A DNA stretch of 46,720 nucleotides from Candidatus Poribacteria bacterium (GTDB taxonomy: Bacteria; Poribacteria; WGA-4E; WGA-3G). Of this stretch, positions 1-46,720 are shown in pieces. The stretch spans positions 1 to 46,720 of the forward strand of contig JAAXHO010000228.1 in assembly GCA_012270795.1 (NCBI GenBank). The letters run 5' to 3'. Within the stretch, counting starts at the first letter, position 1; each line of letters opens with the position of its first letter. Both the position numbers and the translations under genes were made by a program. The notes under the pieces were generated by a model. The model saw only the letters and a program-made list of their open reading frames with translations, was not told the origin of the DNA and searched no databases.

Positions 1-136
1 AGCTAATGAGAAATTATATTTTAGAAATGGTATTAGCATTTATGGCATAAGATTATCAGCATCTAAGCAAGACGTTTAATCGTAGGTATCTTCTCCGCGC
101 CTTCCGCGATTCTGTACCCAAATCCGCGCTATCAAC

Positions 137-506
137 CGATAGCCGACTACTGAAAGCCATTGGATATATATTGGAAATCCCAATAAACAGACGCCCAAAA
201 ATCTACAAAACGCATTAAAAATCACTTATAATATATACAAAATAAGCACACAACAAGAACGCTATGCAAAACCAAAATCAACACAAAAAACACCAACAAA
301 AAAACCGTACCGAAATCCGACAATAATTTTACCAAAAAAACACTACAAAAACTCCCATGAAGCTTTATGAAAACTGGACGCATAACGAATTAACAAAACC
401 GTACCGTACGGTACGGTTTTTAAAGTAGAAAATTCTTATGAAATCAAAATAAATACACAAAAAAATTTGCAGTTATTCTTCACACAAACAAGAACTTTAC
501 ACACCC
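137..506 (-). mobile_element. Left-end element, internally deleted copy
   Basis: This stretch is the reverse complement, with a few mismatches, of the right end of the window. Bases 137 to about 489 pair with about 46346-46720. After that the left copy jumps directly to a 20 bp inner end (487-506) that matches 46094-46113 inverted. About 250 bp present in the right copy, the body of a small ORF, is therefore missing here. The start codon of that ORF survives, but the fifth codon is TAA. The inner end carries the ACTTTACACACCC terminus shared with the elements at 13316-13565 and 17599-17859. No transposase is present. The outer limit is unknown because the right copy runs off the window. Confidence 0.8.
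395..420. promoter_or_regulatory. Perfect 26 bp palindrome, operator-like (left copy)
   Basis: A perfect palindrome whose 20 bp core is ACCGTACCGTACGGTACGGT. It lies about 18 bp before the start codon of the small ORF of this element, and the same palindrome is kept in the right-end copy. The repeated GTACGGTAC units look like a binding site for a dimeric or multimeric protein. A terminator role is less likely because there is no loop. The protein that would bind it is not identifiable. Confidence 0.5.
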
Positions 507-650
507 ACAAATGTGTGTGTGTTTAGCATAAGAATTTTTCGTATATCTTACAGGCATATAACAGGGTTATTTAGTTTTAGGATTTTTGGGTATTTTCTAT
601 CACACACGTTAATTGTTAGATTTACTTGGTTTGAGGTCTTGACTCATTCT

Positions 651-803
651 TGTCTGAACCAGGATTTTCAGGATTACCAGATTTACAGGATTTACCTCAT
701 CAAGGGTTTTTGATGAGCGTTTATGTTTTCTTTTAGAATAGGATTTGATGAGAATAATCCTGAAAATCCTGGTTCAGACAAGTAACCAAAACTTTAAACA
801 CCC
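651..803. repeat. GTCTGAACCAGG inverted-repeat element, copy 1
   Basis: Bounded by TGTCTGAACCAGGATTTTCA on the left and its inverted counterpart ending in GGTTCAGACA on the right. The right side continues into AAAACTTTAAACACCC, a slightly mutated form of the terminal sequence seen on the elements at 13316 and 17599. It is one of five copies in the window and has no coding content. Confidence 0.75.
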
Positions 804-814
804 GTCACATAATC

Positions 815-948
815 TAATACCAATTTTAATTATTTTTATTCTATTCTTCCGTAGGTCGGGTAGAGCGCAGCGAAACCCGACAGGATAACCACAATCAACA
901 CATGTCGGGTTTCGCTGCGCTCTACCCGACCTACGGAAATGGTATAAC
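815..948. repeat. TACCATTTCTA-type MITE-like repeat with GTAGGTCGGGTAGAGC hairpin
   Basis: The outer ends are degenerate versions of the TAATACCATTTCTA/TAGAAATGGTATTA inverted ends seen at 3564, 5855 and 36373. The centre is a long hairpin whose arms begin CCGTAGGTCGGGTAGAGC and which contains GCGAAACCCGACA. A related hairpin recurs inside 5855-6044. It is non-coding. Confidence 0.65.
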
Positions 949-1022
949 ACTTGACAACTTAATAGGAAATCAGGTAAGTTAATAGTGGGATTATACAAAT
1001 TTCTGTAGGAAGCATACAAACA

Positions 1023-1265
1023 GTGAAAGCAATTGTCATCAAACTATTGCCGGATAAACGCCGCGAAAAGACTGTGGTTACGGACTGGAAAGAGCCTGCA
1101 CCTCCTGTGGGCAATGAGGTGCTGTGTGAGGCAGTTTTTACCGGTCTTACAAACGGCACGGAACGCAACCAATTGATCGGTAGGAACTATGCACCCGCTG
1201 ATGTGAGTTTGCCCTGTGGCGGCGGTTATTTGGGATTGGAAAACATTAGGAAAAAACAGAAATAA
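1023..1265 (+). pseudogene. Truncated N-terminal fragment of a zinc-type alcohol dehydrogenase
   Basis: The 80 codons from a GTG start resemble the GroES-like N-terminus of medium-chain Zn-dependent dehydrogenases: a start like MKAIVIK, a TDWKEPAPPVGNEVLCEAVF stretch, and a TGLTNGTERNQLIG segment where catalytic-zinc ligands usually lie. Homology appears to end near residue 70 (CGGGY), followed by about ten unrelated residues and a stop. Members of the family are about 340 residues long and also have a Rossmann domain, so this is a remnant. The WD40 gene starts 25 bp further on, which suggests the 3' part was lost when sequence was joined here. It is unlikely to be functional. Confidence 0.6.
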
Positions 1266-1289
1266 GTGTAGCAAGGGAACCATTCTATA

Positions 1290-2153
1290 ATGAAAAACAT
1301 CTTACTTTTGATTTTAACCGTTCTGTTTGTAATCTTTGCGGTAGCACCGAACAGCTTTGCCCAAGATTATACAAAATTGAGTCTACCCGATGGAGCAAAA
1401 ATTCGACTCGGTAAAGGTCGACTCTATGAAATTATGTATTCACTCGATGGCACCAAGTTGGCAGTGGCGAGTAGTATCGGTATATGGATTTACGATGCTC
1501 AGACAGGTGAAGAACTTAATCTCCTCACCGGGCATACGGATTCGGTCAGAAGCGTCTCTTTTAGTCCAGATGGCAACACAATCGCAAGTGGGAGCTCAGA
1601 CGACACCATCCGTTTGTGGAACGCAAAAACAGGAACGAATCTCAAAACCCTCACCGGGCATACGGATGATGTCTATACCGTCTCTTATAGTCCGGATGGC
1701 AACACAATCGCAAGTGGGAGCTCAGACGATACAATCCGATTGTGGAACGCAAAAACAGGAACGAATCTCAGAACTCTCACCGGGCATACGGATTCGGTTA
1801 GAAGTCTCTCGTTTAGTCCGGATGGCAACACAATCGCAAGTGGAAGTTTGGACGGCATCCGTTTGTGGAACGCAAAAACAGGAAACTATATCAGAACACT
1901 CAAAGGGAATATGCATAATGTCTGGAGTGTAGCATTTAGTCCGGATGGCAACACAATCGCAAGTGGGAGTGAGGACAGAACCATCCGCTTGTGGAACGCC
2001 AAAACAGGAAAACATCTCAGAACACTCAAAGGGCATACGCATAATGTCTGGAGTGTAGCATTTAGTCCGGATGGCAACACAATCGCAAGTGGGAGTAAGG
2101 ACGGGACGGTGCTGCTGTGGGAACTGAATCCTACACCAACATCATCACCGTAG
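1290..2153 (+). CDS. Secreted WD40-repeat protein
   Basis: The 287-residue protein begins with a signal peptide (residues 1-25, hydrophobic core then SFA-Q). A short linker (LSLPDGAKIRLGKGR) leads into WD40 repeats, each with the signature FSPDGNTIASGS and an end like IRLWNAKTG. About six blades are present, one fewer than a classical seven-blade propeller. The C-terminus ends abruptly at PTPTSSP, so it may be a shortened copy. The repeats are nearly identical at the DNA level, which points to recent duplication or gene conversion. The linker and first blade match the membrane-anchored WD40 protein at 40644 (LPEGAKARIGAG, WILDAQT), so the two belong to one family. A role as an exported interaction scaffold is likely; the partner is unknown. 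Confidence 0.85.
   Translation: MKNILLLILTVLFVIFAVAPNSFAQDYTKLSLPDGAKIRLGKGRLYEIMYSLDGTKLAVASSIGIWIYDAQTGEELNLLTGHTDSVRSVSFSPDGNTIASGSSDDTIRLWNAKTGTNLKTLTGHTDDVYTVSYSPDGNTIASGSSDDTIRLWNAKTGTNLRTLTGHTDSVRSLSFSPDGNTIASGSLDGIRLWNAKTGNYIRTLKGNMHNVWSVAFSPDGNTIASGSEDRTIRLWNAKTGKHLRTLKGHTHNVWSVAFSPDGNTIASGSKDGTVLLWELNPTPTSSP
1540..2110 (+). repeat. Near-identical tandem WD40 coding repeats
   Basis: Five consecutive units of about 120-126 bp repeat the segment around AGTCCGGATGGCAACACAAT and TTGTGGAACGCAAAAACAGG with only a few changes. Such DNA-level identity is expected of recently amplified units and makes copy number prone to slippage. Confidence 0.8.
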
Positions 2154-2214
2154 AAACAGAGGACACCGAAACGGAACCAGGAAAAGTCGTTTGGATACAA
2201 CCGACTTTGTTTCC

Positions 2215-2300
2215 AATATAACACCATTTCTAACTTGAAAATGTCTTTTTATTGTAGCACAAACTTTATGAAGATTAAGTAATTAATTCGGTAATATTTT
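2215..2300. repeat. Fragment of TACCATTTCTA-type repeat joined to fragment of TGAAGATTAA-type repeat
   Basis: The left part (ACACCATTTCTAACTT through TAGCACAAACTTTA) resembles the left half of the repeat at 36373-36491. It is followed at about 2268 by TGAAGATTAAGTAATTAATT and CGGTAAT, the end of the TA-inserting repeat seen intact at 45797-45944. No opposite ends are visible, so this looks like an insertion followed by deletion. Confidence 0.5.
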
Positions 2301-2345
2301 GTTTTTGTAAGATTTTAAGAATTTTTGTGTAGTATACCTGTTTTT

Positions 2346-2488
2346 GTCTGAACCAGGATTTACAGGATTATCAGATTACAAGGATAACCCTATCAAGGTT
2401 TTTTGATGCACTTTGATGCTAACTTTGGGAATAGAACCTATTGAGGAAATCCTGAAAATCTGATAATCCTGTAAATCCTGGTTCAGAC
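2346..2488. repeat. GTCTGAACCAGG inverted-repeat element, copy 2
   Basis: Starts GTCTGAACCAGGATTTACAG and ends with the exact inverse, CTGTAAATCCTGGTTCAGAC. The arms contain iterations of CAGGATTTAC-like decamers. It occupies most of the gap between the WD40 gene and the oxidoreductase and lacks the outer GGGTGTGTAAAG ends found on copies 3 and 4. Confidence 0.8.
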
Positions 2489-2576
2489 AACAAGCGACGT
2501 AACAACCCAGAATAGGTTCTATTCCTTTAAATTAGCATATAAGGGAAATATTTGATTACCCAATTAAGGAGAATAT

Positions 2577-3545
2577 ATGTCAGACGTAAGATTAGGCTTC
2601 ATCGGCACAGGTGGCAACATGAACCGCCACCTGCGTGAATTAACGCAAATCGGTGGAAGCAAGTTTGTCGCCTTTTGTGATATAGTCATAGAAAAAGCAG
2701 AACGTGCAGTTGAACAATACGGTGGAAAAGCATATTTAGACTATAACGATATGCTTGCTAAAGAGGAATTGGATGCCGTTTATATATCCATTCCACCTTT
2801 CGCACATGGTGCACTAGAAAAGGCGGTTGTGGCTGCTGGTTTACCGATGTTCGTGGAAAAACCTGTACACATGGATGCTGATGACGCAAAGGAAATAGCA
2901 GCACAAGTTGAGGATAAAGGAATCATCACTGCCTGCGGATATCAGGAGCGTTATCTTGACATTATTGACAAAGCACAAGAATTGCTTGCCGCCCGACGCG
3001 TTGGGTTCTTTATGGGATATTGGATGGGAGGAATGCCCGGTGGATGGTGGCGGGAGAAAGCAAAATCCGGTGGTCAACTGATGGAGCAGACGACCCACGA
3101 ATTTGATATGGCGCGTTACCTGTTTGGTGAAGTCAAAACAGTCTATGCTGTTGCAAGATATGACCTGATTCCTAATACAGATTATGACATTGAGGAAGCG
3201 TCTGCTGTCTCGTTGCAATTTGAGAGCGGTGTGTTTGGCATTATGTTCTCTGCTTGCTTTACGACAAAGGGACTGCGGCGTTCTGGGTTAGACATATTCT
3301 GCCAGGATGGATCAATAGAATATCATCTACGGCGAGCCGTTGTGCTTTCCACTGGTGAAGGTCAAGAGACTTGGAAAAATGAAAATAGCTGCACAATTGA
3401 AATGGATCGTACGTTCATTGAGGCAGTACGTTCCGGGGATGGGAGTGCGATTCGTTCTCCTTATGCTGATGCTGTAAAGACCGCTATTTTGTCTATCGCT
3501 GCGAATGAGTCTTTAGCAACGGGTAATCCGATACATTTGACATAA
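2577..3545 (+). CDS. Gfo/Idh/MocA family NAD(P)-dependent oxidoreductase
   Basis: 322 residues, a normal length for the family. The N-terminal Rossmann fold shows the dinucleotide motif GFIGTGGNMNRH (residues 7-18) and the EKPVHM motif (94-99), whose Lys is the usual catalytic residue. A GGQLMEQTTHEFDMAR segment follows in the C-terminal alpha/beta domain. Such enzymes oxidise or reduce a hydroxyl or keto group of sugars and cyclitols in the cytoplasm; the substrate here cannot be read from sequence. The start is supported by AAGGAG 7 bp upstream. It is clearly paralogous to the protein at 35281 (same EKP position, same GGQLxEQxTH block). Its convergent neighbours are a sugar isomerase-like protein and another family member, which fits carbohydrate catabolism. 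Confidence 0.9.
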   Translation: MSDVRLGFIGTGGNMNRHLRELTQIGGSKFVAFCDIVIEKAERAVEQYGGKAYLDYNDMLAKEELDAVYISIPPFAHGALEKAVVAAGLPMFVEKPVHMDADDAKEIAAQVEDKGIITACGYQERYLDIIDKAQELLAARRVGFFMGYWMGGMPGGWWREKAKSGGQLMEQTTHEFDMARYLFGEVKTVYAVARYDLIPNTDYDIEEASAVSLQFESGVFGIMFSACFTTKGLRRSGLDIFCQDGSIEYHLRRAVVLSTGEGQETWKNENSCTIEMDRTFIEAVRSGDGSAIRSPYADAVKTAILSIAANESLATGNPIHLT

Positions 3546-3563
3546 GGCATTATAGTAGATTTA

Positions 3564-3726
3564 TTATACCATTTCTAATTGATAATGTCTCATTAGTTGT
3601 GGAGAACTGGTAGGAGCGACCTCCCGGTCGCGACCGGAAGGTCGCTCTTACCGAAGAGCGGCACCTCAATCCGAAATAACAGTAGAATTCCTTAATGAGA
3701 CAATATTTTTTAGAATTGGTATTATA
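3564..3726. repeat. TACCATTTCTA-type MITE-like repeat carrying a GGTCGC hairpin
   Basis: The ends TTATACCATTTCTAATTG and TTTAGAATTGGTATTATA are inverted, and the pairing continues inward through AATGTCTCATTA/TTAATGAGACAAT. The centre holds TAGGAGCGACCTCCCGGTCG with its complement, a hairpin motif also present at 5815 and 46010. It is non-coding and lies in the convergent gap. Confidence 0.75.
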
Positions 3727-3727
3727 T

Positions 3728-3756
3728 AATAGGCGCGCTTACATTGTGCGCCTATT
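3728..3756. terminator. Bidirectional terminator between convergent genes
   Basis: A hairpin with 9 bp arms AATAGGCGC/GCGCCTATT and an 11-base loop, placed between the 3' ends of the convergent oxidoreductase and isomerase-like genes. The A/T flanks would supply U tracts in both directions. Confidence 0.6.
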
Positions 3757-3788
3757 GAGTAGATATCTATCAATTGCGTATTCACTTC

Positions 3789-4562
3789 TTACGAAATAAT
3801 CATCTCGCGAAACTCCTGTGTGAATTCGCAGCTGCGCTTTATGCTTGCAACATCTTCCATTTTATACTGGACAACCAGGGGACCTGTATAGTTGATCTCC
3901 TTCAATCCTTTTGCGAAGATCTCAAAGTCAAATATTCCGCTTCCAGGTTCACTACGATTGCTGCCTGATACATGAACATCCCCCAAACACGCCTGCATGG
4001 CGAATGCTGCGGCATGCGGATCTGCACCGTCGTTGAATAGGTGGTAGGTGTCGCAAGTCAAATAAACAGGTAAGTCAGTGTCTGAAATGAATGTAACAGC
4101 TTCCCTATAGTTATCAAGTAGACACCCCTTTTGGAATTCAAGAGCGATTTTGATGTTGTGTTCCTGACATGGTGGAAGCATCCGAGACAAGTTTTCTGCA
4201 AGTGTTTCCAGAGAGTTTTCCCTTGAAACACCTTGAGACGGATTCACCCAAACACCAATAATCTCTGCGTTAAATTGTCGTGCGACTTCAAGCACAGTCT
4301 CAAAATGCTTTAGGGCTGCATCCTTTTGTGTTGGTGTCGTCAAGATGTGGTTTCCAAACCCAATTGTAGGTACGATAAGACTGTGCTTCTGAGCGAGTTT
4401 CACCGCGTCCTCTATTTCTACAGTTGAAAGTGCACCGAGAAAAGCAGTATTGACAGGAATGTTAATGCCTTCGTATCCTGCATCAGCGACAAGGTCAAAA
4501 ATTTCGGCACGTGAAAATCTTCCTAATGTGCCAGCATAAGGGTCGTAACAGATTGGTAGCAT
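3789..4562 (-). CDS. Sugar phosphate isomerase/epimerase-like TIM-barrel protein
   Basis: 257 residues with the pattern of the xylose isomerase-like TIM barrel (AP endonuclease family 2): FDLVADAGYEGINIP near the N-terminus, IALEFQKG with a Glu at a metal-ligand position, VYLTCDTYHLFNDGADP with Asp and His, and DVHVSGSNRSEPGSG with Asp-x-His. Those acidic and His residues usually bind a divalent metal. The substrate is not inferable. It lies 58 bp downstream of the Gfo/Idh/MocA gene on the same strand, so the two are probably co-transcribed. Oxidoreductase plus isomerase is a common pairing in inositol and sugar catabolism. The convergent terminator at 3728 ends the unit. Confidence 0.8.
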   Translation of the reverse strand: MLPICYDPYAGTLGRFSRAEIFDLVADAGYEGINIPVNTAFLGALSTVEIEDAVKLAQKHSLIVPTIGFGNHILTTPTQKDAALKHFETVLEVARQFNAEIIGVWVNPSQGVSRENSLETLAENLSRMLPPCQEHNIKIALEFQKGCLLDNYREAVTFISDTDLPVYLTCDTYHLFNDGADPHAAAFAMQACLGDVHVSGSNRSEPGSGIFDFEIFAKGLKEINYTGPLVVQYKMEDVASIKRSCEFTQEFREMIIS

Positions 4563-4620
4563 AGTATTTTTCCAGTATTGTTTGCGGTTTTAGGTTGCGA
4601 TTTGGTTTGCTGTTTCGCTG

Positions 4621-5661
4621 TCAATACGCAACACCGATTTCGTCACGCCATTTGTCTAATAGTTGCATGTTACCGAGGGTGTCGTCCCAGGACATTGCAG
4701 GTGCTTGTCGTTGTGAGATATGGTTCGCGACCATGTCCGCTTCGTAGGCAAAAAGATCACGGTCTGCTTCAACGGTGATCTCGGTTGTTTCTCGGCGTTG
4801 ATAGGAGTTTAGGACGATCTGACTTGGCGGAATAGTTGTATCTAATGGCAAAGGTTTTCGCGCGCCGCGGCATGGGGAAGACGGTAGCCAAGGATTTGGG
4901 AGCGTTATCGTTCCACCAGAGCCGATGATTGTAGCACTACTCCCGAGGTTGCACTCTACTGCGGTTGCTATTTCAGCGATAATGTCGTTCTTGAATTTGA
5001 GTGTTGCGGCGGTGATATGGTCAACACCCGTGGGACCTACTTTTCCATTTGCTTTGACCGAGATTGGATTTAAGAACAACTCGCCTGCGGCTGCCCCAGC
5101 GACTTTCCGTGCCATTGAAGCAGTATAACATCCAATGTCAAGGATTCCACCGCCCCCCATCTCCCGATTGAAAAGACGGCTTTGTGGATTGAAGTTAGAT
5201 TGAAATCCGAATGTTGAGCGAATGTAGCGGACTTCACCGATTTCTCCATCCTGTATGAGTTCCACCATGCGTTGTATTTGTGGGTGACAACGGTACATAA
5301 ATGCCTCCATCAGAAATACGTCATTTTCACGGGCTGCGTCAACCATTGCGATTGCCTCAGTGTGATTCATACTTATCGGTTTTTCGACTAAAATATGTTT
5401 CTTTGCTTTAGCTGCTTTGATTGCCCACTCCGCATGGAGTGGATGGATTGTTGCGATATAAACTGCGTCAACACCCTCATCTGCTAAGAGTTCTTCATAA
5501 GTACTGTATTGGCGTGGTATTTCAAAGTCATTGACAAACCTATCTGCTTTAGTTTCGGTGCGGCTTGCTATTGCATAGATTTGACCTGTGTCGGTAAAAC
5601 GCATTCCGTTACAGAATACATAAGCGATGCCACCTGCTCCTATTACTCCCCAATTTAACAT
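4621..5661 (-). CDS. Gfo/Idh/MocA family oxidoreductase (dihydrodiol/xylose dehydrogenase-like)
   Basis: Open codons extend upstream to 5724, but the start at 5661 is preferred. AAAGGAG lies just upstream of it, and the protein then begins MLNWGVIGAGGIA, placing the Rossmann motif at the N-terminus as expected (346 residues). EKPISMNHTEA carries the catalytic Lys. GGGILDIGCYTASMAR is typical of the branch containing dimeric dihydrodiol dehydrogenases and glucose-fructose oxidoreductase-like enzymes. It probably acts on a sugar or sugar-derived diol with NAD(P). It is the first gene of a two-gene unit with the isomerase-like protein. It is more divergent from the family members at 2577 and 35281 than they are from each other. 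Confidence 0.88.
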   Translation of the reverse strand: MLNWGVIGAGGIAYVFCNGMRFTDTGQIYAIASRTETKADRFVNDFEIPRQYSTYEELLADEGVDAVYIATIHPLHAEWAIKAAKAKKHILVEKPISMNHTEAIAMVDAARENDVFLMEAFMYRCHPQIQRMVELIQDGEIGEVRYIRSTFGFQSNFNPQSRLFNREMGGGGILDIGCYTASMARKVAGAAAGELFLNPISVKANGKVGPTGVDHITAATLKFKNDIIAEIATAVECNLGSSATIIGSGGTITLPNPWLPSSPCRGARKPLPLDTTIPPSQIVLNSYQRRETTEITVEADRDLFAYEADMVANHISQRQAPAMSWDDTLGNMQLLDKWRDEIGVAY

Positions 5662-5749
5662 TCGTTGCTCCTTTGATGAATTTGTATGATAGTTCAATTT
5701 AGCAAAATCTGTATTTTTTATCAATATTTAAGATGTGTTGAATCAGATT

Positions 5750-6072
5750 CATTCAATTGTCGAATCTCCCTATTGTTGGAGGGGTTTTCAACCCCGATTT
5801 TCCCTAGCTTCTGTAGGAGCGACCGGGAGTCGCTCCTACCTTAAGAAACTTATGTTATACCATTTCTATATGGTAATCTTACATTATTTCGTAGGTCGGG
5901 TAGAGCTTGCGAAACCTGACACGTTCAGTGCCTGTCGGGTTTCGCAAGCTCTACCCGGGGAATGCTATATAGCATTCATACCGTTGATTTCTTGATTTGG
6001 ACCTACAATATGTTATGGCAATTTATCATATAGAAATGGTATTAGAATTTGCGCTTAATCGACAATTGAATG
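5750..6072. repeat. ATTCAATTGTCGA-ended repeat (contains a nested second repeat)
   Basis: Begins ATTCAATTGTCGAATC and ends with the inverse TCGACAATTGAAT. The left part has TTGGAGGGGTTTTCAACCCC and a TAGGAGCGACCGGGAGTCGC hairpin, the same modules as the repeat at 45657-46085. A different element (5855-6044) sits inside it. It fills most of the 550 bp divergent gap between the oxidoreductase and the next operon. Confidence 0.7.
5855..6044. repeat. TACCATTTCTA-type repeat nested in another repeat
   Basis: Inverted ends TTATACCATTTCTATATG and CATATAGAAATGGTATTA. Inside is the GTAGGTCGGGTAGAGC hairpin and, at 5957-5990, the uninterrupted segment GGGGAATGCTATATAGCATT that continues CATACCGTTGATTT. 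The same segment is split by an insertion at 45797. Confidence 0.75.
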
Positions 6073-6111
6073 ACTCTGTGTGTTGAATAGTGTAGTTTTG
6101 GGAAATAAGAA

Positions 6112-6140
6112 TTGACTTAACTATCAACTTGCATTATAAT
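6112..6140 (+). promoter_or_regulatory. Sigma70-type promoter of the 6212-8456 operon
   Basis: TTGACT (6112-6117) and a perfect TATAAT (6135-6140) separated by 17 bp. Transcription would start near 6147, leaving a leader of about 65 bases before the ATG at 6212. It lies immediately outside the nested repeat block, so the repeats sit just upstream of the promoter. Confidence 0.7.
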
Positions 6141-6211
6141 AAAGGATTAGTGTGTAATGTTGTTTTTGCCTATCTAATAACTCATAGCAATAACAGTGAG
6201 GGTGTATACGA

Positions 6212-6511
6212 ATGACAGGTGTAGAAGCAAGTGTTGCTGCAAGCAGTTCGGCAGCGGCTGCTGCAGCGATTGTGCAGGCTATCAAAGCCTCTGGTGCAAT
6301 CATTCGGCTTGAACCAGAAGAGTTTGATAAAATAATGTCCAAGAGTGAGGCACCACTTGTTGTAACAGCCTTGGGCGGTTTCTTCACAAAACAACATCAG
6401 TACCTTACGAACTACAAAGGACTTCACTTCTATTGCAAATCAGAAGTGCCTATTAGATTACCATCAGATGCAGAAGTTGTTCAGGCGAAAAAGATATGGA
6501 TTCCAAATTAA
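6212..6511 (+). CDS. Uncharacterised 99-residue protein, Ala-rich N-terminus
   Basis: I do not recognise a named family. Residues 4-23 are almost only Ala, Ser and Val, forming a helix that might insert in or associate with a membrane. The segment IKASGAIIRLEPEEFDKIM follows, and then a compact domain with VVTALGGFFTKQHQYLTNYK, LHFYCKSEVPIRLP and AKKIWIPN. No catalytic pattern is visible. It is the first gene behind the promoter at 6112. A second small gene follows after 32 bp, implying co-expression with the E1-like enzyme downstream. Codon use and length look like a real gene. Confidence 0.7.
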   Translation: MTGVEASVAASSSAAAAAAIVQAIKASGAIIRLEPEEFDKIMSKSEAPLVVTALGGFFTKQHQYLTNYKGLHFYCKSEVPIRLPSDAEVVQAKKIWIPN

Positions 6512-6543
6512 AATCTTTGAAATACAAAACCCAAAGGAATAAA

Positions 6544-6789
6544 ATGGCAACGATTGTAAGACATGATACGACAGGAAAGAATTACTGCTTACTTGGTACA
6601 GGTTTCGGTGTGTTTCAGTCCTCAAAACCTAATTTCTTCTTAGGGAATTTGATGGCTGATGTGGACGAAGGACAATACGCAATGGTTTGTGTATGCAATA
6701 GCGCGGGTAAGGTTTTTTGGATAGATGCGGAGGATGTAACCGTTGTAAGCGTTGATGGACAAAACGTTAGTGAATTATCTCTTGCATGA
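6544..6789 (+). CDS. Uncharacterised 81-residue protein
   Basis: The frame is open from 6496, but that start overlaps the preceding gene and lacks a ribosome site. The ATG at 6544 has AAAGGA a few bases upstream and is preferred. The protein reads MATIVRHDTTGKNYCLLGTG, then NLMADVDEGQYAMVCVCNSAG and FWIDAEDVTVVSVDG, a pattern of short beta strands suggesting a small beta-barrel-like domain. No function can be assigned. It lies in the same operon as the 99-residue protein and the E1-like enzyme. Confidence 0.65.
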   Translation: MATIVRHDTTGKNYCLLGTGFGVFQSSKPNFFLGNLMADVDEGQYAMVCVCNSAGKVFWIDAEDVTVVSVDGQNVSELSLA

Positions 6790-6863
6790 TTGATTCTGAT
6801 TTTTAAACCCAGAGTAGAACCTATATCTAATCGTCTTTTTTAAGAAAGGAAACGTTTCATCGA

Positions 6864-7442
6864 ATGGATTTACAGCAGATAAATATTAAGGTTTTTGTGA
6901 CCGAAGATAGTACGGTCAACTACACGAACTTCATCAAAGTCTTCAACCGCTGGATGGCGGAGGTAGATTCTGATGATTATTTGAACTATGCGGACTATTC
7001 GCATGTGGATGCTGGTCCGGGTGTACTATTGATTTTGAAGCAGGCGAATTATAGCATTGACAACGCATATCATGAACCGGGATTTCTCTACAACCGAAAA
7101 CATGAAGTGGATGGTGAAAATGCCGAGAAGATTCGTCAAGCATTCACGGAAGTACTATCAAAATGTGGGCTTCTTGAGGCATCTGATGAGTTGGAAAATG
7201 CCATACACTTCAATGGATCAGACATTTTATTCATGATAAATAATCGTCATATTGCCCCAAATACTGAAGAGACCGCTTCTGCGATTCAGGCAGACCTCAC
7301 ACCTGTGTTAAAACAGATGTATGGTGGTGATGATTTCAAGATTGAACGCACCTCAGAGGATGCGCGTGAGCGTTTTGCTGTGCGGATCTCTGCGAATTCC
7401 GACAAACCGATTTCAGATCTCCTCTCCAATCTTGGAGGATAG
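6864..7442 (+). CDS. Conserved-looking uncharacterised protein ending in Gly-Gly, coupled to E1-like gene
   Basis: 192 residues, acidic, without signal peptide or membrane segment. Recognisable blocks are MDLQQINIKVFV, FNRWMAEV, YADYSHVDAGPGVLLI and FLYNRKHEVDG. The C-terminal half contains an RERFAVRISA strand and the protein ends LLSNLGG. The stop codon lies 1 bp before the ATG of the adenylyltransferase at 7444, so translation is almost certainly coupled. The terminal Gly-Gly recalls ThiS/MoaD/ubiquitin-like substrates of E1 enzymes. However, the same bases (GGAGG) form the ribosome site of the next gene, so the Gly pair could be a by-product. The protein is longer than typical ThiS/MoaD proteins (about 66-90 residues). 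Function unknown. Confidence 0.75.
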   Translation: MDLQQINIKVFVTEDSTVNYTNFIKVFNRWMAEVDSDDYLNYADYSHVDAGPGVLLILKQANYSIDNAYHEPGFLYNRKHEVDGENAEKIRQAFTEVLSKCGLLEASDELENAIHFNGSDILFMINNRHIAPNTEETASAIQADLTPVLKQMYGGDDFKIERTSEDARERFAVRISANSDKPISDLLSNLGG

Positions 7443-7443
7443 T

Positions 7444-8250
7444 ATGTATAATTTTACCAACGAACAGATTGAACGATATAGTCGACATATTATTCTTGAT
7501 GAAGTCGGTGGAATGGGACAGACGAAGCTGCTTGAGTCCAAGGTGTTGCTAATCGGGGCAGGGGGGCTCGGTTCACCTATCGGTGTTTATCTTGCCGCTG
7601 CGGGGGTTGGCACACTCGGTATTGTGGATGACGATGTGGTTGACCTGAGCAATCTACAACGGCAGATACTGCATGGTACAAGTGATATCGGTATCCCTAA
7701 AACGGAGTCTGCGGAAGCAACGATTGCTGAGATGAATCCCGATGTTAAGGTGATTCCGCACAATGATCGTATCAGTTCAGAAAATGCTTTTACCTTGCTG
7801 GAACAGTACGATCTGATTGTGGATGGGTGTGATAATTTCCCTACACGGTATCTGCTGAACGATGCTTGTGTGATGCTTGGTAAGCCGATTGTGCATGGTA
7901 GTATCTCTCAGTTTGAAGGGCAAGTTACAGTGCTTTATCCTGGAAAGGGCCCCTGTTATCGTTGTATTTTTTCTGAACCACCGCCACCGGGCATGGTGCC
8001 GAACTGTCAAGAGGCTGGCGTGTTCGGTGTGTTACCTGGTATTATCGGCACAATTCAAGCTATTGAAGCGATAAAAATCCTGCTTGACATTGGTGAACCT
8101 TTGATTGGAACCCTCCTTCTTTTTAACGCTTTGTCAATGGATTTCAAACGACTGAAACTCCGTCAACAAGATGATTGTCCGATGTGTGGTGAGAATCAGA
8201 CGATTACGGAACTGATTGATTACGAGGAATTCTGTCAAGTGCAATGGTAA
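7444..8250 (+). CDS. ThiF/MoeB/HesA family E1-like adenylyltransferase
   Basis: Open codons extend upstream to 7321, but the ATG at 7444 has GGAGG 5 bp upstream and begins like other family members (YNFTNEQIERYSRHIIL). The 268-residue protein has the ATP-binding GAGGLG (38-43), the DLSNLQRQ helix with the Arg finger region (67-74), VDGCDNFPTRYLLND (127-141), two CxxC zinc pairs (CYRC 171-174, CPMC 245-248), and a Cys at 188 in PNCQEAG. No rhodanese domain is attached. These enzymes adenylate the C-terminal Gly of a small sulfur-carrier or ubiquitin-like protein. No ThiS or MoaD gene is nearby, so the partner is unknown; the coupled 192-residue protein is one candidate. Confidence 0.92.
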   Translation: MYNFTNEQIERYSRHIILDEVGGMGQTKLLESKVLLIGAGGLGSPIGVYLAAAGVGTLGIVDDDVVDLSNLQRQILHGTSDIGIPKTESAEATIAEMNPDVKVIPHNDRISSENAFTLLEQYDLIVDGCDNFPTRYLLNDACVMLGKPIVHGSISQFEGQVTVLYPGKGPCYRCIFSEPPPPGMVPNCQEAGVFGVLPGIIGTIQAIEAIKILLDIGEPLIGTLLLFNALSMDFKRLKLRQQDDCPMCGENQTITELIDYEEFCQVQW

Positions 8251-8294
8251 GAATTTACCTGAGAATCTTCTTCATCAAGGAGTAATGTATTGAT

Positions 8295-8456
8295 ATGGAA
8301 ATTTTACTTGGTATAGGAATTGTAGTGCTTTCAATGGGATTGCTCAGTATCGCATTCACATTAGACCGAATATATAAGACAATTGGTGAAATTAGCGATA
8401 GTTTGGACAAGTTAATCGGTAATAATGAGAAGGTAGTTAAGAATGACGAAGATTGA
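8295..8456 (+). CDS. Small single-pass membrane protein (53 residues)
   Basis: The frame encodes one N-terminal hydrophobic segment (EILLGIGIVVLSMGLLSIAF, residues 2-21), then a polar tail LDRIYKTIGEISDSLDKL that looks amphipathic and may form a coiled coil. AAGGAG at 8276-8281 sits 13 bp upstream, rather far. It is better placed for an ATG at 8285, which opens only ATG-TAT-TGA and ends two bases before this ATG, so re-initiation is possible. It is the last gene before the palindromic terminator at 8526. Function unknown. Confidence 0.55.
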   Translation: MEILLGIGIVVLSMGLLSIAFTLDRIYKTIGEISDSLDKLIGNNEKVVKNDED

Positions 8457-8525
8457 AAATCACCTAACGCTACAAAAAAAATTTATGTGAAGTAATCCGA
8501 TAAAATCTTATTCAGGCAATGTGTG

Positions 8526-8561
8526 AATTAAACACAGTAGGCGCGCCTACTGTGTTTAATT
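8526..8561. terminator. Perfect 36 bp palindrome, bidirectional terminator
   Basis: Each arm is 18 bp (AATTAAACACAGTAGGCG and its exact complement) with no spacer. It lies between the 3' ends of the convergent operon at 6212-8456 and the aldehyde dehydrogenase. The AATT/TTAATTT edges provide U tracts either way. Confidence 0.65.
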
Positions 8562-8577
8562 TATAATGATCTCGTTT

Positions 8578-9996
8578 TCAATTATCCAAATGGAAGATAG
8601 CCATTTTGAGTTCGGTCATTTCTTCTATGGCGTATTTTGGACCTTCTTTGCCCATTCCACTCTCTTTCACACCGCCGTACGGCATCAGGTCTGCACGCCA
8701 CTGTGTGCCCCAGTTGACCATGAGGTTGCCAGAATCAACTTCACGGACAAACCGCATTGCCCAATCAACGTTTTGTGTGAAGATAGCTGCGCTTAAGCCG
8801 TAGTTCGTATCGTTTGCGAGTGCAATTGCTTCGTCAATGTCGTTGACACGTGTCACGCCGACAGCAGGTCCGAAGACTTCATCACAAGAGATTTTCATTT
8901 CAGGTTTGACGTTTGCGAGGATTGCAGGGGTGACAAACTGGTCCTGTTTTTCGCCTCCCATAAGGAGTTCTGCCCCATCTGACACCGCTTCGTCAATCCA
9001 TTCGGTGACGCGTGTTGCGTCTCCTTCTCTAATCATCGGCCCCATACGGACACCGTCTTCCAGTGGGTTTCCGATGCCGATTTGTGAAACTTCTGCTTGG
9101 AATGCATCCAGGAAATCTCCATATATTTTTTCATGTGCGATGACACGTTGTGTTGAGATACAGACCTGTCCTGCATTGGAATACCCGGATGCAGCTGCGG
9201 CGCGTGCAACTTTCTCTGGGTCTGCATCGGGCATGACGATGAGGGGTGAGTTGGATCCGAGTTCCATTGTGACCCGTTTTAATCCTGCGACTTTGCAGAT
9301 GTGTTCTCCGACATCCCGGCTGCCAGTGAAAGTGATTTTTCTGACGCGTCGGTCTGCACAGAGTGTGTCTCCGATTTCACCGCCTGGACCTGTCACGCAT
9401 TGGATTGCTTCTGGTGGTGTGCCTGCTTCTAAGAAGAGTTCTACCAGTTTTAGTGCGGAGAGGGGTGTATCCGTTGCGGGTTTGATGATGATAGCATTTC
9501 CACCGGCAATTGCTGGACCAGCTTTGTGGCAGACGAGGTGCAGTGGAAAGTTGAAAGGACTAATGCCTACAACGATTCCGCACGGGACGCGCACAGTGAA
9601 ACCAAGTTTATTTTTTACACCAGGTGCACCTTCGAGTGGGACTGTTTCACCCGTTAGGCGTTTTGCTTCCTCAGCAGAGAGTGCGATGATTTCTGAAGCG
9701 CGTGTTGCTTCACCGGTTGCCTCGGCTAATATTTTTCCTTCTTCACGGGTGATAACTTCTGCAAGTTCTCCAACTTTTTCCACCATGAGATCAGCGACTT
9801 TTCGCAAGATTTCATAACGTTCATAACCGGTTAGGTCTGCCATGATTTTTGCGCCGCGTTCTGCAGTTTGAATAGCGGTTTCAACGTCGCTTGCGTCCCC
9901 TTTTGGAACAGTGTCAACAACTGAACCGTCAAAAGGGCTCAGTACATCAATTTTATTGAGTTTGTCAATCCATTGTCCACCAACATGCATTTGCAT
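8578..9996 (-). CDS. NAD(P)-dependent aldehyde dehydrogenase (GAPN/lactaldehyde-type)
   Basis: 472 residues, typical of the superfamily. It shows the N-terminal MHVGGQWID, ISPFNFPLHL in the cofactor site, ITFTGSRDVG (221-230) as the dinucleotide loop, MELGSNSP with general-base Glu245, and GYSNAGQVCISTQR with catalytic Cys279. The C-terminal MPYGGVKESGMGKEG is also typical. It oxidises an aldehyde to the acid. The closest-looking branch includes non-phosphorylating glyceraldehyde-3-phosphate, lactaldehyde and sulfolactaldehyde dehydrogenases, which I cannot separate by eye. It is preceded by 120 bp without features and terminated by the palindrome at 8526. Confidence 0.92.
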   Translation of the reverse strand: MQMHVGGQWIDKLNKIDVLSPFDGSVVDTVPKGDASDVETAIQTAERGAKIMADLTGYERYEILRKVADLMVEKVGELAEVITREEGKILAEATGEATRASEIIALSAEEAKRLTGETVPLEGAPGVKNKLGFTVRVPCGIVVGISPFNFPLHLVCHKAGPAIAGGNAIIIKPATDTPLSALKLVELFLEAGTPPEAIQCVTGPGGEIGDTLCADRRVRKITFTGSRDVGEHICKVAGLKRVTMELGSNSPLIVMPDADPEKVARAAAASGYSNAGQVCISTQRVIAHEKIYGDFLDAFQAEVSQIGIGNPLEDGVRMGPMIREGDATRVTEWIDEAVSDGAELLMGGEKQDQFVTPAILANVKPEMKISCDEVFGPAVGVTRVNDIDEAIALANDTNYGLSAAIFTQNVDWAMRFVREVDSGNLMVNWGTQWRADLMPYGGVKESGMGKEGPKYAIEEMTELKMAIFHLDN

Positions 9997-10117
9997 AGTA
10001 CGTTTTCTCCATTTCTTTTATGCGCGCGAAGTGCGTGCTACTTTTTTCTTTTTACAGCGTATCTCATAAATGCAATTTTGTCCAAATTCATCGGATCGCT
10101 TGTCCAGTAAATCGGGG

Positions 10118-10914
10118 TTAGAAACCCCTTCTACGATTTATGAGATAGGTTGTAGACTTTAGTAATCCCCAAGTTGTTGTTACTTTTCCGGTTGCTTCCA
10201 CAGCGGCGTAATCTGCTAATCCGATAGACATGACATCGTTAATTTGATTTTGAGATAGTGCTTGTGTAAAGAAACCGACTTCGTCAAAGAGACCAGTTGC
10301 TGCAACGGGTCCTGGTCGTGCTCCAATCCAAATGGGTGATTCACTGGTATCAAGCGTTCCGCCACTTGGACTTTCACCTTCTAATTTTCCATCAATAAAC
10401 ATCTGTACATTTTGTCCATCATAGACTTTAGCGATGTGATGCCACTTATTGTCAGCAACGATTGTTTTACCTTCAATCCGTCCTTCAACACCTTTGACGT
10501 GCCACATAAACACGGGAAAGTCATTTTGGTGAATCCAGATATCGAGATGGCGTACATTTTTTGGTTCTGGCCAGACATCTCCATTCCACCAGACAACATA
10601 TTGCCATGAAGCTTCTTGCAACTTGACCCATGCGACGAATGTGTAAGGATCGGCATTGAAGACATCGTTGTGAGGATGCGGACATAACTATCACCCTGTC
10701 CTGGAAAGTCCAATGCTCCGCCGAATTTACCGTTATTGACCCATGTCAAAGAACCGTTGATATCGCCATCGTGCCCACTGACAATGTCTTTAACAACATT
10801 TCCGCCATTTTCTTCAAATAACCATGCACTTGCTAATCCAAGTTTGACTGCATGTGCAGATGAGGTTGCAATGCCGATAATTATTATCATAGTTAATATA
10901 GCTGTTTTCATCAT
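10118..10914 (-). pseudogene. LamG-domain secreted protein, frameshifted
   Basis: The first frame (from 10914) encodes a signal peptide (MMKTAILTMIIIIGIATSSAHA) and the start of a LamG/concanavalin-like domain as far as GDSYVRI. It then changes to the frame that continues EASWQYVVWWNGDVWPEP to DEVGFFTQALSQNQINDVMS and stops at 10118. Against the intact neighbour at 10911-11684, one C is missing in the codons for IPHND (near 10675), a run of Cs where a deletion or sequencing error is easy. Its start overlaps the stop of that neighbour (ATGA), with AAAGGAGG inside the upstream gene, so the pair is a coupled tandem duplicate. A full product would need the missing base. Confidence 0.85.
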
Positions 10915-11684
10915 ATACCTCCTTTTAATTCAGCCCATGTTGTAGTTGATTTTTTGATTGCTTCCACAGTGGCGTAATCTGCTAATCCGATAGACATGAC
11001 ATCGTTAATTTCATTCTTTGTAAGTGCATTTGTAAAGAACCCGACTTCGTCAAAGAGACCAGTTGCGGCGATATTGTTTGGATTCGCGCCGATCCAGATG
11101 GGTGATTCATTGATGTCCAACGTTCCCTCACTGGGCATTTCAGTATCCATTATTCCATCAATGAACATTTTGACACTATTCCCATCATAGACTTTTGCGA
11201 TATGATGCCATCTATCATCTGTAATAATGGTTTTTCCATCAATTTGTCCACTATTTTTGCCAGCGGTCCACATGAAAACTGGAAATCCATCGGCGTGTAT
11301 CCAGATATCTATATGACGAGTTTCTTTGGATTCGGGCCACACATCCCCGTTTCTCCAGATGATATATTGCCATGATTTAGATTTTAACTTGACCCATGCG
11401 ACGAATGTGTATGGGGCAGCGTTGAATACATCATTGTGAGGGATACGTAGGTAGCTGTCAGGATTGCCTAAGTATCTCAAACATCTTCCAAATTTTCCGT
11501 AAGTAAACCAGCTTAGTTTTCCTATTATTTCCCCATCATTTTTACCGACGACATCTTTGGCTACTGTTCCGTTTCTTTCTTCAAAGAGCCATGCGCTGAC
11601 TAATTTGAGTTTTCTGGCGTGTGCGGCAATAACAGTGCAGTGGATGAGTATTGTTAGGCTCAATAATATCGTTATTTTTTTCAT
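10911..11684 (-). CDS. Secreted LamG/concanavalin-like jelly-roll protein
   Basis: The frame opens at a TTG at 11699, but the ATG at 11684 is preferred because the paralogue downstream starts at the same place with a similar leader (AGTAGGTAT versus AGGAGGTAT). The protein is 257 residues with a signal peptide (MKKITILLSLTILIHCTVIA then AHA). A single LamG domain follows, with YLRIPHNDVFNAAPYTFVAW, RWHHIAKVYDGNSVKMFIDG and GLFDEVGFFTNALTKNEIND, the hallmark strands of this fold. It probably binds glycans or matrix outside the cytoplasm. It sits directly after the enolase-superfamily gene, whose stop overlaps the upstream TTG, so the three genes form one unit. Confidence 0.88.
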   Translation of the reverse strand: MKKITILLSLTILIHCTVIAAHARKLKLVSAWLFEERNGTVAKDVVGKNDGEIIGKLSWFTYGKFGRCLRYLGNPDSYLRIPHNDVFNAAPYTFVAWVKLKSKSWQYIIWRNGDVWPESKETRHIDIWIHADGFPVFMWTAGKNSGQIDGKTIITDDRWHHIAKVYDGNSVKMFIDGIMDTEMPSEGTLDINESPIWIGANPNNIAATGLFDEVGFFTNALTKNEINDVMSIGLADYATVEAIKKSTTTWAELKGGI

Positions 11685-11695
11685 ATACCTACTTA

Positions 11696-12700
11696 TCAAA
11701 TTCGGCAGTTGTCAAGAGCGTCTTCATCCAAGTCAACCCCTAACCCTGGTTTATCAGGAATAGTTGCGTATCCGTTATCAAGGGGTATAGTTGAGGGTGT
11801 GACGATGTCAAAGGCACGCAATGCATTTAGTGTGATTGCTGGCATTGTTGCATTTCGCATGACTGCAGCGAGATGCATGACATAACAGGTTGTGATGCCG
11901 AGACCGACTATCTGTATCCAGACGGGTAGGTGTGCTGCCTCTGAAATCATGGCTTCCCGTTTGGCATTAGCAACGCGTGAATCGGGATAAGCGATAATAA
12001 ATGAATCGTTCATCTTTGCTCTGATTGCCTTGACTGGATCCGGATTTCCAAAATGAATGGTTATCGGGATGTCAATTTGTTGTTTTATTTCCTTGTATCC
12101 ATCAATATGTGATTGTGGAATTGGTGTTTCAAACGACTCTATGTTGTATTTGCGTAGTTGTCGTGCGACTTCAATGGTACGTGCTGCGGTTTCAAAAGAG
12201 TCGTTTGCATCCACGCGGAGTTGGTAATCATCAGGCACGACATCCGTGATTGCTTCTACCTGTTCTACCACTTCAAACCAAGGACGTGCTTTAATTTTAT
12301 GAAGGCGATAGCCGAGAGCATAAGCGTGTTTTGCTTCTGCAGCCCATTCATCTGGTGTCATGTCAATAGACCAATATCCGAAAGGCGTTTTGTCGTGAAC
12401 CTTTTGCCCTAAGAGTTGATGAACAGGTACATTGAGTGCTTTCCCCATGATGTCATAAAATGCTTGTTGTAGAGGGGTTGGTGCCCAACCGTTCATAAAT
12501 TCAAACGGATTTTTTCCGATGTACTTTTGTACTGTATCGTCTGATTGAAACGACCCATCACCGATGCCGGTAATGCCAACGTCTGTATGCACCTTATATA
12601 CGTGGTCAATCTGGTATAGATTGCGTCTTGACATCAACTCAAAAATGCCATCGCGATAGGGTACTTTTAATTTGATAACTTCGATCTGAGTAATTTTCAT
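11696..12700 (-). CDS. Mandelate racemase/muconate lactonizing enzyme-family (enolase superfamily) protein
   Basis: 334 residues with the two-domain layout of the family. The N-terminal capping domain starts MKITQIEVIKLKVPYRDGIF. The barrel has the KxK motif (K135-I-K137 in LHKIKARP), a metal-ligand Asp164 in LRVDANDSF, and Glu191 in SFETPIPQ. At the third metal-ligand position, where family members have an acidic residue, the sequence is ITIHFGNPDP (His216, Asn219), so a normal third acid is not evident. Either the metal site is modified or the enzyme is divergent. The usual reaction is abstraction of a proton alpha to a carboxylate, often in sugar-acid dehydration. It is first in a unit with two LamG genes. 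Confidence 0.85.
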   Translation of the reverse strand: MKITQIEVIKLKVPYRDGIFELMSRRNLYQIDHVYKVHTDVGITGIGDGSFQSDDTVQKYIGKNPFEFMNGWAPTPLQQAFYDIMGKALNVPVHQLLGQKVHDKTPFGYWSIDMTPDEWAAEAKHAYALGYRLHKIKARPWFEVVEQVEAITDVVPDDYQLRVDANDSFETAARTIEVARQLRKYNIESFETPIPQSHIDGYKEIKQQIDIPITIHFGNPDPVKAIRAKMNDSFIIAYPDSRVANAKREAMISEAAHLPVWIQIVGLGITTCYVMHLAAVMRNATMPAITLNALRAFDIVTPSTIPLDNGYATIPDKPGLGVDLDEDALDNCRI

Positions 12701-12765
12701 GATTTTGACACCTCATATTTCATAAAGTACCGTTTGTCAGTTCTCTATTAGCATTTACATATTAT

Positions 12766-13218
12766 TTATTCATCACGTCGTATCCAACTTGCGATGTCTT
12801 CAGCGTCTCCTGTTCCCCCTTCTAAGCCGTCACTTCCAAAGGAGAGCAGGTCGTATCCGTATCGGTCATGGATACCGGGACGTATATAGACATAAGGGTT
12901 TCCCCACGGGTCTGTGGTGATTGGAATTTGAATATAGGGGCCTAACCAGTCTATTGGAATCGGTGGTGTTTGCGGTTTCTCCCAAAGAGCCTTCAGTCCT
13001 TGTTCAGTAGACGGGTAATCCCCGCAGTCATTTGCATATCTATCCAGTGCAATACCGAGTGTTTCAATGTCCTCGTTTGCACGGGTTTGTAGGGTACGTC
13101 CTGCTTGCCCAAGCAAACGTGGTGCTAAAATGACAGCAGCGATCACGCCCAAAATGCCAATACCGATAAGTATCTGTATAAGTGTTAATCCGTCTTGTTT
13201 AGGATGCAGTAGCGTCAC
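12766..13218 (-). CDS. GspG-like type II pseudopilin (orphan)
   Basis: The frame opens at a TTG at 13299, giving an unusually long 37-residue leader. The GTG at 13218, with GGAG 8 bp upstream, gives MTLLHPKQDG, a normal-length prepilin leader, and is preferred (150 residues). The processed N-terminus LTLIQILIGIGILGVIAAVI is a classic pseudopilin helix, but the near-invariant Glu at mature position 5 is Gln. The C-terminal half matches GspG: YPSTEQGLKALWEKP, TDPWGNPYVYIRPG and YDLLSFGSDGLEGGTGDAED, with the acidic calcium-binding loop. No other secretion genes are adjacent. Such proteins assemble into the periplasmic pseudopilus; lack of neighbours makes the role unclear. Confidence 0.85.
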   Translation of the reverse strand: MTLLHPKQDGLTLIQILIGIGILGVIAAVILAPRLLGQAGRTLQTRANEDIETLGIALDRYANDCGDYPSTEQGLKALWEKPQTPPIPIDWLGPYIQIPITTDPWGNPYVYIRPGIHDRYGYDLLSFGSDGLEGGTGDAEDIASWIRRDE

Positions 13219-13315
13219 GTATGCGTCTCCGTGCTTTTTAGTAGTGTCATTCTCCTCAAATATCTTCAAAAGTTTATCATATATTTCTGTATGTGTCAAA
13301 TTTTTTGTTTCGGAT

Positions 13316-13565
13316 GGGTGTGTAAAGTTTTTGTAGAAACATTCATATGACTTTTGTCCACGATCTTTTTTCTCGTATGTCTATAGTCTTTTCACTTGTC
13401 TGAACCAGGATTTACAGGATTTACAGATTTTCAGGATTTACCTCAACAGGTTTTATTCCCAAAGTTGACATCAATCCGCATCAAAAAGCCTTGATAAGGT
13501 AATCCTTGTAATCTGTAAATCCTGTAAATCCTGGTTCAGACAAGTAACCAAAACTTTACACACCC
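13316..13565. mobile_element. MITE-like element with GGGTGTGTAAAG ends, copy A
   Basis: The 250 bp element starts GGGTGTGTAAAGTTTT and ends AAAACTTTACACACCC, perfect 16 bp inverted termini. Inside is a GTCTGAACCAGG/CCTGGTTCAGAC inverted module. It is almost identical to the reverse complement of 17599-17859, differing by about two substitutions and a 10 bp repeat unit. The flanking bases GTTTCGGAT and GTTCCGGAT may be an imperfect 9 bp target duplication. It encodes no protein. Confidence 0.85.
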
Positions 13566-13619
13566 GTTCCGGATCAAAGGTACTCAATTGTTGAATGTCT
13601 TTGGCACATACAAAACTCC

Positions 13620-14744
13620 TCACATCAACTCCAGAAAGACCTCATTTGCCAAGAAAAGCCCGCGCTGAGTTAAACGAAGATGTGTCCCATTCTGCTCTAA
13701 CAATCCCAAATCAATCCCCTTGTTAATTGTGTCCTTAAACGTTACTTCAATCGTTTCACAGAAACGCTGTTCATAATCCGCTAAACAGATACCTTCTCGT
13801 TTATGAAGTGCAAGCATAAAAGTCTCCGCTTTCTCAGCCTGTCCTGTCAATCGTTCAGTCTCCGAGATAGGTTTTTTGTGCTGTTTGAGTGCTTCAATGT
13901 AGGGTGGGATACCTCGGATATTGGTATAACGGGCACCATCAATATAACCACATGCACCAACGCCTAAACCCACATATTCCTGATTATTCCAATAAACAAG
14001 ATTATGTTTCACATCTCTGTTAGGGCGGGCAAAGTTGCATATTTCATAGTGTTTATATCCATATAAAGTAAGGGTTTCAATCGTCCACTGGAACATATCT
14101 GCTTCGGTGTCTTCTGACGGGAGAACTAGTTTCCCAGCTTTCCACCAATCATAAAACTGTGTTGACTCCTCCATCACCAGATTATACGTTGAGATATGTT
14201 CAGGTTCAAGTGAGATTACCTCAAGTAAAGTGTGCTGCCATTGTTCTATTGTTTGGTTTGGAAGTGCAAAGATCAGATCAATGTTGATGTTGTCAAAACC
14301 GTGTTCACGTGCGAATTGATAACTGTGAAGGAATTCCTCAACGGTGTGGATTCTGCCTAATTGTTGCAATGTTTCATCTTGCATTGACTGCAAACCGAAA
14401 CTTAACCGATTGACACCAGCATTTTTCATAACATCCAGTTTTTCAGCATCAACCGTACCAGGATTGCACTCTACAGTGATTTCAACATCAGGACAAATTT
14501 GGAAATGTGTAAGTAAATTGGCAAACAATTGTTCTATGGCATTAGCCGAAAGGATGGAAGGGGTGCCACCGCCGATGAAGATCGTTTTTAATGGAGTGGT
14601 CTGCGGGGAATAAAGCTGCATCTCTGTGTTGAGCGCATCCAAATAAGTTTTTGCTTGTTCCTTGTGGAATGAATAGGTATTGAAAGCACAGTAATAGCAC
14701 TTCGTCGCGCAAAATGGAATGTGGATATAAAGGGAAGAAGGCAT
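13620..14744 (-). CDS. hemW: HemW/HemN-like radical SAM protein
   Basis: The frame opens at a TTG (14762), but the ATG at 14744 begins MPSSLYIHIPFCATKCYYC, matching the usual start of HemW. The protein is 374 residues. Cys12, Cys16 and Cys19 form the CxxxCxxC motif that holds the [4Fe-4S] cluster. IFIGGGTPSIL is the SAM-binding glycine motif, and NRLSFGLQSMQDETLQQLGR is characteristic of the HemN/HemW family. The length and N-terminus favour HemW, a heme-binding chaperone for membrane cytochromes, over the coproporphyrinogen oxidase HemN. This would suit an organism with the cytochrome maturation genes found further right, though they are not adjacent. No clear ribosome site precedes either start. 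Confidence 0.85.
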   Translation of the reverse strand: MPSSLYIHIPFCATKCYYCAFNTYSFHKEQAKTYLDALNTEMQLYSPQTTPLKTIFIGGGTPSILSANAIEQLFANLLTHFQICPDVEITVECNPGTVDAEKLDVMKNAGVNRLSFGLQSMQDETLQQLGRIHTVEEFLHSYQFAREHGFDNINIDLIFALPNQTIEQWQHTLLEVISLEPEHISTYNLVMEESTQFYDWWKAGKLVLPSEDTEADMFQWTIETLTLYGYKHYEICNFARPNRDVKHNLVYWNNQEYVGLGVGACGYIDGARYTNIRGIPPYIEALKQHKKPISETERLTGQAEKAETFMLALHKREGICLADYEQRFCETIEVTFKDTINKGIDLGLLEQNGTHLRLTQRGLFLANEVFLELM

Positions 14745-14790
14745 GCCAATTGTAAAGTTCAATATTGGTACTTTGTTAGAAAACAGGAAA

Positions 14791-15126
14791 CTATACTCTA
14801 TAATGACCAGCTTGTATTTGGTTCTCTCTCGCTTCTATTGAAAATTTGAAACCTAACCCGTGTAATATTTTCAGTATCATATTAAGTTGTTGATTTCCGT
14901 TTTCAGAAAGAAACTTGTAAAGTCCTTCATCAGAAAGGTTTACGCGTTCGGCTAACATAGACATACCACCTTGTGCTTCTGCTACGTCTCTGACAGCAAG
15001 CAGAAAAGCATTGATGTCCTCGTTTTTCTCATAATCCTCAAGTGCCACAGAAAGGTATATCTTTGCGTCTTCCGGATCGCGTAGTTGTTCAATATGATAG
15101 TCTTTGAATTTCCTATAGTTATGCAT
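14791..15126 (-). CDS. HigA-type antitoxin (addiction module antidote, XRE-like)
   Basis: 111 residues, matching the family of addiction module antidote proteins: YHIEQLRDPEDAKIYLSVAL, the AFLLAVRDVAEAQGGMSMLA segment, and a Cro/C1-like helix-turn-helix, LAERVNLSDEGLYKFLS. The C-terminal LNMILKILHGLGFKFSIEA is also typical. It should bind and neutralise the RelE-like toxin encoded just upstream and repress their shared promoter. The toxin gene is frameshifted while this gene is intact, so it may now act as a solitary repressor or antidote. The spacing to the end of the restored toxin frame is 4 bp, the normal toxin-first HigBA order. Confidence 0.88.
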   Translation of the reverse strand: MHNYRKFKDYHIEQLRDPEDAKIYLSVALEDYEKNEDINAFLLAVRDVAEAQGGMSMLAERVNLSDEGLYKFLSENGNQQLNMILKILHGLGFKFSIEARENQIQAGHYRV

Positions 15127-15130
15127 AATT

Positions 15131-15450
15131 TTATTCCCTTGAATTGTGTTCTCGCCAATCTACCTTTGCTTTGGTGATGTCTCGACTTTGTGAGCTCTTA
15201 TCGCCACCTCGTAATAGCAAAATTCTGTCAGTTCCTATTTTGCTGAAGTATATTCGGTAACCTGCACCAACTGGAATCGGAATTCGTAAAAACCACTTCC
15301 TACTGAACGGTGATCACCTAAATGTTCTGTTTCTTCAATTCTTCTTAATCGACTACGAATTCTCGCTGATGTCATTCTGTCTTTGATAGCCGTTAACCAT
15401 TTTAAAAATGGCTCATTTCCGTTTCGATCTTGATATATTTCTAATTCCAT
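15131..15450 (-). pseudogene. HigB/RelE-type toxin, frameshifted
   Basis: The first frame reads MELEIYQDRNGNEPFLKWLT, RIRSRLRRIEETEHLGDHRS and VGSGFYEF, the first two thirds of an addiction module killer protein. Near 15282 one base is missing. The first frame runs out at 15235, while the shifted frame continues IPVGAGYRIYFSKIG, ILLLRGGDKSSQSRDI and AKVDWREHNS and stops at 15131, exactly as intact members do. A GTG start at 15471 is possible; the ATG at 15450 fits the family better. These toxins are ribosome-dependent mRNA nucleases. As it stands, the product lacks the C-terminal strand and catalytic region, so it is probably inactive unless this is a sequencing error. Confidence 0.85.
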
Positions 15451-15578
15451 AGTCCAATTATTAGACTGCACTGAATTCTGGTCTTACTCGGATAGCGGGC
15501 CCTTTATCAGCGTAAGAGAAATCATCGTTTATACACACCGTGAGAATGAAGGGTTGTTCGTATGAGCAAACATAACAC

Positions 15579-15989
15579 TCAATACTCATCAAAATTGATA
15601 ACTTTCCATCGTCCATCAATGTTCTCAGTCGTAATCACAACATTTCGCGTATGGGTTGTATCACCAATACGGTTTTTAATTGTCAATTGATAGTTGAATG
15701 ACACGTGTGTTACATTTTCAATTTCAGTCGTTGTTTCTTTCCCAATTTGCTTATATGCAATGTTCGGCATTTCAGGGTTAGGGTCTGCGGGGGAGCGAAC
15801 TTCTTGTAGTCGTGCGATTTCGTCATTCAACTTTTCGGTTGCAAGTTCTGCACTTAGTTGAAGGGCTGCCGTTTGATTCGCCAATTTATAGTAATTAAAT
15901 ATGAAATCTTCAGTGACGGCTTGTGGGGAATTCCTATTTGAACATGCAAAGAATAAAAGGATGATAAGGAGGACATATCGGGGTTTCAT
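15579..15989 (-). CDS. Uncharacterised lipoprotein
   Basis: 136 residues with a lipoprotein signal: MKPRYVLLIILLFFACSNRN, in which FFAC is a lipobox and Cys16 the lipidation site. The mature part is a small alpha/beta domain with THVSFNYQLTIKNRIGDTTH and GRWKVINFDEY at the C-terminus. That pattern recalls NTF2-like or DUF4878-type lipoproteins, which often end in a W-K-V strand. It starts 7 bp after the phosphodiester glycosidase-like gene, so the two are co-transcribed. No enzymatic residues can be identified. Confidence 0.75.
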   Translation of the reverse strand: MKPRYVLLIILLFFACSNRNSPQAVTEDFIFNYYKLANQTAALQLSAELATEKLNDEIARLQEVRSPADPNPEMPNIAYKQIGKETTTEIENVTHVSFNYQLTIKNRIGDTTHTRNVVITTENIDGRWKVINFDEY

Positions 15990-15996
15990 GGGGAGA

Positions 15997-17427
15997 TCAT
16001 TCCCTTTTGCGTATTATTGCCACGTTAAAGATGCGACGTTCATAGTCGTGTGCGGGTCTATTGACAATCTTGCCCAATGCCCACAAAGCAGAGGAACTCC
16101 CACCATCAAAGTTTATCGCATGTTTTATGCCGAGATCATTCAGGAAATCAGCCATTTGATAGAGTGTCATACCTGAACTGTAATTAGACTTTCTGCCATC
16201 AACAACGATAAGAAAAAGTTTGTCATCGTTAAAGCCTAAAGCACTCCTCGGATGTCGCTGCGCGCCGTTGCTATGACTATACGCACTACGACCTCCGGTT
16301 CGGTCAAACTCGACTAACTCTGGTTCTATTTTTCCATCTCGTAATAGTCGTAGATTACCACCAATACCGTTTTGAATCGTCTGCCATTTTTCTGGTGTAA
16401 GCGAAATCGTTATTTCACCTGTGGTAGACTTACCCATCTTTCTATACCACTTACTTCCTAAGCGCGGTTCTATAGCGAGAACGACACCGTCAGAAGGAAT
16501 AATACTACTGCCACGAGGATTGACAGCAGTGACAATAAAACGGCTCTTGTATTTTCCAGTCAGCGGCAGTTCAAGTTTTTTGAGGGTAAATTCATAGCAT
16601 CTGCGTGTTAGTGTGGTTCGTCCAAAACGAGGCGTATAAAGCACGACCGGCGACAACGAATCACAGATCTGGTTAATCGCATCTATCTTGAGGGTATCAT
16701 CTTCAACACGAAGTTTCCCGTTCAATTGTACTGCATCCAACAGATACTCACCATCAGGTGTAATACCAAAACTTGTTTCACCCCACGGTGAGGGTGGCGA
16801 ATAACCCCATCTGTCAAGCAATATCGGTATACTCACAAGTTCCCCATCCTCAATATAGAGGTTGAACATCATACCACCGCGCCCATAACTATCACCGCGA
16901 ATTCCGAAACTCCCGTTAACCCCTGCTAAAGGTTGCAAACCTTTTTGCCGTAGCCGTCGCGTAGTACCAGTAATCGTTTCACGTCCGATAATTTGGGTGT
17001 TTGCAAGTTCTACATCGAATTCAAGGTTTTTTGAATCACGATCCATCTCTGCAACATAAACCGCAGCATGTCCAACCCACCAATACCGATGAAGTTGAAA
17101 TCCATCAGGCCAACGTCTTTTATCAAGAGTATCTATATCTCTAATAGATTTCGGCAGTGTTTTGCTTTTTTTACGCGTTTCAGCGGCAACCGGTTTTTGA
17201 CGCGCTTGCGTAATATCCACAGGATTGGCCTCTGTCGGTGTCTTCTTAGTCTCAAATTGAATAGAATTCGGAGGTGTGTCTATTGCATCAACCTTCGCGG
17301 CAGGCGGTTGAATCGTTTTATTTTCAAATAGCCGCACAGCATTGATGACTAATATGAATAGCAGAAGCAGAACGCAAATAGTCAGCAGTTTAGGTAATGG
17401 ACTTCGTTGATGATGCTCTGTATACAT
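15997..17427 (-). CDS. Membrane-anchored phosphodiester glycosidase (NAGPA/DUF2233) family protein
   Basis: A TTG at 17439 opens the frame, but the ATG at 17427 is preferred (476 residues). One N-terminal membrane segment (LLTICVLLLLFILVINAVRL) is followed by a Pro/Thr/Lys-rich linker to about residue 100. The C-terminal domain has GVNGSFGIRGDSYGRGGMMF, LIVVDGRKSNYSSGMTLYQM and HAINFDGGSSSALWALG. The VDGR and FDGGSSS motifs are diagnostic of the family related to the enzyme that uncovers mannose-6-phosphate. Bacterial members act outside the cytoplasm on phosphodiester-linked sugars or in spore and envelope processes. The upstream region (17428-17598) has a short CCTCCG/CGGAGG hairpin but no clear promoter. 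Confidence 0.85.
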   Translation of the reverse strand: MYTEHHQRSPLPKLLTICVLLLLFILVINAVRLFENKTIQPPAAKVDAIDTPPNSIQFETKKTPTEANPVDITQARQKPVAAETRKKSKTLPKSIRDIDTLDKRRWPDGFQLHRYWWVGHAAVYVAEMDRDSKNLEFDVELANTQIIGRETITGTTRRLRQKGLQPLAGVNGSFGIRGDSYGRGGMMFNLYIEDGELVSIPILLDRWGYSPPSPWGETSFGITPDGEYLLDAVQLNGKLRVEDDTLKIDAINQICDSLSPVVLYTPRFGRTTLTRRCYEFTLKKLELPLTGKYKSRFIVTAVNPRGSSIIPSDGVVLAIEPRLGSKWYRKMGKSTTGEITISLTPEKWQTIQNGIGGNLRLLRDGKIEPELVEFDRTGGRSAYSHSNGAQRHPRSALGFNDDKLFLIVVDGRKSNYSSGMTLYQMADFLNDLGIKHAINFDGGSSSALWALGKIVNRPAHDYERRIFNVAIIRKRE

Positions 17428-17598
17428 AGTATTACCCAACTTATGATAGAGGTTGTCGCGTGTTAATTTTGACTATGAAGGATTCAAGAGTCTACCTCCG
17501 CTTGAATACACGGAGGGGGGATAAGTCCCCAATTTCACTAATTTTGTCACATGCAATTATAACAAAATTAATCGTTTATTGCAACGTGTTTATTATAG

Positions 17599-17859
17599 GG
17601 GGTGTGTAAAGTTTTGGTTACTTGTCTGAACCAGGATTTACAGGATTTACAGATTACAAGGATTACCTTATCAAGGCTTTTTGATGCGGATTGATGTCAA
17701 CTTTGGGAATAAAACCTGTTGAGGTAAATCCTGAAAATCTGTAAATCCTGTAAATCCTGTAAATCCTGGTTCAGACAAGTGAAAAGACTATAGACATACG
17801 AGAAAAAAGATCGCGAACAAAAGTCATATGAATGTTTCTACAAAAACTTTACACACCCC
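17599..17859. mobile_element. MITE-like element with GGGTGTGTAAAG ends, copy B
   Basis: Starts GGGGTGTGTAAAGTTTT and ends AAAACTTTACACACCCC, flanked on both sides by TTATAG (17593-17598 and 17860-17865), a likely 6 bp target duplication. The interior is the reverse complement of copy A at 13316, plus one extra 10 bp unit of the TTACAGGATT type. It has no ORF of its own. The two copies lie inverted about 4 kb apart. Confidence 0.85.
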
Positions 17860-17930
17860 TTATAGGCAGGAGACAAATTTATGTGCCACATGACCAACTC
17901 TTAGCAGCTGGTTATATCGTTCTATTGCCA

Positions 17931-18218
17931 TCAATCCGGTTGGACAGGTTTAACTACTTTGAACTTGATCTCACCGGGTTTGACAAAACCGAGTCTTTTC
18001 CTGACAAGTCGTTCCTTCGTCAAGGTATCATTTTTTAGCAATTCAACGCGTTCTTTGAGTTCATCACGTCTGTTTTCAAGGCCGCGAAGTGTTTGCTGGT
18101 AACTTGCTTCAACGCGCTGTGCCTCTTCCCAGTCTTCATAACCGTTCATGAATTGTCTGATACTGAAAACAAGCAATGCTACCGAGATTATCAATAGGAT
18201 GATGCGAAAGACGCGCAT
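17931..18218 (-). CDS. ftsB: FtsB/DivIC-like septum formation initiator
   Basis: The frame opens at 18254, but the ATG at 18218 has AAGG upstream and begins directly with the membrane segment (MRVFRIILLIISVALLVFSI), giving 95 residues. A coiled coil follows (EEAQRVEASYQQTLRGLENR, then RDELKERVELLKND), then VRKRLGFVKPGEIKFKVV, the usual FtsB-type end. FtsB joins FtsL and FtsQ in the divisome. It follows enolase closely on the same strand, the eno-ftsB order known from many bacteria, which supports the assignment more than sequence identity alone would. Confidence 0.82.
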   Translation of the reverse strand: MRVFRIILLIISVALLVFSIRQFMNGYEDWEEAQRVEASYQQTLRGLENRRDELKERVELLKNDTLTKERLVRKRLGFVKPGEIKFKVVKPVQPD

Positions 18219-18281
18219 AAGACGGACCTTCAGAAAAGTACATTGGAACTGCACAAAAACAATTCCAATGTAACATAATGA

Positions 18282-19625
<1,344 letters not shown>

Positions 19626-19727
19626 CTAATGCGAAAGTACTATACCATATTCAATCTTTTAGTCACGATTATTCTTCAATAACATTTCCTTGAATTTTCA
19701 CATAAGTACATAAGTTTTACAAGACCA

Positions 19728-20420
19728 CTATTCCTCAATTACCGCATCTGCAAGTAGATATGCCGATACCAAAAATACGACACTTGATGCAATTAACATC
19801 ACTAACCAAGAACCATCTTCAATCTCACTAGTGCTTAATAGAGATACGCTACATTTTGTACCAGCCATAATAATAGGAATCACAAGGGGGAGAAGGATAA
19901 CAGAGAGCAAACTTTCACCACCGCTTGTGCTTGTAGACATACCTGCTAACAACACACCGACAGCACAGAACCCGATAGTACCAATACTTAGTATACCAAG
20001 CAGTTTTAGCAATGTACCCATTGACACATCATCAAACAGACCAAAGAATTGAAGTGCTATAGGCGTAATCACAATTTCCAGTAGCAATAGTATGATAACA
20101 TTGCTGACAACTTTGGACAGATAGACATTTCCAGCATCAACCCCAGTCAATCGTATCCCGTGCAACGCGCCGTGTGTCCGTTCTAATGCAAAAGAACGAT
20201 TCAAGGTAATAATCCCTGCAAAAACAGATGCACCCCAAAGCACACTGGCAGCTAATTTACCGAGTTCTCTCTCTGTTTCCGGAAACTGCGGACCAAACCC
20301 AAATGCAAAAATCAGCACAACAAGGATACTAAAAACAAAAATTAATGCCAACGTCTCCTTGGCACGAAATTGTAACCTAAGGTCTTTACGAATCAACGTT
20401 GTAATCTGACGGAATGCCAT
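19728..20420 (-). CDS. ccmB: Heme exporter protein CcmB (ABC permease)
   Basis: 230 residues with about six hydrophobic segments. The start MAFRQITTLIRKDLRLQFRAKETL matches CcmB, which begins with a cytoplasmic basic helix. Family segments include FGFGPQF, ASVLWGASVFAGIITLNRSF and the ALERTHGALHGIRLTG loop, which contacts the ATPase. Together with CcmA it forms the ABC module that uses ATP to release holo-CcmE during cytochrome c maturation. It lies 29 bp after ccmA. The remaining ccm genes of this window are 5 kb upstream in a separate block. Confidence 0.9.
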   Translation of the reverse strand: MAFRQITTLIRKDLRLQFRAKETLALIFVFSILVVLIFAFGFGPQFPETERELGKLAASVLWGASVFAGIITLNRSFALERTHGALHGIRLTGVDAGNVYLSKVVSNVIILLLLEIVITPIALQFFGLFDDVSMGTLLKLLGILSIGTIGFCAVGVLLAGMSTSTSGGESLLSVILLPLVIPIIMAGTKCSVSLLSTSEIEDGSWLVMLIASSVVFLVSAYLLADAVIEE

Positions 20421-20449
20421 CTACTTGTCTCAATATGAAAGAACTACAG

Positions 20450-21160
20450 TTACGGGGTAGTCTTTATCAACCGTTCCTCGTACTTTTGCATTAACGCTTC
20501 TCCTGAAATCCCATCTTTATGTGCTACCGTCTCCAATTCACCATCAATCATAAAGAGGAATCTTGTGCCAACATGATATCCCAAATCGGTATTGTGTGTT
20601 GTAATGAGTATGCCTTTCCCGTTTTGCTGTTCTTGTGCAATTCGTTCCTGTACAAACTGTTTCGCAGCCGCGTCAAGACCGGAAAAAGGTTCATCAAGCA
20701 ACAATATTGAGGGACAGTGAAGGAGGGCTCTGGCGATCATAAAACGTTGCGTCATGCCACGTGAAAAGATATGAAGCGGTTCATGTGAAAATCGTTGCAA
20801 ACCGACTTCAGTCAGCAGTGTTTTACAACAGGTTTCCAATTGTTCAACGCCATACATCTGACCGAAAAACTTGAGATTCTCGAACGCAGTCAATGTTGGG
20901 TATGCCAAATGCTCATGGATAATAATCCCTAACTTGCTGCGCACTTGTGCGTAATCCTCAAAAGCATCAATACCTTCAAACTCAAGTTTGCCGGATGTTG
21001 GACGAAGGAGGGTTGAAAGGATCTTGATTAGCGTGGTTTTTCCTGCCCCATTAGGTCCGAAGATTGTCACCACTTCTCCAACTTTGATCGTTAGGTCAAC
21101 ATTATTGACAATCGTGCGGTGTGCAAACTTCTTTGTGATCTGGGAAGCAGAGAGGTGCAT
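20450..21160 (-). CDS. ccmA: Heme exporter ATP-binding protein CcmA
   Basis: 236 residues of ABC ATPase. Walker A is GPNGAGKTT (about residues 35-43), the signature is FSRGMTQRFMIARALL in place of the canonical LSGGQ, and Walker B is ILLLDEPFSGLD. The switch His is in LITTHNTDLG. The LSRGM/FSRGM signature is common in CcmA-like ATPases. It pairs with CcmB at the inner membrane. It is first in a two-gene unit, separated from korB upstream by the hairpin at 21209-21233. Confidence 0.88.
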   Translation of the reverse strand: MHLSASQITKKFAHRTIVNNVDLTIKVGEVVTIFGPNGAGKTTLIKILSTLLRPTSGKLEFEGIDAFEDYAQVRSKLGIIIHEHLAYPTLTAFENLKFFGQMYGVEQLETCCKTLLTEVGLQRFSHEPLHIFSRGMTQRFMIARALLHCPSILLLDEPFSGLDAAAKQFVQERIAQEQQNGKGILITTHNTDLGYHVGTRFLFMIDGELETVAHKDGISGEALMQKYEERLIKTTP

Positions 21161-21208
21161 AGTATGTAGGAGAAAATTGTGATTATAGTTCTATGCAAAG
21201 CAAAAGAA

Positions 21209-21233
21209 AAGGGCAGGTATTGTACCTGCCCTT
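21209..21233 (-). terminator. Terminator after korB
   Basis: An 11 bp stem AAGGGCAGGTA/TACCTGCCCTT with a 3-base loop. On the minus strand it is followed by TTCTTTTGC. It lies between the end of korB and the start of ccmA and should separate the two transcription units. Confidence 0.75.
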
Positions 21234-21244
21234 GGCATTATGTT

Positions 21245-22138
21245 TTACATCATGCGCTGAATAATCGCCGCACCCTGTTCCGGTGTAACACCGAGGGGTT
21301 GATGTGCCATAGGACCGTGCTCTAATACAGGTTCACTTTCATCCAAAGATGGACGACTCGTGTCTTGATAGAATAACCCAATGGGAATTTCATCACCCCA
21401 CTTGACGGCTTGTTCAAGTGCTGCGGCTTTATTACTTGTGTCGTGATCCTCATCAAGAAATCGGACGCGTTCTTTGAAATAATCGTAGGTATTGTCTTTA
21501 TTGAACGTAACACACGGACTAAACACATCTATTAGGGCAAATCCTTTATGCTGCATACCTTGATACATCAGTTCAGTTAACTCTTTCATCTCAGCACTAA
21601 ATCCCCTTGCAACAAAGGTTGCACCGGCAACAATAGCCATAGCAATTGGGTTGAGCGGTGTTTCAACATTACCGAAAGGTGTGCTCTTGGTTGCCATGCC
21701 GAGTAGACTGGTTGGAGATGCTTGACCAATCGTCAGTCCATATATCTGGTTGTTCATCACAACGTAAAGTAGGTCCACATTTTTTCGCATTGTGTGTATG
21801 AAATGGTTGCCACCGATACCGTAACCATCACCGTCTCCACCGGTAACAACTACAGACATCTCGTGATTCGCGAGTTTTGCACCCGTAGCCACTGCAAGTG
21901 CGCGCCCATGTAATGTATGCATGCCATAGGTGGGAACATAACCAGGAAGGTTAGAGGAACATCCAATGCCACTCACGGTCAAGTACTCATGCCTGCCGCG
22001 TCCTTGTTTAGCAAAAGCATTTCGGAAGGCAGTAAGGATACCACTATGACCGCAACTCGGACACCAATCCGGTGCAACTTTTCCACGAAAGTCTTTTGCT
22101 GTAGGTGCGACTTGAATAGGTCTTTCTTTTGTCGCCAT
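21245..22138 (-). CDS. korB: 2-oxoacid:ferredoxin oxidoreductase, beta subunit
   Basis: 297 residues. WCPSCGHSGILTAF is the N-terminal cysteine motif of the beta subunit, GIGCSSNLPGY and MHTLHGRALAVATGAK follow, and GDGDGYGIGGNHFIH is the thiamine diphosphate/Mg site. It catalyses, with the alpha/gamma subunit, reversible oxidative decarboxylation of a 2-oxoacid to acyl-CoA with ferredoxin reduction. 2-oxoglutarate is the likely substrate by resemblance, but pyruvate or branched-chain acids cannot be excluded. It starts 19 bp after korA and ends before a clear terminator. Confidence 0.92.
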   Translation of the reverse strand: MATKERPIQVAPTAKDFRGKVAPDWCPSCGHSGILTAFRNAFAKQGRGRHEYLTVSGIGCSSNLPGYVPTYGMHTLHGRALAVATGAKLANHEMSVVVTGGDGDGYGIGGNHFIHTMRKNVDLLYVVMNNQIYGLTIGQASPTSLLGMATKSTPFGNVETPLNPIAMAIVAGATFVARGFSAEMKELTELMYQGMQHKGFALIDVFSPCVTFNKDNTYDYFKERVRFLDEDHDTSNKAAALEQAVKWGDEIPIGLFYQDTSRPSLDESEPVLEHGPMAHQPLGVTPEQGAAIIQRMM

Positions 22139-22157
22139 TTTTTCATCCTCCTTAAGA

Positions 22158-23942
22158 TTAAACTACGATTTCTTGGTAGGGTACATAGAGGTCGGTTTTA
22201 CCGATCAAAAGTTCACGGACTCCATCAACGATATGGTGCGGCATAAAGGGTTCACCATCATATTTACGAATATGTCCATCTGCTTTAAAGCCAGTTTCAC
22301 CCCGCAAGAATCGGGCAAACTGACCTGTGTAATTACATTCAACAACGACGGCGTGTCCAGATTTTGCTAATACCTCATTTATCGCATCTTCATCCATCGG
22401 GTAGAGCCACTTGAAGTGGATATGATTGGTTGTAATACCATCTTCAGTCAACTTTTGTGTTGCTTCACTTATCACACTGTGTGTAGAACCCCACCCAATG
22501 AGTGTAACTTCTGCATCTTCAGGACCTTCAAGCGTTGGTGGTGGGAGCAGCTCAACGATACCGTCCATCTTTCGTTGCCGTTTCTCCATAATGTCGCGTC
22601 GTTTGTGCGGATTCGTATACTCGTCGCTAATGAGACTACCATCTTCATCGTGGTCATCTGTAGCGACCACATGCATGTGCCCTGGTGTCCCCGGAATAGC
22701 ACGAGGTGAGATACCACTGTCCGTAATCTCATACCGCAAATACTCACCATCCATCTCCCTAAGTCCTGTAATTAACTCACCGCGATCAATTTCCGGTTGC
22801 CAATTGATTGAATCGGGGGCAAAGGTTGTAAAACCCATAGAAAGGGTAAGATCGGAAAGAACCATGCCAGGACATTGGAACTTATCAACAAGGTTGAAAA
22901 GTTCAGGAATCGTATCAAATCCATCCATAATGTTGATGGGGGCAACAATAATTTTCGGAAAATCACCTTGGCTGGCACCAAGTAACTGCCATAGATCACC
23001 TTGTTCGGTTTTCGTGGGCAATCCCGTAGAGGGCCCCCCACGTTGAACGTTGATGACGACGATCGGAATTTCCATCATCGCTGCACTACCGATAGCCTCG
23101 CTCATCAATGCAAATCCGCCGCCTGATGTCGCACACATTGCACGACATCCCGCATGTGCAGCACCGATCACCATATTCACAACACTGATTTCGTCTTCAC
23201 ACTGACGCACCATAATGTTAAGGTCGCGAGCGTTCTGAGCCATCCAGTGAAGAACACCTGTAGAAGGACTCATCGGATACGCACAGTAAAACTTTACACC
23301 TGCTGCAGCTCCTCCCATCGCCATCGCAGCGTTACCTTCTACAAATGCAAGCGGTTCCTGTTTTACAAACTGTGACTCAAATGGCGTAAAGTTCTCTGAC
23401 GCATAATTATATCCCGCACGAGCCACTGCAAGGTTAGCATCTGTTATTGCTTGTCCCTTACGTTTAAGAAATGTGAGAGTAATGATGTCCTCAAGCACAG
23501 ATAAGTCTCCACCTACCATATTCAAGGCAACGCCAAACGTACATATATTCAACATCATTTTTTTTCTATCAGTCCCTCCTGACAACTCTTTATAGGAAAT
23601 AGGACAGAGTTGAATATCGTCTCGTTCCGGTTTTTCTTTTTTAATATCATCGCTGTTATAGATAATTGCGCCACCGGGTCTAACATTTTCAAGGTGTTTC
23701 TCTAAACTGTTTGCGTCTAAGGCGATAATTAGATCAATCTCGTCACCGTGGTTGGCGACTGGTTCTGAACTAATTCTGACGGTAAGGAAGGTATGACCGC
23801 CTCGAATGAGGGACTGGTAGGCACTGTAGGTAAAAACATGAAGACCATGCCGGGCACAGATCTGGCTCATACTCTTCCCGACAGTATCTATGCCTTGCCC
23901 AGGTGCCCCTCCTACAGCAATTACAAAATCGTACTTTGCCAT
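22158..23942 (-). CDS. korA: 2-oxoacid:ferredoxin oxidoreductase, fused gamma-alpha subunit
   Basis: Five extra codons precede the ATG at 23942, which has AAAGGAG 5 bp upstream and starts MAKYDFVIAVGGAPGQGIDT. The protein is 594 residues: an N-terminal gamma domain (to about 190) with GGAPGQGIDTVGKS, then the alpha pyrimidine-binding domain with GGAAAGVKFYCAYPMSPSTG, CATSGGGFALMSEAIG and VNVQRGGPSTGLPTKTEQGD. The fused order is normal for KorA-type enzymes. It is the first gene of the korAB unit. Upstream to 24110 lies A/T-rich DNA without a clear promoter. Confidence 0.92.
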   Translation of the reverse strand: MAKYDFVIAVGGAPGQGIDTVGKSMSQICARHGLHVFTYSAYQSLIRGGHTFLTVRISSEPVANHGDEIDLIIALDANSLEKHLENVRPGGAIIYNSDDIKKEKPERDDIQLCPISYKELSGGTDRKKMMLNICTFGVALNMVGGDLSVLEDIITLTFLKRKGQAITDANLAVARAGYNYASENFTPFESQFVKQEPLAFVEGNAAMAMGGAAAGVKFYCAYPMSPSTGVLHWMAQNARDLNIMVRQCEDEISVVNMVIGAAHAGCRAMCATSGGGFALMSEAIGSAAMMEIPIVVINVQRGGPSTGLPTKTEQGDLWQLLGASQGDFPKIIVAPINIMDGFDTIPELFNLVDKFQCPGMVLSDLTLSMGFTTFAPDSINWQPEIDRGELITGLREMDGEYLRYEITDSGISPRAIPGTPGHMHVVATDDHDEDGSLISDEYTNPHKRRDIMEKRQRKMDGIVELLPPPTLEGPEDAEVTLIGWGSTHSVISEATQKLTEDGITTNHIHFKWLYPMDEDAINEVLAKSGHAVVVECNYTGQFARFLRGETGFKADGHIRKYDGEPFMPHHIVDGVRELLIGKTDLYVPYQEIVV

Positions 23943-24112
23943 CTTGGCTCCTTTCAAATTCTAAACAAATTTGTTCGATTTATAATATTTATGTTATTTC
24001 ATGATTTCTTCTTAAACAAGACTCGTTACATTTCCTTTGTAAACATTCCAAAATTCTTCTTTTCCTAATTATACCATATAAGGAATTCGTTTTCAAGTTT
24101 TATTTTCTCAGA

Positions 24113-24338
24113 GAGTGTGCAAAGTTTTTTGTATTTGTCTGAACCAGGATTTGCAGGATTTACAGATTTTCAGGATTATGAGTTTGAGATATTACGCGCC
24201 ATTCATAAGTTGGCATAAATCTGTGTCAAAAACCATTGATAAGGTAATCCTGGTAATCTGATAATCCTGCAAATCCTGGTTCAGACAAATAACTAATACG
24301 TTACACCCTTTCAATGTATGCAAAAATATTTACACACC
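24113..24338. repeat. Degenerate MITE-like element with GTCTGAACCAGG core, copy E
   Basis: The left end GAGTGTGCAAAGTTTTTTGT is a mutated form of the GGGTGTGTAAAGTTTT terminus. The core is bounded by GTCTGAACCAGGATTTGCAG and CTGCAAATCCTGGTTCAGAC, and TTTACACACC lies near 24330. It is older-looking than copies A and B and occupies the gap between korA and the HEAT gene. Confidence 0.65.
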
Positions 24339-24437
24339 TTCTTCAATAAAACAAATATCTCAATGTATAAGGAGGCGTTTATAATTGTCCCGCACCAAGT
24401 TATATCTCTATGCAACCTATCATTGGCATCTTCTCTT

Positions 24438-25052
24438 TTACGCTTGAATAAATGCTTTAAGGGCTGCTTGTGCCTCCTGATTTCCGATCTTATCTAATGC
24501 AAACACTGCATGTTCCTGAACACGTTCAGATTCATCTGTGAGTGCTTTGACCAACGCAGGTACTGCATCTGCTGCAGCTGCTTCTATTTTACCGAGCGCG
24601 TAGGCGGCATAAGTGCGCACCTCCTCCTCAGGATCACTTAACGCTTGAATGAGTGCGGGTATTGCACTTTTTGCTTTAACTCCCATTCCAGTAAATGCCC
24701 GTACAGCATATTCACGTAATTCTTCATTGACTTCATTGGATAACACTTTAATCAAAGCTGGTATTGCAGGTTCACCTATGCGTGCAAGCGTACTGGCAAT
24801 AGCAAGTCCAAGATGTCTTTCAGCTATCTCTAATTCACCCATGAGGATGGGTATTGCGGGGACACCGATCGCCTTTAAGGCATCAGCAGCCTGTTCAACT
24901 ATATCCCAAAGGTCATGGGCAAGAGCATCAACCAATTGTGGTATAGCAGGTTCACCGATTGCGATCAATTCTGTCTTCGCGGTATCGCGCACACCATCAT
25001 CAAAATCTTCAAAATCGGCAATCAACTCGGCAATACGTTGTTCGTCACTCAT
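24438..25052 (-). CDS. HEAT-repeat protein
   Basis: 204 residues made almost entirely of HEAT or PBS-lyase-like repeats of about 31-39 residues, with repeated elements such as IGEPAIPQLVDALAH, IGVPAIPILMGELE, IGEPAIPALIKVLS and VRTYAAYALGKIEAAAADAV. There is no signal peptide. AAAGGA lies upstream of the start. It begins 21 bp after the preceding membrane-protein gene and is the last member of the cytochrome maturation unit. Such repeats are usually protein-interaction scaffolds. A link to cytochrome maturation is suggested only by position. Confidence 0.85.
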   Translation of the reverse strand: MSDEQRIAELIADFEDFDDGVRDTAKTELIAIGEPAIPQLVDALAHDLWDIVEQAADALKAIGVPAIPILMGELEIAERHLGLAIASTLARIGEPAIPALIKVLSNEVNEELREYAVRAFTGMGVKAKSAIPALIQALSDPEEEVRTYAAYALGKIEAAAADAVPALVKALTDESERVQEHAVFALDKIGNQEAQAALKAFIQA

Positions 25053-25073
25053 TATCTATATCCTTTATTTCTG

Positions 25074-26369
25074 TCAACTATTTATTCCTCGTTCTTTACA
25101 CTGGTCAAGGATCTCAGTAAGTTTGGATGTCTGTTCCTTACGCAATCTGTTATAAACCCGTTCGGAAATATCCTGTTTTTCATGCATCTCATCAAGTTGG
25201 GCAATAAATTCAAGTCGTGATGTTCGTGCATGCTCAAGATCGGCATCGCTGAGTTTACGTAACCAACCTTCGTCTGTTGGTGCAAAGTCAGCAGTATCAG
25301 ATTCCCCAGATGTCCGATATGTACCACGGATCATAAATATCGCTGCTACAAGAAATCCACCTGCCAATACCGATGCAATCGCAATAAGCACCGTTTGACC
25401 AAATGTAAATTTCTGTTTAGGTAATCCCAATTTTAAGTTGATCTTTTTCCCTGCTGGAAAACCTTTCGCAGGTGAAGCAGGATAAACTTTGTAAACCACA
25501 TTGTTAATTGGCTCATATTGTGTTGTCTTGAAATGCTTTGAATGAGGTTCTAAATTGATATTTACTGGAACAAGGAATGATATTTTATCTACGGGATATT
25601 GCAATGTGCGTGATAAATTAAGTTTATCTTTAAGGGCATGATAAATGTAGGTATATCCTATTTTTGTTTCACCCGTAGACAATGGATCCTTAACAACAAT
25701 ATGCTTGCCAATGGCACTCTGACTCAAAGACATAGGAGAATGCGGATGAAATTCTTCATAACCCTCCGGAAGCCTAAGTTTAAAACCTACTTTTTCATTG
25801 CCAAGAGTCGTCATGAACGATGATCTGCTAAGGTTTTCAACATCTAATGCCTCAATCACTGCCACGGCACCGTCTGCTGCATGGTCACGCGGAGGAAATC
25901 CAAGTGCAATCGTATAGGATTTGATACGCACCTGAGACGCATCGTCAGTCGTATCGTTAATGCGTATATCAACTGACAAACTGGGAACCAAAGAAGTTAC
26001 CACTAAATTCTTCTCTGTATATTGAAGACCACCGTAGGAAGTAGATAGTGTATAGTGTGTTTCATCATCAAGTGGCAGATTTTCAAAACGATAGTTCCCG
26101 TTCTCATCAGTTCTCATTTCCTGTTGTGTAACATCATCGCCTTTGTGAATACTCAATATAACAGCATGGTTAGCAATAGGTTTATTGATACTGAAATCGG
26201 TCAGTTTGCCATGAATGTCACCGACACCATTTTGAGAAAAAATTATGGGGACATATAGCAGAAAAGTGGACAATAAAATAAATAGGTAACTCAGAAACCG
26301 TAAGGTTACTGCTGGTTTTAGCGGGTTGGGTTGTTGAGGGTTTAAATGTGGGAAAATATTAGTCTTCAT
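25074..26369 (-). CDS. Membrane protein with carboxypeptidase-regulatory-like domain, in ccm cluster
   Basis: 431 residues. A membrane or signal segment lies at about 24-46 (LRFLSYLFILLSTFLLYVPI). A carboxypeptidase-regulatory-like beta sandwich follows (GVGDIHGKLTDFSINKPIAN, ENGNYRFENLPLDD), then a second beta-rich periplasmic region. A C-terminal membrane segment (TVLIAIASVLAGGFLVAAIF) leads to a cytoplasmic tail, LEHARTSRLEFIAQLDEMHE plus KQDISERVYNRLRKEQ. The tail resembles the short CcmI-like proteins. The start overlaps the stop of the CcmI-like gene (TAATG), so both are translated together. It is probably an accessory protein of this ccm locus; its molecular role is unknown. Confidence 0.75.
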   Translation of the reverse strand: MKTNIFPHLNPQQPNPLKPAVTLRFLSYLFILLSTFLLYVPIIFSQNGVGDIHGKLTDFSINKPIANHAVILSIHKGDDVTQQEMRTDENGNYRFENLPLDDETHYTLSTSYGGLQYTEKNLVVTSLVPSLSVDIRINDTTDDASQVRIKSYTIALGFPPRDHAADGAVAVIEALDVENLSRSSFMTTLGNEKVGFKLRLPEGYEEFHPHSPMSLSQSAIGKHIVVKDPLSTGETKIGYTYIYHALKDKLNLSRTLQYPVDKISFLVPVNINLEPHSKHFKTTQYEPINNVVYKVYPASPAKGFPAGKKINLKLGLPKQKFTFGQTVLIAIASVLAGGFLVAAIFMIRGTYRTSGESDTADFAPTDEGWLRKLSDADLEHARTSRLEFIAQLDEMHEKQDISERVYNRLRKEQTSKLTEILDQCKERGINS

Positions 26370-26698
26370 TATCCTCGTTTTTGCCGTTTATACTTTTCAA
26401 TCTCAGTTTCAACGTCTGTCTTTGCATCGGTTTCCAATTGACTAATTATTTGTGCTGTTTCTTGCATGAGGGCAGCACGTAATTCTCTATAATCTCTTTC
26501 TGAAAGTTTACCGGATTCATAGTCTTCATCAAGGTCCGCTAAAGCGGAATAACTCTGTTCGCGTTCGAGGTTGAGGGTTTGCATACGCGCTTGTGTTGCG
26601 TCAACCTCAGGGAAAGCACCCTCTTCTCTATATAACGGATAGATGATATATACCATCAAAAGGACACCTAAAACAATAATCCATACAAACAAAATCAT
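26369..26698 (-). CDS. CcmI-like short membrane protein
   Basis: 109 residues: an N-terminal membrane segment (MILFVWIIVLGVLLMVYIIY), then a charged helix with EREQSYSALADLDEDYESGK and LSERDYRELRAALMQE. This matches the N-terminal part of CcmI/CycH, which has the same LxELDxDYxxGKLSxxDYxxL pattern, but the TPR domain is absent. It may anchor or organise the heme-ligation complex. It lies 8 bp after ccmH and overlaps the next gene by one base. Confidence 0.78.
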   Translation of the reverse strand: MILFVWIIVLGVLLMVYIIYPLYREEGAFPEVDATQARMQTLNLEREQSYSALADLDEDYESGKLSERDYRELRAALMQETAQIISQLETDAKTDVETEIEKYKRQKRG

Positions 26699-26706
26699 AA
26701 CAACAC

Positions 26707-27333
26707 CTAATTTTGCTCCTTATATCTTTCAAGTTCTGCTTCAAGCTGCCGTTGCATCTCCTCTGAAATCTGCTTGGCGGGTTGAGTGGATTGTGCTTTA
26801 TTCCTGCGTGAATTTTGTAGAACAACTACAGCCACACCACCTATCAATAAGAGTATTACAGCTGGCATAATATACGCAAGCAGGTTAATCCCTTCTGCAT
26901 GCATGACTGCTGAATATTGAGGTCCGTGTTCTTCAAGATACGCAGCGCGGATTTCTTCAACAGTTTGACCCTCCATCAATGCTTTCAGAAATTTGCTTTT
27001 CATAAATTCCGCGGTGACACAATGACATATCTCATAAGTCATGCGATCACAACCACAAAAACAGTAAAGTGTCGTTTTCAACTCATACATTTGAGCTTCA
27101 AAATCTTCATTATTCTGTGATTCAATAACTTCACCATTCTGTGTTTCAACCGTTTCACTATCCTGTGTTTCAGTTTCAACGCCATTTTGTGATTCAACTT
27201 CCTCACTATTTAAAGGCTCTATCTTATCTGGCTGCTCTTGTGCAACCGAAGCAAAAACTGTGAGAAACATAAACATAACAACGTATATGGTTATGATGGT
27301 TATCTTAACAGACCTAACATTATTGTTGTCCAT
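26707..27333 (-). CDS. ccmH: CcmH-like cytochrome c maturation thioreductase with Cys-rich motif
   Basis: A GTG at 27342 opens the frame, but the ATG at 27333 with AGGTGA just upstream is preferred (208 residues). A signal or anchor segment (IYVVMFMFLTVFASVA) is followed by an acidic Gln/Asn-rich linker with repeats of ETQNGE and ESQNNE. The redox domain is LYCFCGCDRMTYEICHC (Cys91, 93, 95, 103, 105), instead of the classical LRCxxCQ. FMKSKFLKALMEGQTVEEIR and YLEEHGPQY follow, then a second membrane helix. In System I, CcmH reduces the apocytochrome CxxCH motif. The unusual cysteine spacing suggests a variant. It abuts ccmF. Confidence 0.85.
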   Translation of the reverse strand: MDNNNVRSVKITIITIYVVMFMFLTVFASVAQEQPDKIEPLNSEEVESQNGVETETQDSETVETQNGEVIESQNNEDFEAQMYELKTTLYCFCGCDRMTYEICHCVTAEFMKSKFLKALMEGQTVEEIRAAYLEEHGPQYSAVMHAEGINLLAYIMPAVILLLIGGVAVVVLQNSRRNKAQSTQPAKQISEEMQRQLEAELERYKEQN

Positions 27334-27342
27334 AACTTTCAC

Positions 27343-29499
27343 CTATGCCATCGCCTCTTGCGATTTGTGGACATGTTTCTGAGCAATCGCAACAAGTCCA
27401 CCCAACACCATCACAAAAACACCTATCCAAACGACTTTGATAAGCGGATTTTGATAGATTTGAACATTTACCAGGCCCCCATCATCCAGATTCGGGGGCA
27501 GATCGCCAATCGCAATATAGATATCATTCAAACCGATTGCATGTATCGCAGACTCAATCGTATCCGTTTCCCCTTGTCCTGCTGTAAAATAGTAGTTCCG
27601 TGCAGGTTTCATTTTCGTCACATGTTTGCCATCCTTTTCAACATCAACGATAATTCCTACCTGATCATAATTCTCACCTTGTTCCCTAAATGTATTTTCT
27701 ACAGTGAACTGATATGCACCGACTTCCATTGAATCGCCAAGCTGCAGACTCTTGGATTCCAGCAGAAAATATCCTTTGGACCCCATAATACCTATATACA
27801 CTATAACGATGCCGATATGAATAATATAACCGCCATAGCGGCGTTTGTTACGCTGAATAAGATTGATCAATCCATTAAAGAAAGAGGTTTGCTGCCGTTT
27901 TGTTCTCAGTTTTGCTCCACGATAAAATTCCGCAACAATTGCCACAACCACAAACACGCTGGCAAATACACAAAGCAATGAATAAATAGGTATTGGTTGA
28001 TCTTTGAAAATCAGAGATTCCCATACCTGCACAAAAAAGTTTGGGGTGGCAACATCAGAGACTGCTGTTGCCATATCTTCTTCAGCTGCAACATTTATAG
28101 TATAAGTTCTATAAGCAAGGAATAGCCATGCCACCCCTGCTGCTACCAAACCGTAGATAATTGGTAAAACAAACATTCTGCGAAAATTATTCAACGTAAT
28201 CTTTTTCCAAGAAATAATCGGACCGGCACCGGTCAAAAAGAGGAGCAGTAATCCAGGAATAATAACAACTTTGTTGAAGAAGGACTCAGGCACGGTGGCT
28301 TTTTCACCACTTATTGCTTCAGAGATAATCGGCCACAATGTTCCCCAAAGAATTATCATTGTCAAACCGACAAGTAGCCAATTGTTCAAAACAAAAGCAC
28401 TCTCACGCGAAAGGAGAGATTCAAGACGATTTGCACTTTTAAGCCGTTGCCACCGATAGACAATTAGTAATACGATACCCGCTGTTGAAGCAAGAATGAA
28501 ACCCAGAAAATACCAACCAATATCTGATTGTGCAAATGAATGCACCGATGAAATTACGCCACTTCTGGTAATAAACGTTCCTAAAAGCGTAAATTGAAAC
28601 GCTAAGGTAATCAGCAGAATATTCCATAGTTTGAGCATATTCCGCTTTTCTTGAATCATCACAGAATGAAGATAAGCGGTGCCGAGTAACCACGGCATAA
28701 AGGAAGCGTTTTCAACGGGGTCCCATGCCCAATACCCTCCCCAACCGAGCTCCTGATACGCCCAATGTCCACCGAGTGTAATACCAACAGTCAAGACTAT
28801 CCATGAAAACAGCATCCACCGACGAGAACGAAGCGTCCAATCGCTCGCTATTCTTCCTGAAAACAGCGCACCCATAGCAAAGGCAAATGGGACTGTCAAA
28901 CTAATCCAACCGATGTACAACGTAGGTGGATGAAACGCCATGCTGGGTGTCTGTAACAACGGGTTCAGTCCTTTACCATCAGGCATAACCAGCCCGTTAG
29001 CATAACGTTCAAACGGACTATAAACCCCATGTACTGCTCCCGTAACGACAACGATAAAAAACAACTGTACAATGGTAATAGCAATCAGGGCGTAATCCGA
29101 AAGTGTGTCGCTTGCTTTCCTGTTTTGCCATACAACAAGTGCTCCCCCGACTGTAAGTAACCAGAGCCAGAATAGAAGCGACCCGGACATACCACCCCAA
29201 AGGGCAGTGATTTTATACAAGAGTGGTTGTGCTGCGCTGGATACCTCAACAACATATCTTAATGAAAAGTCATCCGTCACAAAGCCGAAGATCAACGCAC
29301 CCGTTGCAATACTGATGAGAACAAACGTTGCTATAACGGCATTCCGACCACTCTTTAATAAGCCGATTTTTTTCAACTGCAACCCAATACCAAGTGCAGC
29401 AATCGCCCATATCGCAGAGAACATGGAAACCCAGATCGCAGCTTGACCAAGTTCAGGAGTAACTCCCTGAATGCTTGCCAAAAGACCGTCTATCCACAT
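27343..29499 (-). CDS. ccmF: Cytochrome c heme lyase subunit CcmF
   Basis: 718 residues with about 14-15 membrane segments. The WWD heme-handling domain is seen as WGGYWAWDPVENASFMPWLL, and PTLYIGWISLTVPFAFAMGA and FITRSGVISSVHSFAQSDIG are typical of CcmF. The C-terminal periplasmic region (GAYQFTVENTFREQGENYDQ and QIYQNPLIKVVWIGVFVMVL) ends in a final helix. CcmF, with CcmH and CcmI, moves heme from CcmE to apocytochrome. Its stop is directly adjacent to the start of ccmH, and ccmE lies 32 bp upstream. Confidence 0.93.
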   Translation of the reverse strand: MWIDGLLASIQGVTPELGQAAIWVSMFSAIWAIAALGIGLQLKKIGLLKSGRNAVIATFVLISIATGALIFGFVTDDFSLRYVVEVSSAAQPLLYKITALWGGMSGSLLFWLWLLTVGGALVVWQNRKASDTLSDYALIAITIVQLFFIVVVTGAVHGVYSPFERYANGLVMPDGKGLNPLLQTPSMAFHPPTLYIGWISLTVPFAFAMGALFSGRIASDWTLRSRRWMLFSWIVLTVGITLGGHWAYQELGWGGYWAWDPVENASFMPWLLGTAYLHSVMIQEKRNMLKLWNILLITLAFQFTLLGTFITRSGVISSVHSFAQSDIGWYFLGFILASTAGIVLLIVYRWQRLKSANRLESLLSRESAFVLNNWLLVGLTMIILWGTLWPIISEAISGEKATVPESFFNKVVIIPGLLLLFLTGAGPIISWKKITLNNFRRMFVLPIIYGLVAAGVAWLFLAYRTYTINVAAEEDMATAVSDVATPNFFVQVWESLIFKDQPIPIYSLLCVFASVFVVVAIVAEFYRGAKLRTKRQQTSFFNGLINLIQRNKRRYGGYIIHIGIVIVYIGIMGSKGYFLLESKSLQLGDSMEVGAYQFTVENTFREQGENYDQVGIIVDVEKDGKHVTKMKPARNYYFTAGQGETDTIESAIHAIGLNDIYIAIGDLPPNLDDGGLVNVQIYQNPLIKVVWIGVFVMVLGGLVAIAQKHVHKSQEAMA

Positions 29500-29531
29500 A
29501 ACAAACCTCTAATCTGCTAACTTTGTGCTGT

Positions 29532-29969
29532 TTAATATTGTTGCAGAGAACTACTTGCAGGATCAGAACTTACCGCTTCTTCGTATTTAGAAGCGCATTT
29601 CGTTTGTAAGTCGGTAGCAACAATCAGGTTTTTCTCCGCATCATATACACCTTCTACATATACATTGCCACCGTCTGTGAAGTTATCCGGTTTCAGACGA
29701 TTATATACTATATTTACCTTCTCGCTGCCTTCAAGTTCGCGCACAGCAAAGGTCAATTCAAAATTGGCTGCATCCCACTTAGAACTCCCTTCTGAAATTG
29801 CCCCAACAAGTTGAACATTTTGATTGTTCAACGTTTCCGCAGAAACAATCAGTTGAGAAGGGGTTAATTCCGGCATACTCTCCTTTTTCGTCATTGACAA
29901 CACCAAAACGACAAAACTTGTTAGCAATATGGCACTGGCAGCCATAACTTTCAACCGTCTCTTTTTCAT
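29532..29969 (-). CDS. ccmE: Heme chaperone CcmE, Cys variant
   Basis: 145 residues. A basic N-terminus and one membrane anchor (MAASAILLTSFVVLVLSM) precede the OB-fold domain with VQLVGAISEGSSKWDAANFE, KVNIVYNRLKPDNFTDGGNV and VYVEGVYDAEKNLIVATDLQ. In classical CcmE the heme is bound by His in HxxxY. Here the motif is Cys125-A-S-K-Tyr129, the CxxxY form known from some Deltaproteobacteria and archaea. AAGGAGG sits 8 bp before the ATG. It is the first gene of the ccmE-F-H-I unit. Confidence 0.9.
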   Translation of the reverse strand: MKKRRLKVMAASAILLTSFVVLVLSMTKKESMPELTPSQLIVSAETLNNQNVQLVGAISEGSSKWDAANFELTFAVRELEGSEKVNIVYNRLKPDNFTDGGNVYVEGVYDAEKNLIVATDLQTKCASKYEEAVSSDPASSSLQQY

Positions 29970-30047
29970 CTGAACATCCTCCTTAGCAACCCGATGATTT
30001 TCAAATAAACATGTAATCAGACCTTGATTATTATATATAAATAATAC

Positions 30048-30077
30048 TTGACTTTGCTTTCAAAATCAAGTTAAAAT
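30048..30077 (+). promoter_or_regulatory. Possible promoter upstream of the helicase gene
   Basis: TTGACT (30048-30053) and TAAAAT (30072-30077) with 18 bp between. It would leave a long leader of about 210 bases before 30297. The rest of the divergent gap 29970-30296 shows no other recognisable element. Confidence 0.35.
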
Positions 30078-30296
30078 AAACTCTAATTTCACAAATCATT
30101 ACGGAATTCCGTGTTTATGCTTATATATCATCAGGTTACCACCTGCTAAATAGTGTTTCTTGTTGTTAGTGACAACTTGAATTATAAATATGAACAGCGA
30201 AACTGACTTATGCATAATAGACTGTGCTACTACAAACACATGCACGATTAAATTAAGCGAATGCATAGGTTCTAACAAAATGAAAGGACATTCAAA

Positions 30297-33200
30297 ATGA
30301 TAAAATTAGAACAACTCAAACCCGGTATCATAGTAAAAGTTAAAGACATATTACCTGACGAACAAGTGACAGTGGTTGCTGTGACTTGGGAAGGTAATGA
30401 TGCTGTTGAATTGTTTTACAAGGATACAAGTGGCACCCCACACACTATACTTCTTCGAGAGCATGAAGGTTCACTTGAAATTGTCACTGAAGGACTTCCG
30501 TGGAGCTTTGACGGGGACGGTGGGATGTTTCGGCTTGTATCTGAAGCTTATCGCATTCAATTGGCACATCTATTTGATCCGTACCTTGCAGTGTATACCT
30601 CAAAAGTAGATCCGTTACCTCACCAGATTGAAGCAGTTTATAAAAAAATGTTACCTCTTCAACCCCTACGGTATCTTCTTGCGGATGACCCTGGTGCAGG
30701 AAAGACAATCATGACAGGAATGTATTTGAAAGAGTTGATTGTGCGGGGTGATTTGGAAAGATGTATGATTGTGTGTCCCGGAGGTCTTGTAGAACAGTGG
30801 CGATATGAAATGTATGATCGTTTTCATTTATCCTTTGAAATTCTTACACTTGATCATTTTAAAGGTGCAATCCCTATAAATCCGTTTATGAAAGAAAATC
30901 TACTGATTTGCAGATTAGACCAGTTGAGTCGCAACAAAAAAATTCAAGAAAAATTAGAAGACGCGAATTGGGATATAATCGTGTGTGATGAAGCACATAA
31001 GATGTCTGCTACATTCTCTGGAAACAAATTGTCAACTACAGCACGTTATCGTCTTGGAAAACTACTTAGTAAACGAACACGGCACTTTTTGCTGCTAACG
31101 GCTACTCCACATAACGGCAAGGAGGAAGATTTTCAACTTTTTCTTGCATTATTAGACGCAGATCGTTTTGAAGGACGTTTCCGAGATGGTGTTCATCGTG
31201 TAGATCCTTCTGATTTGATGCGTAGAATGGTCAAAGAAGATTTGTTAAAGTTCGATGGAAAACCTTTATTCCCAAAACGGTATGCCTATACAATAAATTA
31301 CGTGCTTTCAAATTCGGAGAAGCATCTCTACGATAGTGTAACAAAATATGTGCGTGAAGAGATGAATCGCGCAGACCGTCTTGACAAACAACGAGTAAAC
31401 AGGGTTGGTTTTGCCCTAACGATCTTACAACGTCGGCTTGCGTCATCACCGGAAGCGATTTATCGTTCCATTCAAAACCGTCGGAATAGATTGGAAGCGC
31501 GGTTGCAGGAAGAATTGGTAAAAACTAAACCGGAGGGTGAAATGGATTTACCTATTTCTTTTTTAAATGAGGAGCGGGAAGTATTACTGAGTTAGAAATT
31601 GAGATTAAGACACTTCATCAATTGGAAAATCTTGCGCGCCGTGTTCGTGATAGTGGTACTGATCGGAAGTGAGAGGAATTGTCAAATCTTCTGCAAGACG
31701 AAAGTAAAGCAACAGCAGCTAAAGAATTATTCGATCCTAAGGGGCACCGTCGAAAACTAATTATATTCACAGAGCATCGGGATACACTAAAGTATTTAAC
31801 CAATCGGATTCGGATCCTGCTTGGGAGTTGGGAGGCTGTTGTCACAATTAGTGGTGATACGCGAATTGAAGACCGTCGTAAAATTCAGGAAGCGTTCCGT
31901 CAAGACCCAAAGGTGCAAGTGCTTGTTGCGACCGATGCCGCAGGTGAGGGCATAAATTTACAACGTGCACATTTGATGGTAAACTATGATCTGCCCTGGA
32001 ATCCAAACCGCATTGAACAACGTTTTGGTCGTATTCACCGTATAGGACAAACTGAAATGTGCCATCTCTGGAATCTTGTTGCCTCAGAAACCCGTGAAGG
32101 TGAAGTTTTTCAGAGGCTTCTTGATAAGATTGAACAGCAAACTGAATCCTTGGGTGGTGCTGTTTTTGATGTACTTGGCAAATGTTTTCCTGCTACGTCT
32201 CTACGAAAACTCCTGATTGAAGCTATCCGTGAAGGTGAAAAACCTGAAGTCAGAGCAAAGCATGAAAAAGAAATTGAAGGAAAATTGGATAAAGATCATT
32301 TACGAGAATTAATTGATGATAATCTCTTGAGTCCTGGGATAATTGACACAACACGCCTCGGTCACATTCGTGAAGAAATGGAACGAGCAAAAGCACGACG
32401 TTTACAACCTCATTTTGTTGCATCATTTTTCTGTGAAGCTTATTCTTATTTGTGTGGAGTGTTACGTGAAGATGAGCCGGGACGTTATAGGATAAATCAT
32501 GTTATAAGTGACATACGTAATCGGAACATACTAATACCAAAAAGATATGATCGGATTACGTTTGAAAAAGACAAGATAGACAATCCGAAAAACAAACCAC
32601 AAGCGGAGTTTGTTTTTCCCGGACACCCATTGTTTGATGCCACATTAGATGCGATATTAGAAAACAATCGTAATCTGCTCAAACAAGGTGCAGTTTTGGT
32701 TGACCCGAATGAACAAAATTCAGGGATTCGTGTTCTATTCTACCTTGAGCATGCGATTCAAGACGGACTAAGAAAGATCTCACAAGAACTCCAATTTGTT
32801 GAAATTGATAGTGATAAAAACATTTGCAATCCTGGGTATGCCCCCTATCTTGATTATCGTCCAATAAAAGAAGCGGAGTTACCACAAGTCCGTCCGTTGC
32901 TGAAGGTAGATTGGTTAAACAAAAATTTAGAATCGGAAATTAAGAAGTATGCAGTAAAACACCTTATTCCTGACCGACTTCGTAAAGTGAAAGCACATAA
33001 AGAGGATTTAGTCAAAAGAACGATGGAAGCGGTTAATGATAGATTACAAAAGGAAATAGACTACTGCAATAATTTAGCAGACAAATATAAACTTTATAGA
33101 GAAGCTGGAAGAACAGAATATGTGGGGTTAGGAGAGCAAGTAAGACAACGAATTGACGAGTTTCAAGCAAGACTGAAAAGACGAACAGAAGAACTAGAAC

Positions 33201-33700
33201 TGGAATTGCATATTTCAGCAATGCCACCGCAAGTGATTGGTGGAGCATTAATTGTACCGCAGTGTTTATTAGATACATCTGAACAGCGTTCTACAAGCGA
33301 AGTTGAGAGGACACTAACGGATAAAGCACTGATTGATAAACTGGCGGTTGAAGCTGTTATGGAAAAGGAACGGGCCCTTGGAAACGATCCTAAAGAGATG
33401 GCCCATCACAATCCAGGTTATGACATTGAGTCTAAAGATTCAAAGACTAACCAGTTGCGTTTCATTGAAGTGAAAGGTAAGTCCAGTGACGCTACGACTG
33501 TCACTATTTCTAAAACACAGATTTTGACTGCTCTCAACAAACCGGACAGTTTTATTCTCACTATCGTCATAGTAGAAGATGAAACAGCCAAAGAAATTCA
33601 CTACATTCGCGAGCCATTTGAAAAAGATTTGGACTTCGGGGTAACAAGTGTGAACTACGATCTTAAGGAACTACTTGATCGTTCAGAAGAACCCAGATAA
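30297..33700 (+). pseudogene. Large SNF2-like helicase with C-terminal DUF3883-type domain, broken in the middle
   Basis: The first piece (30297-31595) has an N-terminal domain, then helicase motifs: PLPHQIEAV, Walker A DDPGAGKT, DEAH in VCDEAHKM and TATPHNG. The second piece (readable from TTG 31679) has FTEHRDTLKYL, ATDAAGEGINLQRA, and IEQRFGRIHRIGQ (motifs V-VI), then a long helical region and a C-terminal GYDIES...FIEVKGKS segment like DUF3883/Mrr-type nucleases. Between them, the frame shifts near 31585 with apparent loss of linker codons, and TGA at 31670-31672 replaces an expected Trp codon (DRK-stop-EELSNLLQDE). Related helicases of about 1,100 residues occur in defence islands. AGAGGA before TTG 31679 might allow a separate second polypeptide. 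Confidence 0.85.
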
Positions 33701-33791
33701 GTGTTTATTTTCTTCGTAATCAGAAGTGTCAAAATGAAAAATAGAAGATAACTGAAAACTCAACCTGAATGGATAAAAATTTTCCAAACTT

Positions 33792-34715
33792 TTATACCTC
33801 TATGGTCTCTTGGAAATCCTGAAAAGAGGGGGCAAGTGAAGCATTAAGGTTCACCTGCTTGAGTTGGTTGATGTCAGCAATAGCCTCAAGTTTGGGGAGA
33901 AGGGCGTTGACATCTGCATCAGGGAAACGTGCTTTGAGGGTTGCCAATGTACTTTCAATGCTCATTTGGCGTGCCCCTTGTTCAATGCCTTGTGCGATGC
34001 CTCGTTCAAAACCTCGTTCATCGCCTTGTGCAATACCTCGTTGGATCACCTGTTCGTAAAAAGGAGATTCTTGCATAATTGCCTCCAATAAAGGGTCTTG
34101 AAAAAAATCATTGGGATGTACCAAACTCCCGAAAAGCGAGAGTGCAAATAAAAGGGTCGCCCGCATCTCTCTGTCAACATCAACTGTCTGGGTCGTCTCT
34201 ATACACTTCTCAACCCAGGTTTGAGGTGTCATGTCTTCGGGCGGTTTCATCAAAGCCGTGAAAGGCAGCAACCCCACAGCATCGGGGGATAAAAACGCTT
34301 CACCCTCTAACTCATAGATACGGATGACGTTATAATGGAACGACACACCACCACGTTGTGTGTTTCCATACTTATAGAAACCAAGGTCTCTTTGTCCCGC
34401 GGGGGGACGGAAATACAACACCGTTGAATAAACATTCTTCTCATGTTCAAGTGCGAGAAAACTTGAATACGCCAGCATTCGTAAGGGCATTGGTTTATGG
34501 GTGCTGTCGTCGGTTTGTGCCTCTATATGTAGGATCGCCTCCTCTTCGGGCAGACGGACATGAAATGTCATATCGCCATGATGCATCCGAACCGTTGCAT
34601 GTTCAGTGCTCAACCGCTCCCCGACTTCCAGCTTTGATGTTTTCAGTGCCAACACTGCTAAATCCTGCGGGAACGCTCCGGTAACGTGTTTGAAGATTTC
34701 ATCGTAGTACGGCAT
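33792..34715 (-). CDS. Rpn/PD-(D/E)xK family nuclease-like protein
   Basis: 307 residues. The N-terminal half resembles recombination-promoting nuclease/putative transposase proteins: MPYYDEIFKHVTGAFPQDLA, LEVGERLSTEHATVRMHHGD, with Asp and then Glu-x-Gln in ILHIEAQT as the PD-(D/E)xK core. RMLAYSSFLALEHEKNVYST follows. The C-terminal part carries QRGIAQGDERGFERGIAQGI, the Gly/Gln/Arg repeat typical of these families, and a helical end. It probably acts on DNA; a true transposase role is not shown. There is no ribosome site and the ATG is only 11 bp from a TATAAT, so translation may be leaderless. It is convergent with the helicase remnant. Confidence 0.82.
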   Translation of the reverse strand: MPYYDEIFKHVTGAFPQDLAVLALKTSKLEVGERLSTEHATVRMHHGDMTFHVRLPEEEAILHIEAQTDDSTHKPMPLRMLAYSSFLALEHEKNVYSTVLYFRPPAGQRDLGFYKYGNTQRGGVSFHYNVIRIYELEGEAFLSPDAVGLLPFTALMKPPEDMTPQTWVEKCIETTQTVDVDREMRATLLFALSLFGSLVHPNDFFQDPLLEAIMQESPFYEQVIQRGIAQGDERGFERGIAQGIEQGARQMSIESTLATLKARFPDADVNALLPKLEAIADINQLKQVNLNASLAPSFQDFQETIEV

Positions 34716-34726
34716 GCAACTATTCT

Positions 34727-34760
34727 ATTATACATGCATTTATGTATACATGCATTTATG
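34727..34760 (-). promoter_or_regulatory. Rpn promoter with tandem operator-like repeat
   Basis: Two perfect, abutting 16 bp copies of TATACATGCATTTATG (34729-34744, 34745-34760), each with the palindrome ATGCAT. They overlap TATAAT on the minus strand (34727-34732), placed where an autorepressor would block RNA polymerase. The rest of the 565 bp gap to 35280 is A-rich and holds only the promoter at 35168. Confidence 0.55.
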
Positions 34761-35167
34761 AAGAAATGTCAAGAATTTTTACAAGTATTCACAAAGGAAT
34801 TCAATTGGCGCAAAGCATCTTTGTTGAAAGACATTTCAACAATAGAATCCCAATAGATTATACATGATTTCTACTGTTCTCAAAACAGAAAACACAACAC
34901 AAAAAGAACGACAAAAAAGCCATTTAGTTGTTTTTTTCAAAATTTTGTAAATTCATAAAACCTTCATAAACCCATACCACGACAAGATCGAGAACACTTA
35001 TGAAAAAATCGCAAAAATCGCAAAAAAAACAACTAAAAAATTTCACTATCGGGACAGGTTACACAACAAAAAGTTTTCAATTGTTGATAAATTACACACC
35101 CTCAACATTTTGATCTTTCTGTTGAAACCCCTAAAACTAAATTACCGTGGTACTGAAATGATTAAAG

Positions 35168-35197
35168 TTGACTTTTGTATAGAAAATCAAATATAAT
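35168..35197 (+). promoter_or_regulatory. Sigma70-type promoter of the Gfo/Idh gene at 35281
   Basis: TTGACT (35168-35173) and TATAAT (35192-35197) spaced by 18 bp. The start would be near 35204, about 77 bases before the ATG. Confidence 0.65.
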
Positions 35198-35280
35198 TGT
35201 CAGACAAAAAAACAACCTATTCATATCGCAAAATGTTATAGGATAGAAGTATTACAAACCTAACAACCGAAAGGGAAAAT

Positions 35281-36252
35281 ATGAAAGAAATTAAAATCGG
35301 TTTTATCGGTTCTGGTGGAAACGCCAATGGTCACATGAATAGACTGTCAGAAATGGAAGGCGCGAATGTCGTTGCAGTTTGTGATATTGTCCCGCAAAAG
35401 GCACAAAACGCAGCGGAAAAACACAACGCAGAACCATACACTGAACACCGCGCAATGTTAGAAAGAGATGACCTTGACGCAATCTATCTCAGTCTACCTG
35501 TTTTCGTTCACGGACAACCTGAATTGGATGTCATTGAGCGAGGATTACCGTTCTTCGTTGAAAAACCGGTCGCCATCAACATGGACATTGCACGTGAAGT
35601 GGAAGTAGCGGTGACAAAAGCTGGACTGATTACCTGTGTCGGCTATCAACTCCGCTACCTCGGTTCAACCAAGATCACACAACAAATTCTGAGCGGTAAG
35701 ACAATTAACATGGTCATCGGTAAATATTGGTGTGGAACCGGACGCGGAAATCCTGAAGGGTGGCTACGACAAATGAGCAAGTCCGGTGGGCAATTGGTTG
35801 AGCAGGCAACACATACCGTCGATATGATGCGCAACCTCATCGGCGAGGTAGAATCGGTTTTCGCAATGCAAGCGAATCGCGTACTAAAACAGATTGATTG
35901 TCCTGATAGCAATAGTGTAAGCCTGCAATTCGCAAACGGTGCTGTCGGTTCATTGACAGCAGCATGGGCTTATGGTGGGGGATGGGACAATGCAAATGTA
36001 TTAGACATCCTATATGGAGGTGATTTGTTGAATTGGAACCCCGCAAGAGTTAACGTCAAGGAAGATGGACAGTGGGTAGACAAAACGGAACCAAGTCCCT
36101 CTATTGATGAAGTGTTTGTAAATGCAGTACGCAACGGAGACGACTCGCAGATACTAAGTCCATATACCGATGCAGTCAAAACCCTTGCAATATCACTCGC
36201 AGCAAACCTCTCTGCAGAAGAAAATAGACTTGTCCCAATTTCTTCGCTATAA
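35281..36252 (+). CDS. Gfo/Idh/MocA family oxidoreductase, paralogue of 2577
   Basis: 323 residues. GFIGSGGNANGHM (7-19) is the dinucleotide motif and EKPVAIN (94-100) carries the catalytic Lys. STKITQQILSGKTINMVIGK and GGQLVEQATHTVDMMRNLIG follow the same order as in the 2577 protein, and both end with a SPYTDAVKTLAISLAAN-like helix. It is therefore a paralogue that probably uses a related sugar or cyclitol substrate. AAAGGGA lies before the ATG. It stands alone behind its own promoter and is followed by a hairpin at 36325. Confidence 0.9.
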   Translation: MKEIKIGFIGSGGNANGHMNRLSEMEGANVVAVCDIVPQKAQNAAEKHNAEPYTEHRAMLERDDLDAIYLSLPVFVHGQPELDVIERGLPFFVEKPVAINMDIAREVEVAVTKAGLITCVGYQLRYLGSTKITQQILSGKTINMVIGKYWCGTGRGNPEGWLRQMSKSGGQLVEQATHTVDMMRNLIGEVESVFAMQANRVLKQIDCPDSNSVSLQFANGAVGSLTAAWAYGGGWDNANVLDILYGGDLLNWNPARVNVKEDGQWVDKTEPSPSIDEVFVNAVRNGDDSQILSPYTDAVKTLAISLAANLSAEENRLVPISSL

Positions 36253-36324
36253 GCAAAAGGGAATTCTGCACATACCGAAAAACGAATTCACTTACATAAT
36301 CAAACTATGATGCTCTTACGGTGG

Positions 36325-36352
36325 TAGGGCGGTGGGTTTTTCCCCGCCCTAT
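36325..36352 (+). terminator. GC-rich hairpin after the Gfo/Idh gene
   Basis: TAGGGCGG and CCGCCCTA arms with inner GGG/CCC pairs and a T-rich loop. The following bases (TTTAGTG) are only weakly U-rich, so termination is plausible but not certain. Confidence 0.55.
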
Positions 36353-36372
36353 TTAGTGTCATGTTTTTCTTG

Positions 36373-36491
36373 TAATACCATTTCTAAGTAATAAAGTCTC
36401 TTTTATGTAGCATAAACTGCCAGTTTGTGCCTAAAGAATGACTCCCATAACAACCGTTTTAATGAGACAATAATTTATAGAAATGGTATAA
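36373..36491. repeat. TACCATTTCTA-type MITE-like repeat, short form
   Basis: Inverted ends TAATACCATTTCTAAGTA and TTTATAGAAATGGTATAATA, with AAGTCTC/GAGAC pairing inside. This copy lacks the large hairpin insert of the copies at 815, 3564 and 5855, and may be the basic form of the family. Confidence 0.7.
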
Positions 36492-36622
36492 TATAAAAAT
36501 AGAAGTAACATGGGTATAATCTCTTCTTGTGTGGGTATTGTCCCCTCGATTTCTTTTTTAGGCACGACCCGGTGAGTTTTGACGTTAAAAAACGAAAACT
36601 AAATAGTCCACATAAATTATAG

Positions 36623-36652
36623 TTGCACCAATTCAGCACTCCTGTGTATAAT
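36623..36652 (+). promoter_or_regulatory. Sigma70-type promoter of the VWA gene
   Basis: TTGCAC (36623-36628) and a perfect TATAAT (36647-36652) spaced by 18 bp. Start near 36659, about 53 bases before the ATG at 36712. Confidence 0.6.
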
Positions 36653-36711
36653 ATAAATAAACCAAAATAACACAGCATTATTTTATATACTTATAAGGGT
36701 AATATCCTATC

Positions 36712-39036
36712 ATGTTTGAAAAACTCATGAAGTACCCGATTGATGTGTTTCGCGAAGGAGATTTCTCCTTCGGTTTGCCAATTCCGGGACTTCTCGTATT
36801 TGTCCTCATGGTCTCCCTCGTCGCAGCAACGATTTGGGCATACAAAACAACAAAAGGAAGATCAGGACGTGTATTACGCGGTTTTCTCATCGCACTTCGC
36901 ACAATTGTCCTCTGTTTCCTCGCCTTCTGTTTACTCAAACCTTTTCTCACGATTTACCAAAACAACCCTGATGATTCCTACCTATTAGTCATGGTAGACA
37001 AATCCAAGAGTATGCAGATTACCGATTCTGAAGATGGGAAATCCCGCCTGAATAGAGCAAACAAACTGCTCTTCGGTGAAAACAGTGAGGATAGTGACGC
37101 ATTCCTAAAAAAACTGGATGCACACAAATTCAAGGTCAGACTATTCGGGTTTGATTCCGAAGCAAAACGCATTCCAAATGAGACTATACCCAACGCTGAC
37201 GGAGAAAACACAGATATACCAAAAGTGGTGAACGACGCACTGGATGACCTGCAAGGCATTCCACTATCCGGCATAGTCCTATTCACTGATGGTGTGGACC
37301 GCAGCGGCACAGATATACAAAAACTCGTCATGCAAGCACGGGAGAGAAAAGCACCTATACATACTGTCGGAATCGGTTCAGAAGCAGGGGTACCAGACAT
37401 AGAATTGGTCAAGGTAGATGTTCCCCGCACAGCAGAAGAAGATTTTCCGGTCGAAATTACAGCGACTGTTAGACGCACTGGGGATGCACAAAAGTATGCA
37501 ACGCTACAACTCATCTCGGATGGTCGCATCATTGAAACCATTCCCGTCACATTTGACAACGACACTGTAAGAGTCCCGCTGAAATTTATACCACGCCAAC
37601 CTGGCACACAAAAATATGAAGTACAAGTACTTCCTGAAACAACCGAGCCAATTCCACAAAACAACAACAAAACCTTCATCCTGAAAGTTTCCCCCACCAA
37701 GCGCGTAAAAGTGCTTTTTGTAAGTAGACCCAGTGCAGAGTTCAAACATATCAAGCGCGCATTGAAAGATGATCCCAACATCATCCTAACCGATAGATAT
37801 ATCACAAGTGAACAAAGTTTTGGTGGCACACAAACTGCCACAACCCAAGAATTCAGATTCTATCCAGATACAAAAGACATTCTCTTTGATTTTGATGCGA
37901 TCATTTTTGGTAACATTCCCGCATCTGAATTCACACGCACACAACTTGAAGACACAGTGGAATTCGTCAGGACACGCGGTGGCGGGTTCTTGATGTTAGG
38001 TGGAACATATTCTTTAGGAAATTCTAATGCGACAGATTCATATCTAAACACACCCATCGCTGATTTACTGCCTGTGGAATTGGAGTTAGGTGAACCCTCC
38101 AAACCTGTCCCAAGATTCCTAACACCTTCACAAATTCCACCTCCAAATTCGTTCAAGTTAACATTAACAACCGAAGGTAAATCAGAACCTTTAATGAAAC
38201 TCGCTGATAGTCCTATGGAGAATCAGAAACTTTGGAACGAAATGCCGGAACTTTTCAGTTACAGCAAAGTGAAACGCGCAAAAGCAGGTGCAACCGTCCT
38301 TGCAGAACACCCTACCGATACCAATGAATTTGGCAAACGCATCCTTATTGCTACACATAATTTCAATGCTGGACGCGTCATGGTGTTCACACCAAGCAAT
38401 TCTTCCCGATGGAAAACCAGCTTAAAGAGCACCAATGACTCACATCATCGCTTCTGGAGACAAACAGCAAAATGGTTGACTACCGCACCGAAATCCGCCA
38501 TAAGACTCGACATCGCTAAGACAGAATACACCCTAAAGGAACCTGTTACCATTGAGGTAACTGCAACGGACGAAAACTTTAAACCAACAAATGACGCAAA
38601 GTTGAGAGCAATCGTTGTTGATGAAAAAGGGAACCGAAAGGAACTCCAACTTGAACAAGTCTTAGGGAAAGATGGGCAATACACGGCAAGACTTGTCCCA
38701 GGACAATATGGCGAATATACTGTCACCGCGACGGGAACACTCAACGGAGAAGACCTCGGTAAACAACAAGCAATTTTTGAAGTTAAGTCTTCAAATGCAG
38801 AGTTCAGCGATGCAGCTCTAAACGTTCCCCTCCTAACAAACCTCGCGAATATGAGCGGTGGTAAATATTACCCCATTGAACAGGCAAACCAGTTAGTCAA
38901 TCAAATCGCACTCGTCGAAAGTGCTACTTCAGAAATCACTGACGTTGACATCTGGGACTTACCTCTAATTTTCGGTCTCATCATGCTGTTCCTCGGTCTG
39001 GAATGGTTCATCCGAAAACGCGCTGGTTTGGTGTAA
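36712..39036 (+). CDS. VWA-domain membrane protein (glutamine amidotransferase-like type)
   Basis: 774 residues. Two N-terminal membrane segments (LLVFVLMVSLVAATIWAY; TIVLCFLAFCLLKPFL) lead to a von Willebrand A domain with the metal motif DKSKS (Asp96, Ser98, Ser100) and FTDGVDRSG. Beta-sandwich regions follow, then a class I glutamine amidotransferase-like fold (FDAIIFGNIPASEF, VRTRGGGFLMLGGTYSLGNS) without an obvious catalytic Cys. A last membrane helix (LPLIFGLIMLFLGLEWFI) precedes a basic end. Such proteins normally accompany MoxR ATPase and DUF58 proteins in chaperone or complex-assembly systems. MoxR is present at 42847, but no DUF58 gene is seen in the window. Confidence 0.85.
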   Translation: MFEKLMKYPIDVFREGDFSFGLPIPGLLVFVLMVSLVAATIWAYKTTKGRSGRVLRGFLIALRTIVLCFLAFCLLKPFLTIYQNNPDDSYLLVMVDKSKSMQITDSEDGKSRLNRANKLLFGENSEDSDAFLKKLDAHKFKVRLFGFDSEAKRIPNETIPNADGENTDIPKVVNDALDDLQGIPLSGIVLFTDGVDRSGTDIQKLVMQARERKAPIHTVGIGSEAGVPDIELVKVDVPRTAEEDFPVEITATVRRTGDAQKYATLQLISDGRIIETIPVTFDNDTVRVPLKFIPRQPGTQKYEVQVLPETTEPIPQNNNKTFILKVSPTKRVKVLFVSRPSAEFKHIKRALKDDPNIILTDRYITSEQSFGGTQTATTQEFRFYPDTKDILFDFDAIIFGNIPASEFTRTQLEDTVEFVRTRGGGFLMLGGTYSLGNSNATDSYLNTPIADLLPVELELGEPSKPVPRFLTPSQIPPPNSFKLTLTTEGKSEPLMKLADSPMENQKLWNEMPELFSYSKVKRAKAGATVLAEHPTDTNEFGKRILIATHNFNAGRVMVFTPSNSSRWKTSLKSTNDSHHRFWRQTAKWLTTAPKSAIRLDIAKTEYTLKEPVTIEVTATDENFKPTNDAKLRAIVVDEKGNRKELQLEQVLGKDGQYTARLVPGQYGEYTVTATGTLNGEDLGKQQAIFEVKSSNAEFSDAALNVPLLTNLANMSGGKYYPIEQANQLVNQIALVESATSEITDVDIWDLPLIFGLIMLFLGLEWFIRKRAGLV

Positions 39037-39060
39037 CCACCACACATGAGGAGGATGATA

Positions 39061-39171
39061 ATGTATTGGGAATTGAGAAAGAAAATGCCAGAGATTATTG
39101 AGAAGGCAACTCAGAAAGCGGTGGGGTTTGTACAAAACGTCAACCGCTTTTTTATTAGATTTTGCTACTGA
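39061..39171 (+). CDS. Possible 36-residue protein overlapping a terminator
   Basis: GAGGAGG lies 6 bp before the ATG, a strong ribosome site. The frame reads MYWELRKKMPEIIEKATQKA and then VGFVQNVNRFFIRFCY, a helix of mixed charge with an aromatic end. The last third of the frame is the terminator hairpin at 39115-39154, so the coding sequence may be an accident or a remnant of a longer gene. Confidence 0.35.
   Translation: MYWELRKKMPEIIEKATQKAVGFVQNVNRFFIRFCY
39115..39154 (+). terminator. Terminator after the VWA gene
   Basis: AAAGCGGT/ACCGCTTT arms with a 20-base loop that may pair partly, followed by TTTATTAG. It is placed 80 bp after the VWA stop codon and before the sulfatase. Confidence 0.6.
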
Positions 39172-39202
39172 TATGGCAACTTAGACTAAAATTAGGAGTT
39201 TT

Positions 39203-40579
39203 ATGCAAAATTCATACAAAAACGTTATGTTCGTCATAGCAGACGATTGGAGCCGAATCGCAAAATGCTACGGCAATGAGATCATCAGAACACCTCGAAT
39301 AGATGAATTCGCTGAACGCGGTGTCGTTTTTGATTACGGTTTCTGCACAAGTCCCTCTTGTGCAGTCAGCCGCGCATGTATCCTCACAGGACAACATAGC
39401 CACACACACGGACAATATGGACACTGCCACGGCATTCACGGGTTCCGCACGCACGAACATATGCAATCAATCCCAAAAATACTAAAAGCACACGGATTCG
39501 CTACTGCATGCGTTGGCAAAAAGCACGTTGCACCAGAAAGTGTTTATCCATTTGACTACGAACCCAATGTTAACCCACGCAGTCCTGTAGCAGTCGCAGA
39601 AAAAATTGACGAATTCCTATCACAGAACACTGACAAACCGTTCTATCTACATATCGGTTGTACCTATCCGCACCGAGCAGGAAAAGGTTTCGGAAATGAA
39701 AGAGAACATGCAGGTATACAACATGGTTCTTACACACCTGACGAGATAATCGTCCCAAATTTCCTACCAGATGTCCCAGCAGTTCGTGAAGACCTTGCAG
39801 ACTATTACGAAAGCGTTTCAAGATGGGATGCTGTCGTCGGCGCAGCTTTGGACACACTCAACGCTTCTGGGCGTGCAGATGATACACTTGTCTTTGTCAC
39901 AACGGATCATGCAATGCCTTTCCCCGGCGCAAAAGCCTCCAGTTTTGATAGTGGACATCACTGTCCTCTTGTTATTGCGAGCCCAACACAACAACGACGC
40001 GGACTGCGGAATCAGGCACTCATCAATTGGGTTGACTTTGCACCAACGATGTTAGAGTGGTGCGGTGTTTCTCACCCTGATGGTCAAGATGCACTCCCCG
40101 GCAGGTCATTACTCCCCATCCTTGAAGATGATGGTCCACACCCAGGCGACGGACAGTGGGAGGAAACATACTTCTCACACTGCTTCCACGAAGTGACAAA
40201 CTACTACCCATATCGCGTATTGCGTGGACGTAAATATAAATATGTTCGCAACTTGGCATATCAGTTAGAGACACCCTTACCAAGTGACCTTTTCCGTTCT
40301 ATTTCTTGGACTGCTGTACGCAACGACAACATTCAGATGTTAGGAGAACGACCACGCGAAGATTTTGTGCATCAAAGTCGTGAAGCACTGTTTGACATGC
40401 AAAACGATCCAGCAGAATCAAAAAACCTAATTGATGTGCCAGAATTACAGGACATCGCAAACGAAATGCGGCGAAAAGTCATGGAATTCAGACGTAAAAC
40501 AAAAGACCCGTGGCTTGAGCAGTCCTTTCAAGAAGGCGAAACACAACCTTTCTTCTCGCAAGTGCCATCCCCATCTTAA
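39203..40579 (+). CDS. Sulfatase (arylsulfatase-type, type I-like)
   Basis: 458 residues without a signal peptide. MFVIADDWSRIAKCYGNEII starts with the calcium-binding Asp pair, SPSCAVSRACILTG is the active-site segment, KKHVAPE gives Lys and His, and FVTTDHAMPFPGAK provides the second Asp-His pair. The formylglycine motif is C-A-V-S-R rather than the canonical C-x-P-x-R, so the Pro that maturation enzymes favour is Val. It would hydrolyse sulfate esters of glycans or phenols if matured. AGGAG precedes the ATG. It lies between a VWA and a WD40 gene. Confidence 0.9.
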   Translation: MQNSYKNVMFVIADDWSRIAKCYGNEIIRTPRIDEFAERGVVFDYGFCTSPSCAVSRACILTGQHSHTHGQYGHCHGIHGFRTHEHMQSIPKILKAHGFATACVGKKHVAPESVYPFDYEPNVNPRSPVAVAEKIDEFLSQNTDKPFYLHIGCTYPHRAGKGFGNEREHAGIQHGSYTPDEIIVPNFLPDVPAVREDLADYYESVSRWDAVVGAALDTLNASGRADDTLVFVTTDHAMPFPGAKASSFDSGHHCPLVIASPTQQRRGLRNQALINWVDFAPTMLEWCGVSHPDGQDALPGRSLLPILEDDGPHPGDGQWEETYFSHCFHEVTNYYPYRVLRGRKYKYVRNLAYQLETPLPSDLFRSISWTAVRNDNIQMLGERPREDFVHQSREALFDMQNDPAESKNLIDVPELQDIANEMRRKVMEFRRKTKDPWLEQSFQEGETQPFFSQVPSPS

Positions 40580-40643
40580 CTGAGTGAGAAAGGTTGAACT
40601 ATGTTGAAAATGAGATAACATCGTACCAGGAGACTTTACAACG

Positions 40644-42833
40644 ATGAAATCCCTTTATTCTAACAGGCTTTTTATGAGCGTGTTGACAGGTGTAATTCTC
40701 ATTGTTATCGGTGGAATATATTATCTCGAACACCTTGAAAACGAAAGAGCACTTGAAGAAGAACGTAACATACGTCTTGACTATAAGCAGTGGCATTTAC
40801 CGGAAGGTGCAAAAGCACGTATCGGCGCGGGGACTATCAACGCAATACACTATTCTCCAAATGGCAATCTGTTAGCCGTTGTGAGTGATATTGGTGTCTG
40901 GATTCTGGATGCACAGACAGTAGAACCGCAGCATTTACTTGCCCCACATACCGGCGTTATCAATAGTACCTCGTTTAGTCCTGATGGTAAAATTCTCGCC
41001 GTAGGAACTGAAAATGGGACAGTGCAGCTCTGGAATACTTCTACCGGCGAACACCTGAATACCTTTACAAGACGGGAATATTATTTTGGTATTGATAAGG
41101 TTTTCATTATGCCCGATAGTCACACATTGGTGGTTGTGAGTTCCCATTCTACTATGGTTGACTTGTGGGATATAGCCACTGGAGAGCGCAAAAAGACACT
41201 TTCCGCGGTTGAAAATGGGACAACCTACGATCATGTTAAGTCCATCCCGGACATGTATATGAATTTAGGCGGATACATCAATACATTCAGCTCAGACGGC
41301 AAAACAATCGTGAGTTACAGTAGCAATGAAACTTTTCGTTTTTGGGACATTGCGACACGCAAAGAGATAAAAACACTTAAGGCTGAACCTTCAGGGTATA
41401 TGAGAACCTTTAGTTCAGATTTGCGAACATTGGCAATTGCCGGTTATAAAAAGCCGATCCATCTTTGGGATGTCAATTCTGGAACGCAGAAGAAAACAAT
41501 CAAAACAGATCAATTTGATAGTTCATTTTTAGTTTTCAGCCCCAATGGAAATCTGCTTGCCAGTTACGATGATGATGCCATCTGTATATGGGATGTCAAT
41601 ACAAACGAAGAAAAGAAAAAATTTATAGGACATAAGAACACAGTTACCACGGTTGCTTTCAGTCCAGATAATCGAACGCTTGCCAGTATAAGTCGTGACA
41701 ATACGTTACGTTTTTGGGATATTGACACCGGTAAAGAAAAGAAAACAGTAGTGGGGTATGGAAATTTCTTTAGTGATGTGTCACTAAGTTCAAATGGAGA
41801 GACGCTTATGAGTATCGGTTTTGACAGCAGTACAATTCGTCTGTGGGATTCTCACACAGGACAGCACGAAAAAAGCTTCATAGGACATAAGAATGGTGTT
41901 TGGGACGCTGCACTAAGCCCTGATGGTAGTAAACTCGCGAGTAATACCATTGGTGAGAGGACAGTTCGCTTTTGGGATGTCAACACAGGAAAACTTAGTA
42001 AACTTAAGGGGCCCAAGAGGCACGTTTCTGGTATAGCATTTAGGCGCGACGGAAAAGTGCTCGCGAGTTGGGGATCCCCGGGCGAATATAAAGGAATTAT
42101 CCAGCACTGGGATGTACCTACGGGACGCATGCAGCGAACCTTGCAGCTAACCAGTCAAGACGGATTTGGTGTTACAGAAGACCTATATTTTGATGAGAAA
42201 ATATTCGCTGGATTCAGAAAATTCGACTCAAATCTTTTCGTATGGGATCTTGTTACAGGAGGTTACAAGATTATAAATGAGGATTCCGTTACGTTAAAGA
42301 AGGTTATTGTAGCACGTTTTAGTCCGGATGGGCGAGTGCTTGCAATCGTACTTGAGGTTTTGTCGCTACAGGCACCGAAAACAGAAAGAAATATCGTGCT
42401 TCAGGATGTAGAGACAGGAGGCCATATCCACACCTTTATAGGACATACTGATAATGTTGAGTGTCTCACTTTTAGTCCGGATAACCGAACCCTCGCCAGT
42501 GGAAGCAAAGACAAAACAATCCGTTTATGGGATATAGAAGAAACTGGTAGCAGTAGTGTCGTCAAGGATCCAAGCTGGGTAGATGATTTCCGAATGGATG
42601 CCGGAGTTGCCTCAAAACTCGCTTTCAGTCCCGATGGACAGACGCTTGCAAGTGGCATGAAGTTGGGTGATATTCATCTCTGGGAAACTGCCACTGGTGC
42701 AAAAAAGAAAACCTTCCGGGGACATAGTCAACAGATATCACATATTTTCTTTAGTACCGATGGGAAAACGCTCATCGGTGTGAGCAGCGATGGAACTATG
42801 CTAATATGGGACCTGACACACCCACAAAACTGA
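40644..42833 (+). CDS. Membrane-anchored WD40-repeat protein
   Basis: 729 residues. One N-terminal membrane helix (FMSVLTGVILIVIGGIYYLE) is followed by a short coiled stretch (EHLENERALEEERNIRLDYK), then about 13-14 WD40 repeats, enough for two propellers. The repeats are diverged, with FSPDGKILAVGTENGTVQLW, FSPDNRTLASISRDNTLRFW and FSPDNRTLASGSKDKTIRLW among them. The propeller lies outside the membrane if the helix is an uncleaved signal. It shares its linker (WHLPEGAKARIGAG) with the secreted WD40 protein at 1290. The MoxR gene starts 13 bp later, so the two are co-transcribed. Confidence 0.88.
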   Translation: MKSLYSNRLFMSVLTGVILIVIGGIYYLEHLENERALEEERNIRLDYKQWHLPEGAKARIGAGTINAIHYSPNGNLLAVVSDIGVWILDAQTVEPQHLLAPHTGVINSTSFSPDGKILAVGTENGTVQLWNTSTGEHLNTFTRREYYFGIDKVFIMPDSHTLVVVSSHSTMVDLWDIATGERKKTLSAVENGTTYDHVKSIPDMYMNLGGYINTFSSDGKTIVSYSSNETFRFWDIATRKEIKTLKAEPSGYMRTFSSDLRTLAIAGYKKPIHLWDVNSGTQKKTIKTDQFDSSFLVFSPNGNLLASYDDDAICIWDVNTNEEKKKFIGHKNTVTTVAFSPDNRTLASISRDNTLRFWDIDTGKEKKTVVGYGNFFSDVSLSSNGETLMSIGFDSSTIRLWDSHTGQHEKSFIGHKNGVWDAALSPDGSKLASNTIGERTVRFWDVNTGKLSKLKGPKRHVSGIAFRRDGKVLASWGSPGEYKGIIQHWDVPTGRMQRTLQLTSQDGFGVTEDLYFDEKIFAGFRKFDSNLFVWDLVTGGYKIINEDSVTLKKVIVARFSPDGRVLAIVLEVLSLQAPKTERNIVLQDVETGGHIHTFIGHTDNVECLTFSPDNRTLASGSKDKTIRLWDIEETGSSSVVKDPSWVDDFRMDAGVASKLAFSPDGQTLASGMKLGDIHLWETATGAKKKTFRGHSQQISHIFFSTDGKTLIGVSSDGTMLIWDLTHPQN

Positions 42834-42846
42834 TAACCCTAAAAAT

Positions 42847-43839
42847 ATGCAAAACTACGATATAGAGGCAATGAATGCCCGAATCCAAGACGAAAGCAGC
42901 CTGATACAAGACATTCTCAACGAAGCAGCAAAAATCATCGTCGGGCAACGCACACTCCTTGAACGTTTAGTCATCGGATTGCTCTGTAACGGACATATCC
43001 TATTAGAAGGTGTCCCCGGACTTGCAAAGACTACGGCAATCGCTGCCCTTGCAACAACAATTGATGCCGCTTTCCAACGCCTCCAATTCACACCCGACCT
43101 GCTCCCAGCAGACCTACTCGGTACGCTAATTTATGATCAAAAGAAGGGTGAATTTTATACCAGAAAGGGCCCCATCTTCGCAAATGTTATCCTTGCCGAC
43201 GAAATCAACCGCGCACCCGCCAAAGTACAAAGTGCATTATTGGAAGCAATGCAGGAACGGCAAGTCACAATAGGCGACACAACATACCCACTTGACGATC
43301 CATTCATCGTTTTAGCCACACAAAACCCCATTGAGCATGAAGGCACCTATCCACTCCCCGAAGCACAAGTGGATAGATTTATGCTAAAGGTCAAGGTCAA
43401 CTATCCTTCACACTCTGAAGAACTTCAGATACTACGCAGAATGACGACTGAAGAGATACAAGAAATTCAGCAGGTGATTACATGTGAAGATATAATCCGC
43501 TTCCGTAAACTCACCCGCAACATCTACATGGCGGAACAGTTGGAAACATACATCGTAGATCTTGTGTGTGCAACACGCGCACCAGAAACCTATCAATTAG
43601 ACGAATTGAGTCCGCTGATTGAATACGGTGCATCACCCCGCGCAACGATCTTCCTTGCACTCGCCGCAAGGGCACAAGCGTTCTTATCGCAACGCGGATA
43701 TGTTACACCAGAAGACATACATGAGGTTGGGATGGATGTGTTAAGACATCGGGTTATCATCAGTTACGAAGCAGAAGCTGAAGGGCTTGATTCTGAAAGC
43801 ATCATCACGCGAATTTTCTCAAAAATTGAGGTTCCATAG
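42847..43839 (+). CDS. MoxR-family AAA+ ATPase
   Basis: 330 residues. Walker A is GVPGLAKT (55-62), Walker B and the following segment LADEINRAPAKVQSALLEAM, the sensor region FIVLATQNPIEHEGTYPLPE, and AQVDRFMLKVKVNYPS. The C-terminal lid includes LSPLIEYGASPRATIFLALA. MoxR ATPases act as chaperones that load metals or assemble complexes with VWA proteins. The VWA gene at 36712 is a likely functional partner even though a sulfatase and WD40 gene lie between. Confidence 0.93.
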   Translation: MQNYDIEAMNARIQDESSLIQDILNEAAKIIVGQRTLLERLVIGLLCNGHILLEGVPGLAKTTAIAALATTIDAAFQRLQFTPDLLPADLLGTLIYDQKKGEFYTRKGPIFANVILADEINRAPAKVQSALLEAMQERQVTIGDTTYPLDDPFIVLATQNPIEHEGTYPLPEAQVDRFMLKVKVNYPSHSEELQILRRMTTEEIQEIQQVITCEDIIRFRKLTRNIYMAEQLETYIVDLVCATRAPETYQLDELSPLIEYGASPRATIFLALAARAQAFLSQRGYVTPEDIHEVGMDVLRHRVIISYEAEAEGLDSESIITRIFSKIEVP

Positions 43840-43873
43840 TTGGAAAATAAAGTACTACAAGAAAACCCTGCAT

Positions 43874-44089
43874 TTAGAGCATATCAAATTCCTCCGTGGT
43901 GAGTCCAGCATGTCTCAAAATTGACCTCAGTGTTCCAACTTTGATTTCACGATGTTTTGGAATCATTACAGTTCTAACTTCATGTTGACCTTCCTTCCGA
44001 TACTTTACATGGCTACCACGCTGCTGAATTAATCTAAATCCAGCCTTTTCCAATTTGCGTTTAACCTGACGATAGGAAAGCGGTTTCAT
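43874..44089 (-). CDS. hicA: HicA-type mRNA interferase toxin
   Basis: 71 residues. The dsRNA-binding-like fold is seen in YRQVKRKLEKAGFRLIQQRG, with catalytic His27 in GSHVKYRK, then VRTVMIPKHREIKVGTLRSI and LRHAGLTTEEF, all standard. It cleaves mRNA when not bound by HicB. The gene overlaps the end of hicB by 29 bp, giving tight translational coupling. It is intact, unlike the HigB toxin at 15131. Confidence 0.92.
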   Translation of the reverse strand: MKPLSYRQVKRKLEKAGFRLIQQRGSHVKYRKEGQHEVRTVMIPKHREIKVGTLRSILRHAGLTTEEFDML

Positions 44090-44294
44090 CTAAATTAATA
44101 GATACCTCAAATTTGCGAAGTTTCGGCATGACAGTTGGAAGGGGAGGTTCAAAATAGAGTTCTAACGCCTCTCTGAGATTTTCAATAGCGTCGTCTTCAC
44201 TCTTACCCTGACTCGCAACATCTATCTCTAAACATTGAGCAACGAACATTTCTCCTTCTTGCGAAATACTTGCAGTAAAAGTTTGCGTTTTCAT
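44061..44294 (-). CDS. hicB: HicB-type antitoxin
   Basis: 77 residues. FTASISQEGEMFVAQCLEID, VASQGKSEDDAIENLREALE and LYFEPPLP match the HicB partial RNase H-like fold. The C-terminal DNA-binding part is short, so autoregulation may be weak or rely on a ribbon-helix-helix supplied by other residues. GAAGGAG is 10 bp upstream. It lies before hicA, the less common antitoxin-first order for hic loci. Its leader contains TATACCATACCACGT, similar to half of the palindromes at 46183. Confidence 0.9.
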   Translation of the reverse strand: MKTQTFTASISQEGEMFVAQCLEIDVASQGKSEDDAIENLREALELYFEPPLPTVMPKLRKFEVSINLDETAFLSSG

Positions 44295-44361
44295 TATTCA
44301 ACTCCTTCAATAACGTGGTATGGTATATCTAAATTGTAGCATCAAATCAGTACTTTTTCAA

Positions 44362-45600
44362 CTACTCATCCGTTTGTCCAGCGACAGCAGCGGCACGCGC
44401 TCCCACACCAAGCACGCCCAAAAACCCTTCCGAATCTGCATGGTCAAAATCACCAATATCCTCCATTGATGATGTCTCTTCAGAGTAAAGTGAATGCGGA
44501 ACACCACTTGCAGCATGAAAAGCAACATTGCCCTTATACAACGCAACTGTAATCGTCCCACTTGCCAAACGTGTAAACTGCTCAACCGATGCTAACATGG
44601 ATTGGGTAGCAGCATCAAACCAGTAACCTTGATATATCTGTTCGGCGACAGAAGACGCAATACCATCATAGAGTTTACGCGCCCGTCTATCCAAAATCAG
44701 TTGAAGGAGATACTCGTAACACTTACCCAACAACTCCATCCCTGGCGATTCATAGACCCCACGACTTTTTATCCCTACGAATCGGTTTTCAACAGTATGT
44801 ATCCCGATACCAACAGCGTTCCGACCACCAATTCGGTTTGCCTCTATCAAACTCATCAGAGGTGTGCAAGGGCTACCGTTGACTTCCACAGGCACACCGC
44901 GCGCGAATGTCACGGTGAAGTGTTCTATATCATCGGGTGCGTCTTTCGGATGCATCCCCATGCCCGGCGTAATGAACCGCGCAGGTGTTTTCAGCGATTC
45001 CAACCGACCCGCTTCGTGTGTTAATCCCAGCAAATTTGCATCCGTAGAATAAGGTTTCTCATGCGTTGCTGTAATCGGCAAACTGTGTTCTTGGCAGAAA
45101 TCAATCATCTCCTTTCTACCACCGAACTGTTTGAGAAATACCTCATCCCGCCAAGGTGCGTAAACTGAGAAGTGTGGATTTAGCATATTAGTTGCAAGCT
45201 GAAATCGCACCTGGTCATTTCCACGACCAGTTGCACCGTGTGTCAGAATAGAGATGCCACGGCTTTCCATCTCCGGCAGCAATGCCTTCACCGTAACAAA
45301 CCGAGCAATCCCTGTCGTGTTCCAATATCCACCTTCATACATCGCCTGACACTGGATAACACGAAGCCCCTCCGCAGCAAGTGCATCTTTTGCATCAACG
45401 ATGACTGCCTCTTGCGCACCACATGCCAGCATCCGCTCACGAATCTCGTCCACGTCTCTCTCGTCAGGCTGTCCAAGATCCGCCGTAAAGCATACGACAT
45501 CAACACCTTTATCCACTAACCATTTGGTAATTGTGCAGCTATCAAGTCCACCTGAGACTGCAGCTCCAACAGTTTTTCCAATTAATTTATCTATTTTCAT
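44362..45600 (-). CDS. argG: Argininosuccinate synthase
   Basis: Joins citrulline and aspartate with ATP in arginine synthesis. Open codons extend to 45636, but the ATG at 45600 starts MKIDKLIGKTVGAAVSGGLD, which puts the P-loop motif SGGLDS near the N-terminus as usual (412 residues). Other signatures are FTADLGQPDE, YEGGYWNTTGIARFVTVKAL, and HGATGRGNDQVRFQLA; the binding segment NAVGIGIHTVENRFVGIKSR follows. The C-terminal tail is long, as in the AsnA-type or type-2 enzymes. No ribosome site is visible and TATAAT is 7 bp upstream, so the mRNA may be leaderless. Confidence 0.94.
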   Translation of the reverse strand: MKIDKLIGKTVGAAVSGGLDSCTITKWLVDKGVDVVCFTADLGQPDERDVDEIRERMLACGAQEAVIVDAKDALAAEGLRVIQCQAMYEGGYWNTTGIARFVTVKALLPEMESRGISILTHGATGRGNDQVRFQLATNMLNPHFSVYAPWRDEVFLKQFGGRKEMIDFCQEHSLPITATHEKPYSTDANLLGLTHEAGRLESLKTPARFITPGMGMHPKDAPDDIEHFTVTFARGVPVEVNGSPCTPLMSLIEANRIGGRNAVGIGIHTVENRFVGIKSRGVYESPGMELLGKCYEYLLQLILDRRARKLYDGIASSVAEQIYQGYWFDAATQSMLASVEQFTRLASGTITVALYKGNVAFHAASGVPHSLYSEETSSMEDIGDFDHADSEGFLGVLGVGARAAAVAGQTDE

Positions 45601-45607
45601 GATCCAA

Positions 45608-45636
45608 ATTATACCACCATTTGACTTAAAACGCAA
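45608..45636 (-). promoter_or_regulatory. argG promoter, predicted leaderless
   Basis: On the minus strand TTGCGT (45631-45636) and TATAAT (45608-45613) are 17 bp apart. The start site expected 6-8 bases after TATAAT would fall on the ATG at 45600 itself. No purine-rich ribosome site lies in the seven bases between. Confidence 0.55.
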
Positions 45637-45656
45637 TTACTTCAGGGTTATTGTGC

Positions 45657-46085
45657 AGAGGCATTCAATTGTCGAATTTTGTTATTGTTGGAGGGGTTTC
45701 TAACCCCGATTTCCTCAGTTTCTGTAGGAGCGACCTCCAAATCAACGGTATGAATCATGGCGAATCATGCAGAATACCACACGGGGAATGCTATATGAAG
45801 ATTAACTAAATAATTCGGTAATATCTTAGCGATGATCGGTGCGGTTAGGAAACCGCAAATCAACGGTATGAATGCCATTTAGGCATTCCCCGCCTACCGA
45901 GTTTGGGGAAAATTAGAATTACCGAAAGAATAAGTTAATCTTCATATAGCATTCATACCGTTGATTTGGCGTATTCTACCAAGCGCATTCGCCTTATGGC
46001 ATTCCCCGGGTCGCGACCGGGAGGTCGCTCCTACCTTAAGAAACATAAATTCGAATGTGTGCTTAATAGACAATTGAATGCCTCT
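45657..46085. repeat. Repeat with perfect 17 bp inverted ends, containing nested repeats
   Basis: The ends AGAGGCATTCAATTGTC and GACAATTGAATGCCTCT are exact inverses. Internal modules match the repeat at 5750-6072: TTGGAGGGGTTTCTAACCCC and the TAGGAGCGACCTCC hairpin. A second element is inserted at 45797-45944. The block also contains the GGGGAATGC/GCATTCATACCG module in both orientations. It is non-coding. Confidence 0.78.
45797..45944. mobile_element. TA-inserting MITE-like element
   Basis: Begins TGAAGATTAACTAAATAATT (then CGGTAAT) and ends with the near-inverse ATTACCGAAAGAATAAGTTA (then ATCTTCA). The flanks read GGGGAATGCTATA and TATAGCATTCATACCG. The uninterrupted form GGGGAATGCTATATAGCATT occurs at 5957, so the insertion duplicated TA. 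A TA duplication is the habit of IS630/Tc1-mariner-type transposases. No transposase is encoded here. Confidence 0.75.
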
Positions 46086-46112
46086 GGGTTATAGGGTGTG
46101 TAAAGTTCTTGT

Positions 46113-46397
46113 TCAATTTCGTTTTTTTGGTAGTGTAGACATCATTTTGCATGCAATTTTCGTTAGCTCAGATTCTCCAAAACATACCACGTGGTATGAA
46201 ATAACATACCGTGGTATGTTTTGAAAATTGGCTTTCAATCCAGTCTTAGTAGGGTCTGAAAGGTTTTTTTCAAAAACATTAATTTTTTCTGAGTATTTTA
46301 GTATGTCTGTTTTTTTATTTGGTTTCGTTGCTTTATGTTTACTCCTTTTTGTGTGAGGAATAACTGCAAATTTTTTGTGTATTTTTTTAGATTTCAT
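46113..46397 (-). CDS. Possible small basic protein of the right-end element
   Basis: 94 codons. The first 30 residues are very basic (MKSKKIHKKFAVIPHTKRSK, HKATKPNKK), which would suit nucleic-acid binding. The rest shows no family. The C-terminal third overlaps the palindromes at 46183-46218, which is odd for a conserved coding region, and no ribosome site is visible. The left copy of the element keeps the ATG but has a stop at codon 5 and lacks the body. It may be a decayed or non-translated frame. Confidence 0.3.
   Translation of the reverse strand: MKSKKIHKKFAVIPHTKRSKHKATKPNKKTDILKYSEKINVFEKNLSDPTKTGLKANFQNIPRYVISYHVVCFGESELTKIACKMMSTLPKKRN
46179..46222. repeat. Cluster of CATACC/GGTATG palindromes
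   Basis: CATACCACGTGGTATG (46183-46198) is a perfect 16 bp palindrome. AACATACC-GT-GGTATGTT (46203-46220) follows at once, and the outer arms AAAACATACCAC and GTGGTATGTTTT also pair. It looks like a multi-site protein-binding region or a foldable RNA within the element. Confidence 0.55.
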
Positions 46398-46414
46398 AAG
46401 AATTTTCTACTTTT

Positions 46415-46461
46415 AAAACCGTACCGTACGGTACGGTTTTTTCGGTTTACGGTACGGTTTT
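46415..46461. promoter_or_regulatory. Perfect 26 bp palindrome plus extra half site (right copy)
   Basis: The palindrome at 46415-46440 is the same as the one at 395-420. A further half site, GGTTTACGGTACGGTTTT (46444-46461), is present only in this copy. It lies 18 bp before the ATG of the small ORF, a position suited to a repressor or activator. Confidence 0.5.
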
Positions 46462-46720
46462 GTTAATTCGTTATGCGTCCAGTTTTCATAAAGCTTCATG
46501 GGAGTTTTTGTAGTGTTTTTTTGGTAAAATTATTGTCGGATTTCGGGACGGTTTTTTTGTTGGTGTTTTTTGTTCTGTTTTTGGTTTTGCATAGCGTTCT
46601 TGTTGTGTGCTTATTTTTGTATATATTATAAGTGATTTTTAGTGCATTTTGTAGTTTTTTGTGTGTCTGTTTATTGGGATTTCCAATATATATCCAATGG
46701 GTTTCAGCAGTCGGCTATCG

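Follow-up and report, generated by a model that had tools for sequence, protein, structure and literature searches.

Repeats at both ends of the window

The window, i.e. the whole stretch of 46,720 bp analyzed here, is the complete contig C148 of its genome (G000), whose fragmented assembly comprises 5.18 Mb in 298 contigs and is 95% complete. Related assemblies carry the name Candidatus Poribacteria. Two related copies of one repeat are located at the ends of the window, and further elements with the same terminus lie between them. The copies and termini, including terminal inverted repeats (TIRs), were as follows:

32-506, minus strand: left copy with its TIR end at 489-506 and an internal 236-bp deletion; homology to copies on C130, C158 and C241 reaches base 32
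489-506, minus strand: ISKra4-type TIR GGGTGTGTAAAGTTCTTG; the same end is found on complete insertion sequences (IS) of sister genomes
790-803, minus strand: solo TIR-like end with 1 mismatch, adjoining a TTGTCTGAACCAGG repeat
13316-13565, no strand: 250-bp non-autonomous element, TIRs at both ends, flanks GTTTCGGAT / GTTCCGGAT (8 of 9 positions)
17600-17858, no strand: 259-bp non-autonomous element, inverted relative of 13316-13565, flanks ATTATAGG / CTTATAGG (7 of 8 positions)
46094-46111, plus strand: ISKra4-type TIR GGGTGTGTAAAGTTCTTG, corresponding to the inner of two tandem ends in C241, C273 and C290
46094-46720, plus strand: right copy with its TIR end at 46094-46111, cut by the contig end; approximately 84-90% identity to the copies on C197, C156 and C241

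Positions 137-492 of the left copy aligned in inverted orientation to 46720-46345 of the right copy (90% over 378 bp, E 2e-135), which bears out the inverted related copies described in the original prediction. The inner end of 20 bp said to be common to both was an exact match (487-506 and 46113-46094). Just inside this end of 18-20 bp the left copy lacked 236 bp (right-copy positions 46112-46347); the gap had been predicted correctly, with its size given as about 250 bp. The deletion junction showed a 2-bp TT microhomology. At the sequence level, the left copy is supported as an internal-deletion derivative of a longer relative.

Base 137, previously regarded as the boundary of the left copy, is only where the right copy stops at the contig end. 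Judged by further copies in the genome, the left copy extends to approximately base 32 and is followed by a different repeat. At approximately base 31 this repeat and the contig start cut off its outer end. For the left and right copies alike the outer end falls beyond the contig, and neither copy is provably whole. Repeats of a third family, which have TACCAATTCTAAAAAATAATGTCTCATTAA-like ends, were present at 1-31, 3692-3729, 6015-6050 and 36459-36496 as well as within copy C273; it is a repeat of this kind that sits at the contig start and breaks the left copy near base 31.

A whole-genome search with the right copy found 12 contig ends inside the element, C148 included, compared with approximately 1 expected from random breaks by a rough estimate. 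The original prediction treated the bracketing of the window as a biological arrangement. Since the window is an entire contig and 12 contig ends fall within the element, the bracketing is the outcome of assembly breaks in a multi-copy repeat and has no biological meaning. The element accounts for some of the contig breaks in assemblies from the genus, and repeats that seem to bracket a metagenome contig should be compared with contig ends before a biological meaning is assigned.

That both ends represent a single locus, duplicated in the assembly of a circular or overlapping contig, is extremely improbable. Both copies do sit at contig ends, but dozens of further copies exist in the genome. 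Because left and right differ by about 10% and by the 236-bp deletion they are separate copies, and the assembly artefact considered in the original prediction does not apply.

Distribution of the terminus and target duplications

The terminus of the element, i.e. its TIR, is GGGTGTGTAAAGTTTTTG. With up to 1 mismatch it was found at approximately 214 sites in G000, and the reversed pattern at 0. All 18 genus genomes searched contained it, with 272 sites in G009 (a single 5.34-Mb contig) and the highest count, 303, in G013. Within the window the shared end gave 8 matches with up to 2 mismatches vs. 0.38 in shuffled sequences. Terminus sites pair facing inward, mostly 150-400 bp and up to approximately 1.6 kb apart. 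The inner end was also correctly recognized earlier as the terminus of the smaller elements at 13316 and 17599 (here 17600), both of which are TIR-bounded, and ACTTTACACACCC is supported as a true transposon end common to these two elements. The TIR string GGGTGTGTAAAGT had no match in the literature searched. An exact-pattern scan of genome contigs gave no match.

The genome-wide search for full-length copies, which had been proposed to define ends and target duplications, yielded the whole copies C273 and C241 with common TIRs. C273 is 1090 bp in size, carries the exact 9-bp duplication ATGTTAATT on both sides and contains two further insertions. C241 is 857 bp in size with the duplications ATTAATCCT/ATTAGTCCT. 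Target duplications of 8-9 bp are thus present at these whole copies. Some copies, including C241, C273 and C290, have tandem double ends approximately 36 bp apart on one side; the right copy of the window starts at the inner one. Exact or near-exact duplications of 8-10 bp were found at 11 of 106 TIR pairs in 2.0 Mb of G009 (0.36 in shuffles), and duplications at 4 of 33 pairs in G000 (0.2 in shuffles). Most TIR pairs had no detectable duplication.

These data bear on whether the repeats are immobile, i.e. conserved repeats with a regulatory or structural role that were dispersed by recombination, with ends that are alike by coincidence. Operator-like palindromes conserved across the genus would fit such a view. 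The paired inward-facing ends and the exact 9-bp target duplications argue against it, as does the presence of the same ends on complete IS, and we consider it highly improbable.

Insertion sequences with the same ends

Scanning of loci with the terminus revealed a 1480-bp element in G014 with a single 449-aa frame between such ends. The protein scored 232.9 bits on the NCBIfam ISKra4 model NF033572 (cut-off 205), and copies from G014, G008, G003 and G009 scored 222-248 bits against the same cut-off. Complete IS of the ISKra4 family (Mutator superfamily), 1.43-1.48 kb in size and with the same ends, were found in the sister genomes G014, G008 (1473 bp), G009 (1460-1466 bp; duplications AAAATAAA and ATCTCTTTC, the latter exact) and G035, which belongs to another genus of the family (1430 bp; flanks GTATGATAG/GTATGATAC). 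The published features of p-MULT elements, i.e. inverted repeats 18-39 bp in length, a conserved cytosine at the terminus and duplications of 8 or 9 bp (PMC3942029), agree with those found here. One of the commonest repeats of the genus is now tied to a defined transposase family, and the element offers a testable bacterial case of trans-mobilized Mutator-type elements carrying gene leaders.

The ends of genomic element copies matched those of the IS from G008, G009, G014 and G035 over 16-23 bp, and only approximately 18-25 bp at the ends are common to IS and element. Because nothing but the ends is shared, the window elements are, judged by their sequence, TIR-sharing non-autonomous elements and not shortened IS copies. 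The original prediction of a parent and its non-autonomous derivative holds for the left copy as a deletion derivative; the longer copy, being non-coding and having only its ends in common with the IS, is not supported as an autonomous parent.

The ISKra4 transposase was found in 11 of the 18 genus genomes. Neither protein nor profile searches gave a match in the fragmented, 95% complete assembly of G000, and none was found in G013, the genome with the most TIRs. Absence from G000 is not proven, since assemblies of this sort collapse identical copies, and the transposase is represented by C-terminal fragments at contig ends in G008 and G016. The search for a linked transposase was accordingly negative in the own genome and positive in sister genomes, in the form of ISKra4 IS with the same ends. 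The earlier suggestion that one mobilizing activity may serve all elements is plausible, and this activity can now be named as an ISKra4-family transposase, which occurs in the sisters with identical ends. We infer that the element was mobilized in trans and that the lineage of the window once possessed an ISKra4 transposase.

Could the ends have been moved by an IS256-family (p-MULT 1) transposase instead? This family has similar termini and 8-9 bp duplications, and a class-level relative carries an IS256 copy with AGGTGTGTAAATT ends (G059:C200). However, PF00872 was absent from the genome of the window and from 16 of the 17 other congeners searched, two fragments in G010 lacked the ends, and ISKra4 copies bear exactly the right ones. 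We consider an IS256 partner very unlikely in view of the lack of this family in the genus. In a search of the own genome and 60 relatives IS256 was either absent or without the right ends. Two further candidates were rejected: IS1595 is present in 15 of the 18 genus genomes, yet without these ends, and within the first 1.2 Mb of G009 the transposases present in multiple copies have distinct ends.

Composition of the interior

The following features were found in the interior of the two copies:

395-420, no strand: palindrome AAAACCGTACCGTACGGTACGGTTTT in the left copy
438-473, plus strand: the same putative passenger-gene start as in the right copy, with a stop at codon 5
46178-46223, no strand: second, imperfect palindrome array ACATACCACGTGGTATG..ACATACCGTGGTATGT; self-match with counterparts in several congeners
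46362-46397, minus strand: putative start of a decayed passenger gene, MKSKKIHKKFAV, with the start codon at 46397; aligns with intact leaders and starts
46415-46440, no strand: perfect palindrome AAAACCGTACCGTACGGTACGGTTTT within the leader of the passenger-gene remnant of the right copy

DNA matches of the element to congeners were confined to two palindrome-rich blocks. One of these constitutes the leader of a 220-240 aa gene that is intact in G014, G008 and G012, and the intact leaders and starts could be aligned (MKFEDRHKQFVV, MELQEKHKEFAV and MKLQEHHKEFAV). The window copies retain leader, palindrome, start codon and approximately 12 codons (MKSKKIHKKFAV vs. MELQEKHKEFAV) and decay beyond. 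Resemblance of the gene family to DUF2280 and phrog_546 was weak, with scores below curated cut-offs. In G009 several relatives of the gene are located beside or between the same ends, many of them truncated early. The interior thus looks like a decayed gene-carrying cassette. No RNA family of Rfam matched the element copies.

The right copy contains an open frame of approximately 94 codons starting with MKSKKIHKKFAV, as would be expected if the longer element were autonomous and encoded an unrecognized transposase. This is a highly unlikely reading: stops or shifts break the frame in most other copies, with no sign of purifying selection across them, and relatives of the start belong to the family weakly resembling DUF2280, not to a transposase. 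Moreover, whole copies contain no ORF above approximately 103 aa and hence no transposase gene.

A 1.58-kb element of G009 carries a 297-aa gene between the same ends, with the exact duplications ATTTATCTG, GCATAGATT and GGTGATTCA. Relatives of this gene across the order are ordinary genes. The ORF was rejected as a transposase, as its order-wide relatives look like single- or few-copy HTH-like genes, lack TIRs and gave no transposase match.

In the 220-240 aa gene family (loci L073, L074, L067 and those of G009) the leader palindromes vary by species (CGTACGG, TACCGTACGGTA and CGTACAGTTGTACG). Since they differ between species, this suggests operator sequences that change with their regulator. 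The regulatory role of the palindromes, if any, is presumed.

Proposed origin and comparison with known elements

The repeats at the window ends are most probably copies of a high-copy non-autonomous transposon, either a large MITE or a decayed mobile insertion cassette (MIC), with ends of the ISKra4 family (p-MULT 4, Mutator superfamily). An ISKra4 transposase supplied in trans would recognize the 18-20 bp ends GGGTGTGTAAAGTTTTTG and move any DNA between two of them, giving rise to the 8-9 bp target duplications. Internal deletions leaving the ends intact would produce smaller members such as the left copy. The interior would derive from a gene-carrying cassette of which the palindromic leader and the start codon were kept while the gene was broken.

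The element is already of a known kind, namely a non-autonomous one of the ISKra4/Mutator type, and is moderately new, the gene-leader cargo being the part of interest. With ISKra4-family IS it shares TIRs of 18-20 bp with GGG...CCC ends and 8-9 bp duplications (p-MULT 4; PMC3942029); unlike these, the window elements encode no transposase and have no interior in common with them. Additional genes of unknown function accompany the transposase in four published ISKra4 elements (PMC3942029). Among the papers searched, those mentioning both ISKra4 and MITEs do not deal with such a case, judged by their titles and abstracts.

Like MITEs, the element is short, non-coding, high-copy, TIR-bounded and reliant on a partner IS. 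However, with 700-1090 bp its whole copies are rather long for MITEs, and they do not derive from the partner by deletion; it is the long element from which the left copy arose in this way. Like MICs, it has IS ends around non-transposase DNA, and relatives carry genes between the same ends, as in the 1.58-kb element of G009 with its 297-aa ORF. In that element the passenger is intact, whereas in the window copies it is broken, with the leader and approximately 12 codons left. Given a cognate transposase, MICs and MITEs are both able to move (PMC3129680).

A further comparison is offered by plants. Pack-MULEs are plant Mutator elements with captured pieces of genes. Here as well, ends of the Mutator superfamily surround mixed interiors that include gene starts and leaders. 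In contrast to Pack-MULE-type capture, no specific host donor locus was pinpointed for the interior, although homologous intact genes exist in relatives, and the passenger could have belonged to the element for a long time. We tentatively raise the rather unlikely possibility of a bacterial counterpart of Pack-MULEs in this poribacterial genus, in which an ISKra4/Mutator transposase mobilizes a large and varied set of segments between 18-bp ends, among them whole genes of host families as well as leaders whose palindromic operators are lineage-specific. If true, sites at which DUF2280-like DNA-binding proteins regulate genes could be dispersed over the chromosome by such a set.

Other repeats in the window

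Inverted-repeat cores of the TTGTCTGAACCAGGATTTACAGG type were present at 650-782, 2344-2490 and 24135-24288. Since such cores are found both inside ISKra4-type ends (13316 and 17600) and without them, they may be nested or captured repeats. Elements with CAGAGGCATTCAATTGTCGA-type inverted repeat ends were located at 5744-6078 and 45656-46086. These ends are those of an H-repeat/ISAs1-like IS in G009 (138513-139841), and the elements probably form a further family of MITEs that has a partner of its own. Furthermore, positions 1476-2099 contain a tandem array of approximately 126-bp repeats with 77-79% identity (SPDG-type motif, WD40-like coding), and at 10168-11441 neighbouring duplicated coding segments lie 766 bp apart with 74-87% identity.

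Follow-up and report, generated by a model that had tools for sequence, protein, structure and literature searches.

The window, meaning the whole 46,720-nucleotide stretch analyzed here, is an entire contig (C148) of a 5.18-Mb assembly of a Candidatus Poribacteria bacterium and carries, toward each end, an exact copy of a perfect 26-bp palindrome, AAAACCGTACCGTACGGTACGGTTTT (Table 1). Each palindrome lies within a copy of one interspersed element, and both element copies are truncated by the contig ends; the left copy probably extends to the contig start. The palindrome, first described in an earlier note made from the sequence alone, is real: its 20-bp core was found twice in the window and in none of 100 dinucleotide shuffles when up to three mismatches were allowed.

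Table 1. Positions of the palindromes, half-sites and accompanying features of the two element copies in the window.
Feature	Position	Strand	Basis or remark
Left element copy, matching part	137..488	+	DNA alignment with right and other copies
TATAAT, possible -10 box of leader, left copy	227..232	+	Sequence; absent from the list of the consensus promoter scan
Upstream half-site CCGTACC (HS1), left copy	305..311	+	Sequence; own-word repeats upstream in relatives
Part of conserved leader block, left copy	369..383	+	Reads ...LYENW; NPYxDW in relatives
26-bp palindrome, left copy	395..420	+	Half-sites CCGTACC (399-405) and GGTACGG (410-416); TACC-4 bp-GGTA
Putative gene stump ATG...TAA (MKSK), left copy	438..452	+	Sequence; comparison with intact genes
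94-aa ORF: putative gene stump (about 12 residues), then out of context through module 2	46113..46397	-	
Right element copy, cut by contig end	46130..46720	-	DNA alignment
Second leader module, CATACC/GGTATG word	46183..46218	-	TACC-4-GGTA and TACC-2-GGTA, 20 bp apart
Conserved leader block, module 2	46240..46254	-	Reads PYxDW (translation by eye)
26-bp palindrome, right copy	46415..46440	-	Sequence
Second upstream half-site, right copy, 21 bp from palindrome half-site	46451..46457	-	Ancestral; missing from left copy
Part of conserved leader block, module 1, right copy	46473..46487	-	Sequence

A search of the genome for the palindrome core with up to two mismatches identified 16 places, comprising nine exact matches, four with one mismatch and three with two, so that the earlier description of the sequence as kept exactly in the element copies applies to only nine of them. 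The same note had proposed counting the genome-wide occurrences and asking whether all lie in the element; all 16 fall within its aligned stretches, where the palindrome is internal. Two of the three sites with two mismatches are still palindromic, the centre having changed from GTAC to ATAT. The mean column identity within this genome is 0.973 for the palindrome and 0.919 for the rest of the element, and 13.8% of 500 element windows of 26 nt are conserved at least as well as the palindrome; its conservation within the genome is high, yet unexceptional. Three half-sites are present in 13 of the 15 copies that span the region (the copy at C127:50961, which has Ns there, was excluded from the count), and the two exceptions, the copy on C158 and the left one of the window, have a 21-bp loss between two direct half-sites. 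The half-site that had been regarded as an addition to the right copy is therefore the usual state, and it is the left copy that has been shortened. At least 40 aligned stretches of 60 nt or more were found in the genome, some of which are two pieces of one copy. Contigs C253, C236, C111, C283, C186, C185, C238, C240 and C295 begin or end in the element near the palindrome, and the window displays the same contig-edge pattern, with the element at both ends (1-490 and 46130-46720); since the assembly is broken at this repeat, copies are probably undercounted.

The small basic ORFs of the window are best read as stumps of a gene that is intact in other genomes. The left ORF ends after MKSK, and the 94-aa ORF of the right copy resembles the gene family only in its first 12 residues (seven identical, E 0.036 in a two-sequence comparison); the palindrome had been thought to be preserved over coding sequence, and this is not the case. 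Some short copies contain tandem leader modules with different words, as in the window at 46113-46397 and in L078, L079 and L096, the last of which carries GTTACC followed by CGTACC.

In relatives within Candidatus Poribacteria, a matching leader that ends in a Shine-Dalgarno sequence and ATG precedes intact genes encoding proteins of 150-280 aa. The window leader aligns with the leaders of the intact genes L088 (71%, E 4.4e-6) and L097 (75%, E 6e-5), and the link between the window and this family is also apparent from the same order of parts and the shared protein start MKxxxxHKxFAV. The query protein matches 26 of 59 relatives (E<=0.001) and the family profile 34 of 58 genomes of the family (E<=1e-10); all 38 loci from named genomes carry Poribacteria titles. 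In the genome of the window no intact gene of the family was found, and the only copy detected has four in-frame stops. A more distant form of 259-267 aa, starting around LKRKDLKFRL, occurs in other genomes of the family (L121, L122 and L123) without a comparable leader, as judged by eye. In many relatives the conserved leader block reads (I/L)NPYxDW with third-base changes, as if it encoded a short upstream peptide; a peptide motif was rejected because its start, end and length are inconsistent, and a stem-loop at the block because the pairing, examined by eye, is missing from several leaders.

The encoded protein is predicted to be distantly related to the small terminases (TerS) of the phage DUF2280 family. 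All 17 members tested match PF10045 (DUF2280) in the N-terminal helix-turn-helix (HTH) at E<=0.1, with a best value of 3.7e-6; the matches are weak but consistent, the displayed member scoring 20.0 bits, below the Pfam cut-off of 24. In addition, phrog_546 matches 14 of 22 family proteins (best 2e-7), and the C-terminal domains align in hhalign with 95.7% probability and an E value of 8.7e-9 over 61 columns when a profile of 22 family proteins is compared with one of seven phage DUF2280 proteins. A single-chain model of the full-size form predicts helices at residues 5-16 and 21-31 followed by a long helix at 55-144 (mean pLDDT 81.8), and the model of a 155-aa form lacks the helix 55-144 (mean pLDDT 83.5). 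Fold searches gave no convincing match; one row was a Bacillus phage protein, 2ao9 (Z 4.3, rmsd 2.5, 56 residues), placed among unrelated rows. The best E value in a PDB sequence search was 0.27, and NCBIfam contained nothing useful. No relative was confirmed among 55 pattern stretches in the viral_contigs set; the phage records contained one weak match to the family (E 0.06) and none to its distant member L121. The PF10045 profile found no match in the genome of the window. Searched for exact matches, genome_contigs yielded none to the element and viral_contigs none to the palindrome, both being sets that may omit records near this genome. All 10 neighbour proteins scanned at eight loci of intact genes are of host type and none is phage-like; because no large terminase was found among them, the protein is called TerS-like here and is not classed as a terminase. 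Two intact genes adjoin defence genes, which for L134 encode a restriction enzyme of type ISP together with an AAA_35 ATPase and for L138 a type III CRISPR Cas10; ORFs next to L142 and L131 open similarly to those at the defence-gene loci.

The leaders of the intact genes contain arrays of short half-sites of which the window palindrome is one example. Array tests began with 30 of 32 leaders, one with 10 nt of upstream sequence and one with a 13-aa ORF having been dropped. In 26 of the 30, the best inverted repeat among the 75 nt that precede the ATG reached a printed z of at least 2.0 against dinucleotide shuffles, the remainder being L119, L128, L164 and the dead L117. As for the conserved distance to the ORF start that the earlier note had suggested checking, the inverted repeat ends 13-37 nt before the ATG in leaders with a clear one. 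The words are lineage-specific and were read partly by eye: CGTACC, GTTACC, CATACC, GATACC, TGTACC and CTTACC, as well as GTTACA, TGTACA, GTTATA, GATACA and GTTTTC. The word of each leader forms an inverted pair and usually occurs in further copies. Upstream of the inverted repeat, the own words of 27 of the 30 leaders were found 11 times exactly (10 leaders), compared with 1.6 expected from the words of other families, and 27 times with one mismatch allowed (23 leaders), compared with 13.0 expected. The short copies L156, L157, L159 and L160 have similar backbones and different 8-nt words; each word is found again further upstream in the copy that carries it, with one mismatch in L160 and without any in the other three.

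The main rival explanation, which we judge unlikely, is that the inverted repeat is a hairpin in the mRNA leader, acting as a terminator or translation attenuator, with the direct copies pairing alternatively with its 3' arm. The inverted repeats do lie just 5' of the Shine-Dalgarno sequence and ATG, their arms change together between species, and their loops vary from 4 to more than 20 nt; moreover, A- and T-runs flank the stem, and four terminator-like sites, three of which lie in the palindrome, are listed for 800 bp, compared with 0.5 in shuffles. However, L134 and L163 have two or three inverted (3'-type) half-sites, no match to the Rfam covariance models was obtained in the window at the gathering score, and a hairpin predicts neither a correlation with an HTH residue nor the helical spacing of the copies. 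The direct copies near the inverted repeat are separated by 10-12, 19-22, 31 or 51-52 bp, and among the 21 leaders with three or more sites, 24 of 25 such gaps deviate by no more than 1.5 bp from a multiple of 10.5, compared with 58.5% in control windows; none of 20,000 resamples was equally phased, and these numbers overstate independence because the leaders share ancestry. The control comprises the 165 of 3,223 windows that have at least three sites, and includes other 11-12-bp repeats and perhaps family copies. When one gap was counted per word-gap pair, 21 of 22 were phased, and 20 of 20 after removal of the outer-arm word CGTTTT. Distances to the far upstream half-site show no clear phase (10 of 17, from a hand-copied list). 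Helical phasing would be expected of a protein bound to double-stranded DNA and not of RNA pairing.

Site and protein also appear to change together, at a putative DNA-reading residue, in these related sponge bacteria. The protein column most associated with the presence of both TACC and GGTA within the final 80 nt is residue 21 of the HTH, at the start of its second helix: both are present in 13 of 15 leaders whose protein has Arg-21 and in one of 18 with other residues (Fisher 2.3e-6 for 33 leaders, uncorrected for ancestry). In this count, leaders without a readable array were scored as lacking the word, and L167 repeats L102. The exceptions are two Arg leaders without the word and one non-Arg leader with TACC and GGTA; L112 encodes an Arg-21 protein but has a GTTTTC word, and L200 encodes an Arg-21 protein and has no readable array. 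The rule for residue 21 was fixed before later copies were obtained from a wider search, and all seven of these with a readable array follow it by eye: L172 and L209 have Arg and ACC, and L185, L197, L198, L204 and L206 have neither. The other six of the 13 later leaders were not counted, L194, L200 and L202 being unreadable, L210 having a mixed word and L167 and L176 being repeats. On a tree built without the HTH, supported branches provide four independent pairs, which change in the same direction 3.6 times on average and in the opposite direction 0.0 times; the ancestry-aware pair test gives p 0.125, which is not significant, four pairs being too few.

The phage relatives offer a parallel. 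Among 18 phage DUF2280 records, a gene labelled large terminase or "terminase" follows in nine (TRS1, Klebsiella 2 LV-2017, PSA04, ST13-OXA48phi12.5, ZF40, phiAH14a, Haboob and MR13, and PP270 with one gene between) and a "DNA-packaging protein" in one more, the remaining eight having no terminase-type label in view; the TRS1 protein matches DUF2280 with an E value of 3e-35. A published table places DUF2280 before the terminase genes in an Acinetobacter prophage, in the same order as in phages (PMC7760358). In the last 45 nt of the phage DUF2280 leaders, the best direct repeat has a period of 10-11 in 12 of 15 non-redundant leaders (control 11.2%), and strong repeats (score of at least 6) occur in five of 15, compared with 0.78% of control windows (binomial 8e-8), these five being the same that suggested the idea and the leaders being related. 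Eight non-redundant phage leaders fetched afterwards included seven with a period of 10-11, none of which reached a score of 6. The Poribacteria and phage proteins match at the profile level, weakly in the N-terminal HTH and more clearly in the C-terminal helical domain, and the phage genes tend toward 10-11-bp direct repeats just 5' of the ATG; the Poribacteria gene differs in having no large terminase or phage genes among the scanned neighbours, in a predicted helix, about 90 residues long, that separates the two domains in its full-size form, and in arrays with inverted as well as direct half-sites. In phage lambda, cosB adjoins nu1. At the pac site of SPP1, direct repeats extend across the promoters and the start of the small terminase gene and have been proposed as TerS sites, and the isolated DNA-binding domain of SF6 TerS is reported to bind pac DNA weakly and non-specifically (PMC4737164). 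On that account the repeats adjoin the start of the TerS or TerS-like gene in both systems; binding by the SF6 domain is non-specific, whereas the word and the HTH residue correlate in Poribacteria, and no packaging context surrounds the Poribacteria genes.

Other repeats of the window were also considered. Short interspersed repeats with inverted GGGTGTGTAAAG ends are located at 13316-13565 and 17600-17858, one such end also occurring at 46094-46105, and the 16-bp end of this type is found at 243 genomic places with up to one mismatch, compared with one for the reversed pattern. These repeats resemble the palindrome element in being short, numerous and without a gene, and differ in that the element carries the leader of a former gene. 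Of MITE-type features, GGGTGTGTAAAG-type ends were seen near some element copies only: CTTTACACACCC, with up to one mismatch, follows within 100 nt downstream in six of the 14 copies that extend into the right part, and among 34 intact genes elsewhere a left end is present in one, a right end in four and both in none. An IS256-type mobiliser was considered for these ends and rejected, no PF00872 transposase having been found in either of the two genomes searched. A tandem duplication with a 766-bp shift and 74-87% identity lies at 10168-11441.

There is a low probability, in our estimate, that the palindrome and half-sites are mobility signals, recognized by whichever protein drives the spread of the element, be it a transposase or the TerS-like protein. 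The sites do persist in many gene-less copies in the genome of the window, and a complete genome carries gene copies that are 97-99% identical at different places, which indicates recent duplication or movement of the gene there. Against this, the sites lie inside the element, and in many genomes they stand before an intact gene that is single and not repeated; no transposase of PF00872, the one family tried, was found in the two genomes searched; and words that differ among the similar backbones of L156, L157, L159 and L160 would not be favoured by shared machinery. It is likewise improbable that the palindrome has no present function in this genome and that the copies share it simply as young relics, a view that fits the window copies, their unexceptional conservation and the failure to find an intact gene, but does not account for what is seen across species, where own words recur, copies are phased and a residue correlates with the word.

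The computations show the architecture of the array, the recurrence of own words, their helical spacing, the correlation between residue and word and a distant homology of the protein. They point instead to the reading that we consider reasonably probable, namely, that the palindrome is the inverted-pair core of an array in double-stranded DNA that is recognized by the TerS-like HTH protein encoded downstream in intact copies, with a probably autoregulatory role. Binding, oligomeric state and repression by this protein we infer as follows: it would most likely form an oligomer along one helical face of the array and, when bound, would repress its own expression, autoregulation being the simplest role because the array follows the presumed promoter and precedes the start codon. 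Such a protein seems a likelier binder than the host or transposase protein proposed earlier. The suggestion that the site was selected on its own gains support from the co-varying, helically phased half-sites of relatives, and none from conservation within the genome. Autoregulated HTH repressors with operator arrays have inverted half-sites beside their own gene, in helical phase. The Poribacteria half-sites share these properties; however, their array adjoins the ribosome-binding site, 200-400 bp downstream of the presumed promoter, which is unusual for a repressor, and the TerS-like protein family is not a known repressor. The weak HTH homology, the unconvincing fold searches, the unclear phase of the far half-site, the loss of significance of the protein-site correlation once ancestry is considered, the Arg-21 exceptions L112 and L200 and the failure to find an intact binder in the genome of the window also count against this reading. 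Given that the gene is destroyed in the window and that the only full-length relative found in this genome is dead, the window sites are probably orphans in dispersed gene-less copies.

More tentatively, a small terminase gene of phage type may have escaped from phages and now be spreading, as a solitary gene, among sponge bacteria, in which the word at all nearby half-sites and one HTH residue changed together (Arg21 with ACC/GGT; Leu, Ile, Asn, Pro or His with ACA, ATA or ACG); the matched pairs would then give a readable TerS recognition code. TerS sites beside terS are of a known kind, and the solitary, dispersed variant with its protein-site correlation looks new: the system was not found in the literature on Poribacteria mobile elements, terminases and palindromes, on DUF2280 and on small-terminase sites, a search with most subscription papers outside its scope. 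A review describes the DNA-binding mechanisms of TerS as remaining unclear and controversial (PMC9611059). If the word and the HTH residue do switch together, the question of TerS binding would become testable with small proteins and short DNAs, and the Poribacteria family would represent a packaging-type protein living apart from phages.
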